Assembly (NCBI GenBank): GCA_005524015.1
Contig: SULG01000012.1
Coordinates: forward strand, 1 to 57,399
DNA: 57,399 nt
Direction: 5' to 3'
Origin: Candidatus Jettenia ecosi
GTDB lineage: Bacteria; Planctomycetota; Brocadiia; Brocadiales; Brocadiaceae
Below are positions 1 to 57,399 of the stretch, piece after piece. Below the pieces are notes generated by a model. That model saw only the letters and a program-made list of their open reading frames with translations. It was not told the origin of the DNA and searched no databases. The first letter of the stretch is position 1. The number at the start of each line of letters is the position of its first letter. The position numbers and the translations under genes are program-made.

Positions 1-644
1 TCATTATCTTTTTTTATGAGGAGCAGATCACATTTTTTAAGATTTTTTTCCATATTCTCATATGGCATGAGAAATGCTTTATTCCCATAAACCTTAGTAA
101 TATAGGGCAAGTGCATGGTATTATAAAATTTATCGAATTGGTATCGTTCATTTGTCATCTCAAACTGCAAATTACATTTGTTTATTTGCTTCTCATATTT
201 CCTCAGTGTTGCAGTATCAACAGAAATATCTGCTTCCTGACTAATCCAGCAAGGAATTAAGAAGCCTTTCTCAGCATCAGACATTCTATGAGAAGTGTTA
301 TTAACCTCTAAGACCCTGAGGAAATAATCTTGATACTTTTTATTGATTATCTTAGGAAGATTACCCCTCCATATTTTGCCCATATTAATTTCGTTACAGG
401 AGCTATCAAATGCCAAAGTTCCGATGTAATTTTTGTTTTTTCCATTTCCCGCAAAGATAATAGGTGTTTCCGGAGATTCCTTTCCTGATATAATCCACAC
501 ATTAACTCTAAATTTCTGATTGAGCTGATGTATTAATTTGTACAACAACTTAATGGGAGAGAATAGCCAATGAAAACATTTGGGAGTTTTCTGGTAAGCT
601 AATCTGGTAATAACTGTTAATTCTTTTAATTTTGAAATACTCAT
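1..644 (-). CDS. FemAB/GNAT-like acyltransferase paralog, partial (C-terminus beyond left edge)
   Basis: An open frame starts at an ATG (complement of 642-644) and runs uninterrupted to the left edge, about 214 codons. Its protein aligns along its length with the N-terminal half of the neighbour at 898-2172: both share the pattern SPIKLLYKL / SPIRLLYRL, then KFRVNVWIISG / KFRVDAWVISG, GKNKNYIG / KNKNYLN, and MGKIWRGN / IGKIWRWN. The two are therefore tandem paralogs. The family resembles FemAB-like or BioF2-like GNAT acyltransferases, which transfer acyl or aminoacyl groups to amino sugars or cell-surface glycans; the catalytic C-terminal half is not in view here. Location next to an asparagine-synthase-like gene suggests a surface-polymer or glycan-decoration locus (inference). 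Function is uncertain, the coding call is secure. Confidence 0.75.
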   Translation of the reverse strand, partial: MSISKLKELTVITRLAYQKTPKCFHWLFSPIKLLYKLIHQLNQKFRVNVWIISGKESPETPIIFAGNGKNKNYIGTLAFDSSCNEINMGKIWRGNLPKIINKKYQDYFLRVLEVNNTSHRMSDAEKGFLIPCWISQEADISVDTATLRKYEKQINKCNLQFEMTNERYQFDKFYNTMHLPYITKVYGNKAFLMPYENMEKNLKKCDLLLIKKDN

Positions 645-772
645 GGTAATCATCTTACAAAATTATGAGAAGTACTTAGATATAGCATCCAAGAGATGAA
701 ACCGAACAAAATGTGGTGCATGAGTCTTTGGTTGTATGCTGGTATAGGGAACGTTACGGAATCTCTCAACAT

Positions 773-851
773 GTCATTGCGAGGGTTTTTTCCGAAGCAA
801 TCTCTTCTGAAACTTGTAAAGGATTGCTTCGGACAAGACCCTCGCAATGAC
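773..851. repeat. MITE-like palindromic repeat between two paralogs
   Basis: Two near-perfect inverted arms, 773-803 and 821-851, begin and end with GTCATTGCGAGGG and its complement and contain GAAGCAATC / GATTGCTTC blocks. The 17-base centre is unpaired. This matches a dispersed 'GTCATTGCGAGG' palindromic element that I recall from several environmental bacterial genomes. It lies in the 253-base gap between the paralogs at 1-644 and 898-2172. Transcribed, it would form a long hairpin, so it could also act as a terminator or mRNA-processing site for the gene ending at 898. No transposase is encoded inside it, so it would need one supplied elsewhere. Confidence 0.8.
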
Positions 852-897
852 TGGCGGGGTAGTCTTTCCTCTGTTGAGGATATGTTCGGTTTCATCA

Positions 898-2172
898 TTA
901 AAGTACTATAATTCTAAGATCTTTGACAGAGAAACAGGGAGAGGTATCAGGCACGGTATTTTTTTTCTCAAATAAAGTTTCTGCAGAATGTAGAGATATT
1001 CTGTCAAATAGTTTAGGAGGAATAGCTTCTTTCATATTTTTTTGATTATCACCGAAGAGATACATAGTTAACTTTGATAAGCCTTTTATATAATAAGTTT
1101 CGTATATCTTTTCACAATCCTCTTGAGAGTGTAATTGGTCATTATCGATAAACACTGCTCCATAGAACTTCCCCTTCTCTAAGTATATAAAAGGATTTCT
1201 CAAAAAGAATTCTTTTACGATTGTTAATTTCCTGAGTGGTTGAATCAAAAACCCAATTTTTGACGAATCTGTAATTTGTAAGCTCCGCTTTTTTTTATAC
1301 TGGAACACACCGTCGTTTAAAAAAGGCCTTGTTAATCCAAAATGGACTCTTTTGCAACCTTTTTGTTTCAAATAAGTCATAGCAAAATAATACATTGCGC
1401 CTGTTATGTGATCTTTTAAATAATCAGTGTTACCATTTTTAAGGCCTGTAAACCAAAGACGCGGTATATCATTATTATAAATAATCAGTTGACCTGCAAT
1501 AAATTCACTATCTTTTTTAACCATAAGTAAATCACATCTTTTAAGATTTTTTTTCATCGTCTCGTATGGCAATGGTATAGCTCTATTCTTATGAACACGG
1601 GTAACATAGGGCAAATACATAGTATAATAAAAATTATCAAACCGGCTCTTCTCTTTGGTAATCTCGAATTGCATGTTACCTTGTTTTATTTTATTCAAGT
1701 CTGAATTAAGGCTCTTTTTATGGATAATTGTTGAAATATCGGCTGAGAGATCTGCCTCACCACCAACCCAGCATGGGATAAAGAAACTTGCCTTATTACC
1801 AGGTAATTTGCGAGAATTCTTGTGAATCTCTGAAATTCTGAGAGAACAACCCATAGGTTTTTTATGAACAATTTTGATACTATTCCATCTCCATATTTTG
1901 CCAATATGGACCTCGCTACAGGGATTATTGAACAGCAGATTATTAAGATAATTTTTATTTTTTTCATTTCCCGTGAAGACGGTAGTGATGGATGTTTTCT
2001 GTGATTCATCTCCTGATATAACCCATGCATCCACTCTGAATTTACGGCCGAACTGTTGTAGCAACCGGTACAACAATCTTATGGGAGAAAGAAACACACG
2101 AGGGAAATAAGATGTTTTCCGGTAAGTTTGCTTAACAGTAGGTACAAATTCCTTTAATTCTGTATTATTCAT
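898..2172 (-). CDS. FemAB/GNAT-like acyltransferase
   Basis: The 424-residue protein has no signal peptide. The central and C-terminal part (about residues 170-330) looks like a GNAT fold of the FemAB or BioF2 type: DLLMVKKDSEFIAGQLIIY is the typical beta-strand block, followed by a segment ending in YFAMTYLKQKGCKRVHFGLTR and a loop FLNDGVFQYKKK. Related proteins transfer amino acids or acyl groups in peptidoglycan cross-bridge or exopolysaccharide synthesis. The start is the ATG at 2172. It is a tandem paralog of the partial gene to its left, so the pair arose by duplication, later separated by a MITE-like repeat. The asparagine-synthase-like gene 88 bases upstream on the same strand may be in the same unit. 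The substrate cannot be deduced. Confidence 0.7.
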   Translation of the reverse strand: MNNTELKEFVPTVKQTYRKTSYFPRVFLSPIRLLYRLLQQFGRKFRVDAWVISGDESQKTSITTVFTGNEKNKNYLNNLLFNNPCSEVHIGKIWRWNSIKIVHKKPMGCSLRISEIHKNSRKLPGNKASFFIPCWVGGEADLSADISTIIHKKSLNSDLNKIKQGNMQFEITKEKSRFDNFYYTMYLPYVTRVHKNRAIPLPYETMKKNLKRCDLLMVKKDSEFIAGQLIIYNNDIPRLWFTGLKNGNTDYLKDHITGAMYYFAMTYLKQKGCKRVHFGLTRPFLNDGVFQYKKKRSLQITDSSKIGFLIQPLRKLTIVKEFFLRNPFIYLEKGKFYGAVFIDNDQLHSQEDCEKIYETYYIKGLSKLTMYLFGDNQKNMKEAIPPKLFDRISLHSAETLFEKKNTVPDTSPCFSVKDLRIIVL

Positions 2173-2260
2173 ATTAATTGCCCTATTATTACGCTACAAA
2201 ATTTATATGATATTCATCCATTTTGTCATACAGTAAACTTATTTATATTGGCAGGCTTTT

Positions 2261-4159
2261 TCAAATCGCTTTTTTCAAATCAGATGGTAAAAATAACGGA
2301 ATAACATGTTCATCAGTGTACGGTTTATAGGGAGCTACCCATAGTTTATGAGAGATTTCAAATACGGTCAGAGCAGCTACAAGGATTTCCCAGTTCTTTT
2401 TGCCTGTAAAATGCTGATTGAGCAAGGTTTCAACGGTTTTCCAGTTAAGATAGGTTCGAAATGCAGCATGAGGATTATAGAGGAGTTCTATGAAAGTATT
2501 GTACATTTCCTTACGGGACCAACGAAAATAGTAGGTACTGGGAACTTCATCAGGATTACTATTAGTAAATTGTAACTTTTGTAATGCTCTCTGCTTAACT
2601 ATTCTATAGCCTTTTCTCATATAGATTCTCCACAAAGGAGCTAGCAGAGGAAAAGGATCATGGGTATAGGGAATATCTTTAATTTCAGGACAAAGCCTCT
2701 CAATTAAATCAGTTTGTATTCTATTGTTTACTCGTTCAGATATGGGAATAGAGGCGATAGCCTCTACCCATTGATGGTCAAAGTAGGGAAAATATGCGCC
2801 CTTGCTGCCACGTGCAATTAAAATTGCCTTATTGAGAAATTTACGTCCAAGTTCGTTAAGAGAAAGGTACTTCATAACAGCAATAGGAGAATCTTTTGGT
2901 TTGTATCCCGCAAGTAAGCTATGTAAATGTTCGCGCGGAGCATGCATGCCAATGAATCTGAATTCCCGTTTCCAAAGTTGCTCCATGTTTAGGCATTGAG
3001 CTGTTCTTGGTGATAAGCGGCGCATGATAAACTCAGTAGTAAGATTGCTGATACGGAGGTCTCCGGGAGAGACCCAATCGGCGCCACGGGCAAATTCTCC
3101 TCCGGTCCCTTGCACTACTGCATCGAATGGTAACGGAGAATAGAGAAGTTGACAAGGGTGACAATGAATGGTTGCAAAAATACCCCCTTGATAAAGTACC
3201 ATAGGAACGAGCCATTCGCTTAACATGTGTGGGTTAATTGATTCAAAACAATGCTGTACTCCAATTTGAGCAGACAATCTTTTGGCAATTACGACATCCG
3301 TAGTATCCGGTTGGCCGCCAGTATGGGTAATGAATGGTAATCGTTGGTTTACAGCGGCTGCTAATATACACCGTGAATCAAGTCCTCCTGTCAGGTCAAT
3401 AGCACATGTTTTATCCGGCAGAACAGAACGCTTTACTGCTAATTTAAAAATATGCTCTAGTTCATCTAACCGTTGTTTATCATACCTTCCATGAGATTCC
3501 ACCTGATTCAAATGCCAATATTGTTTGATGCATACCTTATCTCCTTCAAAGATAAGGAAACTGGCGGGTGGCAGAACATGGATATCTTTGAAAAGAGTTC
3601 TTTCACCCAGAATGTATCCGTAGTTTAATAGATCAGCAAATCCCTCTATATCTATATCAAAGGATAAAATGCCAGTTGTCATAATCCGTGCCAGCATGGA
3701 TGCAAAGACAAGGATATTACCCCGAATACCCCAAAATAAGAGGTTATGACCTAACTTATCATTAGCTAAAATTAATCGATGTGCTCTTTCATCCCACCAG
3801 GCTACATTGAAACTGCCATTGATATTCCTTAAACAATTAATCCCTGATCTCTGATATTGCTCAAGTAAAAAAGCAGCTCCATCAGTTTCTACAAGGCTCT
3901 TTCCGTTTAGATCGTTATTATCACGGTATATAATACCATCAAAAATACAATACATACCGCTTGATACATCTTCAGCATAATATTTGGATGCACTGGCTTT
4001 TGCAGGATAAGTTGTTCCAAGACCTACGAGTCCTTCTCGTGTAGTCCACTGATGATTGGCCGATAAACATGGGGAGGGAATAGCCCTGAACATTTTATCA
4101 AGCATGATAGCGGGATTATTGATCCGTTTTTGTGCTGAAAATCCATACATGCTGCTCAT
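2261..4159 (-). CDS. Asparagine synthase-related protein without N-terminal nucleophile Cys
   Basis: This 632-residue protein has the two-part layout of AsnB-like enzymes. The N-terminal region (about 1-200) resembles the class II glutamine amidotransferase fold (VGLGTTYPAKAS, later NGSFNVAWWDE), and the C-terminal region carries the adenylation PP-loop LTGGLDSRCILAAA near residues 258-271. True asparagine synthetases start Met-Cys, the Cys being the glutaminase nucleophile; here the start reads MSSMYGFS, so glutamine hydrolysis is probably lost. Such degenerate relatives are common in exopolysaccharide and peptide-modification loci, where they form amide bonds using ammonia or another amine. 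It lies upstream of, and on the same strand as, the two FemAB/GNAT-like paralogs, consistent with a shared glycan or peptide decoration role (inference). Confidence 0.8.
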   Translation of the reverse strand: MSSMYGFSAQKRINNPAIMLDKMFRAIPSPCLSANHQWTTREGLVGLGTTYPAKASASKYYAEDVSSGMYCIFDGIIYRDNNDLNGKSLVETDGAAFLLEQYQRSGINCLRNINGSFNVAWWDERAHRLILANDKLGHNLLFWGIRGNILVFASMLARIMTTGILSFDIDIEGFADLLNYGYILGERTLFKDIHVLPPASFLIFEGDKVCIKQYWHLNQVESHGRYDKQRLDELEHIFKLAVKRSVLPDKTCAIDLTGGLDSRCILAAAVNQRLPFITHTGGQPDTTDVVIAKRLSAQIGVQHCFESINPHMLSEWLVPMVLYQGGIFATIHCHPCQLLYSPLPFDAVVQGTGGEFARGADWVSPGDLRISNLTTEFIMRRLSPRTAQCLNMEQLWKREFRFIGMHAPREHLHSLLAGYKPKDSPIAVMKYLSLNELGRKFLNKAILIARGSKGAYFPYFDHQWVEAIASIPISERVNNRIQTDLIERLCPEIKDIPYTHDPFPLLAPLWRIYMRKGYRIVKQRALQKLQFTNSNPDEVPSTYYFRWSRKEMYNTFIELLYNPHAAFRTYLNWKTVETLLNQHFTGKKNWEILVAALTVFEISHKLWVAPYKPYTDEHVIPLFLPSDLKKAI

Positions 4160-4571
4160 ATCTAATCTCCATATAATATGTTTTGAATTACCATATAATT
4201 TAGAAAAAATTCACCCTGGGAAAACCAGTTACCGAACAATATCTGCTAAAGACACATGATGAACAACGGAGAAAATCTTATTTCTGAGATAAATTTTGCT
4301 TTAGCCTTAAGATTAAACATTTGTTATATCAAAAAATATACCATGAAAAGGGATGGTTGTATCTGGATCAAAACAAATTATAATGATAATGGATGGGTAT
4401 GATATACGCTGTAGTTATTTTTTTTTATTGAGGGTATATTATAAAATGTTGCACATTCAAATCTTATTTTAAATTTTACCGCTATGTAAATTTTGCTCTT
4501 TTTGATTTCAATTCTCTTATGCTTTTATTAAAAAATATTATGCGGTAATTAAGAGCAGGTTATTCAATGTA

Positions 4572-4635
4572 TGTGACATGTCTCAGAAGTGTGCCATTGA
4601 AGGTGTGTCATGTCGCTCGCTTAATGTGTCATCAG
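4572..4635. repeat. Short iterons TGTNNCAT(GTC), possible insertion-sequence end
   Basis: Four related 11-base units start at 4572 (TGTGACATGTC), 4590 (TGTGCCATTGA), 4604 (TGTGTCATGTC) and 4625 (TGTGTCATCAG). The first two are 18 bases apart. The same core, with exact 18-base spacing and the same CAGAAG linker, recurs at 53803-53849 in the other accessory end of this window. Iterated motifs of this type are typical of transposase-binding sites at insertion-sequence ends, but no intact element adjoins. Confidence 0.5.
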
Positions 4636-4877
4636 AGGATAAATTAAAGAAGTATTAGAGCTTCATAAAAAGGCAGTAGAAAGAGTCAAGACATTGGATA
4701 TAACCTTATATAAACGTATCAAAAGGGCTGTCGAGAAGAAGACAATAGGAAAAAATAAGTTTTCAATCATATTTCTATAACTATTGCTATAACAGATGTT
4801 CGCCCCGGAGTGAAAAATAAAATGTCTAGGAAAGCCTTAATTTATAAACACAGAATTAGCTTTGGTATAAAGGTCAA

Positions 4878-4894
4878 TTGACTTGACAAGTCAA
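4878..4894. promoter_or_regulatory. Palindromic operator candidate upstream of toxin-antitoxin genes
   Basis: TTGACTTG-A-CAAGTCAA is a perfect 8-base inverted repeat around a single base. It lies about 125 bases upstream of the antitoxin start. Toxin-antitoxin operons are usually autorepressed by the antitoxin or the complex binding palindromes near the promoter, so this is a plausible operator. The TTGACTTG arm also resembles a -35 box. The distance is longer than usual, so the assignment is tentative. Confidence 0.35.
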
Positions 4895-5018
4895 TAATGG
4901 AAGTTTACCATACTTTAGAATAAGAATTGTAAAAAGTATTATAGGATATTCTCAGATATTATTAGTTGGCTAGTAAAAGAACATTAAGAATTATAGTAAT
5001 TTGAAGGATTACAGACAT

Positions 5019-5255
5019 ATGCAAACAATATTAAAAAAGAAGGCTAAAGAAACAATAGACGAGCTGTCAGAAGATAAGGTAAAAGTTGCTATTGATTTTC
5101 TCAATTATCTCAAAGAAAAAGAAGATGCAGAGGCAACACTTGAAATTTTATCAAGTAATGAGCTTATGGAACAAATAAGGGCTGCTGAGGAAGCAATTAA
5201 AGCAGATAAAATTGATGAATTTGTTGAATGGAATAAAGTAAAGCGAAATGTTTAA
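5019..5255 (+). CDS. Type II toxin-antitoxin system antitoxin (RelB-like)
   Basis: A small acidic protein of 78 residues beginning MQTILKKKAKETIDEL. It has the pattern of antitoxins that read 'LSEDKVKVAIDFLNYLKEKED...ATLEIL...ELMEQIRAAEE', which are paired with RelE/ParE toxins. I chose the ATG at 5019 because GAAGGA at 5003-5008 is spaced 10 bases before it; a TTG at 5001 in the same frame would overlap that ribosome-binding site. Its 3' end overlaps the toxin start by 8 bases (5248-5255), so the pair is translationally coupled. The C-terminal part should wrap the toxin and block it, and the antitoxin alone or with the toxin probably represses the operon. Confidence 0.85.
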   Translation: MQTILKKKAKETIDELSEDKVKVAIDFLNYLKEKEDAEATLEILSSNELMEQIRAAEEAIKADKIDEFVEWNKVKRNV

Positions 5256-5508
5256 GATTTTACTTAGTAAAAAAGCTACTAAGTATTATGAAAAACTTGA
5301 CGATAAGACCGCAAGGAAAGTAAATAAAGCAATTGAAGAAATTGGCAATAATCCATTTCGTGGAACCCATATAAAGAGGCTTATTGGAAATTTGGAAGGC
5401 AAATATAGGTATAAATTAGGGCATATAAGAATTGTTTATATAGTTAACAATGAAAAAGAGATCATTATTATTGAAGCTATAGGAGCAAGAGGAGATATTT
5501 ACAAATAG
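5248..5508 (+). CDS. Type II toxin-antitoxin system toxin, RelE/ParE family
   Basis: The 86-residue basic protein has the classic RelE layout: N-terminal strand FKILLSKKATKYYEKL, helix KVNKAIEEIGNNPF, then GNLEGKYRYKLGHIRIVYIVNNE and a C-terminal strand IIIIEAIGARGDIY. The G-x-YRYKLGHIRIVY block is diagnostic of RelE/ParE-fold toxins, which usually cleave mRNA in the ribosomal A site (RelE) or poison gyrase (ParE). Residues typical of ribosome-dependent RelE cleavage (Lys, Arg, and a C-terminal Arg/Tyr) appear to be present. It overlaps the antitoxin gene by 8 bases. Length fits the family, so the toxin is likely intact. Confidence 0.9.
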   Translation: MFKILLSKKATKYYEKLDDKTARKVNKAIEEIGNNPFRGTHIKRLIGNLEGKYRYKLGHIRIVYIVNNEKEIIIIEAIGARGDIYK

Positions 5509-5653
5509 GTTATTAGAAAATTAATAGTTTATTTAAAAAGCCTTAACAACCTTTTTGATATTATCAAGTCTTCCCATTGGTTGTTAGTGTATGTACTACA
5601 TGAAAAATTATAATTAAATTCCTGTAAGGTTTTTTAGTTTTGTTTTTGTTAAG

Positions 5654-5724
5654 GATATTCTAGAATCCCGCTATATTTTATTTAATACTTCCTTTATAGT
5701 GTTGAAACTACGGATTATCATTGA
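5654..5724 (+). pseudogene. Probable relic of a HigB toxin 3' end
   Basis: HigB toxins normally precede higA and end with a ...VEIVDYH tail that abuts the antitoxin start. Here the bases 5701-5724 read VETTDYH followed by a stop, directly before the HigA start. Further upstream, in another frame, 5654-5683 reads DILESRYILF, reminiscent of the IRINDQYRICF block of HigB. Frames are interrupted and no start is present, so at most a decayed toxin remains. The match is short, so chance resemblance is possible. Confidence 0.4.
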
Positions 5725-5738
5725 AAGAAGGTAAGAGT

Positions 5739-6071
5739 ATGGCTGGTTTAATAAGGAAACCAACACATCCAGGAGAGATCTTGAAAGAAGATTTTATGAA
5801 ACCTCCAGGGATGACTCAATCACATTTGGCAAAAGAGATCCATACTACCTTTAGGATGATAAATGAAATTGTGAATGAGAAAAGAAATATCAGCTCTGAA
5901 ATGGCTATAAGGCTATCAAGATATTTCGGGACATCTCCAGAACTTTGGCTAAATCTCCAAAACCAATATGATCTCTACGTTGTTAAAGAGAAAAAGATGA
6001 ATATTCTAAAGGAAATAAAACCTTTAAGAGCCACTAAGCACAAGGAAGAAAAGGCACTAAGGAAAGATTAG
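5739..6071 (+). CDS. higA: HigA family antitoxin (helix-turn-helix), apparently orphan
   Basis: This 110-residue protein begins MAGLIRKPTHPGEILKEDF, the signature HPGEIL start of HigA antitoxins. An XRE-type helix-turn-helix follows (MTQSHLAKEIHTTFRMINEIVNEKRNIS, about residues 27-54) and then the conserved MAIRLSRYFGTSPELWLNLQNQYDL. The ATG at 5739 follows AGAAGG with 7-base spacing; a TTG at 5721 is in frame but overlaps the binding site. HigA neutralises HigB mRNA interferase and represses its own promoter. No intact higB lies beside it, only a possible relic immediately upstream, so this may be an orphan regulator or a decaying module. The C-terminal tail is Lys-rich and longer than usual. 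Confidence 0.9.
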   Translation: MAGLIRKPTHPGEILKEDFMKPPGMTQSHLAKEIHTTFRMINEIVNEKRNISSEMAIRLSRYFGTSPELWLNLQNQYDLYVVKEKKMNILKEIKPLRATKHKEEKALRKD

Positions 6072-6443
6072 GTTTTGTGTATCGACCATTGATGTTTTTA
6101 GATGTTATTACAGGCCGTTCGGATGTGCTTTTATTTTTGGATAATGAGAAAAGTTATCCCATCTAACGTTATCCCATCTAATGATGGGCGTGTTGCTAAA
6201 GAGTTAGTAAGAATATAATATTTGTTCTTTTGTTATCACAAATCTTATATCGAGCTTATATTTTGCGGGTATTAAGTTGCATCATATTTTATAAATACCA
6301 TTTTCATGAATTTCATCAATAGTTTTTATTTCTACCCTTGATATAAGCTCATTTTCTTTTAGCGTAACTACTCAGGTAGTTTAAGCAAAAAATTCTATAT
6401 ATAACAAAAAACTCTTTATAAGTATTTAATTAACAATAGTTTA
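6072..6443. other. Intergenic region between higA and ssrA
   Basis: 372 AT-rich bases without a gene. A tandem direct repeat GTTATCCCATCTAA occurs at 6153-6166 and 6168-6181. A 10-base inverted repeat GAGCTTATAT / ATATAAGCTC lies at 6253-6262 and 6343-6352. On the minus strand a 29-codon stretch without a start, ending ...ENELISRVEIKTIDEIHENG, may be gene debris. Nothing more can be supported. Confidence 0.4.
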
Positions 6444-6797
6444 TGGTGGAGGCGGCGGGAATTGAACCCGCGTCCCTGGATATTTCAGCATAGGTTTCTA
6501 CGTACATAGTCTATTTTTTAATTTCGCCATCAAAAACTCCAACAGACAGGATTTCTCATGACTAGCTCCGTTTAAAGGCTCGCTTAGTTCCCACCGAGCA
6601 GAGGAACTAAACTATCCTGCTGGTTGTCATTTAATTAATCTCGCAGGTAAGGTTAATTAAACGTGGCTACACTTAAGCAGCCATTGCCATTGGATATTCG
6701 GCATTTAAATCATTTTGCCAGGTTTTTAATGAGGCCGCCTGACAACCTCAATACGCCGCCTATACCTCAACGTATCCGGTCGAATCCTTTCGCCCCC
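6444..6797 (-). ncRNA. ssrA: Transfer-messenger RNA (tmRNA)
   Basis: The minus strand reads GGGGGCGAAAGGATTCGACC at its 5' end and GGGTTCAATTCCCGCC followed by GCCTCCACCA at its 3' end. The 5' GGGGGCG pairs with CGCCUCC, including the G3-U70 wobble recognised by alanyl-tRNA synthetase, and CCA is encoded. Length is 354 bases, normal for a one-piece tmRNA. The tag reading frame ends NDLNAEYPMAMAA at a TAA (complement of 6673-6675); the resume codon cannot be fixed by eye but a GCG or GCC upstream in this frame would give a tag of about 20 residues. tmRNA with SmpB rescues stalled ribosomes and marks the nascent chain for ClpXP degradation. The ending MAMAA is a variant of the common ALAA. Confidence 0.97.
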
Positions 6798-7145
6798 TAT
6801 TCATAAACTATTGAAAGAAAAGAACTGTATAAAACTACGTACTATTATAACACAAAGAACATAAAAAGCAATTGAACAAGAGATTATTGAGTACATTCCT
6901 GATTATATATTTATGATATGCCCGTACAGTATATTGAAGACGAAATATTTTTGATATGAGAAAATTAGTAAAAAGTCTATTAAAAGTGGCAAGCTGACTT
7001 TCGAAGAAAAGGAGGAAAGCGAAAAGTCAGCTTGCCTAAGGAGAACAATTACTAATAAAAACATCCATACTCCAAAAAAAGTTCCCCTTTTCTAAAAAAT
7101 TTATCTTTGTGTTTATACACAATTGAATTATAATTATCACGAATA
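6798..7145. other. ssrA promoter side and leader of the lipoprotein-htrA operon
   Basis: 348 bases without a normal-sized gene, containing the ssrA promoter on the minus strand and, on the plus strand, the upstream region of the operon starting at 7146. A 13-codon open frame (6956-6997, MRKLVKSLLKVAS) overlaps the left arm of the hairpin at 6988-7036. No SD-like sequence clearly precedes the 13-codon frame, so whether it is translated is unknown. Confidence 0.45.
6988..7036 (+). repeat. Perfect 14-base inverted repeat with a purine-rich loop
   Basis: GGCAAGCTGACTTT at 6988-7001 is the exact complement of AAAGTCAGCTTGCC at 7023-7036. The 21-base loop contains AAGGAGG, a perfect Shine-Dalgarno-like sequence, and another AAGGAG lies just after the right arm. 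There is no following T-run, so it is not an obvious intrinsic terminator. It may be an RNA element in the leader of the operon that starts at 7146, or a short independent RNA. Confidence 0.5.
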
Positions 7146-7604
7146 ATGAAAAAACAGGTGATAATATGCGCTGGTATCTCATTTTTAACGTTGTTTTCCT
7201 ATGGATGCAGTATTGCTTCAAAAGGATGGCAAAAGGATACTGATCGCAAGATAGCCGCGCTTTCTAAAACAAATCAGATGTTGGAAAAAAGGATTGATGG
7301 TGTATCCAAATCTATTTCATTATTGGTAAACGACGGGAACAGGCTGCATAGCGAAGTGGATAACATAAAGGTACATGGCAAGGATATTCAGCAAAATGTG
7401 AAAGAGATAGAACTATTGGTCAAAATTATGCATGATAATATTTGCAATTTAAAGGCTAATTATCAGACTGTTGAAGAAAATTTTAATAAGCAGATACATG
7501 ATATTCAGAAAGCTGAAATTGAATTGGCCAATCGACTGGAAATGATAAAGTTGGATATAAAAGAAGAGATAAAAAAGAAAACCGAACTTCCGGCAAATCC
7601 CTGA
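7146..7604 (+). CDS. Probable coiled-coil lipoprotein, function unknown
   Basis: The 152-residue protein begins MKKQVIICAGISFLTLFSYGC, a basic start, a hydrophobic stretch and a Cys at residue 21, which fits a lipoprotein signal peptide with a loose lipobox (SYGC). The remainder is hydrophilic with regular heptad-like spacing (ISLLVNDGNRLHSEVDNIKV, VEENFNKQIHDIQKAEIELANRLEMIKLDI), predicting a long coiled coil. It is therefore likely to be anchored to a membrane and extend into the periplasm or, in a planctomycete, another non-cytoplasmic compartment. It precedes a small membrane protein and the HtrA protease on the same strand and may share their transcript. The family is not recognised. Confidence 0.65.
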   Translation: MKKQVIICAGISFLTLFSYGCSIASKGWQKDTDRKIAALSKTNQMLEKRIDGVSKSISLLVNDGNRLHSEVDNIKVHGKDIQQNVKEIELLVKIMHDNICNLKANYQTVEENFNKQIHDIQKAEIELANRLEMIKLDIKEEIKKKTELPANP

Positions 7605-7664
7605 ATATAAATTCTTAATTATTATCTATTAAACATAATTCAACAGTAAATTTAATTCAGTTAC

Positions 7665-7883
7665 ATGAAACCGTTCAAAAAATTCATCTTGATTACGTTA
7701 CTATGTCTAGCATATATTTCAATTATATATTTTACCTTTAACGCTGTTTCAAGAGTATACAGAACAAACAATCCTATAGTAGCTAAAAGGATTGTTATGT
7801 TAACTTTTTTCGTAAATGTATGCATATTTGCAGGTAGTGGATATTTAGTTTATAAATTGAAAGTTCCTATAGAAAAAAAATGA
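7665..7883 (+). CDS. Small two-helix membrane protein, unknown function
   Basis: A 72-residue protein with two hydrophobic segments: about residues 7-30 (ILITLLCLAYISIIYFTF) and about 42-63 (IVMLTFFVNVCIFAGSGYLV). Its stop codon overlaps the HtrA start by four bases (ATGA, 7880-7883), so the two are translationally coupled. That arrangement suggests a role tied to envelope protein quality control, but no family is recognised. Confidence 0.6.
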   Translation: MKPFKKFILITLLCLAYISIIYFTFNAVSRVYRTNNPIVAKRIVMLTFFVNVCIFAGSGYLVYKLKVPIEKK

Positions 7884-9388
7884 AATGTATAAGAATGTTT
7901 TATTTATTTGTGGTAGTAACCCTCCTCTGTTTTTTCAATAACCCCCTTACTTTTGCAAACCAAAACAGTGAGGTTGATAAATTAAGGCAAGAACTATTAG
8001 AGCTTGAAAAGATAACCCAGCCACTCATTCAAACATTCCGGAAGGTCTCACAACTTGTTAGTCCATCAGTTGTCAGTTTGAGTACGGAAAAAAAGCGAGC
8101 TCCTGGTGGTAATCCCGAAACAGAACCCACCCCCCCATCGCAACATTTTCCATCCAAACGCGACCCTCATACGGAGGAGATACCAAAAAAAGGGCTAGGT
8201 TCCGGTATTATTGTAGAAGAGCATGGTTATATTTTAACGAACAATCATGTTATCGATGGTTTTTCTGAAGATGAAATCACGGTGATTACTTATAATGGAG
8301 AACAATATAAAAGCGTCAAAATCATTGGTATCGATCCTAATACAGATCTTGCTATTATCAAAATAGAAGCAGAAGGTTGCTTACCGGTTAAATTCGGCAA
8401 TTCAGAAGATGTACAAGTGGGCGACTGGGTTATTGCAATTGGTAGTCCTTTTGGGTATCACCAAACAGTTTCTATGGGTATTATCAGCGCCAAAGGAAGA
8501 ACTCATGTTATCCCATTCGTGCTCCCTTTTATTTATGAAGACTTTTTTCAAACGGATGCAGCTATTAATCCTGGAAACAGCGGAGGACCGCTTGTTAACC
8601 TTAGGGGAGAAATAATTGGAGTGAATACCGCTATCGCCACTCGATCCGGAGGTTTTCAGGGTGTAGGATTTGCTATTTCTGCTGGTATTGCAAAAGAAAC
8701 AGCTGAAAATATCATAACCACAGGAACTGTCGTACGAGGGTATTTGGGTGTAGGAACACACGATATTAATGACGATTTGGCGGGGGTACTTGGTCTAAAA
8801 AACAAAAAGGAGATTATTCATCGTTTACAGTTACCAATAGAAAAGGGAGCATTTGTTTTAGAAGTTTGGAGTGATACCCCTGCGTCAAAGGCTGGCATTT
8901 CTCCCGGCGATATTATCTCGGAATTAGATGGGAAAAAAATTGAAAATACAACAGATCTTCAGCATGCTATTCGACATGTAAAGGTAAATAAAGCGATTAT
9001 TGTAAAGATCATACGGGATGGTTCAGAAAATGCGTTAGAAGTTGTGGTGGAACCACAACCGGAAGATCTTGCGGGCAAAAGTTATACTGCTATTCAAAAA
9101 CTGGATGAGCCAACAAAATTTTCTTTAGGGTTGGTAGTAAATGAACTCCTTCCTGAAATCGCAAAATCATTAGGTTTTGAGGGTGAGAGAGGTATCCTGG
9201 TCGTTGATGTCGAATCAGATAGTCCGGCTGAACATGCGGGTATAAAACCCGGTGATTTGATTACAAAAGTAGGAACGAGAGAGGTAGACTCCGTTATAGA
9301 ATTTATGGCGCTTATGGATGAATTCTTAGATAAGACCGGGGCAGTAAGTATATTTGTAAAAAACAAAGGATTTGTAACACTAAAATAA
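7880..9388 (+). CDS. degP: DegP/HtrA-type serine endoprotease with two PDZ domains
   Basis: This 502-residue protein starts with a signal peptide (MKCIRMFYLFVVVTLLCFF, cleavage likely after TFA near residue 26). The trypsin-like S1C domain contains the full catalytic triad: His123 in TNNHVIDG, Asp156 in DPNTDLAI and Ser234 in GNSGGPL. Two PDZ domains follow, one around residues 285-390 (RGYLGVGTHDI, AGISPGDIISELDG) and one around 410-500 (LVVNELLPEIAKS, HAGIKPGDLITKVG). HtrA proteases degrade or refold misfolded envelope proteins and usually act as oligomers activated by PDZ-bound peptides. A Pro/Lys-rich linker precedes the protease domain. The gene overlaps the small membrane protein upstream by 4 bases. 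degP, degQ or mucD would all be reasonable names. Confidence 0.95.
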   Translation: MKCIRMFYLFVVVTLLCFFNNPLTFANQNSEVDKLRQELLELEKITQPLIQTFRKVSQLVSPSVVSLSTEKKRAPGGNPETEPTPPSQHFPSKRDPHTEEIPKKGLGSGIIVEEHGYILTNNHVIDGFSEDEITVITYNGEQYKSVKIIGIDPNTDLAIIKIEAEGCLPVKFGNSEDVQVGDWVIAIGSPFGYHQTVSMGIISAKGRTHVIPFVLPFIYEDFFQTDAAINPGNSGGPLVNLRGEIIGVNTAIATRSGGFQGVGFAISAGIAKETAENIITTGTVVRGYLGVGTHDINDDLAGVLGLKNKKEIIHRLQLPIEKGAFVLEVWSDTPASKAGISPGDIISELDGKKIENTTDLQHAIRHVKVNKAIIVKIIRDGSENALEVVVEPQPEDLAGKSYTAIQKLDEPTKFSLGLVVNELLPEIAKSLGFEGERGILVVDVESDSPAEHAGIKPGDLITKVGTREVDSVIEFMALMDEFLDKTGAVSIFVKNKGFVTLK

Positions 9389-9502
9389 ATGAAACCAAAG
9401 AAATATCTTACAGGAATATCATTGGGGGGTTTTATTTGTTTTGAATAATCCCTGAAACCTGAACACCAAAATCAATCACCGATATTATTCATTCTTTCTT
9501 CC

Positions 9503-10945
9503 TTATTTCTCCTCGGATACATGGGGAATTATCGGCAGCTCTTTTGTAATATAGTCGCATTCCGGACATTTACTACATCCAAAGAATATCCCACCTTGTT
9601 TCGATCTCCGTTGTATTAAGTCACCACCGCAATCTTCCTGAGGGCACTTTACTCCCGTAGGAAGGGGCTTGATATTTCTGCATTTTGGATAGGCAGAACA
9701 ACCCATGAACCGGCCTTTCTTACTAAAGCGAATAACCATAGAACTTCCACATTTCTCACACTTTTCATCGGTTGGTTCAACCTTTGTCGTCTCACCACTA
9801 AGAGATTTTGTATTTTTGCATTCCGGATATCCGGAACAGGCCAGAAATTTTCCATGCCGGCCAGTCTTTACGACCATAGCATTGCCGCATTTTTCACATT
9901 TCTGCTCGGTCATTTCAGGCTGTGCTGGCTCACCTTTTTCATCGAGAGGAAGGGTGCTTTTACATTTAGGAAACGCTGAGCATCCCAAAAACTTTCCATG
10001 CCTCCCCCACCGTATAACCATAGGTTGCCCACACAAAGTGCAGACTTGATTACTTTCTTCAGGAGTGCCCTTTACGCTCTTCATCTCTCCCATTGCTTTT
10101 TCCAAATCCATTTTGAAAGGGTCATAAAATTCTTTCAGCACCGTAAGCCAATCAATTTTTTCATCTTCAATTTTATCAAGTTCGCCTTCCATATGGGAAG
10201 TAAATTTTACATCCATTATTTTAGCAAAATGCTCAATGAGCTTTTCAGTAACCAACATCCCTAATTCCGTGGCATAGAATGCACGTTTCTCTTGTTTGAC
10301 GTATCCCCGATCTTGTATTGTAGAGATAATGGTAGCATAAGTGCTTGGTCTCCCTATTCCCATCTTTTCTAAAGTTTTAACGAGAGAAGCTTCGGTAAAA
10401 CGGGGAGGTGGTTGAGTAAAATGCTGGGTAGGTGATAATGTTATTAATTCAAGCCCTTGATCCTTTTCTAACGGCGGGAGGATTTGTTCATCTTTGTCTA
10501 TCTCATGTCCTGAAATGAGGGTATGACCATCAAAAAGCAATACCCTCCCTCTTGCCTTGAAGGTATACAATCCTGAAGTTATTTCAACGTCTGTCACAGC
10601 ATAGAGAGCAGGTTGCATCTGGCTGGCTACAAACCGTTTCCATATCAGTTCATACAGTTTATATTGATCTTTTGTTAAAAAATCCTTGATAGATTCAGGC
10701 GTATATTCTACCACAGTAGGCCGAATAGCCTCATGGGCGCCTTGCGTGCCTTGTTTATTGGATGCATGTATATTCGGTTTTTCCGGGAGATAATCCTTAC
10801 CATAGGTATCAGCAATGTGTGCCCGGCAGGATGAAAGCGCCTGTTCTGAAATATGGAAAGAATCCGTCCTCATATACGTAATAAGTCCGACGGTGCCCTG
10901 TGTTCCTATGTCAATACCTTCGTAAAGCTGCTGGGCAATAAGCAT
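9503..10945 (-). CDS. topA: DNA topoisomerase I, C-terminal part (frame-shifted from N-terminal part)
   Basis: This frame carries the active-site block of type IA topoisomerases, GLITYMRTDS, whose Tyr forms the covalent 5'-phosphotyrosine with DNA, then the gate domain and four C-terminal zinc ribbons (CTLCGQPM, CEKCGNAM, CEKCGSSM and CPQEDCGG, each followed by a second pair of Cys). It starts inside the protein: the first residues MLIAQQLYEGIDIG continue the FSAKK- sequence that ends the useful part of the upstream frame at 10906-11802. Adding one A to the six-A run (complement of 10948-10953) would restore ...FSAKKTMLIAQQ.... Together the two frames encode about 765 residues, the usual TopA size. 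TopA relaxes negative supercoils and is normally essential, so a sequencing or assembly error, or slippage at the A-run, is more likely than loss. Confidence 0.9.
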   Translation of the reverse strand: MLIAQQLYEGIDIGTQGTVGLITYMRTDSFHISEQALSSCRAHIADTYGKDYLPEKPNIHASNKQGTQGAHEAIRPTVVEYTPESIKDFLTKDQYKLYELIWKRFVASQMQPALYAVTDVEITSGLYTFKARGRVLLFDGHTLISGHEIDKDEQILPPLEKDQGLELITLSPTQHFTQPPPRFTEASLVKTLEKMGIGRPSTYATIISTIQDRGYVKQEKRAFYATELGMLVTEKLIEHFAKIMDVKFTSHMEGELDKIEDEKIDWLTVLKEFYDPFKMDLEKAMGEMKSVKGTPEESNQVCTLCGQPMVIRWGRHGKFLGCSAFPKCKSTLPLDEKGEPAQPEMTEQKCEKCGNAMVVKTGRHGKFLACSGYPECKNTKSLSGETTKVEPTDEKCEKCGSSMVIRFSKKGRFMGCSAYPKCRNIKPLPTGVKCPQEDCGGDLIQRRSKQGGIFFGCSKCPECDYITKELPIIPHVSEEK

Positions 10946-11802
10946 TGTTTTTTAGCGCTGAACTGTAACCGCGTAGACGCTTGCTGCTGTAAAAGACTTG
11001 TTGTGAAGGGCGGTGGCGCGTTATTACGTTTCGTTTGCTTCTTTACGTTCGCAACACGATATTCTGCCTTTTGAAGTTCATCAACAATGCCTTTCGCCTG
11101 TTGTTCATTTTTTATTTCAATATTTTCATTTTTAAACTTTTGAAGAATAGCCTTAAAAGCCTTACTATCTTCAGGTTTATCTGTATTCTCTGAGATGTGT
11201 TTTAATTCGGCAGTAATCTTCCAGTACTCTTGTGGTGTAAATTCCGTTATCTCTTTTTCACGCTCCACAATGAGCCGGACAGCAACGGATTGAACACGAC
11301 CGGCACTAAGCCCCTTTGTAATCTTCTTCCAGAGTAAAGGACTTAACTGATAACCCACCAGTCGGTCAAGTATCCTTCGCGCCTGCTGGGCATTCACTTT
11401 AGCCATATTGATAGGGTTGGGATGTTTAAAGGCTTCCAGGATAGCGTCTTTTGTTATTTCATTAAAGGTAACCCGGTGCACTTTTTTATCGGTTAATTGA
11501 AGCGCTTGTGTTAGATGCCACGCAATCGCCTCACCCTCACGATCAAGATCGGATGCGAGATAAATAGCGTCTGCTTTCTTTGAATCACCAAGCAATTCTG
11601 AAACTAATTTTTTCCGGCTGGGAATTACTTTATATTCAGGTGTAAAATTATTTTCCACATCAACTGATAGTTTCTTTTCTGGCAGGTCTCGCACGTGCCC
11701 CATCGATGAGCGGACAAAGAAAGATGGGCCAAGAAATTTACCAATCGTCTTCGCCTTTGCAGGGGATTCAACAATTACCATATTTTTTTTCATTTTTGCC
11801 AT
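10906..11802 (-). CDS. topA: DNA topoisomerase I, N-terminal part (Toprim domain)
   Basis: The N-terminal frame encodes the Toprim domain MVIVESPAKAKTIGKFLG and its acidic motif SDLDREGEA, followed by the domain I/IV region (QQARRILDRLVGYQLSPLLW, GLSAGRVQSVAVRLI). It matches TopA up to FTTSLLQQQASTRLQFSAKK, then continues into 13 unrelated residues (QCLLPSSFTKVLT) before stopping, which marks the frameshift at the complement of 10948-10953. The downstream frame at 9503-10945 supplies the catalytic Tyr and zinc ribbons. The ATG at 11802 has only a distant GAGG; an ATG four codons later is also possible. The neighbouring genes show no sign of decay. Confidence 0.92.
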   Translation of the reverse strand: MAKMKKNMVIVESPAKAKTIGKFLGPSFFVRSSMGHVRDLPEKKLSVDVENNFTPEYKVIPSRKKLVSELLGDSKKADAIYLASDLDREGEAIAWHLTQALQLTDKKVHRVTFNEITKDAILEAFKHPNPINMAKVNAQQARRILDRLVGYQLSPLLWKKITKGLSAGRVQSVAVRLIVEREKEITEFTPQEYWKITAELKHISENTDKPEDSKAFKAILQKFKNENIEIKNEQQAKGIVDELQKAEYRVANVKKQTKRNNAPPPFTTSLLQQQASTRLQFSAKKQCLLPSSFTKVLT

Positions 11803-11986
11803 ACTTTTATTTATAACCTCAAAATGAAGAATTTAATCAGAGGTTATAAGAAGTGTCAAGACATTTTTTTTGATCACTGCAAAAAACCATTTGATAATTA
11901 TAAAGATTATGGATAGAATAATATTTTTATTATAACTTTTCAATTTCACTATTGATACTATTCAATTAAAAGGAAAATAAGGAGAT

Positions 11987-13771
11987 ATGGTTTCGAGTTC
12001 TTGGTTCAGAAGACATCAAAAAATAGTTTATATCATCATGATCTTTTCAATGGTTGTATGGGGTGTCAGCTACTCCGCAATGGAGATGATACCTAAAAAA
12101 CCCGTTGGAAAGGCGCTTGGCAGGAAAATTACCCAAAATGAGTTTGCAGATATGTTGCGCAGATGGCAAAGATTGTTCTTCTCACAGGCAAACGAATCTA
12201 TTGTTTCGTTAGTATGGAAACAACTCATATTTGTGGAAGAAGCCCAGCGAATGGGAATTATGGTGACAACACAAGAGATCGAAGAGGGTATTCAGAGACT
12301 TGCTTTTCAGATGTTCGGAACGGGAATGAATATGAATAAATATAGTCTTATACAATTTCTCTGTAGCAATTTCAAGCTTAATCAGGATGATATAGAACGT
12401 ACCTTAAGGGAAGCATTACTCGTTGAAAAGCTGGAATCTGCAATGCGCGCATCGACAAAAATGACAACGGAAGAAACCTGGCAAAGATACTCCATGGAAA
12501 ATGAGCAGGTAAAGTTCAAAGCGCTTACCTTGAGGGCCAACGGCTTTCTGAATTCTGTCAATGTAACGGAGGATGAAATTCGTTCCCATTATGAGAAATA
12601 CAAAAATAATGAATACAACGAGGAATCCCATCAACCAGGCTACAAACTTCCGGAAAGAGTTAAGATGGAGTGTCTGATAGCAAAATTTGACGACATGGAA
12701 AAACAGGTATCCGTTCCAGAGGATGAAATGAAAAAATATTATGAGGACAACAAGGAAGTTCAATTTAAGATTACAGAAGTAGATACAAAATCTGAAGATA
12801 CAAAGATGGATAAGGCCGTAAGTGAAGAAAATAAAGACAATCAGAAGAAAGAAAAGAAAAAAAACAGTGATGAAGGTAAGGAACACAAAGAGGAAACCGT
12901 AATAACCTACAAATCTTTTGATGAAGTAAAGGGAGATATCCAAAAGACCCTTGTTAGGCAAAAGGCGATAGAAAGGACTACCGAAATCATGACGAAGCTA
13001 GATGAAGAAATATACGAGTCTATTGATAAAGAAGAACGCTCAAGCTTTAAGGATTTAGCAAATACCTATAAAGTAACCTATCAAATCCCCAAAGGGAAAA
13101 AAACTGAGAATGAATTTCTTACCGAGAATGATTTATTAGAAATATTCCCTGGATCAGATCAGATTATTCAGGTAGCTTTCGACAGAGAGAAATACGAACC
13201 TTCTATCCCTTTTGATTTTGTAGAAGGTAAGGTTATCTTCCAGGTTATTAATAAAAAGCTACCGGCGCCAGCGCCTTTGGAAGAAATACGAAATCAGGTA
13301 ATAACCGACCTCAAGCTGGAAAAGGCCTTGCTCAGAGCTAAGGAAGTTGCTGAGAAACATGCGGGAACAGCAGCCAAAACGGTTTCTTTTGATGACATGG
13401 TAAAATCAATAAAGGCAGAATGCGGGCAAATCGATATTCCCGTTTCTGAAATTGATTATATTACTCGTCCTATAAAGCTTTTTAACAAAGACTCAAAGTA
13501 TATTGAAGCGCTCAAAGAGGACAGACCAAATGTGGCAAAAAAAGCATTTGAATTGAAACCTGGCCAACGAGGAGTTGCAGTAGAACCTTTGGGGGAAAAA
13601 GCTTGCTATATCTTGGAGGTAATTGATAAAAAAACTGCTGATAAAAGCGCTTTTGAAAAAGATAAAGAGAACATAGCTAAGCGATACCTGTTTGAGAAAC
13701 AAGAAGCTTTCATCTCCGAATGGCAGACCGATATTAACCGGCACATGGAGATATACACAAAATTTCAATAA
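11987..13771 (+). CDS. SurA/PpiD-like membrane-anchored periplasmic chaperone
   Basis: The 594-residue protein has a single N-terminal membrane anchor (IVYIIMIFSMVVWGVSYS, about residues 14-31) after a short cytoplasmic segment, which is the PpiD layout. A SurA_N-type chaperone region follows (ALGRKITQNEFADMLRRW... VVTTQEIEEGIQRLAFQMF), then long charged helices, including a Lys/Glu-rich low-complexity segment near residues 260-305. I do not see a clear parvulin domain, so peptidyl-prolyl isomerase activity is doubtful. PpiD and SurA assist folding of exported proteins. ribF lies 28 bases downstream on the same strand. Confidence 0.75.
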   Translation: MVSSSWFRRHQKIVYIIMIFSMVVWGVSYSAMEMIPKKPVGKALGRKITQNEFADMLRRWQRLFFSQANESIVSLVWKQLIFVEEAQRMGIMVTTQEIEEGIQRLAFQMFGTGMNMNKYSLIQFLCSNFKLNQDDIERTLREALLVEKLESAMRASTKMTTEETWQRYSMENEQVKFKALTLRANGFLNSVNVTEDEIRSHYEKYKNNEYNEESHQPGYKLPERVKMECLIAKFDDMEKQVSVPEDEMKKYYEDNKEVQFKITEVDTKSEDTKMDKAVSEENKDNQKKEKKKNSDEGKEHKEETVITYKSFDEVKGDIQKTLVRQKAIERTTEIMTKLDEEIYESIDKEERSSFKDLANTYKVTYQIPKGKKTENEFLTENDLLEIFPGSDQIIQVAFDREKYEPSIPFDFVEGKVIFQVINKKLPAPAPLEEIRNQVITDLKLEKALLRAKEVAEKHAGTAAKTVSFDDMVKSIKAECGQIDIPVSEIDYITRPIKLFNKDSKYIEALKEDRPNVAKKAFELKPGQRGVAVEPLGEKACYILEVIDKKTADKSAFEKDKENIAKRYLFEKQEAFISEWQTDINRHMEIYTKFQ

Positions 13772-13799
13772 AATGAAAGCCTGTTGAGTAAGACAAGAC

Positions 13800-14756
13800 T
13801 TGGAAAAGATCTATGGGATAAAGGAATTAACCAGAAAAATTCACAATCCTGTGGTAACCCTTGGGATGTTCGATGGTGTACACCGGGGACATCAAAAAAT
13901 TATTGAGAGCGTAAGGCATTACGCTTCGGGGAAAAAGGGTGAATCGGTAATAATCACCTTTGATCGTCATCCGAAAAGTCTTCTGGAGAACAGGCAGCCT
14001 TCCTTTATCACCTCTTTAGAACATCGATTGGTACTATTTGAGCGTCTGGGGGTCGATTATACTATAATACTTAATTTCGCCCCAAAACTTGCACAAATAA
14101 CCGCTGAGGATTTTATCCACGAGATATTAGTCGGCTGGCTTGGTGTAAAATGCATTGTTCTGGGATTCAATTGCCGTTTTGGGAAAGACCGCGAGGGAGA
14201 TATAACATTGGTCCGTACCTTGGCAGATACCTATAACTTTGAAGTGTATGAGTGCCCACCGGTACTATACAAAGGTCAAATAATTAGTAGTACGGCTATC
14301 CGCCAGGCAATTTTAGAAGGAGCGTTAGAGAAGGCGGAAGGTATGCTTGGCAGACCTGTTTCTATTCTGGGCACCGTAGTAAAGAAATCTGGCAGAGGAA
14401 GGATATTGGGCTATCCTACGGCCAATTTGAATTTACATCATGAGGTAAGACCACCGAGGGGCGTTTACGGAACAAAAGTTCACTACGCTGGACAAGATTA
14501 TCCGGCATTGACCAATATAGGCTTACGACCAACATTTGCAAAAGAACCCTTTCCTGATGAGGATGAAACACTGGAGATTGAAGTCCACATCCTTGATTTC
14601 CAGGGTTCCCTCTACGGGCAGGATCTTGAGGTACAATTCCTCTTTAAAATAAGGGATGAAATGCCATTTGAAACTGCGGAAGAACTCAAGACACAGATTG
14701 AAAGAGATAAGGAGACGCTTCTCCGGAAGGCATTCCCTAAAAAAACGGAGATGTAG
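13800..14756 (+). CDS. ribF: Bifunctional riboflavin kinase / FMN adenylyltransferase
   Basis: This 318-residue protein has both RibF halves. The N-terminal FAD synthetase domain holds the nucleotidyltransferase HxGH-like motif FDGVHRGHQ (about residues 25-33), LGFNCRFGKDREGD, and the ISSTAIRQAI signature. The C-terminal flavokinase domain has GRILGYPTANL (about 200-210), RPPRGVYG, the ATP-binding TNIGLRPTF and ETLEIEVHILDF. It phosphorylates riboflavin to FMN and adenylates FMN to FAD. No ATG precedes the conserved core, so the TTG at 13800 is taken as start. ribH, also in riboflavin biosynthesis, is about 11 kb away, so the pathway genes are not clustered. The length is typical. Confidence 0.95.
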   Translation: MEKIYGIKELTRKIHNPVVTLGMFDGVHRGHQKIIESVRHYASGKKGESVIITFDRHPKSLLENRQPSFITSLEHRLVLFERLGVDYTIILNFAPKLAQITAEDFIHEILVGWLGVKCIVLGFNCRFGKDREGDITLVRTLADTYNFEVYECPPVLYKGQIISSTAIRQAILEGALEKAEGMLGRPVSILGTVVKKSGRGRILGYPTANLNLHHEVRPPRGVYGTKVHYAGQDYPALTNIGLRPTFAKEPFPDEDETLEIEVHILDFQGSLYGQDLEVQFLFKIRDEMPFETAEELKTQIERDKETLLRKAFPKKTEM

Positions 14757-14776
14757 GGCGAGGCTTTAGCCTTGCC
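14757..14776. terminator. GC-rich hairpin after ribF
   Basis: GGCGAGGC and GCCTTGCC pair around a four-base TTTA loop, with one G-U pair, immediately after the ribF stop codon. There is no T-run, so it may be a dispersed hairpin repeat rather than a classic intrinsic terminator. It sits between convergent genes. Confidence 0.5.
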
Positions 14777-14848
14777 TCCACGCCTGCATGGCCAGGGATA
14801 ACAACCCCAAAAGGTTACTCTACAGAATTGAAATCCCTAAATATCAGG

Positions 14849-15430
14849 TTAGATCTCTTCATATACCCATACCCTTCCATTCGCCACTACCTCATCAACT
14901 CTTTTTACCAGCCTTTTCTTATAAAGATTTAACAACCTTGTACCACTGGTATTAGCCTCAAGCTTCTTAATCTCCGAGAGATCCTTTGCTGTTATTCTGC
15001 CTTTTTCCAAAACAACAGCTAATGTATCTTGTAGATAGTTATGTAATTTTCCCAAAAGTATCTTCCCTTTACCCTGCATCTTTGCAATTACGGCAAGGTC
15101 TTTTCTATCAAGGGCAACCTCTATGTTCTCTTTTTGATTCTCATTTAAACCAACAAGTACAATATATTTATCTCCATATTCACCACTTAAAAGCCTTGAT
15201 ATGAGCTTTGCCACGATCTCATCGGCACATGAGTAATCAACTATCCCTATCCTTGAGAAATCCAGGGCAATAATAGCTCCATTCTCCTCTTTTACAATAT
15301 CCCTCTCAACACGTTCCCTTATTACCTGGCCCGATGGTCTTGTCACAAGATCGTTTGAACCATTTTTTAATTCTTCTTTCAAAAATGTATACAAATTATA
15401 TAGATGCATTTTATGATCAATTGTTTTCAA
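14849..15430 (-). CDS. STAS-like regulatory protein (possible DUF4325 relative)
   Basis: A 193-residue soluble protein. The middle section (about residues 45-120) has a STAS-like core: GAIIALDFSRIGIVDYSCADEIVAKLISRLL, the strand-turn-helix used by anti-sigma-factor antagonists, followed by a strand IVLVGLNENQKENIEVAL. The C-terminal 60 residues look like a small winged-helix (AKDLSEIKKLEANTSGTRLLNLYKKRLVKRV). The start is uncertain: a TTG at 15430 follows GGGA, or an ATG 21 bases in. It overlaps the upstream gene by 14 bases. Together with the STAS-ATPase protein at 23115-23957 it brackets the restriction-modification cluster, suggesting regulatory control of the island (inference). Confidence 0.6.
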   Translation of the reverse strand: MKTIDHKMHLYNLYTFLKEELKNGSNDLVTRPSGQVIRERVERDIVKEENGAIIALDFSRIGIVDYSCADEIVAKLISRLLSGEYGDKYIVLVGLNENQKENIEVALDRKDLAVIAKMQGKGKILLGKLHNYLQDTLAVVLEKGRITAKDLSEIKKLEANTSGTRLLNLYKKRLVKRVDEVVANGRVWVYEEI

Positions 15431-15713
15431 TCGTTTCCCATTTACCTTCTTTGGCTAAATCTGCACAAAACTGTGAGCGCGTTATAGCATTATTTTCAAG
15501 ACCCTGCACGATACAATAGGCAAGTAACTCTTTTACATCAACATTTACTTTTACGGGCTCAAACCCGCTTTTTTTTATATTTGAAAAGGCTTTTCTAAAA
15601 GACTTGAGCCACCCATCGTACGTAGCATCAAGCTTATCCCTATCAGTTGCCGTTTGTAGTAGTAACTGATATTGCTCTTTTTGATAGTAATCAATGCAAA
15701 TAATAGCTGCCAT
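15417..15713 (-). CDS. Small hypothetical protein in the restriction-modification island
   Basis: A 98-residue protein with no signal peptide, membrane segment or recognised motif. The ATG at 15713 follows GGGGAG at 8-base spacing, and the start lies five bases after the methyltransferase stop codon, so it belongs to the same operon. It overlaps the STAS-like gene by 14 bases. Its sequence (YYQKEQYQLLLQTATDRDKLDATYDGWLKSFRKAF) is helical and charged. Co-translation with the STAS-like protein suggests a partner, but nothing more can be said. Confidence 0.55.
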   Translation of the reverse strand: MAAIICIDYYQKEQYQLLLQTATDRDKLDATYDGWLKSFRKAFSNIKKSGFEPVKVNVDVKELLAYCIVQGLENNAITRSQFCADLAKEGKWETIENN

Positions 15714-15718
15714 GCTCT

Positions 15719-16783
15719 TTACTCCCCTATGAAAAGAATTTCCTCTATCTCATTTTTACTTAAAACATACTTATAATCCTTCCGCCGTATCTCATGTATC
15801 GTTCTCTTATACTTACTGAGCATCCCGGCAAGCTCTTCTACAGAAGGAATTCCATCGGAACGATAGGAAACAACGATAATACTATCCCGAAATTTTTGAA
15901 ACAATTGGTTAAATGCAGCATGGATCTTATTTTTATCAGCCCAAACTGATGGTTTTATTTTTAACCTCTTATGCTTTGACTTATAATCGATCATATCAGA
16001 CCAAATCTCGTAATTTACGAGACCTTCAAGAAAATGATAAAACCCCAGATAATCGATACCAACCCCCTTTTTTGAGATATAGGGCGTATCAATGTACACA
16101 AGATCGAAATCCCCTTTCACATCAAAAACATCAAGGTTTAATGCTCGATTCCTTTGTCCATGAGAAAAGACAGCGTTATTTGCCTCCTTAACAAATCTTC
16201 TAAAATGAGCCTCAAAAGGTGTATCCCAGGTTGCCTTATTTCCAAAATTCCGCTTAATATCAGCAAATCTCAAGTAAAGATTCTTTCTATGAAACAAATT
16301 AAACGGCCTTTTGGCAATACAGGCCTGAAATAAAGCAAAATATGCCAGGGCTTGTTTATATTTATCATTGAGTAATCTAATATTTGCCACAACCATATCA
16401 ATCCATCTATTCTCCTTGTCTGTGTAATAGACATCCTTGAAAGTCTCTGCTATAAAAGTAAGGTATGCTATTCCCCCATGCCTCTTAAGAAGGAAATTCA
16501 CATCTTCATTTGAGAGAATAACACTATCATTTTCTACCAGTGCCAGCCCGATATAATAGTTGAATTTTAATATATCGTTGTATGTAACAGTTTTACCCTT
16601 TTGCTTAAGCACATATGCCATGCTCCCTGTTCCACCAAAGGCATCGAGAACCGTTTGAAATCTCAAATCCTTTATCCCTTCCCATATCCAATCAGCAATC
16701 TTAAGCTTACTGCCCTGAAATCGTGTTGAAGGGAATTTTGAATTCTCAATAAAAGTCAGTTCTTTGTTAAAAATCTTTGTCAT
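15719..16783 (-). CDS. DNA adenine methylase, D12 class
   Basis: The 354-residue protein has the D12-class N6-adenine methyltransferase layout. An N-terminal RFQGSKLKIADWI motif precedes motif I DAFGGTGSMA (about residues 46-55), which binds S-adenosylmethionine. Motif IV is present as YIDTPY (about residues 230-235, variant of DPPY), followed by a region typical of target recognition. It methylates adenine within a DNA site, protecting it from a partner nuclease or regulating transcription. No cognate endonuclease is adjacent, although a GIY-YIG nuclease lies 371 bases upstream. The two small genes downstream (98 residues and STAS-like) appear co-transcribed. This is one of three methyltransferases in the island. 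Confidence 0.88.
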   Translation of the reverse strand: MTKIFNKELTFIENSKFPSTRFQGSKLKIADWIWEGIKDLRFQTVLDAFGGTGSMAYVLKQKGKTVTYNDILKFNYYIGLALVENDSVILSNEDVNFLLKRHGGIAYLTFIAETFKDVYYTDKENRWIDMVVANIRLLNDKYKQALAYFALFQACIAKRPFNLFHRKNLYLRFADIKRNFGNKATWDTPFEAHFRRFVKEANNAVFSHGQRNRALNLDVFDVKGDFDLVYIDTPYISKKGVGIDYLGFYHFLEGLVNYEIWSDMIDYKSKHKRLKIKPSVWADKNKIHAAFNQLFQKFRDSIIVVSYRSDGIPSVEELAGMLSKYKRTIHEIRRKDYKYVLSKNEIEEILFIGE

Positions 16784-16807
16784 ATGAATAAAAACACCGA
16801 ATAATAA

Positions 16808-17095
16808 TTAGAGGAGTTTATCTATAAGTTGCTCGATACCTGTAATTTCTTCCCATCCATGGTTTTTGACTGCAACCTCACCGTTCCAATAGTAATAAAC
16901 ATTTCTATCTATCTCAGACACATTTCCTTTGCCATAGTAATTAAAAAGATATTTGTGAATTTTCTTTTCTAAAATCCCTTCGTCTTTTGCATAAAATACC
17001 TTTCCAAAGATTTGTCCATATTCACCGCAGATAAATTCAAAGGTTGCAAAATATAATTTTTTATCATTTAGAGTTATTACACTTTCTTCATTCAT
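16808..17095 (-). CDS. Small hypothetical protein
   Basis: A 95-residue protein with high Tyr/Gly content (YLFNYYGKGNVSEIDRNVYYYWNGEVAVKNHGW). No membrane segment or known motif. It lies between the GIY-YIG nuclease (58 bases upstream) and the D12 methylase on the same strand, in keeping with a role inside this defence island, but no function can be assigned. Confidence 0.5.
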   Translation of the reverse strand: MNEESVITLNDKKLYFATFEFICGEYGQIFGKVFYAKDEGILEKKIHKYLFNYYGKGNVSEIDRNVYYYWNGEVAVKNHGWEEITGIEQLIDKLL

Positions 17096-17153
17096 AGTAT
17101 TTACTCCAGTTCTTATAAATGATTTTATAAGATTATTTGGTTGAATATTTTAC

Positions 17154-18062
17154 TTATTTTACTAACCGAAATTGTGTTACATCTATCATGTTAGTTGTGT
17201 AGTATAGGTTGATAGTATCTTCTTTGAAGTTTATATAAATATCTATGGTATTTTGCTTATATTTTGAAAGATCAGTTATAACCCTTTGAACTTCCTTAAG
17301 AGGAATAAGTAATACACCTCCTCTTGGAACTAAAAGATAACCATTTCCTTCTTGTAAAGAATCCTTAAATCTATCACGGAAAGTAATTTGCCAATGCTTT
17401 GGATTATTTTTAGGTTTAGGACTCCCAGGTCTAATGTATATTTTTTCTCCGTTTAAGATAGCTTCGTCTGCTTTCCACTTATCAAGTTTATAGCCTTTCT
17501 TTTCCAATATTGTTTTCAATTCATCTCTGAGAATTTCTTCCTGTCCTGGCTTTTCAAGAAGTTTAACAATTAAATTCTTTTTCATAAGGAGAAAATCACA
17601 CTCATCCTTTAGTGTCTGAAATAAGGACTTTTGCTGTGGATTATGTTTTTGTGGTTCTCCTTGTGCAACAACTGCATATCGGTTTGCCTTGAATAACGAA
17701 ATGAAATATAATTCTAATGATTTTCTTATAACGGAATCATTAAAATCAGACTGTAATGCCGATCTACCATCATTTATAATGGCAGCCCGGTCCCAGTATT
17801 TAATTTTATTTTCAGGAGAATTTAAGTGGGTTTTAAGCCTGTTATAAACATCTTTTGCTTCTCCGATATAGACCTTCCTGGATGTAGCATCAAATAGGAT
17901 GTAGATACCTGGATACTCAAGATTTCCCCATTCTTTCTTTAGTGTTTCCAATGCTTGCATTGTTTTCGGAATATCCCAAGAACGTAAATGACCTGTAGTC
18001 CTCGCCCTAATTATTCCATCACCATTTTTTATATCCTGATGATATCCAAATTTATCTTCCAT
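17154..18062 (-). CDS. GIY-YIG nuclease, probable restriction endonuclease
   Basis: The 302-residue protein holds a GIY-YIG domain around residues 50-140: YPGIYILFD (GIY), KVYIGEA (YIG), the catalytic Arg in VYNRLKTHL, the metal-binding Glu in RKSLELYFISLF and a following Asn in KANRYAVV. All catalytic positions therefore seem intact. The remaining C-terminal 160 residues are unlike UvrC or homing endonuclease partners. It begins 15 bases after the methyltransferase at 18078-19442 with its own AAGGAA site 9 bases before the ATG, so the pair may be a type II restriction-modification system. Known GIY-YIG restriction enzymes include Eco29kI and Hpy188I. Confidence 0.8.
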   Translation of the reverse strand: MEDKFGYHQDIKNGDGIIRARTTGHLRSWDIPKTMQALETLKKEWGNLEYPGIYILFDATSRKVYIGEAKDVYNRLKTHLNSPENKIKYWDRAAIINDGRSALQSDFNDSVIRKSLELYFISLFKANRYAVVAQGEPQKHNPQQKSLFQTLKDECDFLLMKKNLIVKLLEKPGQEEILRDELKTILEKKGYKLDKWKADEAILNGEKIYIRPGSPKPKNNPKHWQITFRDRFKDSLQEGNGYLLVPRGGVLLIPLKEVQRVITDLSKYKQNTIDIYINFKEDTINLYYTTNMIDVTQFRLVK

Positions 18063-18077
18063 TGTCTTGTATTCCTT

Positions 18078-19442
18078 TTAGTTCTTTTTTAGGGTAATTA
18101 TTGTTTCTCTCAGTCTATAATTTCTTATCTGGCCAGATCGGCGATTTCGTGCTTTCTCTATTTTCTCAATAGTAAGTCCAAGCTCTGTTCCAATTTTAGC
18201 TAACAATAAATCTGTAGGCACATAAACATCGGCAATTAAGCTATCACCAACAACAAGAATAAAACGACCATTTGATTTAAGAGATTTTGTAACTACACTC
18301 ATGACCTTATACATATCATCGAAGTATTTATGTACGATATGAGGCATATCGTTTCGGCGGTAATTACCTCTTCTTTTTATATTTTTCTCAATATTTGTTT
18401 TTATTTCTTCTATCCAACTATTTGAATATTTAGCGTCTAACTGAACAAATGTCTTAATTAATCCTTTGGAAACGTTGTCACAAACGACAAGACTATCCTT
18501 TACTTTTTTGGCATCCTTTGCATCTTGTGTAAAACCAAGCCATGCCATTTCAATCTTATAATTCATAACATAGTCAAGCCCATTCATATACGGTGGTGAG
18601 GTAATGACAAGATCAAAAAAGTGTTTATGCCTGTATTCCATCGCATTGACAAGTAAGACTTTACTTTCTATAAAGATATTCCTTTTATATCTCGTTTGAA
18701 GAATTTCAAGGTCTTTGCAAATGTCTTTAACCTTATATTCCATGAGTATCCAAGGAGCATTGTCGGCAACTCTCTTGCCTTTCCAGTATCCAAGGCATGG
18801 AGTTCTTTTAAGGTTACTACAATCAATCAAGATTGAAGAGAATGCAAGCAGGATGAGGTTTTTTACCTTCGTTTGTTCTTTGGTTTTTGTAGGAATAGCA
18901 TCAATTCCGCCCTTGAGAAATTCTAAGTTGCGTAGCACTCCTGGATTGAATTGATTCTTGGATTTAAGAAACTCAGGGGCAGGGGTTTTTATGTCTTTAG
19001 AGATAGATGAAAATATTTCCAGGAGTAATTTAGGATCAACGTCCCATGAATTAACCTTTACATTTGCAATAAATTGAAGGAGCGGATTTAACTCGGTTCC
19101 TATAGATTTATAGCTATTTAGTTTACTTTGGGTGAGGACAGTTCCACAGCCAGCAAAGGGGTCGAGGATCATAGGTGATGTATAATCATCTTTGTATTGG
19201 TCGAGTATTGATTGTACAAATACAGCAGAAAATCCCTGGATATAGGGTGCCCACTTGTGAACATGCTCACCAAAGTTTGATGTAAATTGTATTGGCTGTT
19301 TTCTTTCAACGATCTCAACCCCTAACCCTTTTAGATAAGGTTTTGAGTCAATATCGCATGAGCCCCCAAATTTTGGAGAAGAAAGGACGTTCTTTCTCCT
19401 GACATCAATATTATCGTTTATACCTGGCAATCCTAGTTGCAT
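18078..19442 (-). CDS. Site-specific DNA methyltransferase (TSPPY type)
   Basis: This 454-residue protein has motif I DPFAGCGTVLTQSK near residue 95 and motif IV TSPPYMNGLDYV near residue 283, so the motifs occur in the order I then IV. SPPY is frequent in N4-cytosine enzymes, but some N6-adenine enzymes have it too, so the modified base is uncertain. A third block, GRFILVVGDSLI near residue 390, is also compatible. It lies directly upstream of the GIY-YIG nuclease and is a likely cognate methylase. The N-terminal 60 residues, rich in GxGxD motifs, are of unknown role. Confidence 0.85.
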   Translation of the reverse strand: MQLGLPGINDNIDVRRKNVLSSPKFGGSCDIDSKPYLKGLGVEIVERKQPIQFTSNFGEHVHKWAPYIQGFSAVFVQSILDQYKDDYTSPMILDPFAGCGTVLTQSKLNSYKSIGTELNPLLQFIANVKVNSWDVDPKLLLEIFSSISKDIKTPAPEFLKSKNQFNPGVLRNLEFLKGGIDAIPTKTKEQTKVKNLILLAFSSILIDCSNLKRTPCLGYWKGKRVADNAPWILMEYKVKDICKDLEILQTRYKRNIFIESKVLLVNAMEYRHKHFFDLVITSPPYMNGLDYVMNYKIEMAWLGFTQDAKDAKKVKDSLVVCDNVSKGLIKTFVQLDAKYSNSWIEEIKTNIEKNIKRRGNYRRNDMPHIVHKYFDDMYKVMSVVTKSLKSNGRFILVVGDSLIADVYVPTDLLLAKIGTELGLTIEKIEKARNRRSGQIRNYRLRETIITLKKN

Positions 19443-19450
19443 AAACTTTA

Positions 19451-19675
19451 TTAATTGTCCTCTTTCAGAGGTTTTTCAATAGTAACATTGTTTTTTGTAT
19501 CTTCTGTGTAACTCCTCGATACTGTTCCATAACTTATTGGTTTTGATCTGTTTAATTCTTTTTGAACTGAAACAGTACCATAGCTTTGAGGCTTGTCTTG
19601 GCTACTTTGGGTTGAATTTTGCTGTGAACTATTTTCTCCCGATGGTTTTTCTCTAATATTTTCATTATTGCCCAT
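19451..19675 (-). CDS. Short low-complexity protein, unknown function
   Basis: 74 residues, mostly Ser, Gln, Asn, Lys and Glu. It contains two copies of the motif SYGTVS (residues 31-36 and 47-52), each preceded by Lys/Pro-rich sequence. It is fully hydrophilic and likely disordered. It sits 8 bases before the methyltransferase and 10 bases after the membrane protein on the same strand. No homolog is recognised, and it could be a linker peptide or an artefact of a low-complexity open frame. Confidence 0.4.
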   Translation of the reverse strand: MGNNENIREKPSGENSSQQNSTQSSQDKPQSYGTVSVQKELNRSKPISYGTVSRSYTEDTKNNVTIEKPLKEDN

Positions 19676-19685
19676 GCATGGTCTC

Positions 19686-20189
19686 CTAAAAATTTTTCAA
19701 AAATATAATTAAAATAACAAATAAAACAGCAGCAAATAAACAAACTGAAGCTTCAATTAAAAAAGTGCCTTTTTTAAATGTATCAACCAATTCGTCAACA
19801 ACTCGAACATTCATTTTTAAAGCATCTTCGTAAGTAGCAATCAGCCTACCTCCAACTTCTTCTGGTTCTTTTTCTAGCTCCGTGTTAAAAATAAGTTTCC
19901 CATAATCGATTCTTTGAAAGGTCTTTACACGGATAGCATTCAGAAAAAGAAGTATTGCTCCTATAATTACAAACATAGCAAAAACTAGTAATGGCGTGGT
20001 TAAATATCTGTGCCAATCTTGTTCAAACACTGCTCTCAGAAGAAAAATTATTGCTGTTAGCAAAATACTAGCGACCGTTAACATTATTTGAACTTTTGAA
20101 ATTATATGCTTGTTTCTATTTTCTTCAGATTCAAATTCCTTCTGGATGACATTCAGAACTATCTTTACTGTTTCAGGATTGTATTTCAT
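19686..20189 (-). CDS. Three-helix membrane protein in the restriction operon, unknown function
   Basis: The 167-residue protein has hydrophobic segments at about residues 30-50 (VQIMLTVASILLTAIIFLL), 62-86 (LTTPLLVFAMFVIIGAILLFL) and 143-165 (IEASVCLFAAVLFVILIIFL). Between the second and third lies an amphipathic stretch with YEDALKMNVRVVDELVDTFKK. The arrangement resembles the SLATT and related four-helix or three-helix effectors that accompany some nucleotide-signalling defence systems, but no enzymatic partner is evident here. Its start overlaps the endonuclease stop by four bases (ATGA, 20186-20189), so translation is coupled to the restriction gene. Role as a membrane effector is inference. 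Confidence 0.6.
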   Translation of the reverse strand: MKYNPETVKIVLNVIQKEFESEENRNKHIISKVQIMLTVASILLTAIIFLLRAVFEQDWHRYLTTPLLVFAMFVIIGAILLFLNAIRVKTFQRIDYGKLIFNTELEKEPEEVGGRLIATYEDALKMNVRVVDELVDTFKKGTFLIEASVCLFAAVLFVILIIFLKNF

Positions 20190-21126
20190 TTATCATCCAA
20201 CTTTTCAAAATGTACAATATTATTCGGTTCATTCTCAATCCACACACTGCTTCCCCAAGCAATCTCTTCAACAAATCTTCTAAAAACAGCACGGGAAGGA
20301 AAGGCGGTAACATAGCTGATTTTGTATCCCAATTTACTTGATTCTTTCGTAAACTTCTGTAATTGCTCAAGGCATATTGGATTTACTGGACCACTGCTTA
20401 TTACTGCTTCGATAATTACAAGACGTTTTTCATGTCCAGAAAAGAGAATAACGTCTGGCAATGATTCAGCAGTATCAATGGGAAGATTCAAACGTCTCAT
20501 TAATAATCGATTTTGATAACCTTTTTTTGGTGCTGTATTCCCAAGATATACTACTTGTGGTTTACTTAAAAAAGTGTGGCCAAATACTTCAATGATAGCC
20601 TTTTCAAGGTGTTGTGTGCACCAGGACTAAGAGAAAAGGTATCTTCGCTATTTATTTGTACACAAACAGTATTATGCTGAAATACCTTACGTGTGTGTCG
20701 TTCTCTTAATTTTGTTGATTTGATTTTTAACTCAATAATAAGCTTTTGCTGCTTTTCAGGATGTTTCTCAGAAAATAGACATTCAAAATCTGGATGGAGT
20801 CTATAGTATGTATTTGGATCATTAGTGCTGAGTTGATGCCTAACCACCAAGCCATGATTCAAGAGAGGTGCAAGAGAGGTCTTTCTGTATGCTTCTCGTG
20901 TATTTTCTGCAACCTGTTTACCAAGTTCATTTCTAGCAAAATTCAGAATATCATGGATTCTGGCTCCTTCGCACAAACTTTTATGAGCAGGTAATAATCC
21001 CTTTCTTTCTATCTTATCTGACAATGCCATTATGCATACCGCTGTTTGTTCAGAAATGAACCTCTGGGGAAAATTTATTTTTTCAAGGACAGTCTTAATC
21101 TCCTGAATTATCATAATTCCTCTCAT
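20186..21126 (-). pseudogene. BsuBI/PstI-type restriction endonuclease, single-base frameshift
   Basis: The N-terminal frame (20566-21126) encodes the helix-turn-helix domain of BsuBI/PstI endonucleases, up to LSPGAHNTLK. A second frame (20186-20500 and its upstream extension) encodes the nuclease core: LPDVILFSG, VIIEAVISSGPVNP, YVTAFPSRAVFRRFVEEIAW and VWIENEPNNIVHF. Restoring one base near 20600-20606 joins them as NTLEKAIIEVFG...VYLGNTAP, giving about 313 residues, the normal size. PstI and BsuBI cut CTGCAG. The cognate methylase (21095-23035) is intact and overlaps this gene by 32 bases. The lesion may be real loss of the enzyme, phase variation or a sequencing error. Confidence 0.85.
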
Positions 21127-23035
21127 TGAGGTGCCTCTTTATACAGCAAAGCTCATTCGTATTTAAACTATAAGCTTTAGCTACTAAAACATTCAATTCT
21201 GTAAGTAACTCTTTTTTCTTTGTTTCTTCAACTATCTGAATTTCTTTAACAATCTCTGCAATTTTATCATCGTATTTACCTGTTGGTATGGGCAGAAGAT
21301 TCAACTCTGTCGCTGAAACTTGCGTGTTGCCGTTCATGGCACGGAAAAAGAAGTCAACGACTTCTGAATTGAGGATGCCAAGAATAAAATAGAGATTTAT
21401 TGTACTACTTTCAGTCACAGGCTGAATAATATTCAAATGGTTTTCAACGAAATACCCATCTCTTTCTTTTTTACGAAACTCTTCAGGTATACAAGCCACA
21501 ATGCGTGATGGTTGCTCATCTGCCGTAATACGCTGAACAAGGATATAAGGGCCTTTAACAATAAGCTGCTTTGTTTTTGCATTGGATTTCAGGAAACAGG
21601 GTCTTGCAGTACCCATTCTATTAAAAGAAAAACTAAACTTCCCAACATCCGTTGCCCATACTAATGGCAGGGTATCCGGCTCTTTCTGTGTTGATAATAA
21701 TGGTTTAACCCTGTTCCAGACAATCTGCCCTGTTTTTGCCCGATAATTAACTTCTTGTCCGGATAAGAGAGGACTTCCCTTAATTATCTTGCTAAGAATG
21801 TTATATACATCTAAAGAATCGGCAACAAACCATACTGTTGTACCATTAAGTCGCTGGACTACTTTATTTCTGTCAACAACTACTGCCTTATGCTGATCTC
21901 TTATATCCTCCAGGGTTTTCATGAGAGAAATGTTAATTTTTTCATTGTTTTGTTTCCCTTGTTTGAGTGAAAGAATCATCGTACCATGAAGGACACCGTC
22001 AAAAATATTTTTTCGATCTGAGATATTAACGATTTCCTTTATCGCTGTTTTTCTTTCAATAAACCCTCTGAGGTTTTTAAAATAAAGTCCCGAAAGCATC
22101 GAACGAGGAACTATGAAGCCCAACCTCCCACGTGTCCTTAGCATCTCAATGCCTGCATGAATAAAGAGGGCATAAGCATTGGGGTGTCCATAAATAGAAT
22201 CCGTAAAAGTATCTTTTATATTTTGTTCTAAATTCTTTATTTTATAATAAGGTGGATTGCCTACAACAAAATCAAACTGATCCTCTAACGGTATACTGAT
22301 TCTGTCGTAGAATAATGGAATACTTTTTCTCCTTGAGGCTAACAAATGCAAGGTGTCAGCACAATAGACAGGCAGGGGTTTTAATTCAGCGATAGTATTC
22401 CTGGAGACAAATTCAAGGATGGGAGGCGCAAGGAGCATCGCCAAATTTAATCGGGCAAAGAAACAAGCCTTTAGGTCTATATCTATCCCATTGATAGCTG
22501 AAATAATCATCGGATACCATTCAAATATGGGTATGTCAGCTCTTTTGAGGGCGTTCAAGTAAACCCGGCATGCCTCTCCCAAAAAGGCGCCCGAACCACA
22601 GGCAGGGTCTATAAGCTTCTTTTGTAAAATACTTTTCGATGGAATATATTCAACCGATTTTATTATGTATCTAACTATCTCTATGGGTGTTGAATACTGC
22701 CCTAACTGTTTTCTTAATTCAAGAGAAACAAAATGGAGATAATCCATGATTGCAAATTCTTTTTTATGGTATTCATCCAATATTGTTTCTTCTTGTATCT
22801 GCCACGTCTGAGGATTATCAGAATCAGACTCGCTTCCACATAAAAGGACTCTACATACAGTACTTATTTGAGACTTACTAAGTCCAAGACCAAGCTTGTC
22901 ATTTTCATGAAAATAATAAGAGACAATAGCTTTGAGGAATTTTTGTTCCAGAGGAGGGTCTATTACCGATAAAAAGTGTTGAGTCATGATTTTAGATAAG
23001 GAAATTGGTTTTTTGACTTCAGAAGAAGACAACAC
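21095..23035 (-). CDS. N6-adenine DNA methyltransferase, partner of the BsuBI/PstI-type enzyme
   Basis: This 646-residue protein is an adenine methyltransferase of the class used by PstI-like and Eco57I-like systems. Motif I LIDPACGSGAFLGEACR lies at about residues 141-157, preceded by LGQYSTP, and the catalytic motif IV VVGNPPYYKIKN at 257-268. A target-recognition-like section follows (LRTRGRLGFIVPRSMLSGLYFKNLR and beyond). It transfers a methyl group from S-adenosylmethionine to adenine in the site cut by the adjacent endonuclease. It uses a GTG start at 23035. Its stop codon lies inside the endonuclease gene, so translation is coupled. Confidence 0.9.
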   Translation of the reverse strand: MLSSSEVKKPISLSKIMTQHFLSVIDPPLEQKFLKAIVSYYFHENDKLGLGLSKSQISTVCRVLLCGSESDSDNPQTWQIQEETILDEYHKKEFAIMDYLHFVSLELRKQLGQYSTPIEIVRYIIKSVEYIPSKSILQKKLIDPACGSGAFLGEACRVYLNALKRADIPIFEWYPMIISAINGIDIDLKACFFARLNLAMLLAPPILEFVSRNTIAELKPLPVYCADTLHLLASRRKSIPLFYDRISIPLEDQFDFVVGNPPYYKIKNLEQNIKDTFTDSIYGHPNAYALFIHAGIEMLRTRGRLGFIVPRSMLSGLYFKNLRGFIERKTAIKEIVNISDRKNIFDGVLHGTMILSLKQGKQNNEKINISLMKTLEDIRDQHKAVVVDRNKVVQRLNGTTVWFVADSLDVYNILSKIIKGSPLLSGQEVNYRAKTGQIVWNRVKPLLSTQKEPDTLPLVWATDVGKFSFSFNRMGTARPCFLKSNAKTKQLIVKGPYILVQRITADEQPSRIVACIPEEFRKKERDGYFVENHLNIIQPVTESSTINLYFILGILNSEVVDFFFRAMNGNTQVSATELNLLPIPTGKYDDKIAEIVKEIQIVEETKKKELLTELNVLVAKAYSLNTNELCCIKRHLNERNYDNSGD

Positions 23036-23114
23036 CTAGTTCAATAGATTCAATTGAATTCATTATAAACAAAAGAGAATTTATGTCAAATACAATATCC
23101 TGGAGAAATAAGAA

Positions 23115-23957
23115 TTAAACTTCAGGCAGAAGGATGTTTATCTGGGCGCCGGGGAAAGGAGTAAGATTGAGTTCTTTCTCTTTTCCCCATGCCCACTCAG
23201 GTATTATAGAGAGTTTCGCGTTTCCTGAACGGATAGAGAGTTTGCCATCCCATCGATTGACAAAGCGTCTTACGGCAGCCAATCCGTGTCCTCTTCCTTT
23301 TTCTGCAAATCTGGATGCACCGCGAAGGAGGGCATTTTCAATAGCATCAAGATCATTCTTTAAGGAAAACCGTTCAGATAAGGATTTTTTAAACCCCATA
23401 CCAATATCCATAACAGCGATCTTTACAACATTTTTACTTATCTTCTGGAAAAAATATTTCTGGATACCTACAAATCCTCTGGCCTTGCTATGCTCAATGA
23501 TATTCTGGCATACCTCCGAAAGTGCAACGATAAAACCATGAATTGCCCTCTCATCATAATGCAGATGCCTATTGAGGATTGCATGAGCACGCTCTTTGAC
23601 CTTACGAACAATGAAATGGATGTCATCTGACTTTTCTATCGGTGTGATCTCAAGAAGGACATCTGAATACGAATTTCTCAGATATTTCTCCAAGATCTCC
23701 GGTCTTGAAGGCCTGAGGTCAAAATAGTTGTAAGCAAATCGAAAGAAATCCATCCTTTCAAGATACTTAAGGACTTCTTCTGAATGAGGTAAATATATGA
23801 CTTTCCGAATATCCCTTGATTTAAATAATTCTCCTAATTCCAGAAGGCCAACCATACCATAAGGATCTATAAAAGTTACATCTTGAAAATTGATTTCTTG
23901 TGACTCATTGAGGGTAGGTAAAATATACTCAAAAGTATCTTCTGTTACTTGAACCAT
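23115..23957 (-). CDS. STAS-domain plus HATPase (anti-sigma-factor-like) regulator
   Basis: The 280-residue protein combines an N-terminal STAS-like half (INFQDVTFIDPYGMVGLLELGELFKSR, about residues 20-48) with a C-terminal GHKL ATPase. The ATPase has an N-box SEVCQNIIEHSKARG (about 148-162), a G1-like DIGMGF, and the G2 block EKGRGHGLAAVRRFV (about 220-234). No His-containing dimerisation domain is visible, so it is anti-sigma-kinase-like rather than a sensor kinase. Proteins of this type switch partners by phosphorylation or conformational change. It sits just upstream of the adenine methylase, and a STAS-like gene is at the other end of the island, so it may regulate expression or activity of the defence genes (inference). 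Confidence 0.78.
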   Translation of the reverse strand: MVQVTEDTFEYILPTLNESQEINFQDVTFIDPYGMVGLLELGELFKSRDIRKVIYLPHSEEVLKYLERMDFFRFAYNYFDLRPSRPEILEKYLRNSYSDVLLEITPIEKSDDIHFIVRKVKERAHAILNRHLHYDERAIHGFIVALSEVCQNIIEHSKARGFVGIQKYFFQKISKNVVKIAVMDIGMGFKKSLSERFSLKNDLDAIENALLRGASRFAEKGRGHGLAAVRRFVNRWDGKLSIRSGNAKLSIIPEWAWGKEKELNLTPFPGAQINILLPEV

Positions 23958-24096
23958 TATTTACTTATTATGTTTTTCAAGTTGAGGAAAGAGAACAGTA
24001 TAATTCTAAATCCAAAGGAGAAACTTTTTGAGAATCAACGTTTTTAAACAGAAGTTCAGGGCAAGTATTTTCTCTCGTTTTCTCTTGATAATCTTA

Positions 24097-25443
24097 TCAC
24101 TTTTGCTCATCAGATTTCGTTACTATACCCTCTGACCAATTGATAATAGCCCCAATATCCACAGGTTCGCCTCCTATGGACATCTTATGTTGCCGTCCTT
24201 CCAATAATTTTTTCTCTTCCCCTTCTATCAATAGAGTAGCCGCGCCATTTACGGCTGTCACAATAGTAACAATATCCTTCGCCTGGATATTTAAAGTACC
24301 TTTATTCATCCGTATCCGCCCATTCGGGGTATCAACTTCTAAGGGTATTTCTGATCCTTTCATCGAAATGAGGATTTGACCGGTTTTTAGTTGCATCTTC
24401 CAGGGATCGAAAAAATGCGCTTCGGTATCTGTATCCATCCCTACATTCACCCCCTTTTTTGTAGATAAGATGGTTCTCCCTCCCTTGCCAGTTTTCAGGG
24501 TAATACCTTTCTGAAAGGACATAGGACCTGATACCTTTTTCCATTCTCTAGCGCCCGGATATAAAATCTGAATATCCCCATACGGGTTCGACACATTAAT
24601 CTCTCCACCCTTATGGGTAAAATAAAAATATACCCCAACTACAGCAATAGCTCCACAACCAACAACGGTACCCAGGAGAATAAATCCTCTTTTTGTAGGT
24701 CTTGCGATAAGAATTCCTAGTTCGTAGAGAATGATCATGGGAACTGCAGTCATAGTCTGTGTAAAAGGGTCGGGTGGAGTAACTATAGCAGCAATAATAA
24801 ATATTACCAAGATGGCATACTTTCTCCATGCAATGAATTTGTCAGGGCTAACAATTCCAATCTTCGACAGGAGCAGCATAACGAGAGGCAATTGAAATAC
24901 TAATCCCAATGCCACAGTCAGCATGAACACAAATGAAACATACTGCTGCATAGTAATAATTGGTTGTATTCCCGGACCAAGAATACCGATTAAAAATTGC
25001 AGACCAAAGGGTATAAGTAAAAAATATCCAAAAACTCCTCCTACCACGAAAGCAAGGTATGAAATAGGAAGGAAGAGAAGTATATATTTTTTCTCTTTTT
25101 TATAAAGCCCCGCCCTTACAAATTGCCATATTTGGTAAATGATAAACGGATAAGCGATAAAAACCGATGTTATAAAACACAATTTCATATAGGCATAAAA
25201 ACCCTCCTGATAGCTGAGCACCTGTAACTCAGATGAAAGACCTGCCTTTCCCATAGCAAACCTATGGGGCTTTTTGGCTATATCCAAAATCTGCACTTTA
25301 AAAAACCAGCAGAATACAAAGCAAAGAACAATGGCGATAATGGAATAAACCACCCTGCGTCGCAACTCCTCAAGGTGTGCGCCTAAAGTCATCCTTATTT
25401 TTTCAATTTCATCAATCTCTTCTTCTTTCACTACCTTTTCCAC
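24097..25443 (-). CDS. tatC: Twin-arginine translocase TatC with C-terminal FecR-like domain
   Basis: The first about 250 residues match TatC: LGAHLEELRRRVVYS at residues 20-34, PFIIYQIWQFVRAGLYKKEK near 100-119, and six membrane helices ending in ILYELGILIA. The cytoplasmic N-terminus with HLEELR is the twin-arginine recognition site. After a further helix (TVVGCGAIAVVGVYFYF, about 260-280) there is a 165-residue soluble tail whose repeats GITLKTGKGGRTILSTKKG..., KTGQILISMKGSEIPLEVDTPNG and AVNGAATLLIEGEE look like a FecR-type beta domain. This tail is absent from standard TatC. TatC exports folded proteins, often with cofactors. The start codon is GTG at 25443 after AGAGG. Confidence 0.9.
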   Translation of the reverse strand: MEKVVKEEEIDEIEKIRMTLGAHLEELRRRVVYSIIAIVLCFVFCWFFKVQILDIAKKPHRFAMGKAGLSSELQVLSYQEGFYAYMKLCFITSVFIAYPFIIYQIWQFVRAGLYKKEKKYILLFLPISYLAFVVGGVFGYFLLIPFGLQFLIGILGPGIQPIITMQQYVSFVFMLTVALGLVFQLPLVMLLLSKIGIVSPDKFIAWRKYAILVIFIIAAIVTPPDPFTQTMTAVPMIILYELGILIARPTKRGFILLGTVVGCGAIAVVGVYFYFTHKGGEINVSNPYGDIQILYPGAREWKKVSGPMSFQKGITLKTGKGGRTILSTKKGVNVGMDTDTEAHFFDPWKMQLKTGQILISMKGSEIPLEVDTPNGRIRMNKGTLNIQAKDIVTIVTAVNGAATLLIEGEEKKLLEGRQHKMSIGGEPVDIGAIINWSEGIVTKSDEQK

Positions 25444-25683
25444 ATCAAACCTCTGTGAGTTATAATAAATCAGTACACATAAAAACTTCTCTTTCTCGCC
25501 TTATGATTTATTTTTCCTTGGAACCATAACAAAAAACAAGCAGTTTATCATACAAACATACCTCCAAAATTACAAGAAAACAATTCAGGAGAAAAGCCTT
25601 GAAAGATTTCATGGTATATGCTACTATTTTGCATATAACAATCTATTTTCTTGGCTATCTATGAGGGGAACTCGCTGAAACTT

Positions 25684-26178
25684 ATGAGTATTGAATTCTG
25701 TGGAAATTTAATTGGTACAGGAAAGAAATTTGGAATTGTTGTTAGCCGATTTAACAATTTTATAACAAAGCGTTTATTGGATGGTGCACTAGATGGACTT
25801 ATCAGGCACGGTGTAAAAGAAGAGGATATTGATATTTTCTGGGTCCCTGGCTCTTATGAGATACCAGGCGCCACTCTTAAAGTAGCACAAAATGGAAAAT
25901 ATGATGCGGTAATTTGCCTCGGCGCTGTTATCCGCGGCGAAACACCTCATTTTGATTATATTGCAAGCGAATCAGCTAAAGGTATTGCACAGGTTGGTTT
26001 GTCTACCGGTATTCCAACTATTTATGGCGTTATTACAACAGAGACCTTGGAACAAGCCATTGACCGGGCTGGAGCAAAAACTGGCAATAAAGGAGCAGAG
26101 GCTGCTTTATCAGCCATAGAAATGGTAAACCTTTTTGATCAAATACAATCCCGTATAAAATCAGCTAAAAGGGTTTAA
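25684..26178 (+). CDS. ribH: 6,7-dimethyl-8-ribityllumazine synthase
   Basis: A 164-residue lumazine synthase. Residues include [14 protein letters not shown], the substrate-binding [10 protein letters not shown], the phosphate-binding [19 protein letters not shown] (active-site His included) and [17 protein letters not shown] with [11 protein letters not shown]. The enzyme joins 5-amino-6-ribitylaminouracil and 3,4-dihydroxy-2-butanone 4-phosphate in riboflavin synthesis, and forms 60-mer or pentamer shells. ATG at 25684 gives a canonical N-terminus; an in-frame TTG at 25651 would add 11 residues. It is immediately followed by nusB, a conserved neighbour pairing in many bacteria. Confidence 0.95.
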
Positions 26179-26287
26179 CCCGTTACCTGTTTTGCTCTCC
26201 TCTCCCGCACCTTACTTATAACCATAAAGAAATGCATTCTTTATTGATTTATTTTTTTAATTGTTCTTACTAAAAACTGAATATTCT

Positions 26288-27571
26288 ATGCGTAATAGAA
26301 CGATTGCTCGTGAACTTGCCCTTCAAGCTCTTTATCAACTTGACCTGCGTGGTGATGGAATATTTGATGAGGTCGATACCTTCTGTAAAAAAAATACAGA
26401 TAAGCCCGACATATATAAGTTTGCCATATTGCTTGTTGACGGTTGCCGGTCACATCTCAAAGAAATAGATGAAAAGATATCCAGTGTTACAGAACATTGG
26501 GAATTACACCGCATGGCCATTATTGATAAAAATATTCTCCGCTTAGGAGTCTACGAACTTTTGTACAGGGACGATATTCCACCAAAGGTTTCAATTAATG
26601 AGGCCATTGAGCTTGCCAAAAAGTTTAGCACGAAAAATTCAGGAACTTTTGTAAATGGAATTCTCGATAAGATCTACACGCAATTCGGAAACGGAGAGCT
26701 AAAAGGTAACGTTTCTGATCCTGTTTTCCAGAATATAGTAGATGTTAATTATGGAAATTCCGATTTACACATACATACAAATTACTCCGATGGTACAATG
26801 ACACCTGAAGAGGTGGTTGATGAGGCAATTCGGTCTGGTGTTTCAACTATTTCTATTACGGACCACGATACTATTGATGGTGTTGGTATTGCGCTCCGTT
26901 ACGGAGATAATAAAAACCTGAATATTATTCCTGGTATAGAACTCTCTTCATACCTCAGTCCTTCAGAGGTTCATATCCTTGGATATTTTATCGATATCCA
27001 TAATACCTCTCTGCAAAAGATGTTAAAACGAGCTCATGAAGACAGGTTAAAACGTATTTATACTATGGTTGAAAAACTCCATAACCTGAATGTTGACATT
27101 GATGCTGAGGAAATCCTTACCTTAGCAGGAAAAGGCTCGCCGGGGCGTATGCATGTAGCAGAGGTAATATGGAAACGTGGTTATTGCAGCACTATTTTAG
27201 AGGTATTTTCAAAATATATAGGGGATAATGGGCCTGCATACGTTCCTAAAAAAACGTTTACGCCACGAGAGGCTATTGAATTGATTAAAGAGGCTCATGG
27301 AGCATCAGTTCTGGCCCATCCGGGACTCACCCAAAGAGATCACATTATTGAAGATTTGGTAAAAGACGGTTTACAAGGAATTGAAGTATATTATCCAGCT
27401 CATTCCCCACAAACGATCAAGAAATATCTCAAGATAGCAGAAAAATACGATTTGGCCGTAACTGGCGGCTCCGATTTTCATGGAGAGAGAAAAATAGACA
27501 CCCCCATTGCTAAAGTTACGGTACCAGAGGAGTTTGTTCATAAGCTTAGACAAAAATGCTCTTCTCAATGA
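26288..27571 (+). CDS. nusB: NusB antitermination factor fused to a PHP-domain phosphoesterase
   Basis: The first about 140 residues form a NusB domain: RTIARELALQALYQLDLRG, the RNA-binding start, and IDKNILRLGVYELLYRDDIPPKVSINEAIELAKKFSTKNSGTFVNGILDKI. After a short linker the protein continues with a full PHP domain: DLHIHTNYSDGTMTPEE, TDHDTIDG, IPGIELSS, EVHILGYFID, HPGLTQRDH and GGSDFHGE, carrying the metal-binding His and Asp residues. PHP proteins of this subtype (TrpH/YciV, called RNase AM in E. coli) are 5'-to-3' exonucleases active on RNA. A NusB is normally about 140-150 residues, so the fusion doubles the gene. Start is the ATG at 26288. The predicted enzyme would join rRNA antitermination with RNA processing (inference). 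Confidence 0.92.
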   Translation: MRNRTIARELALQALYQLDLRGDGIFDEVDTFCKKNTDKPDIYKFAILLVDGCRSHLKEIDEKISSVTEHWELHRMAIIDKNILRLGVYELLYRDDIPPKVSINEAIELAKKFSTKNSGTFVNGILDKIYTQFGNGELKGNVSDPVFQNIVDVNYGNSDLHIHTNYSDGTMTPEEVVDEAIRSGVSTISITDHDTIDGVGIALRYGDNKNLNIIPGIELSSYLSPSEVHILGYFIDIHNTSLQKMLKRAHEDRLKRIYTMVEKLHNLNVDIDAEEILTLAGKGSPGRMHVAEVIWKRGYCSTILEVFSKYIGDNGPAYVPKKTFTPREAIELIKEAHGASVLAHPGLTQRDHIIEDLVKDGLQGIEVYYPAHSPQTIKKYLKIAEKYDLAVTGGSDFHGERKIDTPIAKVTVPEEFVHKLRQKCSSQ

Positions 27572-27705
27572 AGAGATTTATTTTATACATTATTATTTGT
27601 TAATATTAGTTTTACAAATAGATTCCAATTCAAAGGGCACCGACTATGCAAAGTTCTTGAGAAGGCGGCCCTTATTGTAGAAATATATAGAGGAGATAAT
27701 AACCT

Positions 27706-29157
27706 ATGGGACTGCCCTCAAAAAAAGGCAAAAAAGCCATGGTTGACAATAAAACAGAAATGATAGAGACTCAAAAGGTAAAAAAGGGTTTGAAAAAAAA
27801 GCGAGCCAGCTTTTGGTATCGACTAAAAAACTTCACAGCAGAATCTCGAAAAACGGTCATTATAGAAAATGGTGTTGTAAGATTAGTTCCCATCGAACCC
27901 GAAGTTTCTGTTATTGAAGAAGAAACTGCTATTATTGAAATTGATACCGAAGAATCAATCCTTATTTCATCCGATACTACTGATACGCAAGATGCTATTA
28001 AAAAGCCCGCATCAGCCCTATCAGAAACAGCAGTTATAGAAGTTGATACTGAAGAGATCATTTCTACTCCAACAGAAACGACAATTATTGAAACTGAAGA
28101 ACAGGTTTCTGTCCTGCCAGAGACTGCTGTGACTGAAGATGATGCTGAAAAACAAACTTTGGCCTCATCTGAAACTGCTGTTATGGAAGAGGAGGTCGAA
28201 ACGCTCATTCCATCCCTGGAAGAAACGGCGGTTATAGAAGACAGGATCAAATCTGAAAAGCTAAAAAAAGGATTAGAAAAAACCCGAAACCGTTTCTGGT
28301 CCCGGTTAAAAGGTGTTTTTTCTTTTAGAAGAGCTATCGATGAATCTGTGCTTGAAGAACTGGAAGACATCCTGATTGGCGCAGATATAGGGGTAAAACC
28401 TGTTCAAAGACTCATGCAGGAAATACATGAAGCATGGAAATCTGAAACAATAAATGAAACAACACAAATACATGATTTCATAAAAAGTAGATTAAAAGAA
28501 GATCTACAGTCCTGGCAAATCGATATTAATTATGCTCCTACACCCCCAACCGTCATTATGGTAGTGGGAGTTAATGGTGTAGGAAAAACTACATCCATAG
28601 CAAAACTTGCAAATCTTTTCATCAAAGAAGGTAAAAGGGTAATGGTCGCTGCAGGCGATACTTTCAGGGCTGCAGCAGCAGATCAATTGGATATTTGGAG
28701 TAAACGTATCGGAGCAGATATCGTAAAACATCAAACCGGTTCTGACCCTGCAGCAGTAACTTATGATGCATTAGAAGCCAGTATTTCAAGGGGTATTGAT
28801 ATATTAATTGTGGATACTGCCGGACGCCTTCATACCCACGAGAACCTTATGAATGAATTAAGTAAAATTAAACGAGTTATTTCGAAAAGATCTCCCGGGG
28901 CGCCTCATGAGGTATTAATGGTACTCGATGCTACAACAGGGCAAAATGCAATTTCTCAGGCAAAAATGTTTAAACAAGCTGTTGATATTACAGGAATATT
29001 TCTTGCTAAAATAGATGGTACTGCAAAGGGTGGCGTTGTGTTAGGCATGCGTAATGAAATAAACATTCCCGTAAAATTTATTGGATTGGGAGAAAAAGCG
29101 GATGATATAGAAAAATTTAATCCTGACGCATTCGTAAATGCCTTATTTGAACAGTAA
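27706..29157 (+). CDS. ftsY: Signal recognition particle receptor FtsY with long acidic N-terminal repeats
   Basis: The C-terminal 300 residues are the NG domain of FtsY: GVNGVGKTTSIAKLA (Walker A), AGDTFRAAAADQL, DTAGRL, KIDGTAKGGVV and GLGEKADDIEKF. The N domain begins near residue 190 (ESVLEELEDILIGADIGVKP). The first about 180 residues are a low-complexity, acidic extension with imperfect repeats of the type ETAVIEVDTEE, similar in concept to the A domain that binds membranes in E. coli FtsY but different in sequence. FtsY with SRP targets nascent membrane proteins to the translocon and hydrolyses GTP. Total 483 residues. An ATG at 27706 follows GGAGATAATAACCT, which is a reasonable site. 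Confidence 0.93.
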   Translation: MGLPSKKGKKAMVDNKTEMIETQKVKKGLKKKRASFWYRLKNFTAESRKTVIIENGVVRLVPIEPEVSVIEEETAIIEIDTEESILISSDTTDTQDAIKKPASALSETAVIEVDTEEIISTPTETTIIETEEQVSVLPETAVTEDDAEKQTLASSETAVMEEEVETLIPSLEETAVIEDRIKSEKLKKGLEKTRNRFWSRLKGVFSFRRAIDESVLEELEDILIGADIGVKPVQRLMQEIHEAWKSETINETTQIHDFIKSRLKEDLQSWQIDINYAPTPPTVIMVVGVNGVGKTTSIAKLANLFIKEGKRVMVAAGDTFRAAAADQLDIWSKRIGADIVKHQTGSDPAAVTYDALEASISRGIDILIVDTAGRLHTHENLMNELSKIKRVISKRSPGAPHEVLMVLDATTGQNAISQAKMFKQAVDITGIFLAKIDGTAKGGVVLGMRNEINIPVKFIGLGEKADDIEKFNPDAFVNALFEQ

Positions 29158-29168
29158 AAAACTTGACC

Positions 29169-29885
29169 ATGCAAAAAGATAGCATTCTCTTCCATATCTT
29201 CCGTTTTGATCCAGATAATGATAAAAAACCCTATTTGCAGGAATTTAAAATTCCCGTCACACGGAAAGATCAAACAGTACTGGAGGGGCTGTTTTATATT
29301 CAACAGCGATTGGACAACTCATTAGCTTTTCGCTCCTCCTGCAGGGCTGCTATTTGTGGTTCCTGCGCCATGCATATCAATGGAAAATATCGCCTGGCCT
29401 GTAACACCTTAATATCGAAACTTACATCAGATATCATTACCATACGGCCACTTGCCCATATGGCTATCCACAAAGACCTTTTTGTTGACATGGGGTCTTT
29501 CTGGAAAAACTACGAATATATAAAACCGTACCTGATGCCTAACAAACCATTACCAGCAACAAAGGAACAGATCCAGAGCCCGGAAGAAAGATCGAGAATA
29601 GATATCCTGATTGATTGTATCCTGTGCGCTAGTTGTCATTCTTCATGTCCTATTACAGCATCACACGAGAAGTACCTGGGTCCGATGGCTCTTCTTAACA
29701 TGGATCGGTTCGTATCGGATACGCGGGACGGCGCAAGAGAACAACGGTTGACAATGGTAAATAATGAACATGGGGTGTGGCGTTGCCATACAGTCTTTAA
29801 CTGTCAGGAAGTATGCCCTAAAGATTTAAACCCATCTGGCTCTATTGCCCACTTAAAGATGAAAATAGTTAAAACCAAAATTTAA
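29169..29885 (+). CDS. sdhB: Succinate dehydrogenase / fumarate reductase iron-sulfur subunit
   Basis: The 238-residue protein has an N-terminal 2Fe-2S ferredoxin domain with ligands in SSCRAAICGSCAMHINGKYRLAC (about residues 57-79) and a C-terminal domain with a 4Fe-4S motif CILCASCHSSCP and a 3Fe-4S motif CHTVFNCQEVCP. This is the electron-transfer subunit linking the flavoprotein subunit to quinone. No flavoprotein or membrane subunit gene lies next to it in the window. The ATG at 29169 is the likely start; the TTG two codons upstream is an alternative. It lies 11 bases after ftsY. frdB would be equally acceptable. Confidence 0.92.
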   Translation: MQKDSILFHIFRFDPDNDKKPYLQEFKIPVTRKDQTVLEGLFYIQQRLDNSLAFRSSCRAAICGSCAMHINGKYRLACNTLISKLTSDIITIRPLAHMAIHKDLFVDMGSFWKNYEYIKPYLMPNKPLPATKEQIQSPEERSRIDILIDCILCASCHSSCPITASHEKYLGPMALLNMDRFVSDTRDGAREQRLTMVNNEHGVWRCHTVFNCQEVCPKDLNPSGSIAHLKMKIVKTKI

Positions 29886-29990
29886 AGAGAAATAAACCAC
29901 ACACAGGCAGATGACAGAGGAATAATTTTTTCAATTTTCTTTAGCTCTGCGGTTGATTTTTGATATTACTTATTTATCAAAGGAGGAGTG

Positions 29991-30167
29991 ATGAGTATGG
30001 AAGAAAAGAAAAAAATTATTGTTGTTGCCAGGACAGAAGGTATTGAAATCATCGTAGAAAGTGAGGAAGATGCTGATGATTATAAGTTACTGCTTTCAAA
30101 ACCTCAGGCAATGGAACTTGCTATGAATATTTTAAATACCCTGTATAAAACAGGCGTAAAGATGTAG
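29991..30167 (+). CDS. Small acidic hypothetical protein (58 residues)
   Basis: ATG at 29991 follows AAAGGAGGAGTG, an excellent ribosome-binding site, and the frame runs 58 codons to TAG. The protein (MSMEEKKKIIVVARTEGIEI...) has a short beta-rich start and a helical end with no known motif. The LOG-family gene starts 8 bases downstream, so the two may be co-transcribed. The strong ribosome-binding site makes it a real gene, but function is unknown. Confidence 0.7.
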   Translation: MSMEEKKKIIVVARTEGIEIIVESEEDADDYKLLLSKPQAMELAMNILNTLYKTGVKM

Positions 30168-30175
30168 GTAATAAA

Positions 30176-30781
30176 ATGGAAGCAAATAGTAATTCCATAA
30201 AACGCATCTGTGTATTTTGTGGTTCCCGGCTGGGTGCTCGTCCTGTTTATACAGACATAGCTCAAAAATTAGGCAAAACTATGGTATCGCAGGGAATTGG
30301 GCTTGTGTATGGCGGGGGCAGTATCGGCTTAATGGGCGTTATTGCAGACGCTGTTTTGAAAGAGAACGGAGAAGTTATTGGCGTTATACCTAAAGCCCTT
30401 TCTTCCCGGGAATTCGCCCATCAAGGTCTGACAGAGCTCCGATTTGTATCAAGCATGCACGAGCGAAAAGCCATGATGGTCGAATTATCTGATGCCTTTA
30501 TAGCAATGCCCGGTGGTTTTGGAACATTTGATGAACTCTTTGAAATTATCACATGGGCACAATTAGGAATACACATAAAGCCTATTGGTTTATTAAATGT
30601 GGAAAAATATTTTGATTTGCTACTGAAATTTGTAAACTATGTATTACAGGAACGTTTTATACAGACAAAACACCGTCAGTTATTTACCGTATCCCATGAT
30701 CCTGAAAAACTCTTATACGAACTCATTCACGGTAAAAGAGACAAACGCCTTCCCCAATTTATTAACTGGAATGAGACCTAG
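30176..30781 (+). CDS. LOG family protein (Rossmann fold, TIGR00730)
   Basis: This 201-residue protein has the signature layout of LOG/YvdD proteins: N-terminal CVFCGSRLGARPVYTD, GIGLVYGGGSIGLMGV, SSMHERKAMMVELSDAFIAMPGGFGTFDELFE (the diagnostic PGGFGTFDE) and TWAQLGIHIKPI. Members are nucleoside 5'-monophosphate phosphoribohydrolases, as in plant cytokinin activation, and in bacteria may act on purine or other nucleotides. It follows a 58-residue small gene and ends before a 17-base inverted repeat that probably terminates transcription. The length is the family norm. Confidence 0.9.
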   Translation: MEANSNSIKRICVFCGSRLGARPVYTDIAQKLGKTMVSQGIGLVYGGGSIGLMGVIADAVLKENGEVIGVIPKALSSREFAHQGLTELRFVSSMHERKAMMVELSDAFIAMPGGFGTFDELFEIITWAQLGIHIKPIGLLNVEKYFDLLLKFVNYVLQERFIQTKHRQLFTVSHDPEKLLYELIHGKRDKRLPQFINWNET

Positions 30782-30850
30782 TTTAAAATTTTTTCCGTAA
30801 AAGTCCTTAGAGTTAAAAAAACGAAATATTTTTAGCCCATCAGGAATCTA

Positions 30851-30903
30851 TCTCTATACAATAGATAAGAATGAATACCAGTTCTCTATCTATTGTATAG
30901 AGA
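30851..30903. terminator. Bidirectional terminator hairpin, 17-base perfect stem
   Basis: TCTCTATACAATAGATA at 30851-30867 is the exact reverse complement of 30887-30903. The loop is 19 bases. It lies between the LOG gene (plus) and the thioredoxin-like gene (minus), which converge here. A T-run follows on the plus strand at about 30918-30926. Confidence 0.7.
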
Positions 30904-30952
30904 GACCGATTCTAAGAATTTTTTTTATTGGCTCACACCTACCATCAATTCT

Positions 30953-31600
30953 TTAAAAAGCAAAGGATACTTTATCAGCCCAAATACTATTTGGATAATC
31001 ATTCATGATCTTCCGCCATGCATTTAACAATGCATCAACATTATGGGTTGCCTTGTACTCTGAAACACCCAGCCAATATTGTGCCTCAGGCGCAATACCG
31101 CTCTTCGGATATTTATCTACCACAGATTTTAATTTAGTGCTGGACGTTTTATAATCATGCTTTTCCAGTACCATCTTACCTAAGCCAAATTCCAATTGCG
31201 GAATAAATTCATCAGATGGGAGAAAACCATGAAAACGATAATATTCGGTACCATCAGAATCTAAAACAAGAATGGTTGGCGTCCAAAATATGCGGTATTT
31301 ACTCAGAAGGTCTGAATTGCTTTGTGTACTGATATGTAAAGGGATAAAGTTTCTGTTGATGTAATCGGTTACTGCGGCATTTGGGTACGTCACGGTACCC
31401 AGGGTTTTACAGCCTGCTCATGTAGGAGAAAAGAAGTCTAATAAAATCGGCTTCCCTGCTTCTTTTGCTTTCTTTACCGCTTCTTCAAAGGTATTTTCCC
31501 ACGGTATCGTTGAAAGTTTATCCTTAGCGTCTGCAATGAGTGTTGTTGCAAAAGGAACGAGTGTAAATACAATAAGATAAGATAAGGCATATTCTAACAT
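30953..31600 (-). CDS. Thioredoxin-like protein with in-frame UGA at the first redox Cys (candidate selenoprotein)
   Basis: Two adjoining frames share one reading frame interrupted by a single TGA (complement of 31418-31420, codon 61). The residues read DFFSPT-UGA-AGCKTL, so the UGA lies exactly where the first Cys of a thioredoxin CxxC motif belongs, giving UxxC. Upstream is a hydrophobic N-terminus (LSYLIVFTLVPFATTLIA), pointing to export. After the active site the protein has the cis-Pro block FWTPTILVLDSDG and a TPR-like C-terminal part (SGIAPEAQYWLGVSEYKATHNVDALLNAW). A 7-base perfect stem with a six-base loop lies 17-36 bases after the UGA. All this argues for selenocysteine; 215 residues in full. 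AGAGG precedes the ATG by 7 bases. Confidence 0.85.
31382..31401 (-). promoter_or_regulatory. Candidate SECIS hairpin of the thioredoxin-like gene
   Basis: On the coding strand, TGGGTAC and GTACCCA pair perfectly around the loop CGUGAC. The stem starts 16 bases after the UGA and the loop has a G at its second position. Bacterial SECIS elements are stem-loops immediately downstream of the UGA whose apical loop, bound by SelB, contains a G in the first two positions. Geometry fits that rule. Confidence 0.7.
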
Positions 31601-31698
31601 GGTTGACCTCTTTCTTTTGGAAAAAATATGGGAAGGATTAAAAGAATCTCATAATTAGATTCATGCCAAAATAATGTTATAAAGTCAATGAAAATTCA

Positions 31699-31872
31699 TT
31701 ATTGGTTTTCTCTATCCTTTAAAAAGGTATCTATATCAGCCTTTATACGTGGGCCATCAGTCTCTTTAGCCTTATTATAACACAGAATACAAATATCTCC
31801 CTTCACGGTAGTCATCTTTTTCCACTCGTCTTTTTCTCCGAGGAAACAACCACATTTCCAACAATTGGCCAT
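31699..31872 (-). CDS. Small zinc-ribbon protein (57 residues)
   Basis: The frame starts at an ATG (complement of 31870-31872) and encodes MANCWKCGCFLGEKDEW, followed by GDICILCYNKAKE. The CWKC/CILC Cys pairs, spaced about 24 residues apart, predict a zinc ribbon or rubredoxin-like knuckle. It lies in the gap between the thioredoxin-like gene and the DUF3786 gene, on the same strand as both. Its coding nature is supported by the Cys-pair pattern. Function unknown. Confidence 0.65.
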   Translation of the reverse strand: MANCWKCGCFLGEKDEWKKMTTVKGDICILCYNKAKETDGPRIKADIDTFLKDRENQ

Positions 31873-31884
31873 GGTATATCTTCC

Positions 31885-32673
31885 TTATTTAATTGGTAAC
31901 AATGTAACAAATAATTCTACGAATCTTTCTACAAGATAGGCAAGATATTCTATATCAATATAGGCCTCTGCACTCGTATCAAAAAAGAGTTTACAACTGG
32001 CTGAAAATTCCTCGTCAGCCTCCCAGAAGCATAAATACAAAGGTATGCGCGGTAAAAGATCAAAACGGCAAATATAATCCGCCTTCATCTTACCCATATC
32101 TTCTACCCCACCAAATTCCTTGCAGCGTGCTTTCAGGCCTTCCATATTCTTATTAAAAATAGCCGCAACCTTTTCCTCTGCACTACGCTGAAATGCCTTT
32201 ACATGGGAAGCAGTATTAGGAAAGTAACCAAGCGTAACCCAATTCCCTGTTAAAGATTTGTTTCCTTTCCTACGGATATAATCATATATGATAATCTTTG
32301 ACCAGGAATCATAGCAATACTTACCATCTTCAAACAAGCCTTCTTTACGCATCTCGTAGGGTTTATTCATCATGTTAAGTCTTATAACATCATACCCATT
32401 TTTTTCCTCAAAATGGCCTCCAATAGCAACGGATGCCTCTTTAAAATTTATTTGTTTAGCATCACTTTCTAATTCATTGCTCACACGCTCATAGTTATCC
32501 TCCACAGTAACAGTGGTTTTCTGGAGGTGTGATTCATTATCTTCTTTATTAACATAAGGACAATCAGACATCTTAAGTTGAGCATTTTTTACTTTAATAG
32601 CAAAGGCTATACAAGTGGGCATACCACATTTACCACAATTTGTTTTAGGTAATTTCTTATATATAGTAATCAT
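31885..32673 (-). CDS. DUF3786 protein with N-terminal 4Fe-4S motif
   Basis: The 262-residue protein begins with KTNCGKCGMPTCIAFAIKVKNAQ and continues to SDCPY, a C-x2-C-x4-C-x16-C pattern like the Fe-S domain of the corrinoid iron-sulfur protein (CFeSP) of the acetyl-CoA pathway. The rest matches the DUF3786 pattern (GKYCYDSWSKIIIYDYIRRKG, NWVTLGYFPNTASHVKAF, PLYLCFWEADEEF). DUF3786 proteins are found mostly in organisms with acetyl-CoA or corrinoid metabolism; the biochemical role is unknown. It lies on the same strand as the small zinc-ribbon protein, 13 bases upstream of it, so the two may be one unit. A terminator-like hairpin separates it from ppdK. Confidence 0.8.
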   Translation of the reverse strand: MITIYKKLPKTNCGKCGMPTCIAFAIKVKNAQLKMSDCPYVNKEDNESHLQKTTVTVEDNYERVSNELESDAKQINFKEASVAIGGHFEEKNGYDVIRLNMMNKPYEMRKEGLFEDGKYCYDSWSKIIIYDYIRRKGNKSLTGNWVTLGYFPNTASHVKAFQRSAEEKVAAIFNKNMEGLKARCKEFGGVEDMGKMKADYICRFDLLPRIPLYLCFWEADEEFSASCKLFFDTSAEAYIDIEYLAYLVERFVELFVTLLPIK

Positions 32674-32740
32674 GAAATGAGTTTATTGTACAACACCTTA
32701 AAATTTTCAATGTATTGCAAAACTATCCATTCATCAACAC

Positions 32741-32771
32741 AAAAGGCATCCTATGCTTATGGATGCCTTTT
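32741..32771 (-). terminator. Intrinsic terminator of ppdK
   Basis: AAAAGGCATCC and GGATGCCTTTT form an 11-base stem around a nine-base loop. On the minus strand the stem ends in CCTTTT, a short U-tract. It lies just downstream of the ppdK stop at 32816. Confidence 0.75.
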
Positions 32772-32815
32772 CCCTGGATATATTTCAGGTATTTCACTAG
32801 TTAATAAAGCGTAAA

Positions 32816-35584
32816 TCAAACCGTTGTCTGCGATACAGGTTGCTGTAATGAAGCCTGCGCTGCAGCAAGCCTGGCAATAGGTACTCTAAATGGCGAACAA
32901 CTTACGTAGTCCATTCCAATCTTATGGCAGAAGGAGACAGTTTGGGGATTTCCACCATGTTCACCACAAATACCGACTTTTAGATTGGATCGGATACTCC
33001 GTCCTTTATTAATCCCAATCTCCACTAATTGCCCCGTTCCTTCCTGATCCAATACCTGAAATGGATCTTTCTCAAGAATACCTTTCTCAAGGTATTCCGG
33101 CACAAAAGATCCTACATCATCACGGCTAAATCCGAATGTCATTTGCGTAAGGTCATTAGTTCCAAAGGAAAAGAATTCTGCATGTTTTGCAATTTTATCA
33201 GCTATCAGGGCTGCCCGCGGCAATTCAATCATAGTGCCTACCATATATTCAATTTGCATGTTTTTTTTCTGCATAACATCTTTGGCGATTTTATGGACAT
33301 TATCCTTTAATACACTGAATTCCTGTTCTGTGCTAATGATAGGCAACATAATTTCTGGATATACGGTAATGCCTTTTTTCTTCATATTACATGCGGCTTC
33401 AATAATAGCCTGTACTTGCATGTCATATATTTCAGGATAGGTAACACCTAAACGGCAACCCCGGTGGCCTAACATAGGATTCAATTCATGAAGCGCCGAC
33501 ACCTTTTCCTGTATCTCTTTAAGACTAAGTTTCATCTTTTTTGCTATTTCCTTCTGGTTATATTCTTCCTGCGGCAAGAATTCGTGAAGAGGTGGATCAA
33601 GGAGCCGTATGGTAACAGGAAGCCCATCCATTGCCTTGAATATCTGCTCAAAATCCCGGCGTTGCATAGGAAGTAGATTTTTAAGCGCAGATGAATATGA
33701 GACCAGAGGCTCTTTAAGTTCCTTTTTAGCGAGCATTAATTCTTTCTTAAGAACATCTGCTTTATCATTCGCTGCCTTTGCCAACTCCTTTTCCAAAAAG
33801 CTAATTTTGGTTTTTAAATTTTTTACGTCTGGTGCGGAGAGTATCATTTGCCGAACTGAATCAATTCTGTTTTCTCCAAAGAACATATGTTCAGTTCTGC
33901 AAAGTCCAATACCCTCTGCGCCCAACTCGCGCGCTTTTCTTGCATCCTCCGGAGTATCTGCGTTCGTTCGTATCTTAAGTTTCCGGTACTCATCTGCCCA
34001 TTGCATAAGGGTAGCAAAATCTCCGCTCAATTTAGGCTCTATGGTAGAGACTTGCCCTAACATTACTTCTCCGCTACTGCCGTCCAGGGAGATGTATTCT
34101 CCTTTTTTTATTACCCTGCCATTTACTTTAAAATTTTGATTTTTATAGTCAACATTAAGCGAGCCACAGCCCGCCACGCAGCATTTGCCCATGCCTCTTG
34201 CCACCACGGCAGCATGAGATGTCATACCTCCACGTGTTGTCAGAATACCCTGAGAAGCATGCATTCCACCGATGTCTTCGGGTGAGGTTTCTTTTCGTAC
34301 AAGGATTACTTTCTCATTCTTCTCGGCTAATCTCTCTGCATCTTCGGCACAAAAAACAACCCTACCTGTAGCCGCTCCTGGTGAGGCAGGAAGCCCTACA
34401 GCAACAATCTCTCTTTTTGCTTTAGGATCAAAGGTCGGATGTAATAACTGATCGAGCTGGCAGGGATCGATACGAGAAATAGCTGTCTTTTTATCAATAA
34501 GGCCCTCCAGAGCCATATCAACAGCCAGCTTTACCGCTGCCCTGGCAGTACGCTTACCAGTTCTTGTCTGCAACATAAACAAACGGCTTTCCTGAATGGT
34601 AAACTCGATATCCTGAACATCCTTAAAATGATTTTCGAGTATGTTCTTATATTTAACGAGCTGACTATAAGCATCAGGCATCTCTTTCTCCAGATCAGCA
34701 ATTGGCTCGGGTGTACGAATACCTGCAACAACATCCTCACCCTGCGCATTAATGAGGAATTCACCGTAGAATTTATTTTCACCCGTTGAAGGATTTCTCG
34801 TAAAACATACACCCGTAGCAGAATCACTCCCCATATTTCCGAAAACCATGGCTTGTACGTTTACTGCTGTTCCAAGAAGGCCTTTAATATCATAAAGTTG
34901 CCTGTATTTTATAGCACGGGGATTATTCCATGAGGCAAACACGGCATTAATTGCCTTTTGGAGCTGAACCTTTGGATCATGAGGAAAGGATTCACGGGTC
35001 TTTTTCTTATAGATTACCTTAAACTCCTCAACAATATTTTTCAATTGTTCAGCAGTAAGTTCTGCATCGCTTTTTACCCGTGTCTTTTTTTTGTATTTGT
35101 CAAGAATCTCTTCGAAATGATGACGTTCTACCCCCATAACCACGTCACCAAACATGGTAATAAAGCGGCGGTATGCGTCCCACGCAAAACGTTCATTACC
35201 TGTTTTTTTCATGAGGCCCTTAATAGCATCCGGATTTAATCCAAGGTTGAGAACTGTATCCATCATCCCCGGCATCGATGCTGCTGCGCCACTACGCACA
35301 GAAACCAATAAGGGGTTCTCTGCATCACCTAATTTTGCACCCATTAATTTCTCGAGTTGAGAAAGATTCCGTTCTATCTCTTTGGCAAGGCCCTCAGGAT
35401 ACTGCTGGTTTTTTTTGTAATATGCATCGCAAACCTCTGTTGTTATAGTAAAGCCAGGAGGGACAGGGATACCTAGGTTTGTCATTTCTGCAAGGTTGGC
35501 TCCCTTACCACCAAGGAGATGTTTCATATCTGCGCTTCCTTCCGCAGAACCATTGCCAAAAAAATAGATATACTTAGGTGACAT
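32816..35584 (-). CDS. ppdK: Pyruvate, phosphate dikinase
   Basis: The 922-residue protein is full length. It starts MSPKYIYFFGNGSAEG and has an N-terminal nucleotide-binding domain (LLGGKGANLAEM, SVRSGAAASMPGMMDTVLNLG), the phosphohistidine domain TRGGMTSHAAVVARGMGKCCV, and the C-terminal PEP/pyruvate domain with EGIGLCRTEHMF, GTNDLTQM and VGICGEHGG. It interconverts pyruvate, ATP and Pi with PEP, AMP and PPi. In an autotroph this feeds PEP into gluconeogenesis. The chosen start is the ATG at 35584 after AAGGAG at 8-base spacing; an in-frame TTG at 35602 overlaps that site. A terminator hairpin follows the gene. Confidence 0.97.
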   Translation of the reverse strand: MSPKYIYFFGNGSAEGSADMKHLLGGKGANLAEMTNLGIPVPPGFTITTEVCDAYYKKNQQYPEGLAKEIERNLSQLEKLMGAKLGDAENPLLVSVRSGAAASMPGMMDTVLNLGLNPDAIKGLMKKTGNERFAWDAYRRFITMFGDVVMGVERHHFEEILDKYKKKTRVKSDAELTAEQLKNIVEEFKVIYKKKTRESFPHDPKVQLQKAINAVFASWNNPRAIKYRQLYDIKGLLGTAVNVQAMVFGNMGSDSATGVCFTRNPSTGENKFYGEFLINAQGEDVVAGIRTPEPIADLEKEMPDAYSQLVKYKNILENHFKDVQDIEFTIQESRLFMLQTRTGKRTARAAVKLAVDMALEGLIDKKTAISRIDPCQLDQLLHPTFDPKAKREIVAVGLPASPGAATGRVVFCAEDAERLAEKNEKVILVRKETSPEDIGGMHASQGILTTRGGMTSHAAVVARGMGKCCVAGCGSLNVDYKNQNFKVNGRVIKKGEYISLDGSSGEVMLGQVSTIEPKLSGDFATLMQWADEYRKLKIRTNADTPEDARKARELGAEGIGLCRTEHMFFGENRIDSVRQMILSAPDVKNLKTKISFLEKELAKAANDKADVLKKELMLAKKELKEPLVSYSSALKNLLPMQRRDFEQIFKAMDGLPVTIRLLDPPLHEFLPQEEYNQKEIAKKMKLSLKEIQEKVSALHELNPMLGHRGCRLGVTYPEIYDMQVQAIIEAACNMKKKGITVYPEIMLPIISTEQEFSVLKDNVHKIAKDVMQKKNMQIEYMVGTMIELPRAALIADKIAKHAEFFSFGTNDLTQMTFGFSRDDVGSFVPEYLEKGILEKDPFQVLDQEGTGQLVEIGINKGRSIRSNLKVGICGEHGGNPQTVSFCHKIGMDYVSCSPFRVPIARLAAAQASLQQPVSQTTV

Positions 35585-35896
35585 CCGGACTGCTCCTTTC
35601 AAATATCGATAATGTAAAACACAACGAATACCATAATTTATTAATTTTATTTTTTATTGTGTAAAAATATACGATTTGAATGCTAAAATAAGAAGGACTT
35701 CAATATCTCGTGAAAGAACAAAATATCTCGTTAAATTAAAGGAACTAAAGCAATAATTATATACTGATTGGTTTTTTCATTAAATAACTTTAAATATTGG
35801 TGAAATGATTTCTTATGATATCAAAAAAAATTTATCTATCAAGGAAATTTCACTATAAATTCATTTCGCTAAATCTTTTATTATCAGGATAACCTT
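35585..35896. other. Divergent promoter region between ppdK and plsC
   Basis: 312 AT-rich bases. AATATCTCGT is repeated directly at 35702-35711 and 35722-35731, with 20-base spacing, which may be a regulator site on one face of the DNA helix. AGGA precedes the plsC start by 7 bases. No gene is seen. Confidence 0.4.
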
Positions 35897-36643
35897 ATGG
35901 ATCGAAAATTAAACAAAAACCTTTCCATATTTCCCGTTATTAAGGGAAGATTAAGAGGTATCTACTTCATCCTACGTTTGTTTACTGTTTATCTTATGGA
36001 TTTATTGAACAATTGTTTTTTCTTAGTACTTAAGGTTGTGGGTGTTATCTTGCTGAGAATACTTTATCATATTCAAGTTGAAAATAAAGCATGGATACCA
36101 CTGAAAGGACCTCTTATCGTGGCAGCAAATCATTTTAGTTATATGGACCCTGTGGTCCTGCAGGCAATGTTCCCAAGGCGTATTATTTTTATGATGACTG
36201 AACAGTTTTATGAAGGACGCTGGAAATGGCTTTTTAAATTATTTCGTTGTATCTGTGTAAGAAAGAAAGGCACGAATATTGCTGCACTTAGAGAGGGAAT
36301 TGAGGTACTTAGGAAAAATAATGTCCTTGGTATCTACCCTGAGGGAGGCGTAAGTAAAGAAGGTCAATTTCAAGAAGGAAATCCCGGTATTGGTTTTCTG
36401 GTAAAAAAAAGCAATGCGCCTGTCGTCCCTGCATTTATTTCCGGTACCTACGAGGCGCTGCCGAAGGGCGCAAAGATACCAAGAATTTTCAAAATTAAAG
36501 TAGTTTTTGGCAAGCCTATGACATTTGAGAAGATAAAAGGTACTACAAAGGAAGAGATCGAAGAGATTACAAGGAAGATCATGGAGCAAATTAAAAAATT
36601 ATCGCCATCTAAGAGAGAATCATCTCTGGCGGAATACTCTTAA
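35897..36643 (+). CDS. plsC: 1-acyl-sn-glycerol-3-phosphate acyltransferase (PlsC family)
   Basis: A 248-residue membrane-associated acyltransferase with the catalytic NHxxxxD motif NHFSYMDPV (about residues 77-85) and the phosphate-binding block YPEGGVSKEG (about 151-160). A hydrophobic N-terminal stretch (about residues 35-60) anchors it. The enzyme adds the second acyl chain to lysophosphatidate to give phosphatidic acid. Related enzymes also act in ornithine-lipid synthesis, so the precise acceptor is not certain. Confidence 0.88.
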   Translation: MDRKLNKNLSIFPVIKGRLRGIYFILRLFTVYLMDLLNNCFFLVLKVVGVILLRILYHIQVENKAWIPLKGPLIVAANHFSYMDPVVLQAMFPRRIIFMMTEQFYEGRWKWLFKLFRCICVRKKGTNIAALREGIEVLRKNNVLGIYPEGGVSKEGQFQEGNPGIGFLVKKSNAPVVPAFISGTYEALPKGAKIPRIFKIKVVFGKPMTFEKIKGTTKEEIEEITRKIMEQIKKLSPSKRESSLAEYS

Positions 36644-36858
36644 ATGGTTTATTAATTCTCATCCGAGTTCAACAATTCTGAAATCCACTCAATCTTTAAG
36701 GTAAACCACACAGACATCCATCTCTCCTTTACAGTACCATAGTTACTTTTTTGCCCGGATTGGAAAATAGAAGACCTTGAAAACAGCAATAAATCATAAA
36801 AGCTATTAACAGAGAACAATCTTTATCTTGCACACTAAACATTCTGTAGGAAAAGAGT

Positions 36859-37827
36859 ATGAAAATAATTACAAATCTTTTTATTTCTATCCTTTTTGTT
36901 ATATATCAATCTTCTACGAACGGTATCGTTTTCGCAAATCAATGGGGATTAGAAGAACAAACAACGGAATATGATAAGTGCGATAGCGTTATACTCCACT
37001 ATGATGGCAAGTCATGGAACCATGTCTATGATGGATTCAATATGTGGCTTAGTGATATTTATGGGTTTTCCGATAATGATATCTTCGCAATTGGTAAAAA
37101 TGGCGCTATTCTTCATTATAATGGTAAATCATGGACTATCCAGAAAGACTTTCATATTACTTACCACAGATTAAATAAAATATGGGGTAGCAGCCGAGAA
37201 AACATCTATATTATAGGAGACCAGGGTACTATTCTTCATCATGATAGATCTGGTTGGGAAAAAATTGAAATTGGTATTGGAGATTGGCTAACTAGTATAT
37301 GGGGCCTTAGTGAGAAATATATATTCATTGTTGGTGTTTTGGGGAAAATATTACATTACGATGGAGAAAAATGGAGAGAACAATATAGTGGAACCCTTAA
37401 CTGGCTTTATGGAATTTGGGGCGCTAGCAAGGATACTGTTTATTCAGTTGGAGATTACGGTACGATACTTCGATATGATGGAAAGACATGGAATACTGCT
37501 GTTCATATTACGAATAAAAGGCTTATGAGTGTTTGGGGAACCGGCCCTAAAAATGTATTCGTGGTAGGAGCGGATGGACTCATTTTCCATTACGATGGTA
37601 TGGATTGGAAGGGACAGAGAAGTAATACAAATAACTGGCTGAGAAGAATATGGGGCATTGATAATAATAACATCTTTGCAATAGGAGATTATGGTACGAT
37701 ACTTTATTATAACGGCACAAAATGGAGCCGGCAAAAAAGCAATACCGATTACCTTTTATTAGGTATATGGGGAAACAGGAAAGATAATGTATATATTGTG
37801 GGATACAATCCAAAAGGCCATCTTTAA
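36859..37827 (+). CDS. Secreted seven-repeat beta-propeller protein
   Basis: The 322-residue protein has a signal peptide (MKIITNLFISILFVIYQSS, cleavage likely near FA at residue 26). Seven repeats of about 40 residues follow, each with the pattern GDxGTILHYDGKxW and a WG(I/S)xxxNIYIVG block. The final GxxGTILxxxGxxW motifs are at NGAILHYNGKSW, GTILHHDRSGW, GKILHYDGEKW, GTILRYDGKTW, GLIFHYDGMDW and GTILYYNGTKW plus the first VILHYDGKSW. Such seven-unit, YCF48-like or BNR-like repeats usually form a closed seven-bladed propeller. Location outside the cytoplasm is predicted. AGGAAAAGAG precedes the ATG. The role is unknown, perhaps binding to a surface partner. Confidence 0.8.
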   Translation: MKIITNLFISILFVIYQSSTNGIVFANQWGLEEQTTEYDKCDSVILHYDGKSWNHVYDGFNMWLSDIYGFSDNDIFAIGKNGAILHYNGKSWTIQKDFHITYHRLNKIWGSSRENIYIIGDQGTILHHDRSGWEKIEIGIGDWLTSIWGLSEKYIFIVGVLGKILHYDGEKWREQYSGTLNWLYGIWGASKDTVYSVGDYGTILRYDGKTWNTAVHITNKRLMSVWGTGPKNVFVVGADGLIFHYDGMDWKGQRSNTNNWLRRIWGIDNNNIFAIGDYGTILYYNGTKWSRQKSNTDYLLLGIWGNRKDNVYIVGYNPKGHL

Positions 37828-37971
37828 CATATTCTCAAGATATATTATCTAAAACAAAACGGCATATAAAATAGTAGAAAAGAAGCAAAACAGGGGTTTG
37901 ATAATCTATTTAAAATAACAAGAAATATTTTTTCATCAATCCATGTTCTTAACAAGAATTACATAAAAATT

Positions 37972-38748
37972 ATGGTACATAATTTAATACTCGACGATTT
38001 ATCTGTATACGGCGCTGAATTTACCCTCAGAAATGGCAAGCCGGCTTGTTTACTCATACATGGCCTTTGCAGCGGTCCTATTTTGATGAGAGAGCTTGGA
38101 GAATACCTGTACAAAGATGGTCATACTGCCAGAGGTATCCTTTTACCAGGCCATTGTATGAATATGGGAGGTCTCTCACCGGAATCACATTACAACTGGA
38201 GCGAGAAAGTTGAGTCCGAGTATCATAAATTAACAGATACATACAAAGAGGTTGTAGTTATCGGATTTTCTTTAGGCGCATTGCTAACTTTACAATTAGC
38301 AGCAAAGTATCCGATAAAGAAGATGATACTTATGGGCATACCGATATTTCTTGTGCGAGAGTACCTACCTATGAGTAGTTTAATTAAACTATGTAAGAAT
38401 TTTACCCGGAAGGTTAGAACATGGAGAAGAAAGTGCTATATGGAATCGGAAGCATATTCCGGCTATCTCTATCATCCGGTGGATACGTATTATTCTCTTC
38501 AGGCAGTCGATGACGTCTTAAAGATTATCGAGACTGTTAAACCGAGGCTACAAGATATAAAATCATCCGCCCTGGTCATTCATTCTCAAAAAGATGGTGT
38601 TGCCGCGCCAGCAAGTGCAAGATATGTATTAAAGAATCTCGGCTCTGCTGATAAACAGTTAGTATGGCTTAATCAGAGTCATCATTATATGTTATCTGGT
38701 GGTGAAAAGAGCATTATCTTCGATGCTATAAAGAATTTCTTAAGGTAA
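37972..38748 (+). CDS. Alpha/beta hydrolase (carboxylesterase-like)
   Basis: The 258-residue protein follows the fold of bacterial carboxylesterase Est30-like enzymes: LLIHGLCSGPILMRELGEYL, RGILLPGH, the nucleophile elbow VIGFSLGALLTLQLA (Ser in GFSLG, about residue 104), an acid residue in ALVIHSQKDGVA and the catalytic His in NQSHHYM. No signal peptide is visible. Substrate is not determinable. Confidence 0.85.
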   Translation: MVHNLILDDLSVYGAEFTLRNGKPACLLIHGLCSGPILMRELGEYLYKDGHTARGILLPGHCMNMGGLSPESHYNWSEKVESEYHKLTDTYKEVVVIGFSLGALLTLQLAAKYPIKKMILMGIPIFLVREYLPMSSLIKLCKNFTRKVRTWRRKCYMESEAYSGYLYHPVDTYYSLQAVDDVLKIIETVKPRLQDIKSSALVIHSQKDGVAAPASARYVLKNLGSADKQLVWLNQSHHYMLSGGEKSIIFDAIKNFLR

Positions 38749-38811
38749 AATTTAGTTCGATAATTATAGTATATAGTACTCGACAAGGTTTGAGTTTTTA
38801 TACACAACTAT

Positions 38812-38838
38812 AAGGGGCGAACACAATGTTCGCCCCTT
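38812..38838. terminator. Bidirectional hairpin terminator between converging genes
   Basis: AAGGGGCGAACA and TGTTCGCCCCTT form a perfect 12-base stem with a CAA loop. It lies between the converging alpha/beta hydrolase and formate dehydrogenase genes. This motif resembles a dispersed repeat of the form GGGGCGAACA...TGTTCGCCCC; a half-site TGTTCGCCCC is also at 4797-4806. Confidence 0.7.
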
Positions 38839-38868
38839 CCTGTTATAGAAACACATCAGTTTTCCGGT

Positions 38869-41571
38869 TTATCCAGGTATTTTCTCTATTTTTGCCCCGC
38901 AGACTTTATATTCTGCTGTTTGAGTAATATTATCGTAAGCATCTATTGTCAACTTATTTACAGCAGACTCAGCAAAGTGCAGAGGCATCCAGATTACACC
39001 CTTCTTTACCTTCCCAGAAACCTCGGCACGAGCAGTAATCTCACCACGACGTGTAGCAATTCTAATCGTTTCACCATCAAAGATTCCCAATTCCTTTGCA
39101 TCTGCCTGATTTACTTCAACAAAACATTCATTTGTTTTATGAATAATCCCTTCCGACCTTCGTGTCATAGTACCTGCATTGTAATGATACAAGGTGCGTC
39201 CTGTTGAGAGTAGCAATGGAAAATCTTTATCAGGACTCTCGGCGGGTGCACGATAGGGCAATACAAAAAATTTACCAAGACCTCTTGGGAATTTACCCTC
39301 ATGTAAAAATTTAGTGCCAGGATGTTTTGCATCTGGACATGGCCATTGAATGCCATTTTGCTCGATCCTTTCATAACTAATGCCTGCGAGTATGGGTGTA
39401 AGGTTTGCAATTTCATCAAAAATTTCCTTTGGTGAAGAATAATTCATGTTGTATCCCATACGCGTAGACAACTCGGAGGTAATTTGCCAGTCAGGCCTTG
39501 TATTCCCTACTAGATCAATGGCCTTCCGGACACGCTGGACACGGCGTTCCGTATTAGTAAAAGTACCATCCTTTTCGGCAAAACTGGTAGCTGGCAGGAT
39601 AACATCTGCATATTTAGCAGTTTCTGACATAAAAATATCTTGTACAACAAGAAATTCAAGATTTTTTAGCGCTTTGATGGTGGAATCCTGATTAGGTTCA
39701 CTGATAACCGGGTCTTCTCCGATTACGTACAGGGCCTTAAATTGATTCTTATCCATACGTTCAAACATGGTCGGCGCAGTAGCCCCCGGAGTTCTTGACA
39801 ATGTGACACCCCAAGCCTTCTCAAACTTCTCCATAACCGCATTATCTGTAACGCCCTGATATCCGGTCATTTTATCCGGTAAACACATATCTGTAGCACC
39901 CTGCACATTATTCTGGCCCCGAATAGGATTAACACCTGTACTGGATTTTCCGACATGCCCTGTCAATAAAGCAAGGTTTGCAATAGTTCTCACATTATCG
40001 GTACCGCAGGTATGTTCGGTAATCCCCAGGGTATAATATATGGCTGATTTTTCTGACTTAGCGTATAATCTGGCAGCCTGACGGATATCTTCTGCCGGAA
40101 TACCAGTAAATTCCGAGGCCTGTTCAGGTGTAATATCCTTCACAAATGCTTTTAACTCTTCGAAACCTTCTGTCCGAGTGCTTATGAATTCTTTATTTTC
40201 AAGACCTTCGGCAATGATGACATGAGCCATTGCATTCAATAACCAGTTATCTGTACCCGGTCTTACCGGGAGATACAACTTGGCATGCTGAGCAAACCAG
40301 ATCTTGCGTGGATCAGCTACGATAAAGGTACATCCATTCCTTAGAGCCTTCTTCATCTCCAGCCCCACAATTGGATGCGCCTCTGTCGGGTTGCCGCCAA
40401 TCAGAAAAATGAGTTTACAGTCCTTGATTTCGCTAATGGAATTGGTCATAGAGCCACTACCGAATGACATCGCCAGACCGGCGACGGAAGGTGCGTGTCA
40501 AGTCCGGGCACACTGATCTACGTTGTTTGTGCCAATCGTAGCACGCGCAAATTTCATTGCCAGATAATTATCTTCATTAGTACATCGCGAAGAGCTCATT
40601 ACTCCTACATAATCTGGTCCGTATTTGGCCTTTATTTCACCTAATTTAGAAGCAACGAGGTTCAGCGCTTCATCCCATGTTGCCTCTTCAAATTTCCCAT
40701 TTCTCTTTATGAGCGGCTGCTTCAATCGGTCAGGATGATGGACAAAGTCAAAACCGAATCGTCCTTTTACACATAGGTTGCCATCATTAGGAATAGACCC
40801 CGCCTTCGAAGTTACTTTAACAATCTGGTTCCCTTTTACATTTAAGTACATCGTGCAACCTACACCGCAATAGGCACAGGTGGTTTTGACCTGTTTAAAC
40901 TCCCACTCCCGTCCCATTCCTACAGCTTGCTTCTCCACTAATGAACCAACTGGGCAGGTAGACACACACTGACCGCACAACACACAGGTTGTATCACGTC
41001 GGGACATTCCAAATGGTAGACCTGTTTCTGTTTTAAACCCCCGATCCTTGAAATCAATAGCATAATCCTGCTGAACTTCGGAACAAATGCGGACACAGCG
41101 ACCACACAAGATACATTTGCTCGTATCTTGCTGAATGACAGGGTTACTATCCTCTACAACACCGCCGTCTGGTTCCTCAAAAAATTTGCTTTCTCTCACA
41201 CCATATTCATAAGCAAGATCCTGTAATTTACAGGCGCCACATTTCCCACACGTCATACAATCTTTAGGATGATCCGAGAGAATTAACTCCAAAACCATTT
41301 CTCGTGTTTTTAATACCTTTTCAGAATCAGTTCGAATAACCATACCATCGGTAACTTCAGTATTGCAGGAAGTAATAAGGGCATTCGACTTACCTCTTTC
41401 TATCTCTACCATACAAACACGGCATGCCGCAAAGGGCTCCAGACGAGGGTCGTGGCACAGGGTTGGAATATGAATACCGATAGAACTGGCTGCTTGTAAA
41501 ATTGTTTTGCCTTTGTTCACTTCTATCGTATTACCATCAATATTTAATTTAATCTTTGGAACCATTACCAT
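38869..41571 (-). CDS. fdhA: Formate dehydrogenase alpha subunit, UGA-encoded selenocysteine at the Mo ligand
   Basis: The gene encodes 900 residues with one in-frame TGA (complement of 40498-40500, codon 358). The N-terminal part has a 2Fe-2S ferredoxin block (CHDPRLEPFAACRVCMVE), an H-C-type cluster (HPKDCMTCGKCGAC), two 4Fe-4S motifs (CILCGRCVRICSE, CVLCGQCVSTCP) and the MoCo-domain cluster CAYCGVGCTMYL. The UGA lies in QCART-UGA-HAPSVAGL, which is the Sec140-type position of E. coli FdhF (U-H-G-P-S-V-A). A hairpin with a GGUCU loop follows. After the UGA the molybdopterin domains continue to the stop at 38869. It oxidises formate to CO2 or the reverse. AGGAG precedes the first ATG. Confidence 0.93.
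40469..40485 (-). promoter_or_regulatory. SECIS-like hairpin of formate dehydrogenase
   Basis: On the coding strand GUCGCC pairs with GGCGAU (one G-U) around the loop GGUCU, 12 bases after the UGA. E. coli fdhF has, as I recall, the apical loop AGGUCU in its SECIS, recognised by SelB. The matching loop and distance support selenocysteine insertion. Confidence 0.8.
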
Positions 41572-41589
41572 AAATATCTTTCTCCTTAT

Positions 41590-42411
41590 TTAACTTATCA
41601 TAATTCCTGCATAACCTACAACTTGATTATAATCACCGGTAATATCACCACTGGTTTCATAACGCACTAATTCTGCATTTTTAGCCCCTCTATCCTTAGA
41701 ACATACGAGCATGGCAATTGTAGGATAGATACCGCACATAGTAATATGCTTACTGTATACTTCATGATATAAGTTACTTTCGTTAAGAGACAATATCTCA
41801 TGAATGGCAATCTTATCTTTTCTATTGACAGACGTTTGTGATTCGTAATGCGTCATATCGGAAGAAGCTACAACAAGGGCATCAGGACGTAATTTCTGTA
41901 ATACCCGTGATAAGTTCTTACCAATATCTTTAAGATTTATTATTTCCCCGGAAGATATGACAATCACAACGATTTTAACAGAAGGATTAAAGTATTGAAT
42001 AAAAGGTATCTGCACCTCGGCAGCATGCTCACTAAAATGGGCCTCCTTGTTTTTCTTAATAAGATCGGAGGCTTGCACTAATTCTTCCACCACTTCCTCG
42101 TCTACCTTAACATTCCCAAGTGGTGTATTCCATGATCCATCAGGCCAAACAGAATATGGTACACCATAACCTGTATGGTTTGGCGCTAATATAACTACCG
42201 TATTTGGTATTTCAATTCTTGAATAAAGATTTCCTGCAACGCGTCCCGAGTATATATATCCAGCATGTGGAGAAATAACACCTAAAACAGACTGTTTCTC
42301 ACAACCCTTAATTGAAAAATCTTCAATATCTCTCTTTAGCTGAATCGCATCTCTGCTATAAAAACTCCCTGCCGCTGCTGGTTCTCTTATCATAACCCTT
42401 CCCGATTTCAT
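41590..42411 (-). CDS. amrB: AmmeMemoRadiSam system protein B (MEMO1 family)
   Basis: The 273-residue protein has the MEMO1 fold motifs: PAAAGSFYSRD, VISPHAGYIYSGRVAG, LAPNHTGYG, HFSEHAAEVQIPF, and VASSDMTHYE, with conserved His residues that bind metal. The family is fused or linked to AMMECR1 and radical SAM proteins, whose combined role is still uncertain. No AmrA/AmrS gene is adjacent. It lies 18 bases upstream of fdhA on the same strand and may be in the same operon. Start at 42411 or at an in-frame ATG 18 bases later. Confidence 0.9.
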   Translation of the reverse strand: MKSGRVMIREPAAAGSFYSRDAIQLKRDIEDFSIKGCEKQSVLGVISPHAGYIYSGRVAGNLYSRIEIPNTVVILAPNHTGYGVPYSVWPDGSWNTPLGNVKVDEEVVEELVQASDLIKKNKEAHFSEHAAEVQIPFIQYFNPSVKIVVIVISSGEIINLKDIGKNLSRVLQKLRPDALVVASSDMTHYESQTSVNRKDKIAIHEILSLNESNLYHEVYSKHITMCGIYPTIAMLVCSKDRGAKNAELVRYETSGDITGDYNQVVGYAGIMIS

Positions 42412-42672
42412 CCTAAATATTGGGCTATAAGCTATTCATAAAAGTATTTATAGTTTATCATGGTAAAGTTATCCAGTCAAACTTCTTTTAGAGATTATCT
42501 GAAAAGTACAAGAATCAGGTTAAACGCCGAACCATAGGATGAATCGTAGCAAGATAAATCATTGAAAATAATGTGATACTTGCATTCCAATGCAGTATAT
42601 GCTAAACTTCAGTTTTTATGTGTAGTTTTAAGGGTTATTAACCGAGACAGTGTTGGTAGTAAGGAGCGAGAT

Positions 42673-43692
42673 TTGGCGAAGGCTTTAGCATTATTATCAG
42701 GCGGTTTAGATAGCACCCTGGCAATCCGTGTTATTCAGCAACAAGGGATAGAGGTAATCGCCCTGAATTTTGTGACTGTATTTTGTCGTTGTACATCTCA
42801 TGGTAGCTGCAAGCTTGAGGCAGTAAAGGTTTCAGAAAAGTTTGGAATACCAATTAAGGTTATCAATACTACCGAACGATTTCTGGAATTAGTAAAAAAA
42901 CCCAAATATGGATATGGGAAGAATATGAACCCCTGCATAGATTGCCGGATTAATATCTTTCGCATTGCGGGAGAATATATGCGGGAGATCGGCGCTGATT
43001 TCATTATTACGGGTGAAGTACTGGGGCAAAGACCGATGTCACAACGAAAAGATGCCATGAAGCTTATCGACAAAGAGGCAAACCTTACGGGCCTTGTCTT
43101 AAGGCCTTTGTGCGCCAAGCACATGGAACCTACCATACCTGAAAAATCAGGCATTGTGGATAGGGAGCAGTTGCTCCAAATTCGGGGTCGTTCGAGAAAA
43201 GATCAAATACAGCTTGCAGATGTATTCCAAATAAAAGATTATCCCTGTTCGGCAGGTGGATGTCTGCTTACCGACCCGGAATTTGCCCATCGTATAAGAG
43301 ATTCTATCAATACTGGCGATACCACGGTTAATGATGTTAACTTGTTAAAGGTAGGGAGACACTTTAGGCTTGATTCAAAAACAAAAATCATTGTTGGCAG
43401 AAATGACGAGGACAATACGAGAATCGATTCGCTTTCACAGGAATCGGATCTCCTGTTAAATTTAATTGATATGCCCGGTCCTCTTGCCCTCGTACGTGGA
43501 GAGATCACCGATGAAAAAATTCAGATAGCAGCACGCATTACTGCCCGGTATGGAAAATCACAATTCTTATCAAGAGTAAAGGTTTCTGTAAAACAGGCAA
43601 AGAAAGACCTCCCTGCAAAGACCCTGGAAATTACTCCAATGAGTCAAGAAGAGGCTGATAAACTTATCATAAAAAAGACACACAACCAGTAA
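42673..43692 (+). CDS. PP-loop tRNA thiolation-like protein
   Basis: The 339-residue protein begins MAKALALLSGGLDSTLAIR, with the PP-loop SGGLDS, and contains a C-rich region NFVTVFCRCTSHGSCKLEA and NPCIDCRINIF followed by GADFIITGEVLGQRPMSQRKD. It resembles proteins annotated as tRNA (5-methylaminomethyl-2-thiouridylate)-methyltransferase-like or ThiI-like, which activate tRNA for sulfur transfer. The Cys residues likely carry persulfide. The C-terminal third (IIVGRNDEDNTRIDSLSQESDLLL) has features of an NFACT-R-like (DUF814) domain. I start it at a TTG (42673) after AAGGAG with 6-base spacing; a longer TTG start at 42580 has no such site. Confidence 0.8.
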   Translation: MAKALALLSGGLDSTLAIRVIQQQGIEVIALNFVTVFCRCTSHGSCKLEAVKVSEKFGIPIKVINTTERFLELVKKPKYGYGKNMNPCIDCRINIFRIAGEYMREIGADFIITGEVLGQRPMSQRKDAMKLIDKEANLTGLVLRPLCAKHMEPTIPEKSGIVDREQLLQIRGRSRKDQIQLADVFQIKDYPCSAGGCLLTDPEFAHRIRDSINTGDTTVNDVNLLKVGRHFRLDSKTKIIVGRNDEDNTRIDSLSQESDLLLNLIDMPGPLALVRGEITDEKIQIAARITARYGKSQFLSRVKVSVKQAKKDLPAKTLEITPMSQEEADKLIIKKTHNQ

Positions 43693-43726
43693 TAATATAG
43701 TCAAATAAATCTCATTTTAAATACGT

Positions 43727-44893
43727 ATGAAATTTACATATAAAGATCTACTTAAATACTTTGAATACCTCAAAAATTTAGCGCAAACGATTTCTTATAC
43801 ACCCAAAAGATCGTTTATCAAAACTGATAAGCAAATTTCCTTTATACTAGGAATTGTGTTTATCCTCTCAGTAGTTGTTCTCCTAAGTTATTGGCTTTTA
43901 AAGGAAAAGCCTTACTATAATAGGCTCATTACCGAAAAAGATGAGTTAATTAATACTTTGAAATTCATACGTGATAAACAAAAGAAGATTTATGAGAACT
44001 CAGTAGCCGCTTACGAAGAGAAATTAACCAATGAGTACATCCTCAAATCAATTTACAACGATAAAGTCAATGCTTACGAGAATAAACTAAACTCTTACAA
44101 GAACAACTATATTTCCCGAGAAGAACATAAAAACCTGATAAAAGAGCTGGAACAGCAGAAGAAAGAAGAATCTTCAGTAGAAGGAGGTATATCAACAGAA
44201 GAATTTGAAAAGAAAATTATAACCCTGGAACAAAGAGCTTCTATTCTTGAAGATAAAAACTTTAATCTTAAAACCACTCTTGAAAAATCTCTAGTATTTA
44301 TCAAAGAAGAAAAAGAAATATTGGAAGATATGCTCTTGCTGGAAAGAAAGAAGGCTTTTATTCCGTCACTCATCCTTCCAGAAACTAAAAATAACTCTTT
44401 AACAGCCGATGTATTAAAGAGATTAATTACCCTTAGAGATAAGCTAAAAAATATTGAAGAAATGAATCTTGAACTTAAACCCGATACGTATTTTGAGATG
44501 GGTCTCGTTTCTTATTATAACAAACAATATGAAGAAGCAATTGAAGAATGGGAAAATGCTATATCCTTAAACAGGAATAATCTCAAGGCATATATCTGTC
44601 TCGGAATTGCATATAATGAAAAGGGCATGTCGGATAATGCGATTATGATTTTAAAACATGCCATTGAAGTTAATCCAAAATATGCTACCCTACATCTCGC
44701 ACTTGCACGTATCTACGAACAAAAAGGCGCCTTAGACAATGCTATTTATGAATATTCTAAAGTACTGGAGGTCGATCCGACTACTATTGATATTCATAAC
44801 ATCATTGGAACTCTTTATGAGAAAAAGGGACTGAAAGAAGAGGCAAAGAAATCTTTTGCCCAATATGAGAGATTAAAGAAAGCGAGTAAGTAA
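43727..44893 (+). CDS. Membrane-anchored coiled-coil TPR protein
   Basis: The 388-residue protein has a cytoplasmic N-terminal section and one helix (SFILGIVFILSVVVLLSYWLL, about residues 38-58). A long coiled coil follows (about 65-230, KEEKEILEDMLLLERKKAF). The C-terminal 120 residues hold three tetratricopeptide repeats: YFEMGLVSYYNKQYEEAIEEWENAI, AYICLGIAYNEKGMSDNAIMILKHAI, and LHLALARIYEQKGALDNAIYEYSKVL. It would scaffold protein complexes outside the cytoplasm or in the membrane. It lies 34 bases after the PP-loop gene. Confidence 0.75.
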   Translation: MKFTYKDLLKYFEYLKNLAQTISYTPKRSFIKTDKQISFILGIVFILSVVVLLSYWLLKEKPYYNRLITEKDELINTLKFIRDKQKKIYENSVAAYEEKLTNEYILKSIYNDKVNAYENKLNSYKNNYISREEHKNLIKELEQQKKEESSVEGGISTEEFEKKIITLEQRASILEDKNFNLKTTLEKSLVFIKEEKEILEDMLLLERKKAFIPSLILPETKNNSLTADVLKRLITLRDKLKNIEEMNLELKPDTYFEMGLVSYYNKQYEEAIEEWENAISLNRNNLKAYICLGIAYNEKGMSDNAIMILKHAIEVNPKYATLHLALARIYEQKGALDNAIYEYSKVLEVDPTTIDIHNIIGTLYEKKGLKEEAKKSFAQYERLKKASK

Positions 44894-44953
44894 GTGGCAG
44901 AATTCTGCATAGGCGCAATTGCTCGCTATTCATAATTCTGCCAACATAAAAAT

Positions 44954-44982
44954 AAACTTCTCCTCATTGCAAGGAGAAGTTT
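44954..44982. terminator. Bidirectional terminator between TPR gene and peroxiredoxin
   Basis: AAACTTCTCCT and AGGAGAAGTTT form an 11-base stem with a seven-base loop between the two converging genes. On the plus strand it ends in TTT, with AAA at the other end. Confidence 0.75.
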
Positions 44983-45031
44983 AGTGTGTTTGCTGCTAAG
45001 TTAAAAATATCTTCGTTATTTAAGATTATAT

Positions 45032-45553
45032 CTATGCTTTACCCAATGTCTTTTTACCAGGCTTCCATTCAACTGGGCAAAGCTCTCCTGTTTGTAATGC
45101 TCTTAAGACCCTGAGTATTTCTTCAACACTTCTTCCAATACCTAAATCGTGAATTAATTGATACCTTAGTTTCCCCTCCGGATCAATGATAAAAGTACCC
45201 CGCAAGGCGATACCTTTATCTTCAAGAAGGACACCATACTTCCGGGAAATATCTTTTGTAATATCACTCAGTAATGGATAACTAAGGTTTCCTAGTTCTT
45301 TCAACCATGCCTTGTGAGAGTATACACTGTCAACGCTCACCCCTAGAACTTGTGCATTAAGTGCTTTAAACTCACTATCACGTTTTGAGAATTCAGTAAT
45401 TTCTGTAGGACATATAAAGGTAAAATCTAGTGGATAAAAGAAAAGAACAACCCATTTCCCCTTATATTCATCCAAACCTACATCACAAAACTTATCTCCA
45501 ATAACACTTTGCAAGGTAAATTCAGGCGCATTTTGCCCAATTTTTACACTCAT
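45032..45553 (-). CDS. Peroxiredoxin (AhpC/Prx type, 2-Cys)
   Basis: The 173-residue protein has the peroxidatic block [17 protein letters not shown] (Cys around residue 49) and the resolving Cys in [17 protein letters not shown] (around residue 160). These are typical 2-Cys peroxiredoxin residues, reducing hydroperoxides using thioredoxin or another dithiol. The start follows AAAAGGAGGC. Single-gene unit flanked by an AT-rich upstream region. It is distant from the thioredoxin-like UGA gene at 30953, so a pairing is only a possibility. Confidence 0.95.
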
Positions 45554-45652
45554 TATTATGCCTCCTTTTCAATAATTTAATATGTAATTATTATTAATTA
45601 ATTATAGTTACACATTATAATCATAAGATATTCAGAGTCAAGTATTTTCCCT

Positions 45653-46060
45653 CTATTTTTTTATTACAAAAAAAGTTAATGCCATTACTTGAAAGACAAG
45701 GGCAAGCAACAGATACGCATGAACATCACCATTGCGATTAAGGTAAGCAAAAATAAGAGAACCGAAGACAAAACACTGAATAACTGCTGCCAGAATATTT
45801 AGCCATGAAACAGGCTCATACGTTAAGACTCTATTAATATTTTTTAATTCATTTAATAGAGACTCCATGATAAAATCTTTTTCCTCATATCCCTTCTCTC
45901 TTCTTGTTTTCATCGCAAAACACTCTTTACAAAGCAATTTTCCACTTTCCTGATACTCGATATGTCCTGAATCGATGTCATTTTTGGATAAGCTTCTTTT
46001 ACAATTAGCACATAATTTAATTTCTAGCATATCGTGTTGGAATTCTCTGATTTGATTCAT
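45653..46060 (-). CDS. Zinc-finger plus two-helix membrane protein, unknown function
   Basis: The 135-residue protein has an N-terminal zinc-binding motif with CANCKRSLSKNDIDSG and a second pair LLCKECFAMK (about residues 17-50), then two hydrophobic segments (LNILAAVIQCFVFGSLIFAYL and AYLLLALVFQVMALTFFVI). So the zinc finger faces one side of a membrane and the C-terminal half is embedded. No known family. It is 50 bases upstream of the sigma-54 regulator gene on the same strand. Confidence 0.6.
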   Translation of the reverse strand: MNQIREFQHDMLEIKLCANCKRSLSKNDIDSGHIEYQESGKLLCKECFAMKTRREKGYEEKDFIMESLLNELKNINRVLTYEPVSWLNILAAVIQCFVFGSLIFAYLNRNGDVHAYLLLALVFQVMALTFFVIKK

Positions 46061-46109
46061 CTGTACAAAATACTGGCGCTATACTGCTCCAGGCATAATG
46101 CATAATCTT

Positions 46110-47471
46110 TCATTTAAGACCGTACCGGTCTAACTTTCTATAAAGAGTACGTTCACCAATTCCCAGCAATTTTGATGCTTCTTCTCTATTTCCACCTACT
46201 GAGGCTAAGGTATTTTTAATAAGCTCTCTTTCGGCTTCTTCCACGGTCATACCTGCCATAAAATTAAGCGAAGCAGTCTCTTTATCGCTACGCTGTAATA
46301 TATGATCCGGGATGGTTTCTATATCTAACACGTCTCTCGTGCTTACAACAACCATACTCTCCATACAATTTTTTAGTTCCCGTATATTTCCAGGCCACGA
46401 ATACTTATAGAGAATCTTTCTTGCATCAGGAGACATGCACAAGATCTTCTTATTGTGTATATGGGAAAATTCACGGAGAAACGCATCGATGAGGAGTGGA
46501 ATATCCTCAACCTTCTCTCTCAGCGGCGGTAATTTGATAGAGACAACATTCAATCTAAAGTAAAGATCTTCCCTGAATTTTCCCTCTTTAATAAGTTTTT
46601 CAAGATCCTGATTTGTAGCAGCAATCAAACGAACATCCACCTCAAGAGATTCGTTGCTGCCAATGCGGGTAATTATACCATCTTCAATTACCCGCAACAG
46701 TTTGACCTGTGTGGAAAGAGGCATATCACCAACTTCATCTAAAAATAATGTGCCGCGGTGCGCATGCTCGAATTTTCCTTTCCTCTGATACAAGGCTCCC
46801 GTAAAAGCGCCTTTCTCATGTCCAAAGAGCTCGCTCTCAAGGAGATTTTCCGGAATAGCTGCAGAATTTAAGATAACGAGTAAATTATTTTTCCTGGGAC
46901 TATTGTTATGAATGGTTTTTGCAATAAGCTCTTTACCGGTACCGCTTTCACCAGTTATTAATACGGTAGCTGTTGTTCCGGAAATTTGCTTAACGGTATT
47001 TAACACCTTTTGCATTTTTGGACTATTGCCAATAATGCCTGATAATCCGAACCTTTCATCAAGTTGTTTGTGAAGTTCCGTATTACTCCTCACAAGCCCT
47101 TGCTTTTCAATGAGTTTGGCGACTTCTGCACGCAAATGATTAATATTGATAGGCTTCAAAAGATACGTAGCTGCCCCTTTCTGCATAGCATCTACAGCGG
47201 TTTCTACTGTTCCGTAACCGGTAATCAGAACAACTTCAGCTTCCGGTAATTTCTCTTTTGTTGCCTTGAGTATTTGCAGGCCATCAATATCGTGCATAAT
47301 TAAATCCGTAATTACAATATCCACATCCCCGGTTTCTATAATTTTTAATCCTTCTCCGCCGCTTGTAGCAATACGGCATTTATATCCCACTTTCTGGAGC
47401 GCTTCGGCTGTAGCATTTGCATGCTCTTCTTTATCATCAACAACAAGGATATTGATATGATTTATCATCAC
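46110..47471 (-). CDS. Sigma-54-dependent response regulator, NtrC family
   Basis: The 453-residue protein has three domains. The receiver (1-120) has acidic ILVVDDKEEH and the phosphoacceptor Asp in VDIVITDLIMHDID. The AAA+ domain (about 140-380) shows the Walker A GESGTGKELIAKTIH, the GAFTGA loop that contacts sigma-54, and GTLFLDEVGDMP. The C-terminal Fis-type helix-turn-helix is EASKLLGIGERTLYRKLDRY. It activates sigma-54 promoters after phosphorylation by the kinase gene immediately upstream on the same strand (47481-48272), 9 bases apart. Target genes are unknown. The C-terminal sequence lacks decay. Confidence 0.95.
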   Translation of the reverse strand: MMINHINILVVDDKEEHANATAEALQKVGYKCRIATSGGEGLKIIETGDVDIVITDLIMHDIDGLQILKATKEKLPEAEVVLITGYGTVETAVDAMQKGAATYLLKPININHLRAEVAKLIEKQGLVRSNTELHKQLDERFGLSGIIGNSPKMQKVLNTVKQISGTTATVLITGESGTGKELIAKTIHNNSPRKNNLLVILNSAAIPENLLESELFGHEKGAFTGALYQRKGKFEHAHRGTLFLDEVGDMPLSTQVKLLRVIEDGIITRIGSNESLEVDVRLIAATNQDLEKLIKEGKFREDLYFRLNVVSIKLPPLREKVEDIPLLIDAFLREFSHIHNKKILCMSPDARKILYKYSWPGNIRELKNCMESMVVVSTRDVLDIETIPDHILQRSDKETASLNFMAGMTVEEAERELIKNTLASVGGNREEASKLLGIGERTLYRKLDRYGLK

Positions 47472-47480
47472 TTAATAACT

Positions 47481-48272
47481 CTAAGGTATTGGTAACCGCA
47501 TAGAGAAATTGGTTCCTTTACCCTCTTCACTTTGAACTGAGATAGCTCCTCCATGCTCTTCGATAATACGCTTTGTTGTTGGAAGTCCAAGTCCAGTACC
47601 TGTTTTTTTCGTAGAAAAATAAACCTGAAATATTTTATCAAGAATACCTTTGGAAATACCTGAGCCTGTATCTGTTATATCTATTTGTATATATTTTTTA
47701 CCTTTGGATGTACCGATCATAAGGTTTCCGCCATTTTCCATCGCCTGTTCTGCGTTAATGATAACATTTAAAATCGCCTGTTTTATAAGATTATTATCTA
47801 TACGACATTTGGGAAGATACGCATCATAGCTTTTTAGTAGTAATATTTTTTTCTGTTTTAGCCCAGGTGTAACAAAATCAATAATTTCATCCAAAACTTC
47901 ATTAATATCGTGGCTTTCCAGCTCTAGTTTTTGCCCTTTTGCAAATCTGAGAAAATCATTTAATATTTCCTCTAAGCGTTGTATCTCTTTTTGTAAGATT
48001 TGTATCTTTAGGTATGCCCTTTCACTCTTTTCTCCTATGATACTTTGTATATCTTCCTTCATGAGTTGCAAGTTAATATTGAGCGTACTTAAGGGGTTTT
48101 TAATCTCATGGGCAAGTCCTCCCGCTAACGTGCCAACAAAAGCCAATCTTTCTGAATCCGTTGCCCTTTTCTCAAATTCCCTGGTTTTATCAATAACCCT
48201 TTGTATATAAAGAAGAGCGACTGGGATAAGAATAATAAAAGATACTGCTGCACCAATTAAGTATTGAATCAC
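47481..48272 (-). CDS. Sensor histidine kinase of the NtrC-type system
   Basis: The 263-residue kinase has a single N-terminal helix (YLIGAAVSFIILIPVALLYI) and then an H-box GGLAHEIKNPLSTL (phosphoacceptor His in the H-E-I-K-N-P motif). Further motifs are an N-box NVIINAEQAMENGG, G1 DTGSGISKG and G2 GTGLGLPTTKRIIEEHGG. There is no periplasmic sensor domain, so it probably senses in or near the membrane or relies on another partner. GTG at 48272 is the likely start codon. Confidence 0.92.
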   Translation of the reverse strand: MIQYLIGAAVSFIILIPVALLYIQRVIDKTREFEKRATDSERLAFVGTLAGGLAHEIKNPLSTLNINLQLMKEDIQSIIGEKSERAYLKIQILQKEIQRLEEILNDFLRFAKGQKLELESHDINEVLDEIIDFVTPGLKQKKILLLKSYDAYLPKCRIDNNLIKQAILNVIINAEQAMENGGNLMIGTSKGKKYIQIDITDTGSGISKGILDKIFQVYFSTKKTGTGLGLPTTKRIIEEHGGAISVQSEEGKGTNFSMRLPIP

Positions 48273-48292
48273 ATTTTCTCAATCAAAAGAAT

Positions 48293-48330
48293 GAGCCAGG
48301 AAAAAAATTTGTTTGCTTTCTTCCTGGCTC
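48293..48330 (-). terminator. Hairpin between cold-shock gene and histidine kinase
   Basis: On the minus strand GAGCCAGGAA and TTCCTGGCTC pair around an A/T-rich loop, followed by ATTCTTTT. The position just after the cold-shock gene stop supports a transcription terminator. Confidence 0.65.
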
Positions 48331-48356
48331 AGGTATGTTCTTTTTATATATTATTT

Positions 48357-48563
48357 TTAGGAAGCGATACGAGTTACTTTTTGGGCTTGTAAACCTTTTG
48401 CCCCTTCGACAATATCAAACTCTACTTTTTCGCCATCTTCCAATGTTTTAAATCCGTCACCGGTAATATTTGAATAGTGAACGAAAACATCTCCACCACC
48501 CTCTTGTTCAATAAAACCAAAACCCTTTTTCGCATCAAACCATTTAACTTTACCTATTGCCAT
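48357..48563 (-). CDS. Cold-shock domain protein
   Basis: The 68-residue protein reads [33 protein letters not shown], holding RNP1 (KGFGFI) and RNP2 (VFVHY) motifs. The single OB-fold binds single-stranded RNA or DNA and acts as an RNA chaperone. Short single-gene unit with a hairpin downstream. The symbol cspA would be plausible but not certain. Confidence 0.95.
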
Positions 48564-48752
48564 TATATTGCTCTCCTAATTGAATAAATACATCTTAAAA
48601 CAGTTAAAACATCGCATCCTCTTCTCTTTATCCTTTACGCTCTTATATCCTCCTAATAAGATCAAAAGTATTTACCAATGGGTAAAATTAAATCTTTATT
48701 CGCCTGCATAGTCGACTTAATTTTACTGAAACATTCCTTAACTAGGAAAATC

Positions 48753-50864
48753 TTACACGTTTGAGGGTTCTGGTTGACCTTTTTCTTTGAGTGCAGCCTT
48801 TCTGCTCAATTTAACTCTCTTCTGATCATCTATTCCAATTACTTTTATCATAATTTCCTGACCTACCTGTACAACATCTTCGACTTTCTCTACATAACTA
48901 TCAGATAACTCAGAAATATGCACAAGTCCATCATGCCCTGGGATGATTTCCACAAAAGCTCCATACTCTTTTAACGAAAGAACCTTTCCCGTATAAACTT
49001 TACCAACCTGGACTTCTTCCGTCATACGTTCAATCCATGTCTTGGCTTTTTGTGCTGATTCAGTAAGGGCTGCGGAAATAATAACAGTACCGTCATCTTC
49101 GATCTCTATTTTTGCGCTGGTTTCCTCTTGTATCTTTTTAATATTTTTACCTCCAGGACCAATCACCATACCAATTTTTTCAGGATTAATTTTGATATGA
49201 ACGAGTTTCGGCGCATATATTGAGATTTCTACCCTTGGTTTTTCAATAACTTTTATAAGCTCCTTAATTATAAAAAGTCGCCCTTCTTTTGCCTGTGCTA
49301 AAGCGCTTTGCATAACTTCCTGAGTAATTCCAGAGATTTTTATATCCATTTGCAGTGCAGTAACACCGTTTTCCGTTCCTGCAACTTTAAAGTCCATATC
49401 ACCCAAATGGTCTTCCGTCCCTAAAATATCAGATAGGATACGAACATCATCTCCTTCTTTAACCAAACCCATAGCAATACCAGCAACCGGTGCAGTTATA
49501 GGAATACCGGCATCCATCATAGAAAGGGTTCCCCCACATACAGTAGCCATTGAGGATGAACCATTAGACTCTGTGATATCAGAAACTACCCGAACGGTAT
49601 AGGGAAACTTATTTGGCGGGGGCAGCACTGCCTCTAAAGCACGTTCAGCCAATGCTCCATGCCCGATTTCGCGCCTGCCTGGCCCACGTAATGGTTTTAC
49701 CTCACCCACGCAGAAAGGAGGGAAATTATAATCCAGCATAAATTTTTTCGAATATTCATCCTCGAGCGTGTCTACTTTTTGTTCATCCGTAGGCGTACCA
49801 AGAGTAGTTACAACAAGAGCCTGGGTCTCGCCTCTGGTAAATAAAGCAGAACCATGGGTTCTCGGTAATATCCCTATTTCACAAGTAATAGGACGAATAT
49901 CTTTTACTCCTCGTCCATCAGGCCTCTTGTTTTCTTTTATGATTTGATCACGAACTACGACTGTTTCTACTCTCTCAAAAATTGCCTTAATTTCTCTTTT
50001 TGCAGGAGCATCTTCTCTATCGGTACAATACTCATATATAATTTGATTTAATATCTCGTTTAAAGCAAGCTTTCGCTCCTGTTTTCCTGGTGTTTGATTC
50101 TTTTCTAATATTTGGGCGTAATACTTTCCTTTAATTTCTTCTAAAAGAGCCATATTTATTTTTAAAGGCGGGATGGGTTGTTTTTCTTTTTTACACTTGC
50201 TTAATAATTCTTTTTGAAGCTGTACAATTTCTTTAATAAATTTATGCCCAAACATAATAGCATCCACCATCTGTTCATCAGGAACCTCCTTGCTGGATGA
50301 TTCAACCATCGTAACAGCCTCCTCTGTTCCTGAGACTACGAGGTCAATACTGCTCATTAGCAACTCAGAATGGGTGGGATTAATAACAAATTCTCCATCC
50401 ACCAGACCAACCCTTACGGACCCTGTAGGGCCTTGAAATGGAATGCTTGAAATAGATAAAGCTGCAGACGCACCTATCATAGCAAAAATATCTGGATCGT
50501 TTTCTTTGTCTGCAGAAAGGACCATGGACATAATCTGCACTTCATTGAGGTATGTTTCTGGGAAGAGCGGCCTGATGGGTCGATCTATTAACCGCATGGT
50601 TAATACTTCTTTGTTGGTAGGTCTTCCCTCTCTCTTAAAAAAACCACCTGGAAATTTTCCAGCTGCGTATGTCTTTTCTCTATAATCAACAATAAGAGGA
50701 AAAAAGTCGGCATCTTCATTCTCTCCTGCCGCGACAACTGTAGTTAAGACTATCGTGTCTCCATATCGAATTAATGCAGCGCCATCTGCTTGCTTTGCAA
50801 TTTTACCTGTTTCTATACTAAGTATTCTTTTGCCGATCAATCGTTCTACTTTACAATACGGCAT
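48753..50864 (-). CDS. pnp: Polynucleotide phosphorylase
   Basis: The 703-residue enzyme holds two RNase PH domains, the second with RTHGSALFTRGETQALVVTTLGT and MDAGIPITAPVAGIAMGL, then a KH domain (HIKINPEKIGMVIGPGGKNIKKIQEET) and S1 domain (GKVYTGKVLSLKEYGAFVEIIPGHDGLVHISEL). It degrades RNA 3'-to-5' with phosphate and can add tails. The start follows TGGAGGTGAAAA. The gene follows rpsO on the same strand, the conserved rpsO-pnp order. The gap between them is 112 bases. Confidence 0.98.
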   Translation of the reverse strand: MPYCKVERLIGKRILSIETGKIAKQADGAALIRYGDTIVLTTVVAAGENEDADFFPLIVDYREKTYAAGKFPGGFFKREGRPTNKEVLTMRLIDRPIRPLFPETYLNEVQIMSMVLSADKENDPDIFAMIGASAALSISSIPFQGPTGSVRVGLVDGEFVINPTHSELLMSSIDLVVSGTEEAVTMVESSSKEVPDEQMVDAIMFGHKFIKEIVQLQKELLSKCKKEKQPIPPLKINMALLEEIKGKYYAQILEKNQTPGKQERKLALNEILNQIIYEYCTDREDAPAKREIKAIFERVETVVVRDQIIKENKRPDGRGVKDIRPITCEIGILPRTHGSALFTRGETQALVVTTLGTPTDEQKVDTLEDEYSKKFMLDYNFPPFCVGEVKPLRGPGRREIGHGALAERALEAVLPPPNKFPYTVRVVSDITESNGSSSMATVCGGTLSMMDAGIPITAPVAGIAMGLVKEGDDVRILSDILGTEDHLGDMDFKVAGTENGVTALQMDIKISGITQEVMQSALAQAKEGRLFIIKELIKVIEKPRVEISIYAPKLVHIKINPEKIGMVIGPGGKNIKKIQEETSAKIEIEDDGTVIISAALTESAQKAKTWIERMTEEVQVGKVYTGKVLSLKEYGAFVEIIPGHDGLVHISELSDSYVEKVEDVVQVGQEIMIKVIGIDDQKRVKLSRKAALKEKGQPEPSNV

Positions 50865-50976
50865 TTTTCACCTCCAGCTTTATTTTACTTTATTTTGCCT
50901 TTGACCAGCAAAAGAAATGGATATTTTAATTTTTTATACATTTTAGATAAGTCTATAGGGTCTCCTAAAAATTGAT

Positions 50977-51243
50977 TTATTTACGGATACCGAGCCTGCC
51001 GATGAGTCTTTTGTATCTTTCATTATCTCTGCTTGATAAATATTTAAGTAATGCTGACCTACGCCCAACCATTTTTAACAAACCCCTCCGGGAGGTATGA
51101 TCTTTTTTGTGCTCCTTCAGGTGATCGCTTAAATGATTAATTCGCTCTGTTAACAACGCTACCTGTACCTCAGGAGAACCGGTATCATTTTCATGAGTCT
51201 TGAGGTCTGTAATGAGCCTCTGTTTTACTTCTTTACTTATCAT
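50977..51243 (-). CDS. rpsO: 30S ribosomal protein S15
   Basis: 88 residues. Sequence [45 protein letters not shown] is the S15 core (about residues 10-55), which binds 16S rRNA in the central domain. It is directly upstream of pnp on the minus strand, as in many bacteria. S15 often autoregulates its mRNA through a 5' leader. No leader structure was verified. Confidence 0.98.
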
Positions 51244-51363
51244 TTATACTAATTCCTTAAAAAATAAAACTCTTCAAAAACCTATTAATATTCACTTGAT
51301 AAATCTATTAACACATTTTTTTTATTACTATAGCAAAGATTAACTATTCTTTGCAACAAAAAT

Positions 51364-53845
51364 CTATAGTTTTTCAGATACAAGTTTCAGCAATAGTTCT
51401 GCGTCATTCTTGTTCGGGGAAAGAAATGTCATACAAAGAATATTTCTTTTTAACAAACAAGAAGAGTACTTAGATGATGTATCCTCAAAAGTATGCAGTA
51501 TTCCTGATGTAAATTCTCTTTCACTCCAAACTCGTCATAATTTTATTACATCATCAAAGGCAATTCTTGCCGTATCATCATCTGAATATTGTATGATCAT
51601 AAGTTTCAAAGTTCCTTCATGTATGCTCGATTTATATTCTGCAAGAGCGGCATCGGTTTTTTCGCTTAAAAGAAATATATTCTCCTCGATAAAATTATCG
51701 GAAATATAGAGATTATCAAGGATGATCTTTTTATGAAAAAACTTCAGACTTTCCCCGATAAGATATTGCTGGGGAAAATAATTAAGTATCGCTGGCAACA
51801 ATACCTTTTTATGTGGCATTGTATTGATAACGGATTTACCCAAATAAGTAACCTCTTCAGGTAAAACATCTCCTTCCCTTGGTTCAATTCTTATAAAGTA
51901 TATGTCGTTCCAAAGGTAGAGATAATTATCAAATAATGCACTTCCATTACCTATCTGTATTTCTCTGCCAGCACGGTCTTTACTAAAGGCTCAAAAAGCA
52001 TCTTCTGGACTGCCAAACTCCCAAATATCAATAAGGATCTTTTTATTTGCCTCACCTATATATTCTGCCTGAGAAACTCTTAGAAAAGAATACGATAAAT
52101 AAGGTTCTGCACCTCCATTAATATATTCGTAGAGTTTCTCTTTTCCCTCATAAGTAATAGGGGCAGAAACCCTTTTCCATTCTCCAATAGTTTCTGTAAG
52201 AAAATTATTAGCTGAAGAACTTTTTAGGCGATGTGTTATTTTTGTCTGAGGTTGTATCCCTTCTATAACTATGGCTGGAGTTCCTAATACGGGACAAACT
52301 CTTTCACAAAAGCCACAACCAACACAAATATTTTCCCGTACAAAAGGCCTGCGAATTTCCCTCTGTTGCGCATCTACGCAGGTATTAAAATGAATAGCCT
52401 TTGTAGGCAACAGGGCACACCTCCTCGCATACACCACAATTGAAATCCTGCCACTCTTTTTCCAATTCAGGGAGCCGGACATATCCTACCCATGGAATAC
52501 ATCGGTTATGATCTATTCGTGCCTTACCTAAAGCAATCTCACGTTTTTCTTCCAGGGACAAGCGTTTAATTGCGCCCGATGGACAGACACGGGTACACAG
52601 TATACAACCATAGTCGCAATAGCCAATTCTGGGAATAAGCCTCGGTGTCCACAAACTCTCAATACCAGCCTCTAATACAACAGGTGTAACCCGTTGGTCT
52701 TGCAAACCTTCATACACTCGCCGCAGCGTATACAAAGGGCAAGAAATTCTTTTTCATCTGCAGCGCCTGGCGGACGAATAAGAGAGGTCTTTCCCTTATT
52801 GGTATTTTTTATGTAATTCAATTTTATCAGAGGGGCAGCCGCTGCACTGGTTAAACCCGTTAGAAGAAATACCTTCTTCGAGAGGTTTACGGTAGACCTT
52901 TGCTCTATGGATTGTTCCCTTCTGAAAGTAACGCTATTCTCCGGACACACCTTTTGACACGCCATACACAGTATACACTCACCTTCCTTAGTACTCTTCC
53001 CATCGCTTCCTATAGCGCCCATACCACAGTTTTCAGCGCAGAGACCGCAGGCTTGTGCATGAGGACGAAACGGTTCTTTTAAATAATGACCAATTTGAAA
53101 CGAGTGCAAAGATAGCACCCATGGGACATATATTTCTGCTCCAGAATCGTCTAAACACCATACCAAAAGTGATGAGCAAAACAAAGATAAAGAAAAGAAT
53201 TCCGTGCGCTCTAAAGAAAGGGGCATGATAAGCAAAAAGAATGTTCTGAAAAAATTTATGAATCAGGGCAAAAAAATGCCCGATAAAGGGAATGTCACCA
53301 AAATAACTAAAAAAATAATCAATAATCTGAATACTGTAGGGATGAATACTTACTGTATATACGTTAGTTGCGATGGAAAGTGGGTCAAACCAACCAATAC
53401 ACTGATAACTAAACAGAAGGCTTATCAAAAGAAAGGCAAGAAGATAACACTTTATCTTACGGCCATCGTAGATATTTTTCTGGGATTTCTTTCTAAAGCT
53501 ACTAAAAAGATAGTCTGTAATATCTATTGTCGTCCCGAGTAGACAAATCCATGCACAAAAGAAACGGCCAAAAGGAACACTGAAAAGCAACACAATGATA
53601 GCAGGCCAATACTTCAAGATAAATGTTTTTGCTGCCATCATCGACCCCAGAGCAGCAAGAGGACTCATACGAAGGAATATATTCACCGAAAAATCTTTTT
53701 CCGTAAGAGGATCTAAGAAAAGAAGGAGATAAATAAAAACAGCCAGTAGTAGTGATAGACTTCCTAAATAATATGCAAATATCGCCAGGATATCAAAGAA
53801 GTGTAGCATGTCACATAAATGTAACATGCTACAGAAGTGTAACAT
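51364..53845 (-). pseudogene. Polyferredoxin (NapH-like + ferredoxin + DUF6599-like), multi-lesion
   Basis: Five successive pieces read as one about 825-codon gene once three one-base shifts (near 53050, 52684 and 52410) and two in-frame TGAs (51991-51993 and 51535-51537) are bridged. From the N-terminus: a NapH-like membrane domain (FCAWICLLGTTID and FWSRNICPMGA), then ferredoxin motifs (CGLCAENCGMG, CILCMACQKVCPE, CIRCGECMKVC, CDYGCILCTRVCPSG, CGVCEEVCP, CVGCGFCERVCP), then a C-terminal domain resembling DUF6599. One NapH-motif Cys is already Ser, so decay is real, not just sequencing error. The N-terminus MLHFCSMLHLCDMLHFFD derives from an 18-base repeat, probably insertion debris. It was likely an electron-transfer protein. 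Confidence 0.85.
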
Positions 53846-53849
53846 GTCA
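53803..53849. repeat. Three 18-base iterons of TGTAACATGTC type
   Basis: TGTAGCATGTC (53803), TGTAACATGCT (53821) and TGTAACATGTC (53839) lie exactly 18 bases apart. The same unit occurs at 4572-4600. On the coding strand it creates the tandem residues MLHFCS-MLHLCD-MLHFFD at the start of the decayed polyferredoxin. It is likely the remnant of an insertion-sequence end that joined to the gene (inference). Confidence 0.6.
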
Positions 53850-54354
53850 CAGTCTCATATTTCAGTATAGTGATACTTCACATCCCGTTTTTTTTCTGTA
53901 ACTAAACTTATTGAATCTAAACCTTAATAAAATAATCCTTTAAAACATTTTCCTTTGTATAATAGCTTGCGCTGTAGCTTTTCTTCATTATTTTCATGCA
54001 TTAGCTATCTATTATCCAACTGGGCTACATACCGCAAAATAACATTTTCACATACCTTTTTACCATCCAAAGACTTATGTGAATTTTGCTATCAAAAAAT
54101 CCCATCTCTACATTTTTCATACAACTATTGGCATATACTTTTCTATATCGATTCTTCAATAGGTTAAAAATATATCCATTTAACAAGACCTCGATTAAGT
54201 GTTTAGTCTCAACAAATATGATTAAAACAAAAAGAATACATCTGAATATAAATTTATCAGGAAGGAGGTGTAACAAAAATTTTATGCCCGTTTATTGGCT
54301 GCTTAACTGTTAATTTTTAGAATACTATCATATATCATGGGAAAGGGAGTAGAT
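53846..54354. other. Intergenic region between decayed polyferredoxin and secreted repeat protein
   Basis: 509 AT-rich bases. A strong Shine-Dalgarno-like GAAGGAGGTG at about 54260-54269 is followed by a nine-codon frame (54283-54312, MPVYWLLNC), too short to call a gene. The promoter of the repeat protein at 54355 must lie here. No other feature is supported. Confidence 0.45.
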
Positions 54355-56412
54355 ATGATTCATAGCAAATTCTTATCAGGTCTTTTTTTAATCTTTGTCT
54401 TTATTAATTTTGCTTTTGTAAATATTTCAGCGGGCGCTTGGTCTAAACAGGAAGCAGATAATCCAGCATATTTCTCTAATAATTACTCAAGGGCAATAGC
54501 AATTGATACCAACAACAATCCCCACATTGTTTATGGAGGAGACCACCTTTATTATACATATTATGACGGCAGCGAATGGCAATATGAGATTGTAGACTCA
54601 TCACCTGGAATCGGTTACTATGCCTCCATAGCACTTGACACATCGAACAAGGCGCATATCAGCTATTATGATTGGAATAATAAAGATCTTAAATATGCCA
54701 CAAATAGATCAGGCAGTTGGATAATGAGGAGATTGGATACTATTGGGGATATAGGCTCCTATACATCCATAGCAGTAGACAGATCAAACAAGGTGCACAT
54801 CAGTTACTATGACGCTACAAATGGTAACCTTAAATATATCAGCAATGTCTCTGGTAAATGGATAAAAGAAAATATAGATGATGGTGAAAATGCAGTAGGT
54901 TTGTATACCTCCATTGCACTCGACACATCAGATAAGGTGCACATAAGCTATTTTGATAGTACTGACTCTAATCTTAAATATATTACGAATGCCTCTGGTG
55001 CATGGATTGCAAATACAGTAGATAGCTCAGAAGACGTAGGCCGATACACTTCAATAGCAATTGACACATCAGACAAGGTACATATCAGCTACTATGACCT
55101 TGCGAATGGCGACCTTAAATATGTCACTAATATAACAAACTCATGGGTACGATATACTTTGGATAGTAACAAAGATGTGGGTCAATATACCTCAATAGCA
55201 ATTGATACATCAGGCAAGGTACATATCAGCTATTATTCAGTATTTATGGGTGACCTGAGGTATACCACTAACGCTTCTGGTGCATGGGTAATAACGCCCG
55301 TAGATACAAATGGAATTTTAGGACAATATACCTCCATTGCACTTGATACCTTGAACAAAGCACATATATGTTATTACAATTACTCTAGTAGGTATCTCAA
55401 ATACACTACGAATGCATCTAACTCATGGGTAAAAGTTAATTTGGATAAAAGTGAAGTTGTAGGCACGTATAGCTCCATAGCTATTGATAAATCAAATAAG
55501 GTGCACATCAGTTATTATGACTCTCTTCATAACAACCTTAAGTATGCCACCAACGCCTCAGGTCTGTGGGAAACAGCCACGATAGATAGTAATGGAGATG
55601 TAGGTGAATATAGCTCCTTAGCTCTTGATACAACAGGCAAAGTACACATCGGCTACTATGATGACACGAACAACAATCTTAAGTACGCCACGAATACATT
55701 AGGCACATGGGTAACAACCACTGTGGATAGCTATGGTGATGTAGGCAAATATTGTTCTTTGACACTTGATACAGAGGGTAAGGTACATATCAGTTATTAC
55801 GACGATACCAATGATAATCTTAAATATACCACCAATATCCCGGATGCATGGATAGCAACTGATGTTGATAGTGATGGAATTGTTGGCAAATATACCTCGC
55901 TCGCGATTGGTACAGCAGGTGATGTACATATCAGCTATTATGATGATACAAACCATGATCTTAAATATGCCAAGAATGAATCCAACCAGTGGGTAGTGAC
56001 TACAGTGGATAGCAATGGAATTGTAGGCCAATATACCTCTCTGGCGCTTGATACAGAGGGTAAAGTACATATCAGTTACTATGACGACACGAATGATGAC
56101 CTCAAATATGCCACAAACGTCTCAGGCTCATGGATAAAAAATACTGTGGACGGTAATGGATCTGTAGGCAGGTACACTTCCATTATATCTGGCGCACAAA
56201 GTAAGGTACGTATCAGTTATTACGATAGTTCAAAGGGTAACCTCAAATTTGCTACCAATAGTTCAGGCTCATGGGCAACATGGCCACTAGACTTTCTTGG
56301 CGATGTAGGTGGGCACACCTCCATTGCTCTTAAATCAGGCAAGGCACACATTAGCTATTATGATTATACGAACGGTGACCTCAAGTATATCACGAATACA
56401 CTTAGTTTATAA
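54355..56412 (+). CDS. Secreted protein of 14 repeats (~47 residues), possible double propeller
   Basis: The 685-residue protein begins with a signal peptide (MIHSKFLSGLFLIFVFINFAF, cleavage likely after ISAGA). Fourteen repeats of about 47 residues follow with pattern VHISYYDxTNxDLKYATNxSGxW then VDSxGDVGxYTSIALDTSxK. Conserved S-Y-Y-D, LKYATN and YTS blocks give this period; 14 is twice seven, suggesting two seven-bladed propellers or one large superhelix (inference). Middle repeats (about 8-12) are nearly identical, e.g. DDTNNNLKYATN and DDTNDNLKYTTN, so recent duplication is likely. I chose the ATG at 54355 because GGGAG lies 5 bases upstream; 54337 is another in-frame ATG. Confidence 0.82.
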   Translation: MIHSKFLSGLFLIFVFINFAFVNISAGAWSKQEADNPAYFSNNYSRAIAIDTNNNPHIVYGGDHLYYTYYDGSEWQYEIVDSSPGIGYYASIALDTSNKAHISYYDWNNKDLKYATNRSGSWIMRRLDTIGDIGSYTSIAVDRSNKVHISYYDATNGNLKYISNVSGKWIKENIDDGENAVGLYTSIALDTSDKVHISYFDSTDSNLKYITNASGAWIANTVDSSEDVGRYTSIAIDTSDKVHISYYDLANGDLKYVTNITNSWVRYTLDSNKDVGQYTSIAIDTSGKVHISYYSVFMGDLRYTTNASGAWVITPVDTNGILGQYTSIALDTLNKAHICYYNYSSRYLKYTTNASNSWVKVNLDKSEVVGTYSSIAIDKSNKVHISYYDSLHNNLKYATNASGLWETATIDSNGDVGEYSSLALDTTGKVHIGYYDDTNNNLKYATNTLGTWVTTTVDSYGDVGKYCSLTLDTEGKVHISYYDDTNDNLKYTTNIPDAWIATDVDSDGIVGKYTSLAIGTAGDVHISYYDDTNHDLKYAKNESNQWVVTTVDSNGIVGQYTSLALDTEGKVHISYYDDTNDDLKYATNVSGSWIKNTVDGNGSVGRYTSIISGAQSKVRISYYDSSKGNLKFATNSSGSWATWPLDFLGDVGGHTSIALKSGKAHISYYDYTNGDLKYITNTLSL

Positions 56413-56444
56413 GACCGTAGAAGAAAAATACTATTAGGTAAACG

Positions 56445-56475
56445 GTAATTACTCAAAATACTGTTGAGTGATTAC
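56445..56475. repeat. Inverted repeat after the repeat protein
   Basis: GTAATTACTCAA and TTGAGTGATTAC pair with one mismatch around a seven-base centre. It overlaps the end of the transposase fragment at 56472 and could be an insertion end or a terminator. Confidence 0.45.
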
Positions 56476-56798
56476 GGAAAAGCGAAAGACCAGTTTGGAT
56501 AAAGAGAAGGGTGTAAAGCTCTTTTTAATTGTTCTTTGACATCACATCCAAGTTTTTTACAGGTTTCAAGAAAGGTCAAATGAGCAGTAAAAGCTCTTTC
56601 TCCCTCTTCCGATCGAGAGCCATGGCTGATTTTACGAATTACTACCGCATGTCTGAGCGCTCTCTCTGCACAATCATTCTTTCTCAGGGTCGGGTCGAAT
56701 GGCGGGTCGAATGGGGTCACACCTTGATTAGTGATTAAATTGTTGACAAGAGTAGCTCCTTTTGCTATGTTGTCTGCCATGCCAAGACAATGGCGCAT
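56472..56798 (-). pseudogene. Transposase fragment, IS66-like C-terminal end
   Basis: The 108-residue frame carries TLRKNDCAERALRHAVVIRKISHGSRSEEGERAF, which matches the conserved C-terminal block of IS66-type transposases (NNxAERALRxxVxxRK). The N-terminal catalytic part is missing. Exact 12-base tandem duplication CGGGTCGAATGG (56691-56702 and 56703-56714) inserts DPPF into the sequence GVTPFDPPFDPTLRK. The first residues come from an unrelated region containing a Y1 transposase relic. So it is truncated debris. Confidence 0.7.
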
Positions 56799-56913
56799 CG
56801 AATTTGAAGGGGCTTACTATCACATCCCCGTTTGCACGAGGACAAGTCTTATCACGGGGAAATGAGCGAAGGAATGTTTTTAAGGAATTCCGGGGCCACC
56901 ATACATAGATTAT
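56779..56913 (+). pseudogene. REP-associated (Y1) transposase N-terminal relic
   Basis: The plus strand reads MPRQWRIEFEGAYYHI from 56779, the usual start of Y1_Tnp / RAYT transposases (the H of the HUH motif lies just beyond). After about 25 out-of-pattern bases, 56862-56897 reads SRGNERRNVFKE, also typical for the family. Then it stops, so only the first 40 residues remain and the HUH and catalytic Tyr are missing. Confidence 0.65.
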
Positions 56914-57322
56914 TGATTCCATGTAGCCATAGCTTCTTTTTATGAAATAGCGTATCTTATTTCATAGAATTTTGAGCACTGGTAAAGGTATCACATCAAA
57001 TCGTTATTCAACGTTTATATGAACCTCTGAGAATGTTATCTACAAAATAGGGATAGCGACCGTTTGTTTTAATAAATGAGATGTTATCTCTAGCGTGACT
57101 TTACTAAAGTAAAGCCGAAGCAAAGTCATAAGATATTGGCAGATAAGAAGAAGACGAGTATTTTGTGTGTATACACTGATATGTAGAGCAATAATGGGGG
57201 AAGGATGTGATAGGAGATTAGAATAGGATTAAGCAGATATATCCAATAATTAACGGACAAATAAGAAACATTTCCTCAGGTAGATAGATAAAAATACCTG
57301 ACTACGAGAGAGTGGAATGGTA
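56914..57322. other. Non-coding region before the right-edge transposase
   Basis: 409 bases. A hairpin TATGAAATA / TATTTCATA lies at 56941-56966 and another TGACTTT / AAAGTCA pair at 57096-57128, with a nested CTTTAC / GTAAAG. The rest is likely the insertion-sequence upstream end, but the outer inverted repeat cannot be defined because the element runs off the window. Confidence 0.4.
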
Positions 57323-57399
57323 ATGAATACACTACCTATGGCAACCATACAGAAAAGGGCATCAAGAGGGCGCACATACTGGAGTATTGTTGAATCACA
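57323..57399 (+). CDS. IS1634-like transposase, N-terminal start (truncated by window edge)
   Basis: From ATG 57323 (or ATG 57338) the sequence reads MATIQKRASRGRTYWSIVES, which resembles the start of IS1634/IS4-group transposases (often ...RKSRGxxYWSIVESRRVNGK...). It runs off the right edge at 57399. The catalytic DDE residues are beyond view. Low evidence length, but the motif is distinctive. Confidence 0.6.
   Translation, partial: MNTLPMATIQKRASRGRTYWSIVES

Follow-up and report, generated by a model that had tools for sequence, protein, structure and literature searches.

The 2026 inventory of prokaryotic selenoproteins comprises 119 families, among them a 'Thiol:disulfide interchange protein' listed with the Pfam domain PF13098, a UxxC motif and the accession WP_011366075.1 (PMC13188914). 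The selenocysteine (Sec) form of PF13098 with a UxxC motif was already covered by the 2006 survey of Zhang, where it was found in three genomes, namely those of Syntrophus aciditrophicus and two Geobacter species (PMC1794560). Sec forms have been reported for Geobacter metallireducens, G. uraniireducens and S. aciditrophicus (PMC1794560, PMC9312934, PMC13188914), and the ocean (GOS) survey refers to the type as 'Trx-like 2', cd02953 DsbD-gamma (PMC2398784). The gene described here lies in the window, i.e., the whole analyzed stretch of 57,399 nucleotides from the Brocadiaceae anammox bacterium Candidatus Jettenia ecosi, and shares with the listed family the PF13098 domain, the UxxC motif, DsbD-gamma-like features and an occurrence in Geobacteraceae and Syntrophaceae. 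A TPR tail, members in Planctomycetota, exported paralogs and a shared SECIS element, all encountered in this study, are not mentioned in the literature consulted on that family. Likewise, no earlier description was found in the literature on anammox, Planctomycetota, TPR or CnoX selenoproteins.

The coding sequence, as delimited by its frame and homologs, occupies positions 30953–31600 on the minus strand and leads from the ATG at 31600 to the TAA at 30955–30953 through a single TGA, encoding 215 amino acids. This sole in-frame TGA (31420–31418) is codon 61 and, as the initial annotation had proposed, falls exactly on the first Cys of a CxxC motif, giving UAGC in the context SPT-UAGC-KTL; conservation of the column predicts Sec at this position. 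The resolving Cys of the motif, codon 64 (TGT, 31409–31411), is invariant among the homologs compared. Residues 1–25 (31526–31600) form a hydrophobic segment, modeled with low confidence, which represents a signal peptide or an anchor but does not begin with the positively charged residues typical of signal peptides. As judged from this segment, the protein is most likely sent across, or anchored in, the membrane. The thioredoxin domain (residues 30–135; 31196–31513) obtained 58 bits with Pfam Thioredoxin_2 (PF13098) as best domain, in addition to matches to Thioredoxin_7, DsbH and Thioredoxin. It is followed by a helical tail (residues 141–213; 30962–31180) matching TPR_6, YbgF and YfiO models; that this TPR-like tail is real is borne out by the domain matches, the structure model and the structural match.

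The AlphaFold2 model of the protein reached a pLDDT of 88 and a pTM of 0.81. Foldseek comparison with the PDB returned Escherichia coli YbbN/CnoX as top match by E-value, followed by DsbD-gamma domains at an rmsd of approximately 2. YbbN/CnoX has the same domain order, thioredoxin and then TPR, but its global superposition was poor (TM-scores of 0.38/0.30, rmsd 12), because the domains are placed differently and the tail of the Jettenia protein is much shorter; moreover, this tail is of another TPR type and Sec replaces Cys. By sequence and fold, the DsbD gamma domain represents the closest thioredoxin domain, although the UxxC protein is a stand-alone form with TPR tail and Sec that is not fused to the DsbD alpha and beta parts. 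Among NCBIfam models, the best match over the thioredoxin part was the TsoB rhodanese/DsbD fusion-like protein (NF045694), likewise a selenoprotein, for which 56.8 bits were obtained where the cut-off is 805; the UxxC protein is without rhodanese or membrane part. The window protein remained under the curated cut-off of every NCBIfam model, and the models matched by most family members are partial TsoB/DsbD-type and YbgF-type ones. With the classical Sec thioredoxin (PF00085, e.g., of Treponema denticola) the UxxC thioredoxin fold is held in common, but PF00085 scores far below PF13098 here and the TPR tail is added.

A perfect hairpin with a 7-bp stem (UGGGUAC/GUACCCA, 31401–31395 and 31388–31382) and the 6-nt loop CGUGAC starts 16 nt after the UGA (31382–31401, minus strand), with G at the second loop position, exactly as first described for this gene. 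Folded alone, it is within chance expectation (z = −0.82; 47 of 200 shuffles fold equally well), but its conservation across relatives puts it far beyond chance. In a set of 62 nonredundant homologs collected by protein sequence only, the six core pairs all form in 57; nearly all homologs have G as second loop base, and the loop seen most often is CGUGAC. At pair 22–35, 19 of these sequences have G-C and 39 have A-U, representing a compensatory change, and rarer double changes were seen at other stem pairs. Furthermore, not a single synonymous difference was seen in codons +7 to +10 among 20 close orthologs, whereas the mean for codons outside the element is 0.44. The consensus TGGRTRCNGNNNCGTAYCC, used for pattern scans, has three matches in the 3.86-Mb genome, which lie exactly at the three UxxC paralogs; in the window it was observed once versus zero expected, and 100 shuffles of the window contained no match.

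All four components of the Sec machinery were detected in the genome of Jettenia itself: selA (549 bits) adjoins selB (395 bits) on one contig, selC encodes a tRNA-Sec with TCA anticodon, and selD obtained 362 bits. The latter (L083:1501–2427, corresponding to G000:C26:6333–7259) is itself a UGA gene, in which TGT GGT GGG TGA GCT GGT AAG encodes CGGUAGK. The window's second Sec site is located in fdhA (38869–41571, minus strand), where a UGA at 40500–40498 (residue 358) occupies the classical position within CARTUHAPSVAGL and is accompanied by a hairpin with the loop GGUCU. This UGA supports UGA decoding in the Jettenia host, and together with selA–D and the UGA in selD it substantiates the assumption that the host reads UGA as Sec.

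Within the genus, the TGA is kept in two copies that are 98% and 97% identical to the gene, and 32 of 62 Brocadiales genomes contain a homolog with TGA at site 61. Two or three paralogs occur in the Jettenia genome and in others, every one with TGA. At the codon-61 column, all full-length homologs feature TGA except for two clades with Cys, and when 392 Planctomycetota genomes were searched with a profile, nearly all full-length matches possessed exactly one in-frame TGA. Within Brocadiales, tRNA-Sec was found in 30 of the 32 genomes with the UGA gene versus 5 of 29 without it (Fisher p = 5e-10, kinship uncorrected); of the two genomes in which tRNA-Sec was unmatched, one is a MAG of 84% completeness, and selB is present in the other. 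Four genomes of the same anammox family that are 99–100% complete (G029, G030 and G031 of genus g6, and G035) lack tRNA-Sec and the UxxC gene and gave no selB match above the cut-off. Since all three are missing, the Sec system seems to have been wholly lost in these genera.

Two other explanations of the TGA were considered. If the thioredoxin gene were decaying, a nonsense mutation or sequencing error would need just one change, from TGC or TGT to TGA, in a Cys-type motif, and the bare hairpin is unremarkable. However, the same TGA occurs in dozens of independent genomes from many phyla, the hairpin is conserved with compensation, and the median Ka/Ks after the UGA is approximately 0.12 (46 ortholog pairs), which indicates strong purifying selection. 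The decay that would have spoken against a selenoprotein, namely Cys-coding close relatives without hairpin next to a damaged copy here, was not encountered: close relatives retain TGA, hairpin and frame, and the Jettenia gene contains no other disabling changes. Because the TGA is kept in relatives and the downstream frame is under purifying selection, a nonsense mutation is regarded as excluded, and error or decay in general as extremely improbable. Reading of UGA61 as another residue, whether through suppression with Trp or Cys or through reassignment of the code, is very improbable as well. Cys insertion would also work, considering that two clades have Cys at the site, but UGA still serves as the normal stop of many orthologs, where no hairpin is present; moreover, the tRNA-Sec anticodon is UCA, and the SECIS-type constraint together with the co-occurrence of the Sec machinery favors Sec. 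From comparative sequence evidence, the gene is almost certainly a selenoprotein gene with UGA61 read as Sec, insertion being predicted.

Cys at codon 61 had also been expected in relatives. Cys forms do exist in two clades, namely two Scalinduaceae-type genomes (G059/G060) and one clade of Geobacteraceae (L295–L305, TGC or TGT in place of the Sec codon), but the close relatives of the Jettenia gene carry TGA. In Geobacteraceae, all six stem pairs are present in none of 11 Cys genes versus 8 of 9 Sec genes; both Scalinduaceae-type Cys genes likewise are without hairpin, so that overall 0 of 13 Cys genes read keep it. The Geobacteraceae Cys clade is nested among Sec forms with a branch support of 98, and the tree, which takes in rows selected for the Sec pattern, requires only two Sec–Cys changes. 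Since Geobacteraceae of this clade still have tRNA-Sec, the change from Sec to Cys left the Sec machinery in place. Judged from its codons and missing hairpins, this clade is a clean natural Sec-to-Cys conversion.

In order to determine the breadth of the family, genomes of 84,980 species were scanned for the UxxC-plus-SECIS DNA pattern. At least 117 stretches matched; by construction, the scan finds Sec forms and therefore measures breadth and not the Sec:Cys ratio. Among the matches listed, 80 of 80 loci fit the family profile in the TGA frame, a few being contig-end fragments; one locus (L156) encodes a longer protein that matches the profile over the thioredoxin part only. Taxa among the matches listed are Planctomycetota, Desulfobacterota/Thermodesulfobacteriota including Geobacteraceae, Nitrospirota, Eremiobacterota, Chloroflexota, Thermomicrobiota, Gemmatimonadota, Acidobacteriota, Bacillota and one cyanobacterial MAG. 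Syntrophaceae also hold UxxC family members. In the tree, a cytosolic UIGC paralog of Brocadiaceae groups with proteins of Desulfobacterota and Nitrospirota, and the exported-type copies, comprising the window type and the UASC type, form a separate Brocadiaceae clade. A hydrophobic N-terminus was observed in the window copy and most exported-type paralogs; members outside the Brocadiaceae lineage are mostly leaderless.

Tandem UGA thioredoxins were observed at L024/L046 (G032), L019/L047 (G041), L023/L051 (G038) and L069 (G034); where the motif was read, such pairs consist of one UAGC/UTGC type and one UASC/UTSC type, which suggests a local duplication of the exported form. In addition, one planctomycete (L138, G201:C38:8500–11000) encodes two adjacent thioredoxin-like proteins of more than 300 amino acids with UGPC and UHFC motifs, which are different Sec thioredoxin subfamilies. 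Further Planctomycetota loci (L139–L142) encode UGWC thioredoxin-like proteins with longer open frames and a differing sequence after the TGA, possibly representing another Sec thioredoxin family.

Regarding the gene neighborhood, a 57-aa Cys-rich ORF without Pfam match lies upstream on the same strand (31699–31872, minus) and is conserved beside the gene in five of the Brocadiaceae loci compared. Further upstream, also on the minus strand, a gene for an Fe-S and DUF3786 protein (31885–32673) is linked in only some relatives and possibly shares a transcript with the UxxC gene. The neighborhood search revealed no conserved operon partner pointing to a substrate or reductant, and flanking genes vary by lineage. 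Among the matches listed, a TrxR-like flavoprotein (FAD) gene is located directly downstream, at a distance of 30–181 bp, in 4 of 80 loci (L169, L186, L203 and L229; Desulfobulbaceae-type and Nitrospirota), on the same strand in two of them; this weakly hints at a possible reductase partner. A tmRNA gene with the tag AEYPMAMAA was also noticed in the window (6444–6797).

The overall model, a Sec-decoded DsbD-gamma-like UxxC thioredoxin with TPR tail that functions as thiol-disulfide reductase, is considered very probable. SelB with Sec-tRNA(UCA) would bind the hairpin 16 nt past the UGA, and the ribosome would insert Sec61 rather than stopping. The Sec61 selenolate may then attack a substrate disulfide or another oxidized thiol, Cys64 would resolve the adduct as a selenenylsulfide, and a reductant would reset the enzyme. 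The TPR tail probably serves as docking site for a client or partner. Taken by itself, the reductase role is somewhat more likely than not.

Concerning the physiological role, a chaperedoxin function like that of CnoX/YbbN, in which the TPR arm holds oxidized clients while the Sec-Cys pair protects client thiols, would agree with YbbN as top PDB match and with the conservation of a TPR-type tail in all phyla examined. It is nevertheless unlikely, considering the low TM-score, the much shorter tail of YbgF/TPR_6 type and the DsbD-gamma nature of the nearest thioredoxin domain. CnoX works with cytosolic GroEL, whereas several forms of the UxxC protein look exported. The hydrophobic N-termini of the exported types, together with the DsbD-gamma-like fold, would instead be compatible with an exported reductase that is supplied by a DsbD/CcdA-like membrane protein and serves either the maturation of cytochrome c or the repair of disulfides in the periplasm. 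Anammox bacteria produce many multihaem proteins, and this load would fit such a task. However, none of the conserved neighbors examined is a ccm, ccs, dsbD or ccdA gene, and the mostly leaderless members beyond the Brocadiaceae lineage also speak against this role, which is therefore likewise assessed as doubtful. A still bolder proposal, to be regarded as quite unlikely, envisages a selenium-dependent chaperedoxin: an ancient, mainly Sec-containing thioredoxin-TPR lineage of about ten phyla with near-fixed SECIS, duplicated and exported in anammox bacteria, where it would keep disulfides reduced outside the cytoplasm.

Based on domain, motif and taxa, which fit, the Jettenia gene most likely belongs to the listed PF13098 UxxC family. 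Accordingly, the initial view that this may be a new or rare family of selenoproteins holds regarding the selenoprotein itself, but the family is not rare, as it extends over many phyla, and probably not new, PF13098 UxxC proteins having been listed since at least 2006. What is new is the breadth, the members in Planctomycetota and anammox bacteria, the duplicated copies of exported type and a SECIS that is nearly fixed, and not a selenoprotein class. Since NCBIfam is without a covering model, automatic annotation probably labels the gene as truncated or pseudo in anammox and many other genomes. A large part of the Brocadiaceae produces selenoproteins, the UxxC one being present in up to three copies, and one or two genera are without a Sec system. 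Within the UxxC family, Sec seems to be the rule and Cys forms look exceptional, and the SECIS is nearly invariant across phyla. The UxxC family therefore represents a good natural set for studies on SelB–SECIS recognition and Sec-to-Cys conversion.
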